Shown here in pieces: positions 1-44,258 of a DNA stretch of 44,258 bases. Position 1 is the stretch's first letter. Every line of letters starts with the position of its first letter. The notes beneath the pieces were generated by a model, which saw only the letters and a list, made by a program, of their open reading frames with translations, was not told where the DNA came from and did no database searches. The translations under genes and the position numbers were made by a program. Where the stretch lies: positions 1 to 44,258 of the forward strand of contig NZ_ABOX02000055.1 in NCBI RefSeq assembly GCF_000172555.1, written 5' to 3'. The stretch comes from Pedosphaera parvula Ellin514. GTDB taxonomy: Bacteria; Verrucomicrobiota; Verrucomicrobiia; Limisphaerales; Pedosphaeraceae.

Positions 1-1
1 T

Positions 2-481
2 CCCTGCGAACTCACGCTACGAAGCACTCCGAACGGTCCCCGTTTATATCGTCAACCCATTCGCGAAATTGCAATGCTTCACAAAGGGCAGGATGCCTGG
101 ACGAATCGCGTTTTGAAGGCCAATGAAGTGCTGCCGTTGGAGCCTTCAGGTCGTTTGTTTCACATTAAAGCGGAGGTCGAAATTCCAGAAGGAGCCAGGC
201 TCACTTTTAACATACGAGGCATCCCGGTCGTTCTGACTCCGAAGTCGATCGAGTCCGGCACCGGCCCGGTTTCCGTCATGGGGCGAATAAAGTCGGTGGA
301 GATTTTAGTGGATCGTGCCTCGATCGAGGCGTTTGTGAATGAGGGTGAAATTTCATCCACCAGGTTCGTGCTGCCAAATGAAAACGGCCTTTCCGTGAAA
401 GCAGACGGCGGTTCCGTGACCATTCAGTCACTCTCCGTATATACACTCAACTCAGCCTGGAAGGACGGAATCGGAGATTAG
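2..481 (+). CDS. GH32 fructan hydrolase (levanase/invertase type), C-terminal fragment
   Basis: The reading frame is open from the first bases of the window to the TAG at 479-481, so the gene begins outside on the left. The visible 159 residues match the C-terminal beta-sandwich of glycoside hydrolase family 32 (levanase, inulinase, invertase). They begin with the linker pattern LTLRSTPNGPRLYRQPIREI and later carry the hallmark VEILVDRASIEAFVNEGE, the strand that packs against the catalytic propeller. The catalytic five-bladed propeller (Asp nucleophile, RDP and EC motifs) is not in the window, so substrate cannot be assigned. The internal ATG at 74 is not a true start, because family homology continues upstream of it. 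The gene is convergent with the deacylase at 506-2089. Family assignment is confident; levanase versus invertase is not. Confidence 0.86.
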   Translation, partial: PCELTLRSTPNGPRLYRQPIREIAMLHKGQDAWTNRVLKANEVLPLEPSGRLFHIKAEVEIPEGARLTFNIRGIPVVLTPKSIESGTGPVSVMGRIKSVEILVDRASIEAFVNEGEISSTRFVLPNENGLSVKADGGSVTIQSLSVYTLNSAWKDGIGD

Positions 482-505
482 CAGGCTGCCCCGAAGTACG
501 GGCAC

Positions 506-2089
506 TTATTGTATGCTGGGGGTGTGACGCAGGGCCTTGCCTGGGCGCTCGCCGGTAAGTTCGCCGTTTTTGATGACTGCCACACCATTTACGATCACGA
601 ACGGGATACCCGAGGGATAATGGTGAGGTTCCTTGTAGGTGGCGTTATCTTGAACTTTTTCGGGATCGAAAATGGTGAGGTCGGCCCAGTTGCCTTCCCG
701 CAACTGGCCGCGATCCTTGAATTGGAAGGTCTGGGCGGGAAGCGTCGTCATTTTGCGAATGGCATCTTCCAGCTTGAGGGTGTGAGTCTCGCGAACATAG
801 CGCGCAAGCACACGGGGATTGTTGCCATAACCGCGCGGATGGGGCACGCCTTTGCCGAACTCGCGCAGGCCGCTATCACAAGCAATCATGGTGTTGGGTT
901 GACTCATAAAAATCTGGAGATCCTTTTCATTGATGCCATGAAACACTCCCGAGGCGCCGCCATTGCTCTCGATTTCCAGGATCATTTCGATCTGATCATC
1001 CAGGGAGTCAGAACCGCGCTTGGCTTTGGCGGCTTCGGTTATATCAAGGCCTTGTAACGACCGGTCGTGCTTATATTCGGCAATGAATGCGTATGAGTAA
1101 TTATCTCGTCCATGCTCTTTCAGGCTGGCCTTCATTTTGGCAATGATGGCGGACTTCTGTTCGGGATCCTTAATGCGTTCCCGGAATTTTTCGTGACCGC
1201 CTTCGCGGGCAGTATCAGGCACAAGCTGGCTCATGCCGGTGCTGGAGGCATCGTAACTGTATTCGTCCTGGGTGATGTCGAGACCTTCGGCACGGGCATT
1301 TTCGATGGCGGCAATTACTTTTTCGGTCTGTCCCCAGACTGAATTGCCGGAGAGTTTGATGTGGGAAACTTCAGCGCGAATATGGGCTTCCCGGGCAATG
1401 CGGAAGAGTTCATTCAACGACTTGTAAATGCCGGTGCCTTCATCGCGCATATGACTGGCATAGATGCCATCATACTTCGAAGCCACTTTGGCGAGTTCGA
1501 TGATTTCCTCGGTTTTGGCAAAGGTTCCGGGCAGATAAATCAACCCGGTGGAAAGGCCCACCGCGCCATCCCGCATCGCCTGATCGACATAACCCTCCAT
1601 TTTGTCCAGTTCCTGCGGAGTTGGCGGACGCATGAAGGAACCGCCCATGGCTTTTCCGCGCACGGTTCCGTGGCCGATGAGGGAGGCAACGTTGAGTGCA
1701 GCGTTGGTGGCTTCTATGTTTTTGAAAAGGTTGCCGATATTCAGCTCTGAAGCCCCGCAGTTGCCCACCACAATCGTGGTGACACCCATGCGGATGAAAT
1801 TTTCCGCATATGGCATTTCGGCAACCTCGTCAGCGTGGGTATGCACGTCGATAAATCCAGGAGCCACAATCAGGCCTTTCGCGTCAATTTCCCGTTTCGC
1901 ATCGCCATCGATTCTGCCGATGGCGGCGATGTGGCCATTGGTGACTGCAACATCAGCAAAGTAGGCGGGATTGCCCGTGCCATCCACCACGCGACCGTGC
2001 CGCACGATAAGATCGTAAGTTTCGGCCTGCGCCAAAGGACCACAGATGAGAACCAAAGTGACGGCGAAAATGCGTGGAACCAATTTCAT
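506..2089 (-). CDS. Secreted N-acyl-D-amino-acid deacylase (amidohydrolase)
   Basis: This 527-residue metal-dependent amidohydrolase is of the D-aminoacylase type, which hydrolyses N-acyl-D-amino acids (or N-acyl-D-Glu/Asp) to D-amino acid and carboxylate. Residues 1-23 form a signal peptide (hydrophobic VTLVLICGPLAQA), so the enzyme should act outside the cytoplasm. The N-terminal beta-sandwich segment YDLIVRHGRVVDGTGNPAYF leads into the TIM barrel. Visible metal-site elements are HTH (His83, His85), the family-specific Cys111 in VGNCG, the later histidines in YASHMRDEG and EVSHIKLSG, and an Asp in ACDSG. A C-terminal amidohydrolase sheet (REGNWADLTIFDP) closes the protein. Its start lies 47 bp from the divergent start of the DUF2071 gene. 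Homologues are often named D-aminoacylase or dihydroorotase-like; exact substrate is unknown. Confidence 0.88.
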   Translation of the reverse strand: MKLVPRIFAVTLVLICGPLAQAETYDLIVRHGRVVDGTGNPAYFADVAVTNGHIAAIGRIDGDAKREIDAKGLIVAPGFIDVHTHADEVAEMPYAENFIRMGVTTIVVGNCGASELNIGNLFKNIEATNAALNVASLIGHGTVRGKAMGGSFMRPPTPQELDKMEGYVDQAMRDGAVGLSTGLIYLPGTFAKTEEIIELAKVASKYDGIYASHMRDEGTGIYKSLNELFRIAREAHIRAEVSHIKLSGNSVWGQTEKVIAAIENARAEGLDITQDEYSYDASSTGMSQLVPDTAREGGHEKFRERIKDPEQKSAIIAKMKASLKEHGRDNYSYAFIAEYKHDRSLQGLDITEAAKAKRGSDSLDDQIEMILEIESNGGASGVFHGINEKDLQIFMSQPNTMIACDSGLREFGKGVPHPRGYGNNPRVLARYVRETHTLKLEDAIRKMTTLPAQTFQFKDRGQLREGNWADLTIFDPEKVQDNATYKEPHHYPSGIPFVIVNGVAVIKNGELTGERPGKALRHTPSIQ

Positions 2090-2136
2090 GGCATGACTAT
2101 TAGCAATTCCGGTTTCGAAACGCTACTGTTTAAGCA

Positions 2137-2883
2137 ATGGAATCCTCCAGTATAGGTAAAGTGCCAATTCGCGAGCGGACGTTTCTTACGGCTGAATGGC
2201 GTTATCTTGCCATGTTGAATTACGAGTTCGATCCGGAAATCTTGCGTCCTTATGTGCCCATGGGAACCGAACTGGATTCGTGGGACGGTAAAACTTATGT
2301 GAGCATGGTAGCCTTCCTGTTTCAAAAGACGAGGGTGCGCGGCCTTGCCATCCCATTCCATGAGAATTTTGAAGAAATCAATTTGCGCTTTTACGTGCGA
2401 CGGAAAGGGCCGGAAGGCTGGAGACGTGGGGTGGTGTTCATTGCGGAAATTGTTCCACGTTTTGCGATCGCCGCAGTTGCCCGGCTGTTTTACAACGAAA
2501 ACTACGTGGCGCTGCCGACTCGACATAAACTTGATCTTACGAAACCGAATCCAACGACAGATTACGAATGGCGATTTCAAGGTTGCTGGAATCGCATTCA
2601 TTTGAAGACAGAAGGGAGTGCCCAGTTGGTGGAAGAAGGGGCGTTGGAGGAATTCATTACCGAGCATTATTGGGGATACGCCGCGCAGAAAAATGGAGGT
2701 TGCGTGGAGTATCGAGTTGAGCATCCGAAATGGCGGGTCTGGCAGGCGGAAGAAGCGCTATTGGAATGTAGTGTGAAGGGGCTCTACGGTGAAAAGTTTG
2801 TGCCGTTCCTGAATGCCAAGCCGAGTTCTGCTTTTCTAGCAGAAGGATCGGAGGTGACAGTATACGGTGGGAGGAGGATTTGA
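2137..2883 (+). CDS. DUF2071 (YqjF-like) protein
   Basis: This 248-residue protein belongs to the DUF2071/YqjF family. Family features include the opening FLTAEWRYLAMLNYEFDPEI, the 'L-x-x-Y-V-P-x-G-T-E-L-D' stretch (residues about 33-45), the WDGKTYVSMVAF segment, and the conserved NLRFYVRR strand. No signal peptide or membrane helix is visible, so it should be cytoplasmic. The biochemical function of the family is unknown to me. The gene is divergent from the deacylase and converges on the Uma2 gene, with a 20-bp gap that contains a weak GGTCC/GGACC hairpin (2886-2904). It appears to be a single-gene unit. Confidence 0.82.
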   Translation: MESSSIGKVPIRERTFLTAEWRYLAMLNYEFDPEILRPYVPMGTELDSWDGKTYVSMVAFLFQKTRVRGLAIPFHENFEEINLRFYVRRKGPEGWRRGVVFIAEIVPRFAIAAVARLFYNENYVALPTRHKLDLTKPNPTTDYEWRFQGCWNRIHLKTEGSAQLVEEGALEEFITEHYWGYAAQKNGGCVEYRVEHPKWRVWQAEEALLECSVKGLYGEKFVPFLNAKPSSAFLAEGSEVTVYGGRRI

Positions 2884-2903
2884 GCGGTCCTAATGAAAGG
2901 GAC

Positions 2904-3374
2904 CTACGCTTTAAACAACTCTGACATGGCGTATTGAAAATCCGGCAGCAGAGGGTCGGAAAGAACGTCGCGGACTGCCAGAATCTGCTTGAGTGTCAAT
3001 CCATACTGCCCGGCATGATAAACTTCAACGTTGTTGTAACGCGGGTCAACCATCCAGAGTCTGGGGATTTTAATTTCTTCGTAGAGGGATTTTTTCGTCA
3101 CGGTATCCCAGCGATGATCCTCCGGGCTGACGATTTCCACGACCAGGAAAGGCTTTTGGTTGGCGGCCATGACGAGCGTCAGATCTGGAGCGACTTCGGT
3201 GTCAAGCGACAGAGCGATCCGAGTGCGAGGTGACAGCAGTTGCACCACGGAGCCATTTCCGACACTGGTCGCGACACGATCGTGCAAGCGTTTACAAATC
3301 TCCTCGTGGCGAGGTCCGGGTGGCGGTCGCAAACAGATTTCTCCGCCAAACAATTCTTCGTAAGGCTTGCTCAT
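2904..3374 (-). CDS. Uma2-family (DUF820) PD-(D/E)XK nuclease-like protein
   Basis: This 156-residue protein has the Uma2/DUF820 fold, a restriction-endonuclease-like core. The pattern is visible as EVAPDLTLVM (Asp), FLVVEIVSPED (Glu plus the typical S-P-x-D turn), then KKSLYEE (Lys) and the family signature LWMVDPRYNNVEVY. The N-terminus (YEELFGGEICLRPPPGPRHEEICKRL) matches the usual Uma2 start with its conserved His. The start codon overlaps the stop of the upstream uvrA in an ATGA arrangement (3371-3374), suggesting translational coupling. Uma2 proteins are numerous in cyanobacteria, Chloroflexi and Verrucomicrobiota, and their role is unproven. The active-site residues appear intact. A repair-linked role is only suggested by the overlap with uvrA. 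Confidence 0.86.
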   Translation of the reverse strand: MSKPYEELFGGEICLRPPPGPRHEEICKRLHDRVATSVGNGSVVQLLSPRTRIALSLDTEVAPDLTLVMAANQKPFLVVEIVSPEDHRWDTVTKKSLYEEIKIPRLWMVDPRYNNVEVYHAGQYGLTLKQILAVRDVLSDPLLPDFQYAMSELFKA

Positions 3375-6016
3375 TTTCCGGCCAGGAGCGTACGTAAAAA
3401 CTGCCCGGTATGCGAGCGTTTGTTGCGCGCGACTTCCTCCGGTGTGCCTTGCGAAACAATCGTTCCGCCTTCCTGTCCACCCTCGGGGCCAAGATCGATG
3501 ACCCAGTCGGATTCGGCGATCAGGTCGAGGTTATGCTCAATGACGATTACCGAATGACCGGCATCGACGAGGCGCTGGATAACGTCGACGAGACGTTTTA
3601 CATCGGCCATGTGCAGTCCGATGGTGGGCTCCTCCAGAATGAAGAGATTGCGTTTTGGGACGCGTTCGAACTGATCCGGCTCCCTCAATCCCGTGAGCAG
3701 ATGGCTGACGAGCTTGACGCGTTGCGCTTCACCGCCGCTAAGTGTGGGGCTGGTCTGGCCGAGCTTGATGTAGCCGAGGCCGGTGTCGCACAAGGCCTGG
3801 AGCGGGCGTTTGATTTTTTGGAAGGCGGTGAAGAACTCCATCGCTTCTTCCACGGACATTTCCAGCACTTGTGCGATGTTCTTGCCGCTAAATTCAATGT
3901 CGAGCGTCTCGCGATTAAAACGGCAGCCTTCACATACTTCACAACGCACAAATGCAGGCGGCAGAAAATTCATCTCCATTTTGATGATGCCAGCTCCCTC
4001 GCATTCAGGGCAACGGCCTTGCGCGCTATTGAAGGAAAAACGGCTGGAGGTGTAACCACGCAGACGGGCTTCCGGGATCTGGGCGAAGAGATCGCGGATT
4101 ACGTTAAAGAAGCCGACATACGTCGCTGGAGTCGAGCGGGGCGTGCGGCCAATAGGTGATTGGTCCACCTCGTACACGGCCTGCAACAAATCATGGCCGG
4201 ACAAGTTGGAAACTTTGGCGCCGGATTTACGACCTTTGATGGCAGCATCGGCAGCGGGTAGAAGGCATTCGCGGATCAACGTGCTTTTACCAGAGCCGCT
4301 CACACCCGTGACTGTCACAAAGCGGTTCAAAGGAAAATGAACCGTCAGATTTTTTAAATTGTGGACGGAGGCGTTGCGGATGGTGAGCCAGAGATTCTTG
4401 ACGGTCCTTTTAGCGGGATCACCGACCGGGCGTCGTTGGCCGCGCGCAGGATAACCGGTTTTAGCGCGGAGACATTTGCCAGTAACGGAATCAGGATGGC
4501 GCATCAGCTCTTCCAACGTGCCGCTGGCAACCACAGTCCCGCCATGAACGCCAGCACCCGGACCGAGATCGATTACGTGATCAGCGCGGCGCATCGTTTC
4601 TTCATCGTGCTCAACAACGATGACAGAATTGCCGCGCGATTTCAGAGATTGGAGAGCGTTAAGGAGTTGCTCGTTGTCGCGGGCGTGGAGGCCGATGGTT
4701 GGTTCGTCGAGGACGTAGAGCACGCCGCTGAGATTCGATCCAAGCTGTGCGGAGAGGCGAATGCGCTGGGTTTCACCGCCGGAGAGCGTGGGAACGCCGC
4801 GGCCGAGCTGGAGATAGCCAAGGCCGACTTCGGCAAGAAACTTTAGCCGCTCGCTGATTTCCGGCATGATGTCGCGGGCGATCAAGGCTTCGTGGTTCTT
4901 GAATTTTACCTTCCGAAAGAATTGTTCCGCCTGCTCGACAGACATGGAGGCGACAGTGTCAATGCTGGGAGGCGGTTCGCTTACGCGGAGGCGGACGGCG
5001 CGGGCTATGGGATTCAAGCGGGCGCCATTACAGTCGGGACACAACTCGCGATTTCCTTCCTGCCATTCGAACCACGATTCCTCAATAGCATCAGCGCGGG
5101 CGCCACGGTCGACGTCAGGCAAATAAAAGAGTTCGCCAAAGCCGCGGCATTTTGGACACCAACCTTGAGAGGAATTATAGCTGAACATCTTTGGGTCGAG
5201 GGGCCCAAAGGAGCGGCTGCATTTGGGGCAGGCACGTTCCGTCGAATGCACCGAAAGTTTGCCATGATTATCGAGGGCGAAGAGAATGCCGTGACCAAGC
5301 TTCAAGGTTTCATCAATGAGCATTTGGGGCGGACGCGCAGTTTTGGCTGGCTTGCGTTCCAACACGCCGACGATGATTTCCACATCATGTTCGCGGAAAC
5401 GATCGAGGCGCAGGCGTTCGCTGGTCTGGTAAATTTTTCCATCGGCACGGATTTCCTTGTAGCCATGCTTGGCAGCCCATTCCGCGACGTCGGTGTGAAA
5501 ACCTTTGCGGTTACGAACGACAGGGGCGAGCAGGAGGAGGTCGCCACGTTTTTTCTGTTCGGTTTGCAGACCCTTGCCAAGTTGGTCGCGAGTCTGGGCT
5601 TCGACCGGGATTTGGCAATCAGGGCAGTATTGGGTTCCCAAACGGGCGAAAAGCAGACGGATAAAGTGGTAAATTTCGGTAACCGTGGCGACCGTGCTCT
5701 TGCCACCGCCGCGGCTGTTACGTTGTTCGATGCTGACCGTGGGTGGAATACCGGTAATGAGGTCGACGTCGGGACGCGACAGTTGATCCACGAACTGGCG
5801 GGCGTAGACATTCATGGAATCGAGGAAGCGACGCTGGCCTTCCGCAAAAATGAGGTCAAAGGCGAGAGTGCTCTTGCCTGAGCCACTGACGCCAGTAATA
5901 ACGACAAATTGATTACGAGGAATGGTGAGCGAGAGATTCTTTAAATTGTGCTCGCGTGCACCATGAATGAAAATAGCGTTTTGCGCTTCCGGGAAATGAT
6001 CAGTTCCATCAAACAC
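3371..6016 (-). CDS. uvrA: UvrA-family excinuclease ABC subunit A, compact form
   Basis: UvrA is the damage-sensing ATPase of nucleotide excision repair. This 881-residue copy has two ABC modules. Walker A1 is GVSGSGKS (about 42-49), followed by the UvrB-binding-like region (LLLLAPVVRNRKGFHTDVAE), zinc module 1 (CPKC...CPKC, later CPDC), signature TLSGGETQRIRL, and Walker B1 LYVLDEPTIGLH. The second module has GVSGSGKS, DQSPIGRTPRS, zinc module CPEC...CEVC, signature TLSGGEAQRVKL and Walker B2. It is shorter than typical UvrA (about 940) mainly because the segment between the two halves of zinc module 1 is cut to about 45 residues. Walker B2 reads LFILEEPTIGLH, with Glu795 where Asp is usual. 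It is followed without a gap by the Uma2 gene. A longer paralog lies at 8022-11168; which of the two, if either, is the main repair UvrA cannot be told here. Confidence 0.9.
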   Translation of the reverse strand: MFDGTDHFPEAQNAIFIHGAREHNLKNLSLTIPRNQFVVITGVSGSGKSTLAFDLIFAEGQRRFLDSMNVYARQFVDQLSRPDVDLITGIPPTVSIEQRNSRGGGKSTVATVTEIYHFIRLLFARLGTQYCPDCQIPVEAQTRDQLGKGLQTEQKKRGDLLLLAPVVRNRKGFHTDVAEWAAKHGYKEIRADGKIYQTSERLRLDRFREHDVEIIVGVLERKPAKTARPPQMLIDETLKLGHGILFALDNHGKLSVHSTERACPKCSRSFGPLDPKMFSYNSSQGWCPKCRGFGELFYLPDVDRGARADAIEESWFEWQEGNRELCPDCNGARLNPIARAVRLRVSEPPPSIDTVASMSVEQAEQFFRKVKFKNHEALIARDIMPEISERLKFLAEVGLGYLQLGRGVPTLSGGETQRIRLSAQLGSNLSGVLYVLDEPTIGLHARDNEQLLNALQSLKSRGNSVIVVEHDEETMRRADHVIDLGPGAGVHGGTVVASGTLEELMRHPDSVTGKCLRAKTGYPARGQRRPVGDPAKRTVKNLWLTIRNASVHNLKNLTVHFPLNRFVTVTGVSGSGKSTLIRECLLPAADAAIKGRKSGAKVSNLSGHDLLQAVYEVDQSPIGRTPRSTPATYVGFFNVIRDLFAQIPEARLRGYTSSRFSFNSAQGRCPECEGAGIIKMEMNFLPPAFVRCEVCEGCRFNRETLDIEFSGKNIAQVLEMSVEEAMEFFTAFQKIKRPLQALCDTGLGYIKLGQTSPTLSGGEAQRVKLVSHLLTGLREPDQFERVPKRNLFILEEPTIGLHMADVKRLVDVIQRLVDAGHSVIVIEHNLDLIAESDWVIDLGPEGGQEGGTIVSQGTPEEVARNKRSHTGQFLRTLLAGK

Positions 6017-6070
6017 CTTGTGAAAATAACATAGGTATATGGTTTGGCAAAAGAATGGAGGCTGATTTCT

Positions 6071-6403
6071 TTACTTTGTAGATGGTTGATTCGTAGGGTT
6101 TTCCTTGCCGTAGTTGACGGTCAGATAATCCACCAGTTGATCGACATTGTTGGTCGAGATGGGAGCGCCGTATTTCTGCTTCATTTTGTTTACCTCGGCA
6201 GTCCAGACGGTGCGGGTGAGACGGGGTTGGGTGCTGATGTAATCGGCGGAATGGCAGAGCAGGCATTGGCTGGTGACCAGTTCGGAACCAGGGCCGGGCT
6301 TTAGTTTGGCCGTCTCGGGCGGGAGGGTGAATTTTGTTTCGGCGGCGTCAGCGATGAAGCAGAGTGCGGCCAGCGCGGCGAGAGGGAAAAGTTTAAGTTT
6401 CAT
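6071..6403 (-). CDS. sorB: Small exported cytochrome c, sulfite dehydrogenase subunit (SorB-like)
   Basis: This 110-residue protein has a signal peptide (MKLKLFPLAALAALCFIADAA) and one heme-attachment motif CLLCH, preceded by GSELVTSQ and followed by SADYISTQPRLTRTVW. That is the layout of the small cytochrome subunit of SorAB-type sulfite dehydrogenases. It would accept electrons from the molybdenum subunit in the periplasm and pass them to cytochrome c or oxidase. The start chosen is the ATG at 6403; an upstream in-frame start at 6445 would overlap the sorA end and destroy the signal-peptide layout. It lies 7 bp downstream of sorA on the same strand. The name rests on gene context plus the CxxCH motif. 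Confidence 0.8.
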   Translation of the reverse strand: MKLKLFPLAALAALCFIADAAETKFTLPPETAKLKPGPGSELVTSQCLLCHSADYISTQPRLTRTVWTAEVNKMKQKYGAPISTNNVDQLVDYLTVNYGKENPTNQPSTK

Positions 6404-6410
6404 AGGCGGT

Positions 6411-7655
6411 TTAGGAAACAGAAACGCGGGTGATTTCGACGACATTGCGCATGTAACCGGCAGGATTCCAGAGCGGTTCCATCGGCTGCGATTGGCCGAT
6501 GCGATTCGTGGCTTTGACTTTTAATTCGTAACTCCCTACCTTGGCGGGACCAAAAGGAATGGTCCATTCGCGGAAGGAATATTTGCCCAAGTCCTTGCCG
6601 AGCTCCGCTTCGCGCCAATTTTTGCCACCGTCTTCAGAAAAAAGAATTTCACGGATACCATAGCCGCCGTCGAAGGCGATGCCTTTGACGATACTGGTTT
6701 GGGCAGACCTGAGTTTTGCTCCTTCGGCAAGGCTGGTAATGAATGAGCGGACGTTATAGCGGTTGATGGGAATGGTCTTTTTGGGAGTGGTGCCGGGTTC
6801 GACGCAGGCGCAGGAATTGTCCGGGATGCGGTAGGCGGGATTCATCCAGAATCCGTTGAACGGTTCGTCTATGACTGTGATTTCATTGAGATGCTTCACC
6901 CAATAAGTGCCGTAGTGGCCAGGCACGACGAGTCGCAGAGGGTATCCGTTGAGCCAGGGTAAATCCTCGTCATTCATTTCGTACGCAAGCATCACTTCGC
7001 CGTCCAGTGCCTGTTCCACATCGAGTGCTTTGACGAAATCAGGAGTATTGGGGAGGAGCGGCTTATCCATGCCGTTGAAGGTGACTTGCTTTGCTCCTTC
7101 TGAAACGCCGCATTTTTCCAGCACGTCCTTGAGGCGAACACCTTTCCAACGAGCATTGCCCATGGCGCCGTTGCCGAGTTGGCCACCAGGGACGCGAGGT
7201 TGAAAGAACCCGCGGCTGTTTCCAGAGCATTGGTTTACCGCGACAATTTCGACGGGTTCAAATTGGGATTTCAAATCCGCGACAGAAAGTTCAGCGGCGT
7301 TCTTCACCTTGCCCTTGATCTGCACCTTGAAATTTTCCAACTGATTTGCACTGGGGGGCGAGAGCGTCAGATGATAGCGAACAAAGAAGGCGTCGTTGGG
7401 AGTGATGACGCCCTCGTTGAAGACGGAAAAAGGAGTTTCAAGTTGAGGCGGACGAGTGGTCTGGCGAATCAGTGGACGTTTTTGCGGGTATTTGACGAGC
7501 GGACGTTCACCGTTTTCGAAAGGGAGAGAGATGGTATCGTCGGCAGCGAGAGCAGAGCTGCCGCCCAGGAAACCAAGCGCGCTGAGCATGCCCGCAGCTT
7601 GCAAAAAACGACGGCGCGACAGGGGCGTTCGCGTTGGATCGGAAGGATTGCGCAT
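6411..7655 (-). CDS. sorA: Tat-exported molybdopterin sulfite oxidase/dehydrogenase catalytic subunit
   Basis: This 414-residue molybdenum-cofactor enzyme is of the sulfite oxidase family and oxidises sulfite to sulfate. The N-terminus carries a twin-arginine signal (SRRRFLQAAGMLSALGFLGG), so it is exported folded with its cofactor. The Moco domain contains the cysteine ligand in VAVNQCSGNSRGFF and the GNARWKGVRLKDVLEKCGV segment; further family stretches are NGYPLRLVVPGHYGTYWVKHL and NGFWMNPAYRIPDN. The C-terminal half has the Ig-like dimerisation domain (KGIAFDGGYGIREILFSEDGGKNW). An AAGGA-like site lies just before ATG 7655. It is followed at 7 bp by the cytochrome gene, as in SorAB systems, and is divergent from an HMA metal-binding protein. 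No heme or cytochrome b5 domain is fused. SorT-type partners are an alternative name. Confidence 0.9.
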   Translation of the reverse strand: MRNPSDPTRTPLSRRRFLQAAGMLSALGFLGGSSALAADDTISLPFENGERPLVKYPQKRPLIRQTTRPPQLETPFSVFNEGVITPNDAFFVRYHLTLSPPSANQLENFKVQIKGKVKNAAELSVADLKSQFEPVEIVAVNQCSGNSRGFFQPRVPGGQLGNGAMGNARWKGVRLKDVLEKCGVSEGAKQVTFNGMDKPLLPNTPDFVKALDVEQALDGEVMLAYEMNDEDLPWLNGYPLRLVVPGHYGTYWVKHLNEITVIDEPFNGFWMNPAYRIPDNSCACVEPGTTPKKTIPINRYNVRSFITSLAEGAKLRSAQTSIVKGIAFDGGYGIREILFSEDGGKNWREAELGKDLGKYSFREWTIPFGPAKVGSYELKVKATNRIGQSQPMEPLWNPAGYMRNVVEITRVSVS

Positions 7656-7743
7656 AATGAAATGATAAATCCTTGGAGAAACGGATTAAAGGAAAAATTT
7701 GCGCAGGCCATTTTCCTCCATCATGTTAGGAACAGAGGATGAT

Positions 7744-8016
7744 ATGGACAAGAAGAACATAGCGAACCTGAGTCCGGAAGAGAGGCTGCTGGAGACGCAT
7801 GTCATTGAGATTGACGGAATGACATGCGATAGCTGCGTGAACATCATCAACGACGCCTTACAGGCAGTTGACGGGGTGAAAGAGGTGCGCGTTGACCGGC
7901 CAAATCGCAGGGTTCATGTAACTTACGACAGCAGCAAAACGAATATTCCCGCGTTGCACGATGTGCTGCTGGACCATGGATATCGGCCGACTATATTTGC
8001 CGAACCAGCTCGTTGA
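7744..8016 (+). CDS. HMA-domain heavy-metal-binding protein (copper-chaperone-like)
   Basis: This 90-residue protein is essentially one heavy-metal-associated domain. After an 18-residue leader it has HVIEIDGMTCDSCVNIINDAL, where the CxxC of the GMTCxxC motif binds Cu(I) or a similar soft metal, then the typical GVKEVRVDRPNRRVHVTYD strand-turn-strand and a closing DHGYRP. No signal peptide or membrane helix is seen, so it should be cytoplasmic. The ATG at 7744 is preferred because GAGG lies upstream at a sensible distance; an ATG at 7723 and a TTG at 7699 are alternatives. It is divergent from sorA with an 88-bp shared control region and converges on the second UvrA gene, with only 5 bp between stops. 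Confidence 0.85.
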   Translation: MDKKNIANLSPEERLLETHVIEIDGMTCDSCVNIINDALQAVDGVKEVRVDRPNRRVHVTYDSSKTNIPALHDVLLDHGYRPTIFAEPAR

Positions 8017-8021
8017 CCCAC

Positions 8022-11000
8022 TTAGCCCGGGTGTTCGCCGGCAAGCTCTGCTTTGAGAGCTTGTCCAGTATGGCTTTTCGCACAAGCTGCCACTTCTTCG
8101 GGCGTCCCTTCAGCAACGATCTCTCCGCCGCGGTCCCCGGCATCAGGGCCAAGATCAATGACCCAATCCGCGGATTTAATCACATCGAGATTGTGCTCTA
8201 TGATGACCACGGAATGCCTGGCATCCACCAGGCGTTGAAAAACCTTGAGCAACACGCGGACATCGTCGAAATGCAAGCCAGTAGTTGGTTCGTCAAACAG
8301 AAAAAGTGTGGGTTTGGTGTCCCCGGCACTGGAATGACTGAACTCCGCGAGATGGCGAACCAGTTTCAACCGCTGACTTTCACCGCCGGACAATGTGTTA
8401 ATGGGTTGCCCCACCCGGAGGTAACCCAGGCCAACGTCCTGTAGTAACTTCAAACTTTGTGCCGCGCGGCTGGCGGCTTTTGAATCGAGAAACTGCGACA
8501 GAAAATCGACAGCTTCGTCCACGGTGGCATCCAGTAAATCGGCAATGCTCATCTCCCTGCTGCGCGAGTCTGCATTGGCGGCGTTGCTGGAAACCAAAGG
8601 GGGTTGCACCTTAATTTCCAAAATGTGAGGACGATAACGACGGCCATTGCACTCGGGGCATTTGATAAAGACATCGCTCAGGAACTGCATTTCAATTTTC
8701 TCAAAGCCGGCTCCACGGCAGCGTTCGCACTGACCCTGGCCGGAGTTGAAACTGAACGCGCTGGAATTCAAACCACGTTGCCTGGCAAGTTCAGACTGGG
8801 CAAAAACATCGCGGATATCATCGAAGGCCCCGATATAGACTGCGGGATTGGAGCGAGGCGTTTTGCCGAGGATGGATTGGTCCACGAGCACGACGCGACC
8901 GAGTGACTCTGAACCTGTGAGGGTGGGGGTGTGGCCGTTACCAAGTTGCGTGTTGCGTGTTGCGTGCTCCGTTTCCTCGTTGTCCTCCGATTCACTGGGG
9001 GATGATTCCGGCTCATTCAGGCTGGAGCTGAGCAATGGCAGCAGGACTTCGCGGGCAAGGGTGGTTTTGCCCGAACCGCTGACGCCAGTGATGCAAACGA
9101 ACCGCTCCAATGGGATTCTTACAGTGAGATCCTGCAAGTTGTGTTGAATAGCATGAGCAAGCGTTAAAAAAGATGTCTTTGCGGGTTCGGCAGCAGCCTG
9201 GCCGCGGCCGTTCCTGGTGGGTTTGGCCCCTTTGGTCTCAAGGCGCACGTGGCGACGTTGAGGAAGCGGGATATCGCGCGTGCCGCTGAGGTATTGGCCG
9301 GTCAACGAAACGGGAGATTTGAGAATATCAGTGTATGAACCTTGAAAGACGACCTGACCACCGGTGGCACCGTGGCCGGGGCCAATGTCGATGATTTGAT
9401 CTGCCGCACGCATCACGCTCGCTTCGTGTTCCACGACCACGACGGTGTTGCCGGCATTCCGGAGCTGTTCCAGAATATTGACCAGCCGCCCTGTATCGCG
9501 TGGATGCAATCCGACGCTCGGTTCATCCAGTACGAAAAGCGTGTTCACGAGCCGTGTGCCGAGACAAGTGGTCAAATTCACACGTTCTGTTTCACCACCG
9601 GAAAGGGAGCGGGTGGGGCGGTCCAAGGTTAGATAACCGAGCCCGACGTTGTTGAGGTAACCGAGGCGGGCACGGACTTCGTTAAAGATCAGACCCAGTG
9701 GGCTGGAAGGTTTGACATTGTGCCTCGTTGAGAGTTCTTCGATGAAAGCCAGGGCATCGCGTAATGGCAGACGATAAAAGTCGGAGAGCGTGATCAATGA
9801 AGTTTGGCTTGAGCCATTGGAAGGGGCATTCCGTGGGGAAAATTTGCTCTGAACTTTATAGAGCAGGGTTTCCGCCTGGAACCTCTGGCCATGACAATCG
9901 GGACAAAGCACATATGAACGATAGCGCGAGAGCAGAACGCGGACATGCATCTTGTAGGCTTTAGACTCGAGCCAGCGGAAATAACCTTTGATGCCATACC
10001 AGGCGCGAGGCCATTCATGCATGGAATCCTTGCCATAGTCCTTATCGCCATTGATAACCCAATCCTGAAATCCCGCTGGCAAATCCTTGAATCGAACATC
10101 GGTCGGAACGCGACGAGTTCGGCAAAATTTCATCAAATCGGCCTGTGACTCTGCGCCTTGACCGGTCTGCCATGGCTTCACGGCACCTTCGGCGAGCGTC
10201 TTGGTTTTGTCAGGTAACGCCAGGTCGTAATCGATGGTGATGGTGCGACCAAAACCACGGCAGGTGGGACAGGCACCGATCGGGTGATTAAAGCTGAAGA
10301 GAGCCGTGGAAGACTCTTTATAATCGATGTCACAGGTGGCGCAATGGAGCTTGTTGGAGAAAGGTCGAATGTGGCGTATTGCGTGTTGCGTGTCAGTGGA
10401 CTCAGCGGTCACGTAATGCAGGGAAAGTTTTCCTTTGCCAAAATGGTAGGCCTGCTCACAGGCTTCAACAAAACGCGCGCGGTTTTCTCTGGCAATTTTG
10501 ACGCGATCTTGAATGACCGTGACCGTTTCTGGCTTTACCCGGCGTAAAAGGTCGGTTGCTTCCTCCAGACGCACAACTTTGTTGTTCACCAGGAGCCGTT
10601 GATACCCTTGTTTGCTAATCAGCGCGAGCGATTCATCGAGTGAAAGCTTTTCGGAAATGGGCAATGCAAAGGTTACCAACACTTCGTCAACCTTCGCTCC
10701 ATTGTCCCTGGTTTTTTGTTCGGCAGAAAGCGTTTCCCAGATCCGCTGAGGCGGGTCCTTGCGGACGGGTTGATGGCATTGACGACAGTAGAGTTGTGAG
10801 ACATGAGGCCAGAGCAGCTTCATGTAATCGCAGAGTTCGGTCATGGTGCCGACTGTGGATCGCGTGGTCTTGACGGAATTGCGCTGCTCAATGGCAATGG
10901 CGGGCGGAATGCCTTCGATGCTATCGACCTGGGGCTTGTCCATGCGGTCGAAAAACTGGCGGGCGTAAGGGGAAAAAGTTTCGATATAGCGGCGCTGGCC

Positions 11001-11168
11001 CTCAGCGAAGAGGGTGTCGAAAGCAAGCGAACTTTTGCCGGAGCCGCTAAGGCCAGTGATGACGATCAACTGATTTTGGGGCAGATCGAGATCAAAGTTT
11101 TTTAAATTGTTGTGCCGGACGCCGCGAAGACGAATTACAGCAGGTGCAACTACGGACTTTTTAGCCAT
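8022..11168 (-). CDS. Second UvrA-family ATPase (long paralog)
   Basis: This 1048-residue UvrA paralog carries all core elements. Walker A1 is GLSGSGKS (about 39-46), then the UvrB-binding-like region, zinc module 1 (CATC...CPTC, CPDC), signature SLSGGETERVNL and Walker B1 LFVLDEPSVGLH. The second ATPase has GVSGSGKT, DQSILGKTPRSNPAVY, zinc module CERC...CPEC, signature TLSGGESQRLKL and Walker B2 LFLFDEPTTGLH. It exceeds the usual 940 residues because of inserts. One acidic Ser/Glu-rich insert in the second ATPase (about residues 715-755) and a second spot near residue 260 both contain translated copies of a 7-bp DNA repeat. Signature I has Glu-Arg instead of Gln-Arg, as in some UvrA2 or class II paralogs. 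It could be repair or, like some UvrA2 proteins, drug tolerance related. It is monocistronic, convergent with the HMA gene. Confidence 0.88.
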   Translation of the reverse strand: MAKKSVVAPAVIRLRGVRHNNLKNFDLDLPQNQLIVITGLSGSGKSSLAFDTLFAEGQRRYIETFSPYARQFFDRMDKPQVDSIEGIPPAIAIEQRNSVKTTRSTVGTMTELCDYMKLLWPHVSQLYCRQCHQPVRKDPPQRIWETLSAEQKTRDNGAKVDEVLVTFALPISEKLSLDESLALISKQGYQRLLVNNKVVRLEEATDLLRRVKPETVTVIQDRVKIARENRARFVEACEQAYHFGKGKLSLHYVTAESTDTQHAIRHIRPFSNKLHCATCDIDYKESSTALFSFNHPIGACPTCRGFGRTITIDYDLALPDKTKTLAEGAVKPWQTGQGAESQADLMKFCRTRRVPTDVRFKDLPAGFQDWVINGDKDYGKDSMHEWPRAWYGIKGYFRWLESKAYKMHVRVLLSRYRSYVLCPDCHGQRFQAETLLYKVQSKFSPRNAPSNGSSQTSLITLSDFYRLPLRDALAFIEELSTRHNVKPSSPLGLIFNEVRARLGYLNNVGLGYLTLDRPTRSLSGGETERVNLTTCLGTRLVNTLFVLDEPSVGLHPRDTGRLVNILEQLRNAGNTVVVVEHEASVMRAADQIIDIGPGHGATGGQVVFQGSYTDILKSPVSLTGQYLSGTRDIPLPQRRHVRLETKGAKPTRNGRGQAAAEPAKTSFLTLAHAIQHNLQDLTVRIPLERFVCITGVSGSGKTTLAREVLLPLLSSSLNEPESSPSESEDNEETEHATRNTQLGNGHTPTLTGSESLGRVVLVDQSILGKTPRSNPAVYIGAFDDIRDVFAQSELARQRGLNSSAFSFNSGQGQCERCRGAGFEKIEMQFLSDVFIKCPECNGRRYRPHILEIKVQPPLVSSNAANADSRSREMSIADLLDATVDEAVDFLSQFLDSKAASRAAQSLKLLQDVGLGYLRVGQPINTLSGGESQRLKLVRHLAEFSHSSAGDTKPTLFLFDEPTTGLHFDDVRVLLKVFQRLVDARHSVVIIEHNLDVIKSADWVIDLGPDAGDRGGEIVAEGTPEEVAACAKSHTGQALKAELAGEHPG
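8945..8965. repeat. Heptamer tandem repeat GTTGCGT x3 inside the long uvrA paralog
   Basis: Three perfect tandem copies of GTTGCGT (ACGCAAC on the coding strand) sit in frame inside the acidic insert of the UvrA paralog and encode HATRNTQ-like peptide. Because 3 x 7 = 21 bp the frame is kept. Confidence 0.9.
10371..10391. repeat. Second, degenerate GTTGCGT-type heptamer repeat in the same gene
   Basis: GTGGCGT-ATTGCGT-GTTGCGT: three head-to-tail heptamers, of which the last is identical to the unit at 8945-8965 and the others differ by one base. It encodes TQHAIRH-like residues near position 260 of the UvrA paralog. Confidence 0.75.
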
Positions 11169-11500
11169 TCAGGCAAAAATGTAATGGGGATTGGGCTTGT
11201 GTCAACCTTCTGAGAAACACCTCTTAAGACATCGCAAATAGCCGGGATGTATGGTGTTGAAGGGAATTATGGAGCATAATGATTGAAATGGCACGGGCGG
11301 GTGAATTCTTTATGCAACAGGAGTGGTTTTGCCTATTTAGATGACAACCCGAGGGCATAATAGATCGTGGATGTGCTAGGGTAATCGGTAGAGGAGTCGA
11401 TAAAAATGGGCAAGAGGTGTTGCCGTCTTACAAGCCACTGAGGTGCTTATATCAATTTGACCAAGAGGAATCACAAACCAACCAGAATCAATATTCCATT
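11169..11500. other. Intergenic region between divergent uvrA paralog and OYE gene
   Basis: About 330 bp between divergent starts, so both promoters should lie here. I see no strong -35/-10 pair, hairpin terminator or RNA gene. An in-frame TTG at 11417 could extend the oxidoreductase by 28 residues, but that extension has no family homology. Confidence 0.5.
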
Positions 11501-12676
11501 ATGAAAGAGCCCAAAACAATTCCCGAAGAACAACAAAGTTCCCACTTCACTGCGCATGGGTGCCGGACGGAAACGGCACATGATCGCGATGTTCCAGAAA
11601 TTGACCTGCTCAGCCCGCTAACAATCCGGGACATTACTTTTCGCAACCGGATTGTAATGTCGCCGATGTGCCAGTATTCCGCCAAAGACGGGTTCGCGGA
11701 CGATTGGCATCTGGTTCATCTAGGCAGCCGGGCGGTGGGGGGAGTCTCGTTGGTGATTGTTGAGGCGACGGCTGTGACGCCGGAAGGTCGTATTTCGCCC
11801 GGAGATGTGGGCATCTGGAGTGAGGACCATATCGAACCTCTGGCGCGCATTGCGAGATTTGTGCACAAGCAGGGAGCGATTGCCGGTATTCAACTGGCTC
11901 ATGCCGGACGGAAGGGAAGTTGTGACGTTCCTTGGAAGGGAGGAAACCGTCTTAAAACCCGCGGGGAGGGAGGGTGGGATGTGGTTGCTCCAAGTCCGAT
12001 TCCATTCGCAGCGTCAGACCCGCTGCCGATCGCGTTGGATATTGAAGGCATTAATGAGGTGGTAGCCATGTTCGAAGCCGCCGCAAAACGGGCGTTGAAA
12101 GCAGGGTTCAAGGTTCTGGAGATTCATTCGGCCCATGGCTATTTGTTGCATGAGTTTCTTTCGCCGCTCAGCAATCATCGCACGGACGAGTATGGCGGCA
12201 GCCTGGAAAATCGGATGCGATTGTTGTTGCGCGTGGCTGAAAGACTTCGCGGTTTTATGCCCGGCGAGTTGCCGCTTTTCGTGCGCATTTCCGGGACCGA
12301 CTGGGTGGATGGTGGATGGGACATTGAGCAATCTGTCGAACTAGCTAAGCGCCTTAAGGCCTTGGGAGTGGATTTGATTGACGTCTCCTCCGGAGGAATA
12401 ATTCCCGAAGCGCGCATCCCGGTGGGAAAAGGTTACCAAGTACCGCTGGCCCGACGCATCCGCGACGAAGCAAACATTAGAACTGGCGCGGTGGGACTGA
12501 TTACTGAACCGCGGGAGGCAGACGAAATCATTACCAGTGGCGATGCCAATATGGTGTTCCTTGCACGGGAACTATTGCGTGAACCCTATTGGGCGTTGAA
12601 AGCCGAGCACGCTCTGGAGGAAGAGCCGCACTGGCCTGTGCCATATGGTTATGCGATCAAGCGGCGGGCAAAATGA
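11501..12676 (+). CDS. NADH:flavin oxidoreductase, Old Yellow Enzyme family (YqjM-like)
   Basis: This 391-residue FMN-dependent ene-reductase reduces activated C=C bonds with NAD(P)H. After a roughly 45-residue low-homology leader, the TIM barrel begins with LLSPLTIRDITFRNRIVMSP. Class II/YqjM features are visible: MCQYSAKDG (regulatory Cys), the substrate-binding HAGRKG, HSAHGYLLHEFLSP, NHRTDEYGGSLENR, and the late phosphate-binding region GAVGLITEP with VFLARELLREPYW. No signal peptide is present, so it should be cytoplasmic. ATG 11501 is chosen as the first ATG before the homology; its Shine-Dalgarno is poor. It converges on the pseudopilin gene with a 15-bp gap. Physiological substrate is unknown (xenobiotic, enone or quinone). 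Confidence 0.9.
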   Translation: MKEPKTIPEEQQSSHFTAHGCRTETAHDRDVPEIDLLSPLTIRDITFRNRIVMSPMCQYSAKDGFADDWHLVHLGSRAVGGVSLVIVEATAVTPEGRISPGDVGIWSEDHIEPLARIARFVHKQGAIAGIQLAHAGRKGSCDVPWKGGNRLKTRGEGGWDVVAPSPIPFAASDPLPIALDIEGINEVVAMFEAAAKRALKAGFKVLEIHSAHGYLLHEFLSPLSNHRTDEYGGSLENRMRLLLRVAERLRGFMPGELPLFVRISGTDWVDGGWDIEQSVELAKRLKALGVDLIDVSSGGIIPEARIPVGKGYQVPLARRIRDEANIRTGAVGLITEPREADEIITSGDANMVFLARELLREPYWALKAEHALEEEPHWPVPYGYAIKRRAK

Positions 12677-12691
12677 GGATGCTTGTTGCAG

Positions 12692-13540
12692 TTACTGGTA
12701 TGTACTTCGTTGATAAACCCAGGTGATATCGTCCTTCTCATTGGCGGGAACCGGCAGGGGAAGACTCACGCCGCCCTGTCTGTTTGGTTTCACGGTGCTG
12801 CCATTAAGCCATTTGTGAATCTCTGAGTGCCCGTCGGCAAATGAGAAGCCACAAGCCCGGTTGTGGTAGGAGGCGGGGAGATCGCTCCAGGCATTGAGTT
12901 CTGGCGGCCCATCGCCGGTGCAATAAACATACCAACCATCGTTGATGCTGTCGGGATGCTCATCCAGGAAAACAATTATTCCAGTGGGAGTACGAAAGTC
13001 GTTCATCTTCAAGAATTGCTGCCACGCGGGAAATAGATGTTGGGATGGAAGAAAGCTGGGGCCCGGGTTGCCAACAAAGGCGTTCATTGAAACACTGCGC
13101 ACCCTTGCGCCGACCACGGGGGCTGTTGATTTATCTGCCGGACAATGATGGATGCCGACGCTCTTTCCCGTATATGGCGCCAGTTTACTTTGGGTTAGCA
13201 GGTTGAGATTGGTGTTTTGTGGATCAGCGCTCCAACTCATCACACCTTCCACCCAACCGCCCTGAGAGGTACCCGGTAAATTGGGAACGAGGACGTCGTT
13301 GTTATCCCCGGCGTACAGCAACCAGGCCAGGGTTAGTTGCTTGGTATTATTCATACAACCAGTGCCTTGGGCTTTCTCCTTCGCCTTGCTCAGGGCGGGG
13401 AGAAGGAGTCCGGCCAGAATGGCAATGATGGCGATCACGACGAGGAGTTCGATGAGGGTAAACGCGTTGCGTGTCTGGCGAAACGAGAGTATGGAGTCGA
13501 AGCTCGATGATTTATCACTTTCCAGATAATTGTTTTCCAT
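12692..13540 (-). CDS. Type II secretion pseudopilin-like protein with H-X9-DG motif
   Basis: This 282-residue protein has a prepilin peptidase site: a 26-residue leader ending RQTRNA, then [20 protein letters not shown] (Phe+1, Glu+5, about 20-residue hydrophobic helix) and KAKEKAQ. This long helix plus a C-terminal H-X9-DG motif (His-Asn-Arg...Phe-Ala-Asp-Gly) marks the DUF1559-like family, hugely expanded in Planctomycetes, Verrucomicrobia and Lentisphaerae. The body contains C-x-N-N-T-K-Q-L-x-L-A-W, typical of the same family. Such proteins are anchored in the inner membrane with a periplasmic globular domain; their role is unknown. It is convergent with the OYE gene and divergent from the XRE-cupin regulator. 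No secretion operon lies beside it. Confidence 0.9.
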
Positions 13541-13729
13541 ATCAGTGTTCGATTAACCAGGAGACCGTTACAGCATTTCCATGGTGCCCGAAAAATGTCT
13601 CGCCGAAATGGCGGGAACGCTAATAGTTGTTGCCACGCCGGTCACAGTTGCAGTAAAAATCCGACAAAGCGGAAATGGCATTTATTAAAGTGAACCCAGT
13701 TTTTCCACTTTGCAAGAAATTTTTTCCAG

Positions 13730-13735
13730 TATAAT
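13730..13735 (+). promoter_or_regulatory. Candidate -10 box (TATAAT) for the XRE-cupin regulator
   Basis: A perfect TATAAT ends 11 bp before the ATG at 13747. A TTTGCA/TTGCAA element lies upstream with a short 14-15 bp spacer. If used, transcription would start only about 5 bp before the start codon, leaving no room for a Shine-Dalgarno. Confidence 0.45.
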
Positions 13736-13746
13736 AAACACACTCG

Positions 13747-14358
13747 ATGACCAACGCAGCCAAAAAAGCAAAGGCCAAACCGGTTGGGACGACGCGGCCG
13801 GCAGATTCGACCAGCAACCATTTTTGCCGGCGTTTGAAACAGCTTAGAGCCGAGCGTGGCTGGTCCCTTGATTCGCTGGCGAACGCCTCCGGGGTCAGCC
13901 GGTCGATGATCAGCCAGGTGGAACGGAACCAGGCGAATCCCACACTGGCAGTGGCGTTCAGGATTGCACGCGCTTTTGGGATGTCCCTGGCAGAGTTGGT
14001 GGAAACACCCGAGGCGATGTCATCGGTGTTGGTGATTCGTGCCAGTGACCACGAATATCATTATCGGTCCGACAATGATTGCCAGATACGGACGCTTTCA
14101 CCACTGCATCTGGAGAAAGATGTGGAGTTTTATGAGGTTCAATTAAAAGAAGGCGGGGCGTTGCGAAGTGCGCCGCATTTTGAGGGAACCCGGGAGTTTC
14201 TTACCGTCCAAAAGGGCAAAATCCGGGTGGAATCGGCCGGCGATGTCGAGGAATTGGAGCGGGGCGACTCTGCGCATTACCGGGCGGATGTGCCGCATGC
14301 CATTGTGAATATTGGCAAGGGCGAGGCGATGATATTTTTGGTGGATATTTATCGGTAG
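13747..14358 (+). CDS. XRE-family transcriptional regulator with C-terminal cupin sensor
   Basis: This 203-residue protein is a DNA-binding HTH_3 domain (about 27-82: LKQLRAERGWSLDSLANASG, then VSRSMISQVERNQANPTL) joined to a cupin_2 domain (about 125-195: RSAPHFEGTREFLTVQKGKI, then ERGDSAHYRADVPHAIVN). This is the common HTH-cupin architecture (PuuR/SutR-like), in which a small ligand bound in the cupin barrel changes DNA binding. The basic tail before the HTH (KKAKAKPVGTTR) is probably disordered. It has its own promoter region shared with the divergent pseudopilin gene and converges on the P-loop gene with a 20-bp gap. Targets are unknown; the nearby tdh-kbl operon is a possible but unsupported one. 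Confidence 0.9.
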   Translation: MTNAAKKAKAKPVGTTRPADSTSNHFCRRLKQLRAERGWSLDSLANASGVSRSMISQVERNQANPTLAVAFRIARAFGMSLAELVETPEAMSSVLVIRASDHEYHYRSDNDCQIRTLSPLHLEKDVEFYEVQLKEGGALRSAPHFEGTREFLTVQKGKIRVESAGDVEELERGDSAHYRADVPHAIVNIGKGEAMIFLVDIYR

Positions 14359-14378
14359 AGGATTATACCGCCACGGCA

Positions 14379-14864
14379 TTAGTTTGTATCAATGCGAACC
14401 GCACCTTCGTCCGCTGCGGGAACTTCAAATACCTGATCGACCCACTCGAAGAGCCACTCGGGCACATGATAGGAAAAAGTTGAGCCGCGTTCCGCATTTC
14501 GTTTGTGCATCCGTTCCAGACGTTTGGTTCGGTCTGCCGAAAAGTGATACAGAGTCAAGGGCTGCTTCAACCCGGCCGCCCAGCCGCGAACAACATCGCG
14601 GTGGTCGCGCCTGAACGTGGGAATTTCAAGCACCACGTCACGGCTTTGAGCGATGTGGGTTTCCGACTGCTGAAGAATTCGAAGAATATGGGATTGAGAT
14701 TGGTCGATGAGCCCTACCATGAAAGCAGGGTCGGGAGATGCGGGAAAAGCCGTTTGTACCAGTAATTCATCCAATGCAAAATGAATGGCATTACCTTCTT
14801 GAATGAGCTTTTTGGCATACGTTGTTTTGCCCGCTGCCGTGGGGCCACAAAGTAAATGTATCAT
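14379..14864 (-). CDS. P-loop NTPase / AAA_33 zeta-toxin-like kinase
   Basis: This 161-residue protein starts with a Walker A motif at residues 7-14 (GPTAAGKT in MIHLLCGPTAAGKTTYAKKL), followed by a kinase-like HFALDELLV acidic motif and VVLEIPTFRRDHRD as Walker B-like strand. A lid segment with basic residues (FSADRTKRLERMHKRN) follows. This matches the AAA_33 group of small nucleotide- or sugar-kinase-like P-loop proteins that includes many uncharacterised kinases. It has no signal peptide. It lies 77 bp downstream of kbl on the same strand and could be read through from the tdh-kbl operon. No antitoxin-like partner is adjacent, so a toxin role is not supported. Confidence 0.8.
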   Translation of the reverse strand: MIHLLCGPTAAGKTTYAKKLIQEGNAIHFALDELLVQTAFPASPDPAFMVGLIDQSQSHILRILQQSETHIAQSRDVVLEIPTFRRDHRDVVRGWAAGLKQPLTLYHFSADRTKRLERMHKRNAERGSTFSYHVPEWLFEWVDQVFEVPAADEGAVRIDTN

Positions 14865-14941
14865 GGTCTCGTGAGGCCGTTATACACTGACTTCGTGAGT
14901 ACGGCTACCAAAACAACTGAGAGTAGTGGTATGACTTTGAA

Positions 14942-16126
14942 TTAAATCCCAAGCTCCTGCTTTGCCTCAGAGAACTTGGAAATGGCGAATTCGAGATCTT
15001 CCAGGGAATGGGCGGCGGAAATTTGGGTGCGAATTCTGGCTTTGCCTTGCGGCACCACAGGATAGGAGAATCCAATCACGTAGACTCCTTTGCGCAACAT
15101 CGCTTCCGAAACCCGGCCCGCGAGCGAGGCATCGCCCAGCATGATTGGTACGATCGGGTGAGTGCCGGGCAAAATATTAAAGCCGAGTTTGCTCATGCCT
15201 TCGCGGAAGTAAATAGTATTAGCTTCCAGCTTATCGCGCAGTTCCGTGCTTCTGGAGAGAAGTTCAAGTGCCTTCAAAGAACCGGCAACGATGGTGGGAG
15301 CGAGCGTGTTGGAAAAAAGATAGGGTCGCGAGCGCTGGCGCAGATACTCGATAATTTCCTTGCGGCCGCTGGTATAACCGCCGCTGGCGCCACCCAGGGC
15401 TTTGCCGAGTGTGCCGGTGATGATGTCGACGCGGTCCATGACGTTGTGATATTCATGAGTGCCGCGACCGCGTTTGCCGACGAAACCGACAGCGTGGGAA
15501 TCATCCACCATTACCAGGGCATCATATTTTTCGGCGAGATCGCAGATTTTAGCGATGTTGGCGATGTAACCGTCCATGGAAAAGACTCCGTCGGTGGCAA
15601 TCATGCGCGAGCGTGCGGTTTTGGCTTCCTGGAGTTTGGCTTCCAGGTCGGCCATGTCGTTATTTTTATAGCGAAAACGTTCGGCTTTGCAGAGGCGGAT
15701 GCCATCGATGATGCTGGCGTGATTCAACTCGTCGGAAATAATGGCATCCTCTGCACTGAGGAGCGTTTCGAACAAGCCACCGTTGGCATCGAAACAAGAA
15801 CTGTAAAGAATCGTATCTTCCGTGCCCAGGAATTCGCTGAGCTTTTTCTCGAGTTCCTTGTGAGGCGATTGGGTGCCGCAAATGAACCGGACCGAGGCGA
15901 GGCCGTAACCCCACTTATCCAATCCTTCATGCGCAGCCTTCAGGACATCCGGTTGGCAGGCGAGACCGAGATAATTATTGGCGCAGAGATTCAGCACGGC
16001 CGAGCTCTCAGTGACTCTGATGTGGGCTTTCTGAGGGGTGGTGATTGTGCGTTCTGATTTATAAAGGCCCTGGTTGCGAATATCCATGAGCTGATTCTGC
16101 AACCGCTCTTTTATTGCACCGTACAT
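14942..16126 (-). CDS. kbl: Glycine C-acetyltransferase (2-amino-3-ketobutyrate CoA ligase)
   Basis: This 394-residue PLP enzyme (E. coli Kbl has 398) cleaves 2-amino-3-ketobutyrate with CoA to glycine and acetyl-CoA, the second step of threonine catabolism. Family features are [16 protein letters not shown] near the N-terminus, [20 protein letters not shown], the CFDANGG loop, [33 protein letters not shown] (Asp and His contacting PLP) and the PLP-lysine segment [14 protein letters not shown]. The C-terminal domain ([22 protein letters not shown]) is complete. The gene starts 12 bp after tdh on the same strand, the classical tdh-kbl pair, and should be co-transcribed. Cytoplasmic. Confusion with 8-amino-7-oxononanoate synthase is unlikely given the tdh neighbour. 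Confidence 0.95.
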
Positions 16127-16138
16127 AATTTTTTTGGA

Positions 16139-17170
16139 TCAGGCTGACTTCCAATCAAGAATCACCTTGCCGGATTGTCCGGAGAGCATGGCGTCGAAGC
16201 CCTTTTGAAATTCGGTATAATGGAACCGATGAGTGATGACCGGACTGATGTCCAGGCCACTCTGCAACATCACCGTCATTTTATACCAGGTTTCGTACAT
16301 TTCGCGGCCATAAATGCCTTTGATGGTGAGCATGCTGAATACGACGGTGTTCCAATCGACGGCGATTTCCTTTTCAGGAATACCGAGCATGGCGATCTTT
16401 CCGCCGTGGCTCATATGGGCAATCATGTCGCGAAAAGCATCAGCATTACCGGACATTTCAAGGCCGACGTCAAAGCCTTCCACCATGCCGAGTTTTTTCT
16501 GCACTTTTCCAAGGCTGGTTTCCCTGGGGTTGATGGCGAGGGTGACGCCCATTTTGCGGGCGAGTTCAAGGCGGTAAGGATTGACGTCAGTGATAACTAC
16601 GAACCGGGCTCCGGCATGTTTTACGACGGCAGCGGCCATGATGCCGATGGGGCCGGCGCCCGTGATAAGCACGTCTTCGCCGAGCACGGGAAAGGAGAGA
16701 GCGGTATGAACGGCATTGCCGAAGGGATCAAAAATCGCGGCGACATCGCGATCAATTGAGGGATTGTGATGCCAGACATTGGTCATGGGCAGCACGAGGT
16801 ATTCGGCAAAAGCTCCGGGACGGTTTACCCCAATGCCCTTGGTATCGGCGCAGAGGTGACGGCGTCCAGCAAGGCAGTTTCGGCAATGGCCACATACCAC
16901 ATGTCCTTCACCACTGACGACTTCGCCGGGAAAGAAATCTTTTACATTGGCGCCTACCTCCACGATTTCGCCGACAAATTCGTGGCCGACCACCATGGGA
17001 ACGGGAATGGTTTTTTGAGCCCAGTTATCCCACTTATAAATATGAACGTCGGTTCCGCAGATGCCGGTGCGGTCAACCTTGATCAGCACGTCATTGATGC
17101 CGACCTGGGGCATGGGCACGTCTTGTAACCATAAGCCGGGTTCTGCCTTGCCTTTGACCAATGCTTTCAT
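16139..17170 (-). CDS. tdh: L-threonine 3-dehydrogenase, zinc-dependent MDR type
   Basis: This 343-residue enzyme (E. coli Tdh has 341) oxidises L-threonine to 2-amino-3-ketobutyrate with NAD+. The catalytic zinc site is visible as Cys38 in [13 protein letters not shown] and His-Glu in [14 protein letters not shown]. The structural zinc lobe is [15 protein letters not shown]. The Rossmann fold has [21 protein letters not shown] followed by [13 protein letters not shown]. The start is ATG 17170, because AAAGGA (17180-17185) sits 9 bp upstream and the family begins with MKALVK; a longer in-frame version up to 17266 has no homology. It is the first gene of the tdh-kbl operon. Cytoplasmic tetramer in known homologues. 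Confidence 0.95.
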
Positions 17171-17179
17171 CGATTGAGG

Positions 17180-17185
17180 TCCTTT
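17180..17185 (-). promoter_or_regulatory. Shine-Dalgarno site of tdh
   Basis: AAAGGA on the minus strand, 9 bp before ATG 17170. It decides the start of tdh against the longer frame reaching 17266. Confidence 0.75.
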
Positions 17186-17511
17186 GTAATATGTTACGGG
17201 TTTTTTGCCACAAAATCCAGCTGCCTTGCGTGCAATAAAGCAGAAGTAATGTCCAATAAGGTGCACAAACGAAATTCAATATGCAAGACGCAATTCCAGT
17301 ATATTACCATAGCCAATCTGTGGACTCCTGCTGCCAAACCTTCCTGACCTGCTTTTGTGAAAAACCGCCCACGTTTTCGCTTTCAAGTAGGTGAAGAAGA
17401 GTAGGCGTTGGACTCGAATGGAGGAGCAGGGGGAAACGGAGGGGGGTTTTTCCCTATTGAGTGAATATAAATCAAAAGAAAATTGATGGGTTAGGTTGAA
17501 CACAATTCATT
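17186..17511. other. Intergenic region between divergent tdh and Ser/Gly-rich gene
   Basis: About 340 bp that should hold both promoters. A minus-strand frame at 17276-17503 has no start signal or homology and I do not call it. A G-rich run followed by a T5 and CCC (around 17438-17456) is notable, but I cannot assign it. AT-rich sequence precedes the gene at 17512. Confidence 0.45.
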
Positions 17512-17883
17512 ATGAAAAAAACATTCATTATATTAGCGGCCATGTCCTTAATAACAGTTGGCTACAGTCAAAGCAGCGGGTCGAGCAGTTCCGATCCAAG
17601 CAGCAGCGGGTCGAGTAGTCCCAGTACCAGTAGCAGCAGTAGCAGCGGTGGTACGGGTGCGAGCAGCAGCGACTCGACGGGTTCAAGTTCGAATATCGGA
17701 GGAGCAGGCGGGATAGGCTCCAGTTTGGGCGGAACCAATGCATATGGCACTAACACTTATGGGACGAATGCAGCTGGAGGTACCGGCCCGAGCACCGGAG
17801 GGACAAGCGGGACTGGCACCAGCGGCTCCACAGGCACGAATGCTCCGAGCAGCAGCGGATCGCCCAGTGGAGGGACGCCATAA
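17512..17883 (+). CDS. Secreted Ser/Gly/Thr-rich low-complexity protein
   Basis: This 123-residue protein starts with a clear signal peptide (MKKTFIILAAMSLITVGYSQ). The rest consists almost wholly of Ser, Gly, Thr, Asn and Pro: Ser runs to residue 65, then G-I-G-S-S-L-G-G-T-N, a short repeat 'YGTN-TYGTN', and GTSGTGTSGSTGTNAP. There is no Cys after the signal, no charged cluster and no recognisable domain. It should be exported and unstructured, perhaps a surface or matrix component. It shares the stretch SSGGTGASSS with the Ser-rich region of the convergent gene at 17995-18762. The two are separated by a strong two-way terminator. Function unknown; coding is supported by the signal peptide and the terminator placed after its stop. 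Confidence 0.65.
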   Translation: MKKTFIILAAMSLITVGYSQSSGSSSSDPSSSGSSSPSTSSSSSSGGTGASSSDSTGSSSNIGGAGGIGSSLGGTNAYGTNTYGTNAAGGTGPSTGGTSGTGTSGSTGTNAPSSSGSPSGGTP

Positions 17884-17936
17884 GAAACCGGAATATTGTC
17901 ACAGCCAGGGACAGGCTGCGAAGTTTTAAAAAAAGC

Positions 17937-17970
17937 AATGCGGGTGCAAATGTAAATTTGCACCCGCATT
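17937..17970. terminator. Bidirectional rho-independent terminator
   Basis: A perfect 15-bp inverted repeat (17937-17951 with 17956-17970, loop GTAA). A T-run follows on the plus side (17970-17973), and a run of seven A's sits two bases to the left (17928-17934), giving a U-tract for transcripts from the right. It lies between two convergent stops (17883 and 17995), so it can serve both genes. Confidence 0.92.
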
Positions 17971-17994
17971 TTTGTCGGCGAATAGAAGAGGAAT

Positions 17995-18762
17995 TTATTT
18001 TGGCTGCTGGCTCGATGATGAGCCGGAGGTGTTTGTGGAGCTTGAGGAACCGGTGCCGCCCTGAGCTTCCGGCTTGGTTACCTCAACAGCGACCGCCTGG
18101 GTTTGGACGATGGCAACCTGATCGCCCTGTTTGAGTTGATCAAACTCCTTCACGGCAGGGTCTACCTTCAAATGAATGGAAGTACCTTCAGGACTCTTCA
18201 AGGTGAGGGTTCGATTACTTTGATCAATGGCTTCGACGGTGGCTGTTTTTTCGACTGTCTCCGTCATGACAGCGGCAGGTGCGTTACCGGGAGGTGCAAC
18301 CCGGGCAGTATGGTAAGCGGCAGTTGCGGGTGCTTCTCCGGGCTTAGTCAGCATGATTGCCACGGCGTCCAGAGCCTTGACTTTTACCTGGTCGCCAGTC
18401 TGGAGTTGATCGAAGTTTTTAACCCTTTTGTCCAGTTTAACCGTCTTCGTTTCACCATCCGGGGTCTTCAGTGTGACCTTCCGCTTTTTTTTGTCGATCG
18501 ATTGAATCGTGGCCTGCCATTCAGTCATGTCTGCCATAACAACGCCGGGCTTGCTATCGCTGCTGCTGCTGGCGCTGTCACTGCTGCTGCTGGCGCCTGT
18601 GCCGCCACTGCTGCTCTTATCGGAACTGGAACTGCTCGGACTACTGCTGCTGCTCTTATCACTGCTACTTGAGCTGCTGGGATCCTCCCTTGCGATTGCA
18701 AACTGTGGCACCGCGACAGCGAATCCAAGAACTGCTGCCATGTATAACGCTTTTCTTTTCAT
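17995..18762 (-). CDS. Exported Ser-rich protein with two tandem OB-like domains
   Basis: This 255-residue protein has a signal peptide (MKRKALYMAAVLGFAVAVPQFAIA), a Ser-rich linker (about 28-72, including SSSGGTGASSS), and then two copies of a roughly 60-residue beta domain. Copy 1 has WQATIQSIDKKKRKVTLKTP, VKNFDQLQTGDQVKVKALDAVAI; copy 2 has KTATVEAIDQSNRTLTLKSP, VKEFDQLKQGDQVAIVQTQAVAV. The pattern 'V-x-x-ID-x-x-x-R-x-x-T-L-K-x-P-x-G ... V-K-x-F-D-Q-L-x-x-GDQV' occurs in uncharacterised exported bacterial proteins. It looks like a small OB-like beta barrel. A second Ser-rich tail (GGTGSSSSTNTSGSSSS) ends the protein. Role unknown; periplasmic or surface location inferred. It probably shares an origin, at least in its linker, with the convergent 17512 gene. 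Confidence 0.8.
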   Translation of the reverse strand: MKRKALYMAAVLGFAVAVPQFAIAREDPSSSSSSDKSSSSSPSSSSSDKSSSGGTGASSSSDSASSSSDSKPGVVMADMTEWQATIQSIDKKKRKVTLKTPDGETKTVKLDKRVKNFDQLQTGDQVKVKALDAVAIMLTKPGEAPATAAYHTARVAPPGNAPAAVMTETVEKTATVEAIDQSNRTLTLKSPEGTSIHLKVDPAVKEFDQLKQGDQVAIVQTQAVAVEVTKPEAQGGTGSSSSTNTSGSSSSQQPK

Positions 18763-18780
18763 ACTTTTCCTTTGTTTGTA

Positions 18781-18802
18781 GGCTGAAAATTCATTTTCAG
18801 CC
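18781..18802. promoter_or_regulatory. Hairpin in the leader of the Ser-rich OB-like gene
   Basis: A perfect 9-bp stem (GGCTGAAAA / TTTTCAGCC, loop TTCA) lies 18 bp upstream of the minus-strand start at 18762. It would fold in the mRNA leader and may affect translation or stability; no T-run marks it as a terminator for this gene. Confidence 0.5.
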
Positions 18803-19564
18803 TGGCACCAGGACGCACCGATTCGCGAGGACGGACGGCGCCTGCCAAGGTGTCTTTTTTCTCTCCTTTGTTCTGAACTTGCCAGATTGCTGGTAGTTGG
18901 CGCAAAAAGTTAGGTCACGCATTCAGTCCAGTCAAACGTCGCTGAGCCGTTTTCTTCCAAGCCTCTGAACATCAATACTGATTTACTGCATTTATTAAGG
19001 GACCCGCTTGCAAAGTTTTTTTGCAGGTGATGACGGATACGAAATAGCCTGGAAGATGGTGAGCATCTGCTGTTGCTGCGCGCTTCAGAACCAGTGGCCT
19101 AGTCCATTGGGAGTTCACCCTATATAAGAGATGCTTGCACTTGGTAAAGTCAGGGAGCATGGTTTTAACGCCATTCTAATGCCGGTCCTGGATGGGGCTG
19201 GTTTCGTAATTTGAAATGGATTGGGAGTTTTCCGGTGGGAGTCGCGTTGAAAGAGCACAAGAATCGTGCTTGGAAGATAAATAAAAGTGTGAAAACCAGC
19301 GCAAAGCAGATTAGAAATTACGGCTCGCAATATGGTCTGGCGATTTGGGAGGTGTCCATTGAAGTTGAAGCGGGTAAATTTGTAGCCTGTAATATGATTC
19401 ACCCGGCTGAACCAGCGCCAACTGCCATTCTCGAGTATTATCAATGGAATGGAAATAATTTTAAGCCTTTACCCACTGCCATGAATCAACCGCGAGCCAG
19501 TTGAACAGGTGATTTCCGGGCGGGTGATTGGAACGAAGGCATATCCGGGCGAAAAATGAAGCAG
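18803..19564. other. Long intergenic region, mostly without recognisable features
   Basis: About 760 bp between the Ser-rich gene and the histidine kinase stop. It contains a short TGCAAA/TTTGCA inverted repeat (19009-19025) and one doubtful plus-strand ORF listed separately (19211-19504). No tRNA or transposase remains were seen. Confidence 0.45.
19211..19504 (+). CDS. Doubtful small ORF, hypothetical protein
   Basis: A 97-residue frame with a plausible amino-acid mix (for example YGLAIWEVSIEVEAGKFVAC and ILEYYQWNGNNFKPLP) but no family I recognise, no signal peptide and no clear ribosome site. An antisense frame of similar length covers the same bases (19115-19444). I keep it only as a low-confidence candidate because the region is otherwise empty. 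Confidence 0.25.
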   Translation: MKWIGSFPVGVALKEHKNRAWKINKSVKTSAKQIRNYGSQYGLAIWEVSIEVEAGKFVACNMIHPAEPAPTAILEYYQWNGNNFKPLPTAMNQPRAS

Positions 19565-21889
19565 TTACTTACTGGCTGGCAACTCGATCCAGAGGGTGGT
19601 TCCCTGCTGGGAGCGGGATGCCACTCCCACGATCCCGTTCATGCGTTCCATTGCCTTTTTAACGATGGCCAGGCCGATGCCTGTGCCGGGGATTTCCTTG
19701 CCGTGCAGGCGATTGAAAATCCCAAATATTTTGTCATGGAATTCGGGTTCTATGCCGATGCCGTTATCCTGAAAATTAATGCGCACATGGTCATTCACAA
19801 ACTCGGTCCAGATATGAATTGCGGGTTGCACTCCAGGAGCCACAAATTTCAGGGCATTGGCAATTATCTGAATGGAAACCTTTGTGAGGAGATCCTGATT
19901 CCCCAGAACACGACCCATGGGGCGTGAGAGGGTTATGCGGGCGTTGTTCGCAGACACCTGTGACTTCAACCAGGCTGTTGCAGCACTAATGCAAGGTTCC
20001 ACGTCCAAAGGTGAGCAGTGAACATCCATGTAAGCCAGTTCCCCATATTCCAGAAAATCAGAAATCAAGGCATCCATTCGTTTCGTCGCCCTCACAACCT
20101 CATTGGCCAGTTCGCGACCTTTTTCATCAAACAGCCGTGCATAATCTTCGACCAGCGTAGTGGTAAAGCCGTCAATTGCCCGGAGAGGGGCCTTAAAGTC
20201 ATGAGCAACGGAATAAAGACAATTCTCCATGGTATGCAGGGTTTGTTTTAGTTCCACAGTTCTATCTTCGACCCGTTCTTCCAATTCATGCGTGTAGCAC
20301 TCCAGGTTCTCCTTCGCTTTTAGCAATATTGCTTCAGTCTCTTTCCGTTCGGAGATATCCTCAACCGTCGCGACGTAGCCTACGACTTCATGGGCAGGAG
20401 AAAGAATGCAACTGGAGAGCACGCGCACCCAGTGGATCCGGCCATCGCGTCCAAGCAGTCTGTGTTCATGACACCATTTTTCCCTTTTTTTCAATGCCTC
20501 CTTCCAGCCAATCATGACCTCCTCCAAATCCGGTGGGTAGATTGCCCTGGTCCAGCCATGGCCGAAACTTTCCATGGGTTTCAGACCGGTAAGGTTTTCC
20601 CACACTGGGTTTACATAAACGGCCCGGCCTTCGGCATCCATGTGGAAAATGGCCATTGGAGAAGATTCCGCCAGGACGCGAAAGCGTTCTTCACTTTCCT
20701 CCAAGGCATCCATGGCAGCCTTGCTGCTCGTAATGTCTCTGAAAAACCATACTCTGCCATAATACTGACCGCCGTTGCCGTGCACGGGTAAGCCATAATG
20801 CTCCAAGGTTCTGCCATCCTTAAGGCAGATCTCATCGTGCACCCTCATATCGGGGTCTTTGTATGCCTGCGCCACCCGTTGACTGAAAGCTTCGGGGTCG
20901 CGTATGCAACTAACGGCCCATTCCAGAGCCACGTGATTGGAGCGTGAGTCAATAATGTAGTTTGGGAATTTCCAAATTTCCCGAAAGCGATGATTGAAGT
21001 AGAGAATCTTTTGTTCGGTCGAGATCAGAATGCCATCGGGAGAGGTTTCACTGAGTGCTTCGAGCAGAGCGCGTTGATACTGAACTTGTTCTTCAAATCG
21101 TTTATGTTCCGTTATGTCCCGGATGATCAGGGAGAACCCTTTCATTTCTCCTTGATCACTTTTCAACAGGGTAATGACCATCTCGGCCAGAAACCGGGAG
21201 CCGTCCTTCCGCTTGAGCCAAACTTCGGTCTGGGTTCGTCCTTTCTCCCTGGCAAAACTGAGTTCCTGCGCGGGCTTGTTCCACCGGATGTCTTCATCGC
21301 TAAAAAAGCAGGAATAATTGCTTTTCCAAACCTCAGAGGTTTTGTGGTTTAGAATGCGTTCGGCACCGATGTTCCAACTGGAGATGCGGCCGTCCTGATC
21401 GAGGAGGATCATGGCACATTCCTGGATGTGCGTTACCATTAAGCGAAAAAGTTCCTCCTGCTCTTGAAGACTGGTGTCCAGTCGCTTGCATCGGGTATGA
21501 TCGCTGATGATTTCCAGCACCGAATCGACCGTTCCGGAGGGCGAGAATTCGGGTATAAGCCGGTTGTGGAACGAATGCGTTTGGGAGTGGGATTCAAGTT
21601 GAAAATCGAAATGCGACTGGCGATGGTCCGCGAAGACATCCTTCAGGTGTGTCTCCCATAAAGTGAGTAGTTCATGAGGCAACCCCATTTCGGCAACGGT
21701 TTTTCCCAAGGAAGAACTTAAAGGGATTCCAAGCAAAGTCTCGATGGCGGGATTAACGTAGAGATGGCGGAACTCCGGATCCAGACGAGCAATGACATCC
21801 GGTGAATGTTCAAGGAGGCTGCGGAACGCGCTTTCGTTCGGGAGATCGTGTTCGCCGACCAATCTACCGTTATATTGTTCCTTTTCCAT
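19565..21889 (-). CDS. Cytoplasmic multi-PAS sensor histidine kinase
   Basis: This 774-residue kinase has four PAS domains in series: about 15-130 (FRSLLEHSPDVIARLDPEFR), 140-265 (ILLDQDGRISSWNIGAERIL), 275-390 (LLEALSETSPDGILI) and 400-520 (FRVLAESSPMAIFHMDAEGR), several followed by PAC motifs such as IRDITEHK and VEDISERK. A coiled coil (about 525-550) leads to a HisKA region with His563 in SVAHDFKAPLRAIDGF. The ATPase domain has the N-box (IIANALKF), G1 (DNGIGI), F-box (FGIFNRL) and G2 (GTGIGLAI). There is no membrane helix or receiver domain, and no response regulator beside it, so it is an orphan soluble kinase. The start is ATG 21889, since GGAGGGGA (21891-21898) lies immediately upstream. 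The signal sensed is unknown; PAS domains may bind heme, flavin or small ligands. Confidence 0.92.
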   Translation of the reverse strand: MEKEQYNGRLVGEHDLPNESAFRSLLEHSPDVIARLDPEFRHLYVNPAIETLLGIPLSSSLGKTVAEMGLPHELLTLWETHLKDVFADHRQSHFDFQLESHSQTHSFHNRLIPEFSPSGTVDSVLEIISDHTRCKRLDTSLQEQEELFRLMVTHIQECAMILLDQDGRISSWNIGAERILNHKTSEVWKSNYSCFFSDEDIRWNKPAQELSFAREKGRTQTEVWLKRKDGSRFLAEMVITLLKSDQGEMKGFSLIIRDITEHKRFEEQVQYQRALLEALSETSPDGILISTEQKILYFNHRFREIWKFPNYIIDSRSNHVALEWAVSCIRDPEAFSQRVAQAYKDPDMRVHDEICLKDGRTLEHYGLPVHGNGGQYYGRVWFFRDITSSKAAMDALEESEERFRVLAESSPMAIFHMDAEGRAVYVNPVWENLTGLKPMESFGHGWTRAIYPPDLEEVMIGWKEALKKREKWCHEHRLLGRDGRIHWVRVLSSCILSPAHEVVGYVATVEDISERKETEAILLKAKENLECYTHELEERVEDRTVELKQTLHTMENCLYSVAHDFKAPLRAIDGFTTTLVEDYARLFDEKGRELANEVVRATKRMDALISDFLEYGELAYMDVHCSPLDVEPCISAATAWLKSQVSANNARITLSRPMGRVLGNQDLLTKVSIQIIANALKFVAPGVQPAIHIWTEFVNDHVRINFQDNGIGIEPEFHDKIFGIFNRLHGKEIPGTGIGLAIVKKAMERMNGIVGVASRSQQGTTLWIELPASK

Positions 21890-21890
21890 A

Positions 21891-21898
21891 TCCCCTCC
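21891..21898 (-). promoter_or_regulatory. Strong Shine-Dalgarno of the PAS histidine kinase
   Basis: GGAGGGGA on the minus strand next to ATG 21889. It selects this start over the TTG at 21901. Confidence 0.7.
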
Positions 21899-22243
21899 CA
21901 ATGGGGGTGATTCCCCATAAGTACACTAATAGCTTTTATAATTTAAATCTGTAGAAAGATTAATATACTTAATGCTGAGGAAAAGTCATCCGGGATTTGG
22001 GAATCGAAGGCGGAGTTTTAAGAGAATCAAGCGTGTGCGCCGTCAGATTTCGATTAATTTTGCAAGATCACTGTAGTTTTGGCGCGTCCCATCATCATTC
22101 CAAGGAAGTGGGAAATTCGTACACGCTGGCCGGGTTAAATAGCCGGGCAGAATTGCCGATAGAGCTTCATTTCGCGGAGCCGCTCGCCAATGATTTTGGC
22201 GGGCGGCACGAGAGTGGCTCACGAGCACCCAAACCGCAGTCTA
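21899..22243. other. Intergenic region upstream of the histidine kinase
   Basis: About 345 bp. The part nearest the kinase (about 21920-21975) is AT-rich and is the likely promoter zone for it, though I cannot fix -35/-10 boxes. A GCCAA/TTGGC hairpin (22186-22200) lies just downstream of the next gene's stop on the minus strand and may aid its termination. Confidence 0.4.
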
Positions 22244-25219
22244 CTATTTTACTTCAAACGTTCCGCTGGAGCTGAGCGGCAGGAACACCCCGGCACCGAT
22301 GTGTTGAAGTTCGATAGTGCCGTATTGCGGCGCATTTAAGTAACCGGCAGTTCCCACCGTGGTAGTGGGCACCGAGGTAGGGGAAGAACGGTAAACTCGA
22401 TCGTAAGTACCTCCGAACAGCCGGGTGCCGTCGCGGGAAGAAGCAACCGTGGTCCAGATCTTGGCATCCCGGGCCGTCCAGGTAACACCCGCATCGCCGG
22501 AAATGTAAATGGAACCGCCACTGACGGCTGCAAGGAGGCGATTGCCGTCTCCCGAGGAAGCGACTGCCTGCCAGTATTGCGTGGTCGATTGCGCCGTCCA
22601 GTTTGTTCCGCCATTGCTGGAGGTGTAAATTTGTCCATTGACCACCGTTGCCACCAGTTTCATACCATCGGTGGAGGAAGCCACTGCCGACCAGTTTCGA
22701 GCAGCATCCCGTTGTGTCCAGGTCGCTCCCGAGTCGGTCGACGCCCAGATGTTGCCACTAGAGAAGACGGCGCAGACGCGTGTTCCATCTGCCGAACAGG
22801 TGATCGCCCTAATATTGCCGCTGCTCAATGACGTTGGCGCCCATGAGGCTCCCGAATCGGTGGAGCGATAAAGGCTGGTTGAATAACTGCCTGAATTACC
22901 AGCATAGAGGCGTGTCCCATCGTCGGATGAACAGACACAAGTGAAGTTATCGTCGCTCGATCCGTAATATTTCTGGTTCCACGAAACCCCTGAGTCGGCT
23001 GAGGTAAAGACGCCACCTTGGTTGCCGCCGAATCCGCCGTTCCCCTGCGCCACGGCGGCCAGATGTGTGCCGTCGGCAGAACTGGCCACTGCCAGGAATG
23101 TCGCGGATTGTGAGTTGGCATGAATCCAGTTATTACCACCGTCCGTTGACGTGAAGAGTTGATTTTGACTGACGCCGACGAGACGCGTTCCGTCGGCGGA
23201 GCAAGCAATCGATTGCCAACCACCGGAATTGACAGAAGGAATCCAGACCACGCCGAACTGTCCGCCAATCTGGCTGGCAAGGATGGACTGTCCTGTATAT
23301 TGAGCCAGCTTCCAACCAGCGCTACCGGTGCCAGCGACGCGGACGATTTCTCCGACGTTTGGCGCTGTCGGCAACGTCACCACCACCTGTGCACTATTAT
23401 TTGTTAATAAATAACCGTTGTTGCCGACGGCGGTTTGTGAGATTCCCGAAACCACGTTCCATTTAATCACCCATGGCACGTTCGTCAGGCCGGCGCCATT
23501 TCCGACAAAGTTCGTGGCGCCAACGGTGCCGTTAAAGTTCGCATTGGCATTCAGGCGTGGAATGTTTGCCGAAAGAATGGAATCGTTGGCGATTCCGCTG
23601 CTGATGTTTGCGGCATTGAGATCCGTCAGGCCGGCACCGTTGCCACTGATGGTGCCGCTCACCGATCCTGCCACGGTGCCGGTGAGAGAACCAGAACCGC
23701 TGAAGTTGCCGGTGAATGAACCATTGCCGGAGGAGGCATTTACGTTCGTGAGTCCCGAAGCGTTACCATTGAATGCTCCAGTGAAAGAACCATTGCCGGA
23801 AGAAGCATTGACGTTCGTCACACCCGAGCCATCGCCCGTAAGAAATGCCGCGCCGACGCGAGCGGCCTGAATAAAGCCGGGGGTGTTCACGGCGGGCAAT
23901 TGAAACAAGAGCACAACTTCTCCATCACCATCCGGGTTTGCGGTCCCGCCAAATCCCGCCGGAGATACATAAAAGGAATCATTAGTGTTTCCGGGGATAA
24001 AGCTATTGCCGGCGATGATTGCATCTCCGTACGAGCCGCCACCGCCACCGCCGCTGTTGCTGAAATTTTGATAGCCGCCACCGCCACCACCGCCGTAGCC
24101 GCCACCGCCACCACCGCCGAAATTTGAGCCCGCACCAGCACTACCACCCGCCTGGTTAAGAGATGCTATCCCCGTGGTCGTGGCATTGGCCGCATAGTTC
24201 TGTCCGGCGTTCGGAGCACCACTGCCACCATTGCCGTCATAACCACTCGTCGTTCCGTTACCTGTCGGGGTCGGCGAATTCCCGCCCGGCGCGCCGCCAC
24301 CATCGTAATCGGCACCGCCACCACCCGCGCCAGCCAATGCTTTCAAGACATAGGAGCTACCGGTGAAATAAAATACGGAACTGCCCTGGCCGCCAATTCC
24401 ACCTGCACCGGCGCTAAATGCTCCAGCTGCATTACCGGATCCAGCACCGCCGCCCGCGCTTCCTCGCTGGCCGACGACCACGGTAAAGACTTGTCCGGGT
24501 GTGACTGCCAGCGTCTTCTGGACATAACCGCCGCCGCCGCCATTCGGCGAGTGGACCGCCCGTCCGCCGCCCGCGCCCCAGAGCTTCGCCACCATTTGCG
24601 AAACTCCCGCCGGCACTGTCACCGTGTAAACACCGGCGGCCGTCCAGCGATTCGTAACGCAAGTCGTATAACCTTTCACGGCGAGGATGTTTGTCGATAA
24701 CGCGGCATCTGGAATGGTGCCGGTCACTTGCGCGCCATTGAGGTTGGTCAATCCGCTTCCGTTGCCGGTCAACAACCCAAGAATGTTGGTGGCCTGCACC
24801 GAGGCGGCGGAGGCTGCCGTCGCAGCTGTCCCAGCAGTTGGTGCAAAAATGGCATAGGGCGTCGGGGTGATGGGTTGGAGCGGGGAGAGAGCGGTGAAGC
24901 CGGTACCGCCATTCGTCTGCACGGCTATTGCGAGCCAATAATTGCTGCCGTTGAAAACGCCTGCGCCGAAATCGAGCGTCGCGGTGAACAGGCCGTTACT
25001 GACGGCAGCGGCGCTGTTGGTAAGTGGCCCGGCAATGGCGTTGCCGTTGATGCTTGAGTCAAACAAAGTAAACACCAGATCAAAACTGCCATTGGCGGGA
25101 ACGCCGTTATTTTGCAAATGGCCTTGATAGCTAAACGCGGTTCCTTGGGCCGAGGTTGACAGAGGGGTGAAGTAAAGTTGGCAGAGGGCAAGACAGGAGA
25201 CGAGATGTTTTAATTTCAT
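22244..25219 (-). CDS. Giant secreted protein: shared N-module, Gly-rich domain, BNR-like repeats
   Basis: This 991-residue exported protein has a signal peptide (residues about 1-25, ending STSAQ), then an N-terminal module also found in the gene at 25503-28319 (FSYQGHLQNNGVPANGSFDL to PTPYAIFAP, about 28-130). The next part is a glycine-rich domain (about 190-455) introduced by AAGVYTVTVPAGVSQMVAKL and rich in GGGGG runs. Low-complexity 'GNGSGLTNVNASSGNGSFTG' modules follow (about 455-600). The last 350 residues hold about seven BNR/sialidase-like repeats of the form 'A-x-S-x-DGTRL-x-x-x-x-x-x-x-x-IY-x-S-x-D-x-G-x-x-W'. The start is the ATG at 25219, because the upstream DNA matches the other gene base for base except for a one-base indel that breaks any longer frame. 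Probably a surface or matrix protein; not an enzyme as far as I can see. Confidence 0.85.
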   Translation of the reverse strand: MKLKHLVSCLALCQLYFTPLSTSAQGTAFSYQGHLQNNGVPANGSFDLVFTLFDSSINGNAIAGPLTNSAAAVSNGLFTATLDFGAGVFNGSNYWLAIAVQTNGGTGFTALSPLQPITPTPYAIFAPTAGTAATAASAASVQATNILGLLTGNGSGLTNLNGAQVTGTIPDAALSTNILAVKGYTTCVTNRWTAAGVYTVTVPAGVSQMVAKLWGAGGGRAVHSPNGGGGGYVQKTLAVTPGQVFTVVVGQRGSAGGGAGSGNAAGAFSAGAGGIGGQGSSVFYFTGSSYVLKALAGAGGGGADYDGGGAPGGNSPTPTGNGTTSGYDGNGGSGAPNAGQNYAANATTTGIASLNQAGGSAGAGSNFGGGGGGGYGGGGGGGYQNFSNSGGGGGGSYGDAIIAGNSFIPGNTNDSFYVSPAGFGGTANPDGDGEVVLLFQLPAVNTPGFIQAARVGAAFLTGDGSGVTNVNASSGNGSFTGAFNGNASGLTNVNASSGNGSFTGNFSGSGSLTGTVAGSVSGTISGNGAGLTDLNAANISSGIANDSILSANIPRLNANANFNGTVGATNFVGNGAGLTNVPWVIKWNVVSGISQTAVGNNGYLLTNNSAQVVVTLPTAPNVGEIVRVAGTGSAGWKLAQYTGQSILASQIGGQFGVVWIPSVNSGGWQSIACSADGTRLVGVSQNQLFTSTDGGNNWIHANSQSATFLAVASSADGTHLAAVAQGNGGFGGNQGGVFTSADSGVSWNQKYYGSSDDNFTCVCSSDDGTRLYAGNSGSYSTSLYRSTDSGASWAPTSLSSGNIRAITCSADGTRVCAVFSSGNIWASTDSGATWTQRDAARNWSAVASSTDGMKLVATVVNGQIYTSSNGGTNWTAQSTTQYWQAVASSGDGNRLLAAVSGGSIYISGDAGVTWTARDAKIWTTVASSRDGTRLFGGTYDRVYRSSPTSVPTTTVGTAGYLNAPQYGTIELQHIGAGVFLPLSSSGTFEVK

Positions 25220-25310
25220 GGTTGAGTCTGATTCGGCCGGTACGTCTTTTGAGTTCGATTCAAACGTCGAATCAGCGGCTGTTCTTGGCCATGGAAGAGC
25301 CAGCACCCGC
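25220..25310 (-). promoter_or_regulatory. Conserved upstream block, copy 1
   Basis: About 91 bp directly before the start at 25219 is nearly identical to 28320-28409 before the paralogous gene. It contains a conserved GATTC-N7-GAATC inverted repeat (25257-25273). A one-base indel and several substitutions separate the copies, showing it is non-coding and likely holds promoter or leader signals common to both genes. Confidence 0.65.
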
Positions 25311-25448
25311 GATTTGTGTAAGGAAAAGAGCGATGCGGGTCAAGGAGGAACACTTTTACTAGGTAAAGGGTATACAGCGACTCAGAGTGGCTTGAACGTT
25401 TGACGGCCTGTGGTGGTGCAGGGTTACCATCGTAAGTTGTTTGAAGAT

Positions 25449-25477
25449 GGAAGGTTCCTTGAGAATAGGAACCTTCC
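25449..25477 (-). terminator. Hairpin downstream of the VCBS-repeat gene
   Basis: A perfect 11-bp stem (25449-25459 with 25467-25477, 7-base loop) lies 25 bp past the stop at 25503 of the minus-strand gene. The following bases hold only a weak T-rich stretch, so it is a probable but not canonical terminator. Confidence 0.55.
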
Positions 25478-25502
25478 CGTATGTGAAGATGTTAATGTCG
25501 TA

Positions 25503-28319
25503 TCATGGAGCGAATGAAGTGCCGGCTTGCGGGGAGGTGCTTAGTTTGCTGATGGCCGCTTTCAGTTCAGCGACGGTTTTTTCGAGGGTTTCGATGCGGG
25601 TGTCGCGTTCAGATAAGAGTTGGCGCATTTGCTGCACTGCGTTCGTTGAGGTGCCTTCGTGGGCTTTTACAAAGCAGAGGACAGTGCCGGTTTGTGTGCC
25701 GCGGCTTAGGTTCTCAGCAGTAAAGTTGTCCAAGGCGATGCCGATGGTTGAGCCGGTGCCGGTCGAGCGCATCGCGATGCCGGGAATGGAGGATGGGGCG
25801 AGGGTATCGCCAATGTGGACGGGGCCGTTTTCCAGGGAAACCTTGACGGGGACGCGTCCGGCGAGGACGAGAGGTTTGCCGGTGAGGGGAGCATCAACAG
25901 ATTTTCCGTTCGCATTGATGATGAATCCGCTGGTGCCGTCAGAGATAACGCCGAGGATGCCTTGGTTGTCTTTGCCGCAGCGGATGACGCTTTCGCGGCG
26001 CAAGGGATCGGCGCAGACGATGTCGCCGGCTTCCACATTGTCGGCGGCAGGAATCGTCTCGGCGAGATCCGGCGTGGTGCTGGCGAGGAACGAGCCGACG
26101 GCCCGGACATTGCCGGTGTTATCAATCGACATGCGATCACCAATCCCGCTCTGCCAAAAGGAGGCCTTGCCGTTTAAGGCATAAAAAGACCACTGCCCAT
26201 AGGTAGCCACCCCACCACGATCGTAGATATTAAGTTCGGCATTGGGGCCGGTGGAGATGAACATACCGCCGTAGACAGTGCCATTGGCGATGATGTTGCT
26301 GTTGACCGTCAACGTTCCGGCTGCCGTATTGATGTTGCTGGCTGTCACCGTTCCAGACACCGTGAGATTGGTGAGGGTGGCGCTGGATGTAATGATATTC
26401 GCGGGCAACTGGGCCGTCGGCACCGTTCCAGTGGTTAACTGCGAGGCGTTCAGGTTGGTCAAACCGCTTCCGTTGCCAGTAAACGTGCCGGTAGACGATC
26501 CAGAAAATGAACCAGCAAATGAGCCACCCAATGTGACACCGTTCTCGGTATTGGTCACTACTGCAGTTGGTAACCGCGCCAGCGGAACTGTACCGGAGGT
26601 AATTTGGCTTGCATTCAAGCTGGTCAACCCGGTGCCGTTGCCGGAGAAACTTCCATTATAGGCATAGATGAATCTCGGCGTGTTCGTCAGCACAGTCAGA
26701 GTGTTGGCATTGTGATTCGCACAAATCAAATCCACCAGACCGTCACCATTGACATTGGTTGCCACGACTGACACTGGAGCCTCGCCCACATCGAAAGTAT
26801 TGAAAAGGCCAAAATGCCCGGTGCCGTTGTTGGTCAGGACCGTCAGAATGGTGCTGCCCGAATCCGCACAGATCAAATCCACCTGACCGTCGCCGTTGAC
26901 ATCCGCCGCCGCAACCGAATACGGCGTTGGTCCCGCGCCCAGTGTAGAAGAAAGGGCGAAATGTCCCGCACCATCGTTGATCAGCACACTCAGCGAGCTA
27001 ACACTCATGTTCACGCTGATCAAATCCACCTTGCCGTCACCATTGACATCCGCTGCCGTGACCGAACCCGGACCAAAGCCCACGCCCGGCGAAGCGGAAA
27101 GGACAAAATGCCCCGTGCCGTCATTGGTCAGCACGGTGAGGGAGTTGCCACTAAAATTCGCACTGATCAAATCCGCCTTGCCATCACCGTTGACATCTGC
27201 CGCCGTAACGCCAAACGTTCCGCTGCCCGCGCCTGGCGAAGCGGAGACGGCAAAATGCCCGCTGCCGTCATTGGTCAGCACAGTGAGGGAGTTGCCACCA
27301 GAATTTGCACTGATCAAATCCACCTTGCTGTCACCGTTTATATCCGTCGCGATAACGCAATGCGGAAAACTGCCCACGCTCAGCAAAGCCGAAAAGATAA
27401 ATTGCCCGGTACCGGTATTAGTAAGCACGGTGAGGGTACTGTCATTTTGATTCGCACTGATCAAATCCACCTTGCCGTCGCCATTGACATCCGCTGCCGC
27501 GACTGAAGTCGGAGCGACTCCCACGCCCAGCGAAGCCGAAAGGGCAAAATTCCCCGCGCCGTCATTGGTCAGCACTGTCAGGTTGCCATTTTGATTGTTA
27601 GGGCCGTTATTTGCGCAGATCAAATCCAGCTTGCCGTCGCCATTGACATCGGCTGCCACGACCGAATTCGGACCAAGGCCTGTGCCCAGAAAAGCGGAGC
27701 GCACGAAGTTTCCCGAGGGGAGAGCGGTCGCGGCGATGGTGCCGCTGGAATTAACGCTCGCCAGATTGATATTGGTCACGCCGGCACCATCGCCGCTAAA
27801 CGTGCCGGTCAAATTCATTCCGGTCGCATTGTTGGTCACCACCGTTGGCGGCAATTGCGCCAGAGCAATCGTGCCGCTAATGTTCGTCGCAGCAATCGAA
27901 TCGGCGCTGGCCGCAGTCTGGGCCGTGCCTGCATTGGGAGCGAAGATCGCGTAAGGGGCTGGCGTCACCGGCTGAAGCGGAGCCAGCATGACATAAGGAT
28001 TTACGTTGCCATTGGTGCGCGCGCCGATTTGCAGCCAGTAATTGCTGCCGGTGAAAACACCTGCGCCGAAATCGAGCGTCGCGGTGAATAGGCCGTTACT
28101 AACGGCAGTGGCGCTGTTCGTGATTGGCCCGGCAACGGTGTTGCCGTTGATGCTGGCGTCAAACAAGGTAAACGTCAGATCAAAACTGCCATTAGCGGGA
28201 ACGCCATTATTTTGCAAATGGCCTTGATAGCTAAACGCGGTTCCCTGGGCCGAGGCTGACAAGGAGGTGAAGAAAAGTTGGCAGAGGGCAAGACAAGAGA
28301 AGAGATGCTTTAGTTTCAT
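25503..28319 (-). CDS. Giant secreted VCBS/FG-GAP repeat protein with Peptidase_G2-like tail
   Basis: This 938-residue exported protein has a signal peptide (MKLKHLFSCLALCQLFFTSL, cleavage near SASAQ) and the same N-terminal module as the gene at 22244-25219 (about 28-135). Seven VCBS/FG-GAP repeats of about 47 residues (about 205-545) follow, each with a calcium-loop motif like AADVNGDGKVDLI; repeats 3 and 7 are degenerate. 'GSFSGNGTGLTSLNASQITS' low-complexity modules occupy about 545-680. The region about 745-885 (DLAETIPAADNVEAGDIVCA, KDNQGILGVIS, LVLAGRVPVKVSLENGPVHI, GDTLAPSSIPGIAM) resembles the Peptidase_G2/IMC-like C-terminal module of fibre proteins. A coiled coil (about 893-920) ends it. 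A calcium-binding surface fibre or adhesin is likely by inference. Confidence 0.87.
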   Translation of the reverse strand: MKLKHLFSCLALCQLFFTSLSASAQGTAFSYQGHLQNNGVPANGSFDLTFTLFDASINGNTVAGPITNSATAVSNGLFTATLDFGAGVFTGSNYWLQIGARTNGNVNPYVMLAPLQPVTPAPYAIFAPNAGTAQTAASADSIAATNISGTIALAQLPPTVVTNNATGMNLTGTFSGDGAGVTNINLASVNSSGTIAATALPSGNFVRSAFLGTGLGPNSVVAADVNGDGKLDLICANNGPNNQNGNLTVLTNDGAGNFALSASLGVGVAPTSVAAADVNGDGKVDLISANQNDSTLTVLTNTGTGQFIFSALLSVGSFPHCVIATDINGDSKVDLISANSGGNSLTVLTNDGSGHFAVSASPGAGSGTFGVTAADVNGDGKADLISANFSGNSLTVLTNDGTGHFVLSASPGVGFGPGSVTAADVNGDGKVDLISVNMSVSSLSVLINDGAGHFALSSTLGAGPTPYSVAAADVNGDGQVDLICADSGSTILTVLTNNGTGHFGLFNTFDVGEAPVSVVATNVNGDGLVDLICANHNANTLTVLTNTPRFIYAYNGSFSGNGTGLTSLNASQITSGTVPLARLPTAVVTNTENGVTLGGSFAGSFSGSSTGTFTGNGSGLTNLNASQLTTGTVPTAQLPANIITSSATLTNLTVSGTVTASNINTAAGTLTVNSNIIANGTVYGGMFISTGPNAELNIYDRGGVATYGQWSFYALNGKASFWQSGIGDRMSIDNTGNVRAVGSFLASTTPDLAETIPAADNVEAGDIVCADPLRRESVIRCGKDNQGILGVISDGTSGFIINANGKSVDAPLTGKPLVLAGRVPVKVSLENGPVHIGDTLAPSSIPGIAMRSTGTGSTIGIALDNFTAENLSRGTQTGTVLCFVKAHEGTSTNAVQQMRQLLSERDTRIETLEKTVAELKAAISKLSTSPQAGTSFAP

Positions 28320-28409
28320 GGTTGAGTCTGCGTCGGCCGTACGTCTTTTGAGTTTGATTCAAACGTCGAATCAGCGGCTGTTCTTGGCCATGGAAACGCC
28401 AGCACCCGC
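28320..28409 (-). promoter_or_regulatory. Conserved upstream block, copy 2
   Basis: About 90 bp before the start at 28319, nearly identical to 25220-25310. It keeps the GATTC-N7-GAATC inverted repeat (28356-28372). It probably gives the two surface-protein genes the same control. Confidence 0.65.
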
Positions 28410-28698
28410 ACTTTCTGTAATTAAAGGGGGTGTGCTAGTCAAGGGCGAACGCGAACTCTTCCTTTCTAAAGCGCAAGAAGTGCGCTACGGCTCACAGGGC
28501 CTTCGGGTTGGTTTTATGAGGAAGATTGGGATTCAAATGCTGCAAAGATTTTTGAGGGTTGGACGATGTATGCCCACCCCTCGTTGAATTGTAAACAATG
28601 ATTCGCGAGACTTTTAAAAAGTCTTGATCTCATGCGTAAGCTTATTAATCATCGGTGAGTTTTGGGTGTTCCAGTTCTCGTTGTAATCATTTTGGTTC
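28410..28698. other. Intergenic region upstream of the split metalloprotease
   Basis: About 290 bp between divergent genes. A 17-base palindrome (AGACTTTT-A-AAAAGTCT, 28608-28624) lies about 75 bp before the protease start and could be an operator. No RNA gene seen. Confidence 0.4.
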
Positions 28699-29865
28699 AT
28701 GAAAAAATTAGTTGTTGTCCTTTGTGCGATCTTGGGCGTAACAGTCGTATTCTTGACGAGAAAGCCGTCATCCAGCAATGCGGTTACCGAGGTTCCTATA
28801 CCACTCACCACGACTCAAGCGACGTCCTCTCCAAAGCAGACTGTCCAGAAGCCGTCGGCGTCAACGCGAGATTCAAAAGCGGTCGGCAGCGTCGCTCCCG
28901 GGGCTTCGCAACAGTTCGCGGCATGGCTTGCGGTGTTTGATGCGAGGTCGGCGACGCCGGAGAAAATAGCGATAGGCCAAAAGCTGGCGGAGGCACGACG
29001 GGAGGAGATGAAGCAACTTATGCGCGACAATCCGCGTGAGGCTCTGGCACAGTCGGTTTCGTTGCATCAATGGGAGGCGTTGCCGCAATCAATTCGTGAG
29101 CAGGTGGAGAAACCTTTTAGCGAAATAGCAGATTACGATGTTTTATCTGATTGCCGGTCGACGGATGAGAAGCGGGAGTCGACGATGGCGACGCAGTTTG
29201 TCCGGGGTGAAGGCAAGGTTAATGTTTTTGGGTTATTCGAGGGAGTGCCATCCAAGACCGGTCTGCCGGTGCAAGGGATTTCGTTGGATGGAGAAGTGGT
29301 GTTGCGGAATGAGGTGTTGCAGGTGTTGGATGACGCTGATGCAGCAGCTGCGAGAAAGATGTTTGCAGAGGGGAATCCGGCGGATGAATCGTTGGTGACG
29401 GGTAAGAAGATTTCCGGTGGGAAGATTACAATACTGTGGGGCGGGAAAGTGTTCACTTTCGCGAGCACGGAGGAGTTGAATGAGGTGGAGAGCGCAATGG
29501 AGCAAGCGAGGGCGCAGGTTGGGCCTAACACGATGCAGGCCGTGATGGGGGTATATGCTACTGCGGCGTGGGGAGGGACGGGACAGAGCAGTGGTAATCC
29601 GACGACGATCAAGCCGCTTTCGTTTAATCCCGCCTGGTCAGCAACGCCCAAGAAGGTGCTGGTGGTACGCGTGGATTATACGCCACCAGCAAGCAATCCT
29701 TACACATTGACGATGCTGACCAATCTTTATGCGTCTGCGTCTAATTGTTACCTTGAGATGTCGTACAGCAATACCTGGTTGATTCCGACTTATGCGACGC
29801 AGGTGGTGCAGTTGCCCCATCCCGGCGAGCTATTATTTTACGAACAGCACTTACACTGCCAATAG
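28699..29865 (+). CDS. N-terminal part of a secreted M11-type metalloprotease (frame broken)
   Basis: This 388-residue frame begins with an N-terminal hydrophobic segment (KLVVVLCAILGVTVVFL) that acts as signal peptide or anchor, then a Ser/Thr/Pro-rich stretch and a helical, charged propeptide-like region (about 60-300). From about residue 300 it enters a metalloprotease fold (KKVLVVRVDYTPPASNPYTL, YLEMSYSNTWLIPTYA). After QLPHP (29821-29823) the frame turns to an unrelated tail GELLFYEQHLHCQ and stops. The next base in the +1 frame continues the protease (ASYYFTNSTYT), so this ORF and the next are one gene split by one extra base, probably a G at 29824-29825. The true coding part of this frame ends near 29823. 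It could be a real frameshift mutation, a sequencing error, or less likely programmed frameshifting. Confidence 0.85.
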   Translation: MKKLVVVLCAILGVTVVFLTRKPSSSNAVTEVPIPLTTTQATSSPKQTVQKPSASTRDSKAVGSVAPGASQQFAAWLAVFDARSATPEKIAIGQKLAEARREEMKQLMRDNPREALAQSVSLHQWEALPQSIREQVEKPFSEIADYDVLSDCRSTDEKRESTMATQFVRGEGKVNVFGLFEGVPSKTGLPVQGISLDGEVVLRNEVLQVLDDADAAAARKMFAEGNPADESLVTGKKISGGKITILWGGKVFTFASTEELNEVESAMEQARAQVGPNTMQAVMGVYATAAWGGTGQSSGNPTTIKPLSFNPAWSATPKKVLVVRVDYTPPASNPYTLTMLTNLYASASNCYLEMSYSNTWLIPTYATQVVQLPHPGELLFYEQHLHCQ

Positions 29866-32800
29866 CCAGGGGAATCTTGTGATTGTGGAAGGGTTGGCTG
29901 CCATCATTGCGGCAGGGTTGCAGACAACCAACTACGACACGGTTCATTTGCTCGCGCCAGATCCGTTGTCCTATGGAGGGGCGTTTGCGGCGATCGGGGG
30001 AAATTTTGCCTGGTTTAATGGCGTCATGCCGACCAATGTGATTGTACATGAGACCGGTCACAATTACGGACTGGGCCATGCAAATTCCATGCAGGACTTT
30101 ACGTCAAGTTGGTTGCTCAGCCCCAAGAGATCCAATGGTTCGTGGGTTGGTTCTGCGGAGTATGCTGACATTTATGACATGATGGGAGGCAGTGGGCCGC
30201 ACGCACCGTTTCCGAATAGTCATTTTCATGCCCGAGCCAAATATATGCTCAATTGGATTCCGCCTGGTCAGGTGGTGGATGCGACCACCAATGGTGTCTA
30301 TCGCATCTATTGCTTTGATCATCTGGAAACGCGTGCACTGGGGAAGCCAATGGCATTGCGTCTGACGGCAAATGGTGTGGAGATCTTTGGTGGTTTTCGC
30401 GAGCGCTACGCGAGTGCGCCTGATACGTCTGGGTTGTGCCTCGTGACAGGGGATGATCTATCTCGTGGCGGCCCGTCTCAATACCTTATCGATACCGTTC
30501 CTCTGCCCGTTGTGAGCAACAACGTGGTGGTGAAAGATTTAGAGGACTCTCCGCTGGGGGTTGGTCAGTGGTGGGAAGATCCTTCGGGAACATTTCGTCT
30601 TCACACGGTTGCTCTTGGTGGAACCGGAGCGAATGCTTATGTGGATGTACAGGTGGAGAAGCTCGACAGCAATCCATTACAACTTTTCACGGATGCCACA
30701 CTGCGCACGAACGGATTGATGGGGAGTTACGTCAGTCGAAACCTTATGGCGACCAATCAGTTGGATTGGCGTGGGAATCAGACTATTTCGGGGCGGCGCG
30801 TGGATAAAACCCTTGATTTTGGGACTCCAGACTGGGGCAATAGTGCATCTGTTGGCATTACAGGTGGAAATGCCACGAACTGGGATAACTTTTCCGTGCA
30901 ATGGGATGGCGTGCTCGTGGTGAACCAGACAGTTGATGTAGTTCTGCGCAGTGATGATTGCAGCCAGATGTGGATTGATCTGAACCATGATGGCGTCTTT
31001 GCCACCAGTGGGCCGGAGTTCATTAATAACAATTGGGGCATTGGTCAATCAGCAACCGATTCCGCAGCAACGACGTTGAAACCGGGGACTTATGCGATAC
31101 GCATCCAGTACGTGGAAGGCGGAGGAGATAATGTTCTGAGATTGTTGACTACTGTGGAACCCTTTTCCGTGTATGCGGATGCCAATCTGACGACAAACGG
31201 TTTAGTGGGTAGTTACGTGAACACCAGCCTGCGCAGCGTTTCGGCGCAAACTGACTGGCGCACGTCGCAGACCATCGCTGGAACGCGGATTGACGCGTAT
31301 CCGGGGTTCTTCGACAGCGGCTGGGGTGATCGCACGACACTCCATCTCACGGGAGGAACCACCAATACCGATTGGGAAAATTTCTCGGTGCAATGGGACG
31401 GGTGGATTCAGGTCACGACGCCGATGACATTTGCTTCGCGCAGTGACGATGGCTCGCGGTTCTGGATCGACTTGAACAAAGATGGATCGTTCGGAAGCGC
31501 GGCACCGGAACTGGTGACCAATCACTGGGGTGTTCCAATGTCGGGAGAAATTTGGAGCGGCATGACTCCGGTGGTTAATCCCGGTAATTACCGCATTCGC
31601 ATTCAATATGAAGAAGGCAGTGGTGGAAACACGTTCGTACTCGCAGGACAAAAGGCGTGGACATCGCCAAGTTGTGCCGGCGGACAGACTTTGATCGTGG
31701 ACACGACGGCGAGTGAAGGTCCTGGGTCTCTTAGCGAGGCGATCAATACTTTGAACCAATGCGGCAGCGGAACTATCCAGATTACTGCTGCTGGCACGAT
31801 TCATTGTCCACCGTCGTTTAATCCAGCCATCCAAGGCCAGATAACGATTCAAGGACCGGGTGCGGGTTTGCTGCAACTGAGTGGTACGAATGCCCTGGGG
31901 GTGAGCAGCAATCTGTTTACGGTGGCCACTAATGGTTCGCTCATGCTCAGCGGGATGACATTGGCAGACGCGAACGGCATTTTCAACAGCGCCGGGACGA
32001 TCAATATGACCAATTGCACACTGGCTAATTTCGGGCCTTCATCGTCGGGTGTGGGTGCAGCGATTTATGTGACGGGGACACTGCGGCTGACGAACTGTGT
32101 TTTTGGCGCGCTGAAAGCATCCGCGACGAACGGCATGTTCGAAGTGCCACCGGGACAAACACTGGTATTGACGGGCTGTGGCACCCTGGGATTAACCAAT
32201 GGATTTCTCTGCAACTTTGGGACGACAGTGTTGAATGGTTTCACGGCGCATGATGGTGGGGCGGTGCGTGTCGGTGAAGGGTCCATGATTTACAATGCGG
32301 GTTCGTTGGTAGTAACCAACAGCCTGTTCACCAATGCTTTTGCGACTGGCGGTGCGATCGAAGTCGCGGCGAGCGGCACATTGACGGTGGCGAACAGCAC
32401 GTTCTCGGGTGTGAAAGGCGGCGCGATTTGCAATCGGGGGTTGACGATTGTGAATGGAACCCTGCTGACCAATTGTGTCTCTGGTATCATGCGAACTGGT
32501 GGCGCCATTTACAACGCGGGCTCTTTGCGGGTCACGAATTGTGTCTTTTCAGGGAATATTGCGGCGGGCGGAAATGGCGGAGGTGTTACCTCCGGTAACT
32601 GGGGTGGAGGCGGGGGTGGAGGCGGAGGTTTCGGTGGTGCCATTCATAATGAAGCCGGCGTTACTGTTGCACAAGGCTGCACGTTTCTGAACAACCAGGC
32701 ACGTGGCGGTGATGGCGGACATGGAGGTGTCGTCGCGAGTTATACGATACCTTATCCTGGCGGCACAGGTGGTTCTCCGCAAGGTGGCGTGGCACCAACA

Positions 32801-35446
32801 GGTAACTTTGATTTACCGGCCACACCTGGGATTGTAACGGGGGCGGGAGGCAGTGGCGAAGGGAGTTGGACCATGGGTTTCCCAGTTGGCGGCGCCGGTG
32901 CTTTCGGCGGTGGCGGCGGTGGCGGCGGCGGCAGGAACTATCCGGCCAGCTATCCTTTTTCAGACGGCGGTGCTGGCGGCACATTTGCAGGCAACGGTCA
33001 TGGAAATGATGGATCCTATCCTGGAGGCGGTGGTGGTGGTGCGGGTGGCGGTGGTGCCATTTGTGTCCTGACCGGCTCGGCAAGGGTGACGTCCTGTACG
33101 TTCTACGGCAATTCAGCAACGAATGGAATGGGAGGAGGGGGCGGTGGAGGAGATGGCCAGCCCGGACAGGGCCTTGGTGGCGCAATTTTTAACGTCGGTG
33201 GACAGCTCGCCATGACGGGCAACACTTTTGCTGGTAACAGAGCCGCGACCCTAGGTGACACGGTTTATGAGCTGGTGCAGCACTCGCCGGTCTCGAGCGG
33301 ATTGGTCGCGTACTGGGATTTCAATACTCCCGGAGCCAACACGAACGTCAATGATGTGTTCCTGACTTTTAGCGGAACCCTGCGGAACAGTTCGAGCAAC
33401 GCCTGGGTGAGTGGAGTGCTGAGCAATGCGCTCTCCTTTAATGGCACCAATGCTTACGTGTATGTGCCGACTTCTCCCTTGTCCACCAATGGCACGCTCT
33501 CGGGCGCGGCCTGGGCGTGGGCAGACAGTCGTGGTGCCTGGGCTACGATCATGAAGAATTGGGGATCGACCCTGGCCGGGCAATTTCACTTCGGGCTGGA
33601 AGATCCCACTGGCCGGTTGAACCTCTACATTCAACAACAAGATGGGACGCAAGTCGGTTTGAGCGAGCCGGCACAGTTTCCGACCAACTCCTGGCAGCAT
33701 GTGGCGTTTGTAGCCGATGGGACAATGCTCCGATTGTATCGCAATGGAGTTCAGGTGGCCGCGACGAATTACGACGGCACGCTACGCACTCCTTCGCCGG
33801 TGACGCTGCTTACCATGGGCGCGAAGCTTAACGACGCGGGCACCGCTCCTGATCCCAGCAGTTTTTGGCGCGGCAGGCTGGATGAAATGGCCATTTGGAC
33901 CCGTCCGCTGGGCAGCAACGAAGTGATGAACCTGTACCAGGCGGCGGGATCGAAGCTGGGCACAATGGCATACGCCAATTTGCTGGCGGTGACGCTTCCG
34001 CCAACGATCACGAACACAAGCAGTGCGGTTGTGAGCGGAATGATCAATCCAGGCGGGTTGAATTCACTGGCGTGGTTCGAATGGGAATCGATTTCTCCGT
34101 ACGCCGGCTATGCCACGCCGCCAGTGCTGGTGAGCGGCACCAACAATGTGAATATTACCAATGTCCTCAATGGATTGCAGGTGGGCGGGAGATACGGTTA
34201 TCACATTGTTGTCAGCAACGCATTTGGTGTGGCGGTGGGTACAAATTTCTCCCTGCCATTCGGAGCGCCTGTCGTCGTTACGCTTCCTCCGTCACAAGTC
34301 ACTTATGATACGGCGGTGTGGCACGGGACAGTCGATTCCGGTGTTCTCCCGGCAAAGGGGTGGTTTGAATGGTATGTAAACGGGGTAGGCACGACGAGCG
34401 CGCCGGTGGTGATTCCTGCCTATTCGGATACCATGCCCTTGGATTTGTCTGTTTCAAATTTGATCATTGGTGGAACTTACCAGGTCAGGTTCTGTGCGAG
34501 TAATTCCCTGGATGTGGCCTATGGCCAGTACTATGGCACGAATCTTTACAGCGCCGGTTCATATCCGGCCTTTAGCGACAAACTGGTTGCCTACTGGCCT
34601 TTCGATGAAACGAATGGTTTCGTTTTACATGATGCCAGCGGTTCCACGAATGATGCCACGATAATTACCACCCGTCCGAATCCAACATGGACCCCGGGCA
34701 TTCTTGGTGGTGGATTGGAATTAGATGGGACCGAATGTGCCATTGTTACCAATTATCCGAAGGCTACAACTGCGCTGACTTTTTCAGGCTGGGTTTGGGC
34801 GGAGTATCCGCCTACCTGGGCAACGATTGTCAAGAATTGGGGTGACAACCAGGCAGGACAATTCCATCTGGGAATGCTTGAGGGGCAGGGGTATGTCAGC
34901 CTTTACTCGGGGGATAGTCCAACCTATGTGCGGGACCCGGTTATGCCCATGGGATCATGGCAGCATTTTGCATTTATCATCGAGACGAATTTGATTGCTC
35001 TCTACCACAACGGGGTGCTTAAAGATAGACACCTTTTGGATGTCAATACGCTGCTGAATAATAATATTCAATCGCTCGGTATCGGGGCGAAACCATCGGA
35101 TGATCCTGGCTCTATCTCTCAACTCACTCCTGGATATTGGTCCGGCAAGTTTGATGATTTCGCTCTTTGGAACCGTGCGCTGACGGATGATGAAATCGCC
35201 TTGATTTATCGTTCCGGCAGTTTTGGCTACAGCCTCAAGTCACTCATGGCGGCGCCACATATCACAGTTATGCGTAGTGGAAGCAATCTCAACCTGGGCT
35301 GGCCAGCGGGGTTGGTGGGTTATCATCTGGAGCAAAGCCCGACTGTGAATGGTCCAAATTGGACGGCGGTATCGGGTGTGACGACGAATGGCTACACGGT
35401 GCCTGCGGCGGGGAGTGCGATGTTTTATCGGTTGCACGGTCCGTGA
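29792..35446 (+). CDS. Main part of giant M11-type metalloprotease with PA14, beta-helix and LamG modules
   Basis: The real reading in this frame starts near 29825. Its ATG at 29792 is an accident of overlap with the preceding ORF, which supplies signal and propeptide. Joined, the protein would be about 2,250 residues. The zinc site HETGHNYGLGHA (30047 on) and the later EYADIYDMMGG (Met-turn) fit peptidase family M11 (gametolysin-like). After the protease come two PA14-like domains (about residues 298-453 and 458-620 of this frame: FSVQWDGVLVV, VVLRSDDCSQMWID). A right-handed beta-helix region with long Gly-rich loops follows (about 630-1157), then a LamG/concanavalin-type domain (about 1165-1400), two Fn3-like repeats (1408-1585), a second LamG (about 1595-1800) and a C-terminal sheet ending MFYRLHGP. 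It probably acts outside the cell on polymers. Function depends on whether the frame is intact in vivo. Confidence 0.85.
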   Translation: MRRRWCSCPIPASYYFTNSTYTANSQGNLVIVEGLAAIIAAGLQTTNYDTVHLLAPDPLSYGGAFAAIGGNFAWFNGVMPTNVIVHETGHNYGLGHANSMQDFTSSWLLSPKRSNGSWVGSAEYADIYDMMGGSGPHAPFPNSHFHARAKYMLNWIPPGQVVDATTNGVYRIYCFDHLETRALGKPMALRLTANGVEIFGGFRERYASAPDTSGLCLVTGDDLSRGGPSQYLIDTVPLPVVSNNVVVKDLEDSPLGVGQWWEDPSGTFRLHTVALGGTGANAYVDVQVEKLDSNPLQLFTDATLRTNGLMGSYVSRNLMATNQLDWRGNQTISGRRVDKTLDFGTPDWGNSASVGITGGNATNWDNFSVQWDGVLVVNQTVDVVLRSDDCSQMWIDLNHDGVFATSGPEFINNNWGIGQSATDSAATTLKPGTYAIRIQYVEGGGDNVLRLLTTVEPFSVYADANLTTNGLVGSYVNTSLRSVSAQTDWRTSQTIAGTRIDAYPGFFDSGWGDRTTLHLTGGTTNTDWENFSVQWDGWIQVTTPMTFASRSDDGSRFWIDLNKDGSFGSAAPELVTNHWGVPMSGEIWSGMTPVVNPGNYRIRIQYEEGSGGNTFVLAGQKAWTSPSCAGGQTLIVDTTASEGPGSLSEAINTLNQCGSGTIQITAAGTIHCPPSFNPAIQGQITIQGPGAGLLQLSGTNALGVSSNLFTVATNGSLMLSGMTLADANGIFNSAGTINMTNCTLANFGPSSSGVGAAIYVTGTLRLTNCVFGALKASATNGMFEVPPGQTLVLTGCGTLGLTNGFLCNFGTTVLNGFTAHDGGAVRVGEGSMIYNAGSLVVTNSLFTNAFATGGAIEVAASGTLTVANSTFSGVKGGAICNRGLTIVNGTLLTNCVSGIMRTGGAIYNAGSLRVTNCVFSGNIAAGGNGGGVTSGNWGGGGGGGGGFGGAIHNEAGVTVAQGCTFLNNQARGGDGGHGGVVASYTIPYPGGTGGSPQGGVAPTGNFDLPATPGIVTGAGGSGEGSWTMGFPVGGAGAFGGGGGGGGGRNYPASYPFSDGGAGGTFAGNGHGNDGSYPGGGGGGAGGGGAICVLTGSARVTSCTFYGNSATNGMGGGGGGGDGQPGQGLGGAIFNVGGQLAMTGNTFAGNRAATLGDTVYELVQHSPVSSGLVAYWDFNTPGANTNVNDVFLTFSGTLRNSSSNAWVSGVLSNALSFNGTNAYVYVPTSPLSTNGTLSGAAWAWADSRGAWATIMKNWGSTLAGQFHFGLEDPTGRLNLYIQQQDGTQVGLSEPAQFPTNSWQHVAFVADGTMLRLYRNGVQVAATNYDGTLRTPSPVTLLTMGAKLNDAGTAPDPSSFWRGRLDEMAIWTRPLGSNEVMNLYQAAGSKLGTMAYANLLAVTLPPTITNTSSAVVSGMINPGGLNSLAWFEWESISPYAGYATPPVLVSGTNNVNITNVLNGLQVGGRYGYHIVVSNAFGVAVGTNFSLPFGAPVVVTLPPSQVTYDTAVWHGTVDSGVLPAKGWFEWYVNGVGTTSAPVVIPAYSDTMPLDLSVSNLIIGGTYQVRFCASNSLDVAYGQYYGTNLYSAGSYPAFSDKLVAYWPFDETNGFVLHDASGSTNDATIITTRPNPTWTPGILGGGLELDGTECAIVTNYPKATTALTFSGWVWAEYPPTWATIVKNWGDNQAGQFHLGMLEGQGYVSLYSGDSPTYVRDPVMPMGSWQHFAFIIETNLIALYHNGVLKDRHLLDVNTLLNNNIQSLGIGAKPSDDPGSISQLTPGYWSGKFDDFALWNRALTDDEIALIYRSGSFGYSLKSLMAAPHITVMRSGSNLNLGWPAGLVGYHLEQSPTVNGPNWTAVSGVTTNGYTVPAAGSAMFYRLHGP

Positions 35447-35812
35447 TGGGGAGTCGTTGCTGCGTAAGTGTCTCTGAAGTGGGAAGTGCGGCGATGGTGG
35501 TCGAACGGTCGCCCGCTTCGGGGCTGGATTCATTTTTTGGTGCAGGTTCCAGGGGCTTACGCGCCCTGGCTAATGACTGGCGTCCCTTTGGGACTTGGGG
35601 ATAGAGCGTGGTGGAGGGAAGGTGGCATGGGGGGGGCGGCAAATAGGTCTTGCCATGTGTTCGAAGTCGGAGGTGACGCGGCGCTGGGGGGAGCACTGAG
35701 GGTTATTTGGGGGGAATCTTAGCGGTTTCCATGGTTCGCGCGAAGAGGTTATAACTGGTGGTGGGACTTGTTGTTGGGTGCAATGGGATTAGTTTATTTA
35801 AAGGTGGGAAGC
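35447..35812. other. Intergenic region after the giant protease gene
   Basis: About 365 bp with the triple-hairpin repeat (35491-35600) and a G-rich stretch after it. No gene is supported here; short frames in it are repeat shadows. Confidence 0.5.
35491..35600 (+). repeat. Triple-hairpin dispersed repeat, copy A
   Basis: About 110 bp matching 42142-42250. It holds three stems in a row: CCCG/CGGG around CTT (35512-35522), CCAGGG/CCCTGG (35549-35569) and GTCCC/GGGAC around TTT (35582-35594). Overlapping short ORFs are by-products of the repeat. Confidence 0.8.
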
Positions 35813-36208
35813 ATGAATACCGCTATCTCAAAACCGCCGGAACACTTTGAATTGCTTGAGGGTTACGCATGTTTTAAGCCCATCGGTGCACCCTGCCTGT
35901 CGGAGGTGGTGAGGTTGATTTCCCAAGCGGTTGCCTATGCGTATGATCATAAAATACCCAGATTGCTGGTGAACACAAGCGGGCTCACTGGCATATACCA
36001 ACCCACCATCATGCAACGGTATGATGCCACGCGCGAGTGGGCATCACAGGCCAGGGGATTTGTAAAGGCGGCGTTGTTTGCCAGACGAGAGGTGATTGAT
36101 CTGACAAACTTTGGAGACAGTGTCGCCTTCAACGCCGGGCTTTGTGGCAAAGCGTTCACTTCCGAGGCTGAGGCACTCGCATGGCTCCTGGACGATGAGA
36201 CAGGGTGA
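35813..36208 (+). CDS. STAS/SpoIIAA-like (SEC14-like) small protein
   Basis: This 131-residue cytoplasmic protein has no signal peptide. The arrangement is HFELLEGYACFKPIGAPCLS, a long helix (EVVRLISQAVAYAYDHKIPR), a strand LLVNTSGLTGI, a helix with R-Y-D-A-T-R-E-W, a strand KAALFARREVI, and the ending GKAFTSEAEALAWLLDD. It fits the SpoIIAA-like/STAS family, whose members end in 'F-x-x-x-x-E-A-x-x-WL'. Such domains are often regulators or lipid- or nucleotide-binding. ATG 35813 is chosen because a purine-rich AAGGTGGGAAG lies just before it; an upstream in-frame start at 35768 lacks one. It has no partner gene beside it. Confidence 0.65.
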   Translation: MNTAISKPPEHFELLEGYACFKPIGAPCLSEVVRLISQAVAYAYDHKIPRLLVNTSGLTGIYQPTIMQRYDATREWASQARGFVKAALFARREVIDLTNFGDSVAFNAGLCGKAFTSEAEALAWLLDDETG

Positions 36209-36410
36209 TGGGCCGAAATTGTGAACCTTCCCCTGGTGGGGCGCGACGGGCGGGGAATTGGTTGCGTCCAACCTCACCCCGCTCCGCTGGCATTTCAGAG
36301 GCTTTTCCCTCATTGCAGCCAGTGAAAGTTTCGGTCGCGGTGCTACCGTACCCAGAAGGTGGTACTAGGTCAATCGCCCGTGCGAGCTCTCCATGCCAAT
36401 AAAAACAAGC

Positions 36411-37355
36411 CTATTTTTTAATCTGTGGGGACAGTGCCTTATTTTTCTGTTCCTCCGGGATCGCGTTGGTCTGGCCAGGTGCCGAGCTTTGTGTTGGTGC
36501 ACCGCCCTCAGGGAGAGTGGATATCCGCGTGACTGTTAGTTCGACCACTTGAGCCACGTGTAAGTCCTCACGATCTTTGCCTTTCCAATTGGGGGTCATG
36601 AGCTTTAAAACCGCCCGTGCTGGAAATACAATTCCGTTTAGGTTAGTCGTTTCAAGTAATTGATAACTCAGTTCGTTAAATCCTTTATCAAACGGAGCAC
36701 CATGCCGAATAATCTTGGTCTCAACCTCCCCATTAGCTGCAACTTCGATATCGAGAGTCACCCCATTATTCGTGATGTTTAAATTCGAAAGAAAAGCACT
36801 TCCCGGTTTGAGATAGCTGGCCGTGTAATACCCTTCGTTCTGAGGATGGTTGAAAATATCTAGGCTGTCCCTACAGTTTGGGATAAGAGGAAATCTGCGA
36901 ATTCGCTTGCCGTCAATCAATGGCAATTCCGGCTTCGGACAGATACTCAACCAGAACGCAAACAGTTCAGTATTGCCAGCTGTAGGAAATGCAAGTGGAC
37001 AGACAACAGCTTCTGTTTTGGATTTGCTGGTAAACATTATGTAGCTACTTACGCCACCCGGAACCTTCCTGAAGTACTCGGCAGCTGGGCTATGTTCCTT
37101 TGGATTCTTGTAATTGAGTTCAGCCTGCCACCACCCATTGCTATAACTAAAAACGGCATTTCCTTCGGTTTCCCAGTAAGGTGTCGTTTGGCCATGCCTG
37201 ACAACCTTTCGCGTAATTTTCGCCTCGGCAACAAAAGGAGGCACAGCTTCCTCTGCCATGGTGGCTGGCACTGATCCGAAATTGAGCGCAACTATGATGA
37301 GAACCCACATCCAGGATAGGGCGTTCCATCTAATCCTTGGTCGCAAGTGAATCAT
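36411..37355 (-). CDS. Secreted protein of unknown function (family A, member 1)
   Basis: I do not recognise a named family. The 314-residue product starts with a signal peptide (WNALSWMWVLIIVALNFGSV, PATMAEEA). The start at ATG 37355 gives the best signal; a GTG at 37397 with AAGGA just before it would add 14 residues. The first third reads as beta strands with an alternating hydrophobic pattern (YWETEGNAVFSYSNGWWQAE) followed by YKNP. The layout is like the proteins at 37427-38536 and 39986-41011, so the three may be distant paralogs. A C-terminal tail (TQSSAPGQTNAIPEEQKNKA) is disordered. It has few Cys and no catalytic motif. Confidence 0.65.
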   Translation of the reverse strand: MIHLRPRIRWNALSWMWVLIIVALNFGSVPATMAEEAVPPFVAEAKITRKVVRHGQTTPYWETEGNAVFSYSNGWWQAELNYKNPKEHSPAAEYFRKVPGGVSSYIMFTSKSKTEAVVCPLAFPTAGNTELFAFWLSICPKPELPLIDGKRIRRFPLIPNCRDSLDIFNHPQNEGYYTASYLKPGSAFLSNLNITNNGVTLDIEVAANGEVETKIIRHGAPFDKGFNELSYQLLETTNLNGIVFPARAVLKLMTPNWKGKDREDLHVAQVVELTVTRISTLPEGGAPTQSSAPGQTNAIPEEQKNKALSPQIKK

Positions 37356-37426
37356 GTCGATCACAATTTCTGGCGGAAAGATTTTGTAACTTCTCACACT
37401 TCCTTGGGTTTGTTAATAAAGTTTAA

Positions 37427-38536
37427 TTAACGATCATTCGCAGATTTTCCATTGGATGGCGAGGAGATTGTTTTCAGAAGCTGGGTAGGTGGGGAATTTG
37501 AGTCGAGCATTTGCCTCGAAAGGCGATAATCACTCACAACGGTTTTACCAGGGATATGGACATCCAGTGACCTCCCTGAAGAAAAGCGTCCGGCCTTGAC
37601 GACCGAAGCCTCAATCGTTGTCTCTATTTTCGGCGTTTCACTTCCTAACCGTTTTGAGTTAAAACGGGTCAGTTTGAAATTAAGAGGCAGCGTTAAACCA
37701 TCTACATTGGTCACGCCATTTACCTCGTAATGCGCTGCGATTGACTCCGGCTTAATCCAGCCTGATTTTTTGAGGTCGTCGAGATAACCATCGGGAAGAA
37801 GTTGCTTGCCGGCCCAGCCATACACTGCATCGGAAACCAGGTTGGGATATTCAGTAAGCTGCTTCCAACTGGCCCGCCTAAAACGGGTTTTTTGCGGATT
37901 TCCATCATCCCAAATCTGAAGCAACATTTTATTGGTTCCATCCATCTGTCCGTTTGGAGGCGTAAAAGCAAACCAGAGAGTGGCGACATAGGACGAATCA
38001 ACTGGCGGGAACTTTCCTTTTGCCTCAACTGCAACCGCGACATTATGAATGTGGTTCGCAGCTTCCATTCCTACCGGAGCATTTGTGCTCCTACCATGGA
38101 TCAGGGACGAATTCGAGCTGGAGTAAACCTCGATGCGGGAGGTATTCGTAAAGTAGACATCCTCTCTTTTCGCTTTTTTCAGTTCAGCCTGTAAACTTCC
38201 AAATGGAGATTCTGAGCTACGGTAAGCCGATTCCAACACAGTCAATTTGAAAACAGAGTCATTCGTCGTGTAAGCTGCTTCATAATACCCAATGCCACCC
38301 TGGCCCTGAATCACTGGTTCGGTGCGGATACGCCATTTATTAGCGGCAACTTCCACCTCAAACATCATTACCTTTTTGTAAGTTGTTTTGCCCAAAGTAT
38401 CGAACCGAGTGTACGTGAGATAGCCCAGTGCTTCGTAACCATCCGCGGCGCAAACCGTGCCACCGCTGGCCAGCAATAGCAGAGTGAGCAAGCGGTGTAT
38501 GGACGGCAACAAACGCTTGATTAGGTTTCCATTCAT
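37427..38536 (-). CDS. Secreted protein of unknown function (family A, member 2)
   Basis: The 369-residue product has a signal peptide (RLLPSIHRLLTLLLLASGGT, VCAA) and then mainly beta-type sequence: GYLTYTRFDTLGKTTYKKVM, FEVEVAANKWRIRTEP, YYEAAYTTNDSVFKLTVLES. A later segment (GYLDDLKKSGWIKPESIAAH) is helical, and LTLPLNFKLTRFN is strand. No catalytic motif or known domain is seen. It lies 30 bp from the start of the downstream family member on the same strand (36411-37397), so the two may be co-transcribed. The strand order near the start resembles that of 36411-37355 and 39986-41011. Function unknown; probably periplasmic or outer-surface. Confidence 0.7.
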   Translation of the reverse strand: MNGNLIKRLLPSIHRLLTLLLLASGGTVCAADGYEALGYLTYTRFDTLGKTTYKKVMMFEVEVAANKWRIRTEPVIQGQGGIGYYEAAYTTNDSVFKLTVLESAYRSSESPFGSLQAELKKAKREDVYFTNTSRIEVYSSSNSSLIHGRSTNAPVGMEAANHIHNVAVAVEAKGKFPPVDSSYVATLWFAFTPPNGQMDGTNKMLLQIWDDGNPQKTRFRRASWKQLTEYPNLVSDAVYGWAGKQLLPDGYLDDLKKSGWIKPESIAAHYEVNGVTNVDGLTLPLNFKLTRFNSKRLGSETPKIETTIEASVVKAGRFSSGRSLDVHIPGKTVVSDYRLSRQMLDSNSPPTQLLKTISSPSNGKSANDR

Positions 38537-39229
38537 ATCTAATTAAAGGGTGCCAAGAAGATGCACGCGACAGGGGATCAGTCAATTGATAACCGAGCTA
38601 CCGCTAAAGCAATCAATATCATCAAAATAAAAACTGAACATCACCGGCACCATCGTGATTGGATGACGACGCAAGGGTGAAGCACGCAAGGCAGCGATGT
38701 CTCTATTCTTGCTAATCCCCCGCGTAATTCCGCTCGCACTCCGTCCCCCGAACTACGTAGTACCAGTTGCAAAAGTTGTGTTCATGCTGCTCCGATTAAG
38801 GCATTAGTATTTTTATCGTTGTCATGCGCGACAGAGTCAATCAACCCTGAACACGCAGAAATACGACCCTGTCCTTGGGGAGAGGATTAAGGCGATTGGG
38901 TTTCGCATGAAGGAGTAAAACCAAAGTATTGACACAAGTCGCACCCTTCGCATTCTCTGCTTCATGATACCTGCACCTCTTACAGAAGAAAAGGATGGCA
39001 TTAAACGCTTGATTTTGGGTGCTGGTGTAGACATGGTTTAGAGCAAGCGCCGTGGGGAATCGTTCCAGTTTGTATTGTTCGTACATTGGAAATATCGCAG
39101 CACGCGTCGCACATTGAATTTTAGATGTCTATGCACAACACGAGTTTCATCGCAATATTTCTACCCGGTTGCAGCGCGATTTCTTGTAAGAAGGCGACGA
39201 AGTAAAAGAATAACAATGCCTTAGATAGG
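38537..39229. other. Long intergenic region between divergent genes, with a dispersed repeat
   Basis: About 690 bp. The left 370 bp shows nothing I can name. The right part contains the first copy of the 'GTCAG/TTGACA' direct repeat (38907-39070), listed separately. Minus-strand frames across it are repeat shadows. Confidence 0.45.
38907..39070 (+). repeat. Direct repeat, copy 1 (TTGACA-containing)
   Basis: About 164 bp matching 39762-39936 by eye at roughly 85-90 percent over the core 38923-39070. It starts CATGAAGGAGTAAAACC and contains TTGACACAAGTCGCACC from 38929. The two copies flank the gene at 39230-39766 in the same orientation. Confidence 0.8.
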
Positions 39230-39766
39230 ATGAGGATGGAAACGGCAAGGACAGGACGAAAATGGAAATTACCGTTTGTGTTGGGGTTCGTGAGCTTATT
39301 GGTAGTGCTCGGCTTCAAAGCAATTCAGGCAAGCACACGTTTGCCAAATGACCTGTCGGTGGTATTTGTGGGATTTACCAATAATCCAACGGGTACATTT
39401 AGACCTATTCGGGTCATTATCCCGCCGACGGGGGCGACCGGCCTGTGCGCTTTATTTCGAGTCGGCAACGTGGGGTCAAATCGCTTTATTGCTTTTGAAA
39501 CAATCGCAGGTGAACAAAAAACTGAGCGAGGGTGGGAGCCGTTTCAAGTCAGCGGCGTTGGGGGTTCAGTTTGGACACCTGGTTACAGTTGTTTATATGC
39601 CGTGCCATGGCCGACTGGCGTGCCAACCAATGCGACTTGGCGTTTACAATTGCGTTGGAACCGGGAGGCTTCTCGGTGGGGCAAGGCCATCAACCTGAAG
39701 TTACGTCGAGAGTTGTTTCACGATAGCAAGTATTACCATGCTACGAGCTCGGAAGTCATTCCATGA
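39230..39766 (+). CDS. Membrane-anchored hypothetical protein
   Basis: This 178-residue protein has a basic start, then a single hydrophobic helix (LPFVLGFVSLLVVLGFKAIQ, about 14-33) acting as signal anchor, then a beta-rich domain (LSVVFVGFTNNPTGTFRPIR, ALFRVGNVGSNRFIAFETIA, GGSVWTPGYSCLYAVPWPTG, WRLQLRWNREAS). The pattern 'N-NP-x-G ... A-L-F-x-V-x-N-x-G-x-x-x-x-x-x ... L-x-P-G-x-S' recalls small verrucomicrobial proteins of unknown function. Its stop codon TGA lies inside the second copy of a direct repeat; the first copy lies upstream. This placement suggests the gene, or its surroundings, arrived or moved with the repeats. Function unknown. Confidence 0.65.
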   Translation: MRMETARTGRKWKLPFVLGFVSLLVVLGFKAIQASTRLPNDLSVVFVGFTNNPTGTFRPIRVIIPPTGATGLCALFRVGNVGSNRFIAFETIAGEQKTERGWEPFQVSGVGGSVWTPGYSCLYAVPWPTGVPTNATWRLQLRWNREASRWGKAINLKLRRELFHDSKYYHATSSEVIP

Positions 39767-39936
39767 AGGGGTCAGGCCAATAGGCAGACTAAAGTATTGA
39801 CACAAGTCGCACCTTTCGCATTCTCCGCTTCATGATTCCTGCACCCCCTATAGTAGAAAAGGATGGCATTAAACGCTTATTTCTGGGTGCTGGCGGAGAC
39901 ATGTTTTGAGCAACGCCGTGAGGAATCGTTCCAGTT
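39762..39936 (+). repeat. Direct repeat, copy 2 (GGGGTCAGGCC...TTGACA)
   Basis: Second copy of 38907-39070. It begins CATGAAGGGGTCAGGCC at the stop codon of the upstream gene, and TTGACA is at 39797-39802. It differs from copy 1 by about twenty substitutions and small indels, including 11 more bases before the core. It ends before the convergent gene's stop at 39986. Confidence 0.8.
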
Positions 39937-39985
39937 CTGATTCGGCGTTTCGGACATACTCAGCTTTTACTTATGACACCTTGGA

Positions 39986-41011
39986 TCATTTGCTCTGGCC
40001 TGCATTCCCTGAAGTTTGCATTGCCTTTGAAAAGTTCCTTACCTCGTCGAGATAATTGGGTGCTTTTCCTTTTGCCTGTTCCGTCAAATGAGGATCGTCT
40101 TTCGGCGGCCAAGGTTGGTTCGTGAGCATGTAACCGACTGGAATGATGATGTCTTTTACCTTGATCCTCAAATCCGTGACACCAATGACCTCTCCGGATG
40201 CAGGGGCTTTGATGGGACTCGGATCGAGACTCACGATCTTTCCCTGCCCCAAATAACGCTCTTGAATTACTTCCGAGCTGCCTGGACTTAATCGCGTAAC
40301 AAGCCAGCTTGTCGGCACCGTCATCGTTCCGATATTGGTCCAGGTTAATGCTTCCAAGCGGCCCACTTTCATTCCCAGAGGAAGCTCAAATTGCATCCCC
40401 GGAACACTCAAGACAGTGGAGCCCACCCGGCTCTCCCTGCTTTCCTTAATCACTTTGAATTCCATATTGGCTAGCGGCATTTCCTTCTCTTCAGGATGTG
40501 CGCCGAAATATTGAACGCCGCCCGGCAAGCTGACTGACCAGGGTAGAATCACGGGTTTCTTCCATCGATCGGTCCCCAAGTCTCCAGCCACAGCTCCGAG
40601 CCAGACCGTGCGCGGAAAGAAACCTGCGGCTCCAGGCTGCATTTGGTCGGAGATGGTTGCGGTTACTATCCCAGCAGGAGGTGGTGGCAAACTCACCCTG
40701 CCGAAATTCGTTAGCGCGGGCGCGTTCCGGAGCAGACAATAAAGATTCGTTCCGTCGAAGACGCACTCTTCAACTGCGCCCGGCGAAAGGTATTTCGTTG
40801 TAATCAACCATGCCTGATCATAGCGGATCAATTCGAAGGTGCCCTGGTAGTTGGTTAGGACCTTACCGTCGCGTGAGTAGTTGGTCAGGCTCAAGGTTCC
40901 TGTCATTTCGAAGCGCGGGCCTGGAACTTGAGCATCTGCTGAGGACGCTGTTAGAAAGAGGGACGTCAAACAAAAGACCAGTTTGAGAATCGATTGATGC
41001 GATCTAATCAT
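39986..41011 (-). CDS. Secreted protein of unknown function (family A, member 3)
   Basis: The 341-residue product has a signal peptide (ILKLVFCLTSLFLTASSADA) and a beta-rich start (TGTLSLTNYSRDGKVLTNYQ, GTFELIRYDQAWLITTKY) that recalls members 1 and 2 (37355 and 38536), where a similar 'G-x-x-x-Y-x-x-x-G-K-x-x ... F-x-x-x-x-x-x-x-x-W-x-I' order occurs. A proline-rich turn (SLPPPPAGIV) and a basic tail (TEQAKGKAPNYLDEVRNFSK) are notable. No enzyme motif is seen. Convergent with the 39230-39766 gene, with repeat copy 2 between them. Function unknown. Confidence 0.7.
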   Translation of the reverse strand: MIRSHQSILKLVFCLTSLFLTASSADAQVPGPRFEMTGTLSLTNYSRDGKVLTNYQGTFELIRYDQAWLITTKYLSPGAVEECVFDGTNLYCLLRNAPALTNFGRVSLPPPPAGIVTATISDQMQPGAAGFFPRTVWLGAVAGDLGTDRWKKPVILPWSVSLPGGVQYFGAHPEEKEMPLANMEFKVIKESRESRVGSTVLSVPGMQFELPLGMKVGRLEALTWTNIGTMTVPTSWLVTRLSPGSSEVIQERYLGQGKIVSLDPSPIKAPASGEVIGVTDLRIKVKDIIIPVGYMLTNQPWPPKDDPHLTEQAKGKAPNYLDEVRNFSKAMQTSGNAGQSK

Positions 41012-41266
41012 AGGGCCTCTTCGATATGGAGTTATTGTGGCTTTGATTTCTTGGAGTATTAAATGACAGCGGTAGTTTGAACCAGTTTATTCTTCATCGT
41101 TTTAGAACACCTTCTTCGCCTCATTATGACGCTCAATGTAAAAAATCTATTCATGTGAGAGGATTGTTGGGCTGGCAATCCATTACTTAAAGGGACATGG
41201 TAATCCTGTCGACCGCACATTATTCTTTTCCTCGTCCCCATTCTCGAAGAGATTTTTAGAATCGGC

Positions 41267-42034
41267 ATGGCGAATAAATTGAGAATCATCACACTGGCTG
41301 TGGCTTTGCTTGCGCTAGGTGGCATCACATGGGCATGGGTTCGCTCGCGTGAGCCTGTTTATCAGGGAAAGCGGCTAAGTTATTGGCTTGAGCAATATGA
41401 GAAAGGCTTTAAGCCCGGAACGCCCCCGCCGCTGGCGGAAGAGGCGATTCGTCACATTGGTACCAATGCCCTTCCGGTGCTGTTTAAAATGATCACTGCA
41501 CGCGATTCTCAAGCAAAGAAGCTGGCAATGCATTGGAGCGCCCGACAAAAAGTGATTAAATTCCATTTCGAAACGGATAGCGCAATGAGGAGACAAGCAT
41601 TGGTAGGGTACTCTGCGCTCGGATACACAGCCGAACCGCAGGTGCCGCAACTTTGCCTTCTATTGACGAATGACAGCCTGCCTGAGGTGCGAATGAATGC
41701 TGCAACCGTCTTGGGATTGATTGGGGGTGAAGCCAGACTGGCAGCGCCTGCGCTGCTTGTCACTGCCAAGGATACCAATTTCGAGGTCCGGAACAATTCG
41801 CTTTGGGCGCTGAGCCGCATTTATGGAAATCCCGACCTCGTCATACCCGGATTAATTGAAGCACTAGATGATCCATATGCACTTGCTCGCCAGAATGCTG
41901 CCATTGCACTGGGTCGTTACGGTCCTCTGGCGACAAATGCAGTTCCTGCGCTCTTGAGAACGACGAACATAACCCCCGCAGCATGCTCTGCACTACTCCA
42001 AATCGCTCCTGAAGTTGTAGCACAGCGGAAATGA
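41267..42034 (+). CDS. Membrane-anchored HEAT-repeat protein (paralog 1)
   Basis: This 255-residue protein has an N-terminal signal-anchor helix (IITLAVALLALGGITWAWV). It continues with the motif EPVYQGKRLSYWLEQY, and then alpha-helical HEAT repeats: AIRHIGTNALPVLFKMI, ALVGYSALGYTAEPQVPQL, VRMNAATVLGLIGGEARLAA, VRNNSLWALSRIYGNPDLVI, ARQNAAIALGRYGPLATNAV. HEAT repeats form a curved scaffold for protein binding; no enzymatic residue is visible. A paralog lies at 42552-43373 with the same 'DPLYNGKRLSHWME' start, in convergent orientation. The anchor followed by HEAT suggests a periplasmic or surface scaffold. The pair looks like a local duplication. Confidence 0.8.
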   Translation: MANKLRIITLAVALLALGGITWAWVRSREPVYQGKRLSYWLEQYEKGFKPGTPPPLAEEAIRHIGTNALPVLFKMITARDSQAKKLAMHWSARQKVIKFHFETDSAMRRQALVGYSALGYTAEPQVPQLCLLLTNDSLPEVRMNAATVLGLIGGEARLAAPALLVTAKDTNFEVRNNSLWALSRIYGNPDLVIPGLIEALDDPYALARQNAAIALGRYGPLATNAVPALLRTTNITPAACSALLQIAPEVVAQRK

Positions 42035-42141
42035 AGATTTAGTGTTTGGTTGGGTTCTTCCTGCTGCAATTGTAGTGATAAAATCAGTAATGTCCGGCTA
42101 GGGGGAATTATCCAACAACTTTCAGGGTTGGGGAGGAAGAG

Positions 42142-42250
42142 GCGATGGTTGTTGAACTGTCGCCCGCTTCGGGGCTTGTTTTACTACGTTGCAGGTTCCA
42201 GGGGCTCACGCGCCCTGGCTAATAACGGTCGTCCCTTTGGGACTGGTTGG
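42142..42250 (+). repeat. Triple-hairpin dispersed repeat, copy B
   Basis: About 109 bp matching 35491-35600. The stems CCAGGG/CCCTGG (42198-42218) and GTCCC/GGGAC (42231-42243) are kept while loop and flanking bases vary, which favours structure over coding. Confidence 0.8.
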
Positions 42251-42278
42251 CTGGCGTGGGTTGTGGCAAATCGGTGGG

Positions 42279-42290
42279 CCGCGTACGCGG
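42279..42290. repeat. Palindrome CCGCGTACGCGG
   Basis: Perfect 12-bp palindrome. A relative with both outer bases changed (TCGCGTACGCGA) occurs at 43887-43898; weaker relatives lie near 43772 and 44004. Confidence 0.7.
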
Positions 42291-42551
42291 GTTGCATTTT
42301 GAAGGGAGAAATGAATCTCCTTACGTCGATTACTACGCGATTAGGGATGGTCGTGGGGTGGGTTGGATCGTGAGCCGCGTGCGTGGGAAAAATTTGGGAG
42401 ATTGGTTGCGAGAGTGGCAGGGTGAGCAGGGCTAAATAAAAAATTGTTTCAGAATTAATTGGTGCAATCTGTTCATGCTGAATTCTTCCGATGTGAGAAT
42501 TGTAGCCTTGATGCCTGAGAGGATATGATTACAAGCGTAGTGAAATGTAGT

Positions 42552-43373
42552 TTATTTTGGATGGTTTTTGCTTTTGACATGGCGTGGTTTCATTTTCATC
42601 CGGGCCAGGAAAGCTTCTTCGGGATCGATTTTATCCAGCGACCTGTCGGCTGCTTCCCTAGTGAATCGATCCTGAAGAGCCAGAATCAAAGCGGGAACGG
42701 CGGACTGAGCGGCGCTTCCGTAATATCCGAGACTCTGGGCAGCCAAGATACGAACTCCAACACTGTTATCTGTTAATGCTTTGATGAGCAGCGGTATGCT
42801 GGCTTCGGGTTCGGCGTGAATGAATCCAAGGGCCATGATGGCACTTGCACGGATGTGTTCGTTGGTGTGGCTGGAGTCCCGGACCAGGAGGGGAATGGCC
42901 CCACTGGCTGAAGGGCCAAGCAATGCCAGCGCGTTCAGCGTTTGCACTCTCGAGTCAATGGACAGGTCGTCCTGAAGTGACGCGATGAGGGCTGGAGCGG
43001 CACATTGAGCCTGCACGCCGAGTGTGTGAAAACCTCTTACGGCAGCCGCATGCTTAACCTGAGCACGGACCAGGTGAAGGTTTGAAAAATTATATTTTTT
43101 TGAAAGGGCAACTAATTTGATTTTGATGGGAGAGTCTTCTTCGCGAAGCATCTGGACAAGCGTGGGAATGGAATTCGTCCCTAGCGCAACGAGTGCGTTT
43201 TGTGTGTCTTCGTAAGACGGCCCCTCTGCACCCGTGCCAACGTAATAACCTTCCATCCAGTGGCTCAGTCGTTTTCCATTGTAGAGAGGATCGGAAGGTT
43301 TTAAGGCCATCCAGGCAATGGTGGCGGAGAGAATGATTAACGATAGGATGATGATGGCTCTCCGTCTCTTCAC
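42552..43373 (-). CDS. Membrane-anchored HEAT-repeat protein (paralog 2)
   Basis: This 273-residue protein has a basic start and signal-anchor helix (AIIILSLIILSATIAWMAL), the motif DPLYNGKRLSHWMEGY, and about five HEAT repeats: ALVALGTNSIPTLVQMLREE, AAVRGFHTLGVQAQCAAPAL, RVQTLNALALLGPSASGAIP, RASAIMALGFIHAEPEASIP, RILAAQSLGYYGSAAQSAVP. It ends in a basic tail (KMKPRHVKSKNHPK). Paralog of 41267-42034 by both motif and repeat pattern, in convergent orientation. Probably a membrane-tethered scaffold facing the periplasm. HEAT proteins of this form are frequent in verrucomicrobia; their partners are unknown. Confidence 0.82.
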   Translation of the reverse strand: MKRRRAIIILSLIILSATIAWMALKPSDPLYNGKRLSHWMEGYYVGTGAEGPSYEDTQNALVALGTNSIPTLVQMLREEDSPIKIKLVALSKKYNFSNLHLVRAQVKHAAAVRGFHTLGVQAQCAAPALIASLQDDLSIDSRVQTLNALALLGPSASGAIPLLVRDSSHTNEHIRASAIMALGFIHAEPEASIPLLIKALTDNSVGVRILAAQSLGYYGSAAQSAVPALILALQDRFTREAADRSLDKIDPEEAFLARMKMKPRHVKSKNHPK

Positions 43374-43886
43374 AATGGCGATTGATTTAATATGGAACCA
43401 GCACGCAAGCGAGAAGAAAACGGTTACATCTCAGGTTTTTAGTTTGCAGTTTTTCAGGAGAATGGGACGGATGGGACGGTGTGGTGAGGACGGGTGTTTA
43501 CTGATCGGGTGGGCTGAGGAGTGTGGCAATAGTTGGAGGATGCGCCCATGTGTTCCGCTTCGGGTTGTGTGTAATGAGTTATTTAAAATCGCGGGCCGAA
43601 GCGGGGATTCTTTTTTGGATTCTTTTCTATAAACGTGCCGGCCCATACGGGCCTTAAGAGGAGGTGGCGAGAAAAAAACGATAATTCCACCAATAAACGT
43701 TGGTTGGTGCAGCGGATTCGATCTTTGGTCATACGCTACGGGGCGGCGTGGGTTTGATTAAAGCCGGTGGGTCGCGTCCGCGGATAGGCTCGACGGGCTG
43801 AGTTGAATCACCGACGAGCTTAGAATTCCGGCGGAGCGTCATTCCACCATTTAAACGATTGCTCGCGCGTTGTCAGGCGTCGGTGG

Positions 43887-43898
43887 TCGCGTACGCGA
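43887..43898. repeat. Palindrome TCGCGTACGCGA
   Basis: Perfect 12-bp palindrome; compared with 42279-42290 both outer bases have changed in a way that keeps pairing. Confidence 0.7.
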
Positions 43899-44059
43899 TT
43901 CGGAGCGGAGGAGCGATTAAGATTCCTTGGCTAGGTCAGTGCGGCGCCCAGCGGAGTGGATCGCCCTACCCACGATGCTGACGCGGCGGATGGGAATCAT
44001 TCGCCGCGTGTGCGGACTGGCGCTATGAGGGAGCGGAGTTGCTTAACGAAGTTGGAAAT

Positions 44060-44088
44060 GGGGGTTGGACAGTGTACGTCCAACCCCC
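44060..44088. other. Perfect 11-bp hairpin without T-run
   Basis: GGGGGTTGGAC (44060-44070) pairs with GTCCAACCCCC (44078-44088) around a 7-base loop. No T-run follows on either side, so it is not a standard terminator. It lies about 50 bp before a possible start at 44138 and could be a leader structure. Confidence 0.6.
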
Positions 44089-44137
44089 TGTTGCATTGTT
44101 GAGGCGATCATGAATCCATGACCAGAAGACAACAACC

Positions 44138-44258
44138 ATGAATACAAATGGCAATCGAAGAGAAGGTGTGAAGGTACATTCGTTTTGGCCGAGGTTTGAG
44201 GGGATGTGGAGTTTGGAGTTGGGGATGAAGGCGAGGTTTTCGAGTGCGAAATTGGCGC
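44138..44258 (+). CDS. Possible start of a gene running off the right edge
   Basis: A frame open from ATG 44138 to the window end (40 codons). The part after the internal MKARFSSAKLA could be the start of a signal peptide, so the true start may be nearer the edge. No family can be assigned, and a clear Shine-Dalgarno is absent. Confidence 0.3.
   Translation, partial: MNTNGNRREGVKVHSFWPRFEGMWSLELGMKARFSSAKLA

Follow-up and report, generated by a model that had tools for sequence, protein, structure and literature searches.

The closest described counterparts of the protein considered here are big, secreted metzincin proteases from the same, presumably verrucomicrobial, class. They are related to the Pfam family PF05548 (Peptidase M11) and share with it a propeptide-like N-terminal part, a domain carrying HExxHxxGxxH and D-x-M-G, and long reading frames. 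In contrast to them, the copy in the window is broken in frame, and its best relatives by E-value are only 33-38% identical over the catalytic part. Among curated families, PF10462 (Peptidase M66) gave the best match to the read-through catalytic domain (20.7 bits, with a cut-off of 20.6), but this match spans no more than 27 residues surrounding the zinc site, and the full-length read-through protein (P0003) falls below the cut-off at 16.9 bits. Proteases of the ADAM/ADAMTS type (M12B) and other metzincins were the best Foldseek matches, with target-normalised TM up to 0.57 at E <= 0.001, whereas their identity is 12-17%, their query-normalised TM at most 0.34 and their rmsd at least 5.7. With respect to the break itself, the gene resembles the singletons among the frameshift genes surveyed with GeneTack, which likewise have a lone, non-conserved frame change that intact homologues confirm (PMC3711429). 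That survey covered complete genomes, whereas the genome of the window is a draft.

Reading frames and domain layout

The window, which is the whole stretch of DNA that was analysed, is an entire contig of 44,258 bases from a 7,410,698-base draft in 102 contigs, presumably an early JGI-type assembly. The features of the protease locus are as follows.

28699-29865, plus strand: frame A ORF of 388 aa, the 5' piece, with a signal- or anchor-like N-terminal segment (by eye), a propeptide-like part and the start of the catalytic domain
28876-29598, plus strand: conserved propeptide-like region, residues about 60-300, whose profile from relatives matches 16 of 27 extra loci
29792-35446, plus strand: frame B ORF of 1884 aa, first ATG at 29792
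29815-29825, plus strand: stretch CCCCATCCCGG holding the +1 frame change, placed from sequence and homology, with relatives favouring its 3' part, 29821-29825
29825-35446, plus strand: the 3' piece in frame B, with the rest of the catalytic domain, PA14/GEVED, a glycine-rich region and LamG-like domains
30047-30079, plus strand: zinc site HETGHNYGLGH (HExxHxxGxxH), whose three H and one E are kept in all 38 rows of alignment A1
30161-30190, plus strand: candidate Met-turn YADIYDMMGG, with D209, M211 and G212 conserved in at least 90% of A1
30869-31129, plus strand: best PA14 match, residues 724-810, 40.5 bits (cut-off 24), two stretches counted
33440-33925, plus strand: best Laminin_G_3 match, residues 1581-1742, 131.1 bits (cut-off 27.6), two stretches counted, of which the other lies close to the C-terminus (by eye)

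Both ORFs and the sequences ascribed to them in an earlier sequence-only reading were present as described. Frame A is open over 28687-29865 and frame B over 29783-35446, and therefore the frame change must fall within 29783-29865. The C-terminal end of frame A is QLPHPGELLFYEQHLHCQ, followed by the stop, while ASYYFTNSTYT and HETGHNYGLGH both lie in frame B. When the overlap was read with one +1 step, a protein of 2,248 residues without further stop was obtained and one alignment spanned the join, which bears out the smooth junction and the length of about 2,250 residues that had been proposed. Homology narrowed the frame change to anywhere in about 29815-29825, so that the extra base is assigned to this stretch and to no single letter in it. 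A change downstream of the CAT codon (29818-29820) would make residue 374 H, and one upstream of it would make it I; among 46 relatives H was found in 11 and I in none, and these counts favour a placement at 29821-29825, in line with the earlier placement within 29821-29829, which reads CCCGGCGAG. The matching part of frame A stops near 29823, and its last 13 residues are an out-of-frame tail. The sequence at the join, VVQLPHPASYY, has counterparts such as ITRLPQPSSYY and VVRLPHDATYY in relatives, residues 371-376 are gap-free in all 46 of them, and Y379 (residue 95 of P0004), invariant in the 37 aligned relatives, is absent from frame A. Frames A and B belong to a single protease gene, about 2,248 codons long, with a +1 frame change between them.

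The read-through protein has PA14, GEVED and LamG matches in two stretches each. Alignment A1 consists of the domain from the window and 37 of the 46 relatives, the nine omitted being mostly shorter pieces. An AlphaFold model of the read-through domain, made with these 38 aligned sequences, had a pTM of 0.84 and a mean pLDDT of 81.7; in the model, junction residues 89-91 lie between a strand (77-81) and a helix (92-97), and the helix that bears the zinc site (161-171) belongs to the same domain. Against solved structures, Foldseek gave 31 matches at E <= 0.001 (5.7e-5 to 8.1e-4), to ADAM/ADAMTS and other metzincins, which would indicate, at best, a common core with metzincins. Membership of the metzincin clan is supported by the HExxHxxGxxH motif, the Met-turn and the fold, the last for the core only. 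The more specific label "M11-type", which had been given to the protein, fared less well: PF05548 (M11, cut-off 21 bits) was not listed for P0003 at E values up to 1 or for P0004 at E values up to 0.01, but 28 of the 38 members of A1 match M11 at E <= 0.01 (24 match M66) and two paralogues are above the cut-off, with 26.4 and 23.2 bits. NCBIfam gave one sub-threshold match, to an M6 domain (12.3 bits). The label is therefore too specific and only partly supported, and the Foldseek matches indicate metzincins broadly. As for the parts that had been named, the catalytic one is borne out by the zinc site and the fold, the signal segment is seen by eye, and the propeptide owes its name to its position. 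Taken together, the protein is probably a large metzincin protease, and the signal-like segment suggests that it would be secreted.

Relatives across the junction

Relatives were sought in 384 genomes drawn from the larger class, with up to six candidates per genome scored for the C-part (280 residues from the junction) and up to five for the N-part (residues 1-372). Besides the window's own, the C-part had at least 125 matching places and the N-part at least 114 in the same genomes. The two parts adjoin in 107 loci, 105 of which (68 genomes) form one open frame, in phase. The other 27 loci, namely two disrupted, seven N-only and 18 C-only, were scanned in all frames with a profile built from relatives only, in whose catalytic part the junction corresponds to column 65, and one ORF spanned this column in 25 of them. 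In total, at 130 of 132 related loci in the 384 genomes a single open frame runs past the position that corresponds to the junction; one exception lies at a contig end (G303:C63, L131), and the other (G110:C2, L129) has an N-like ORF for which no catalytic match was obtained. For 11 of the 18 C-only loci there was no propeptide-like match, and their catalytic part is uncut at the junction. Only one C-only locus has a catalytic match that starts after column 9 (at column 55), and it lies at a contig end (L136). Two loci of one genome (G159) were counted separately, both at contig ends, and are possibly one gene.

When both frames were aligned to intact homologues, as had been proposed, the halves proved to be one frame in the relatives. 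Homologues naturally divided into two genes here, which the sequence-only reading had named as the observation that would speak against one gene, were found at none of these loci, and a break at the window's point was found in none of the 132 loci. In relatives both halves are read without interruption; the window's break falls before the zinc site, in the same domain. Two loci are disrupted elsewhere: one relative has an in-frame TAG after most of the domain (L123, G345:C54), and another has a frame change that precedes the catalytic part, together with an early end (L124, G057:C102).

The alignments themselves run across the junction. For instance, with the ORF of one relative (L010) the halves score 149.7 and 103.1 bits separately, while the read-through protein scores 269.3 bits in a single alignment, which is above either half and makes the join more than chance. 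The best match of the read-through search (L039) aligns over residues 7-654 with 270.6 bits. Of 65 ORFs with a match, 61 align over the junction in one stretch; some loci share the same gene, and 46 distinct relatives were left after removal of duplicates. The relatives are distant, those best by E-value being about 33-38% identical in the catalytic part. The genome of the window itself has two paralogues, with identities of 33 and 35% over that part, and both are intact over the junction. The best relative among the order-search matches listed (G562:C568) is 38% identical and intact at the junction; its match begins at residue 312, without a propeptide-like part. The locus counts above do not draw on this order search. 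The one genome of the same genus that was searched had a match with 30-32% identity, and a degenerate-pattern search of the genome contigs for close relatives returned 41 stretches, of which none was confirmed.

Origin of the frame change

We consider it very probable that one ancestral metzincin gene is interrupted here by a single accidental extra base in its catalytic domain. The ancestral state would be one gene for a large secreted metzincin protease, into which the extra base would bring a frame change within that domain. Should the sequence be correct, translation begun at 28699 would give about 375 matching residues and 13 others and stop at 29865; this stop precedes the zinc site, and a protease would not be made without a change of frame. 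Because the metzincin domain is interrupted before both the zinc site and the invariant tyrosine, neither half would be expected to act as a protease alone, and activity would presumably be lost. The causes that had been listed earlier for the break (a recent pseudogene, an error and, less likely, +1 frameshifting) remain the right ones to consider, with the last now much less likely.

That the two ORFs are separate functional genes, either as a split protease or through re-initiation at the ATG at 29792, which does open frame B within the overlap, is hardly credible. The split would fall inside one domain of the AlphaFold model, the second product would have neither a signal segment nor the first part of the catalytic domain, and no Shine-Dalgarno-like sequence is evident by eye just upstream of 29792. 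Furthermore, no relative was found to be split here, and the catalytic matches of the C-only loci start by column 9 except for the one at a contig end; a naturally split gene was rejected on the homologues, with 130 of 132 loci in one frame. Programmed +1 frameshifting, at CCC-G (29821) or at CCC-C (29815), which would yield the full protein, is very unlikely as well. It draws some support from CCC-C, described as +1-prone for tRNA-Pro in E. coli, with levels that reach 1% when it adjoins the start codon (PMC4519876), and the gene's sole in-frame CCCC falls at the junction (29815). However, a slip at CCC-C would give I at residue 374, which none of the 46 relatives has, and no conserved shift site was found, the break having been seen in no relative and 130 of 132 loci crossing in one frame. 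Typical of a +1 frameshift site are an A-site codon that is rare or a stop, and a Shine-Dalgarno sequence or a structure as stimulator. Here the next codon is GGC or CAT, the A-site stop is absent, the stop of the first frame (29863) lies 40 bases downstream, and RNA folds round the site are no better than those of shuffled sequences (z 0.82, -0.19 and 0.30). The sequence AGGTGG ends 14 bases upstream of the CCC at 29821, a spacing far from that in prfB, where the Shine-Dalgarno spacing is 3 bases. Moreover, CCC-G is the commonest context of CCC (77 of the 158 CCC codons counted across 19 pieces picked by eye out of the 45 ORFs of the window), it occurs in frame six more times in this gene, and the genome has tRNA-Pro genes with GGG, UGG and CGG, including one for CCC. 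Programmed frameshifting is therefore unlikely, because the break is unshared, there is neither an A-site stop nor a structure, CCC-G is common and a tRNA-Pro for CCC is present. The variant in which the full 2,248-residue protease would be made only by a +1 slip at the tRNA-Pro-prone CCC-C/CCC-G, as a species-private arrangement holding output low, has the same slim prospects. Transcriptional slippage was also considered and rejected, as no long run of A or T is seen by eye at the site.

Which accident interrupted the gene is a matter of weighing an error against a mutation, and we lean towards a sequencing or assembly error in the draft, in which case the gene in the cell would be intact and the whole protein made. 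The frame change is one isolated event in an otherwise open gene of 6.7 kb, the assembly is a draft, and the site lies within a short hairpin (29812-29828). This hairpin is unremarkable, however (z -0.19 for 29760-29830), terminator-like sites in the region are rarer than in shuffled sequences (5 vs 7.8), and the site has only short runs (CCCC, CCC and GG), with no long homopolymer of the kind where errors are typical. For frame changes confirmed by BLASTp and falling in no cluster, Antonov et al., in their treatment of singletons, expected sequencing errors rather than genuine indels, which would favour an error here; in the same treatment 11,433 of the annotated pseudogenes were singletons, so that genuine mutations can also stand alone (PMC3711429). 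A recent natural frameshift mutation, leaving a young pseudogene that is perhaps tolerated thanks to the two intact paralogues, is accordingly a quite plausible alternative to the error that we favour. Losses do occur in the family, since two of the 132 loci carry disruptions at positions of their own, and about 0.5% of the ORFs of P. parvula Ellin514 are given as pseudogenes where that figure is reported (PMC9600693). Against a mutation, neither piece has a further stop: an unselected gene would be expected to gain three stops by about 1.3-1.4% substitutions per site, and none beyond the break was observed in 2,248 codons. Any loss is therefore recent (below about 1.3-1.4% substitution) or not real.

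An accidental break in such a gene is ordinary. For annotation, the two ORFs are best entered as one frameshifted protease gene and not as a short unknown protein followed by a signal-less lectin-like giant. A real break would mean that one member of the family was lost recently while two paralogues in the genome stayed intact. In the case of an error, the members of this family found here in the genome would number three and not two.

Neighbouring genes and other observations

Downstream of the protease, three minus-strand genes (36411-37397, 37427-38536 and 39986-41011) for proteins that look secreted by eye lie close together; these proteins had no Pfam match at E <= 0.001. The first two were considered as a second split gene, which was dropped, as a separate hydrophobic segment resembling a signal opens each of them (by eye). 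A tandem repeat of 147 bases in 5.3 copies with 71% matches is present at 26804-27582, inside a large gene for an FG-GAP repeat protein on the minus strand (25503-28319). In another contig (G000:C6, 187800-202500; L112, L113 and L114), ARAGORN predicted a cluster of 15 tRNA genes on one strand, many of which score low in Rfam, while the anticodons of several are also found elsewhere in the genome; we take this cluster to resemble the tRNA array of a mobile element.
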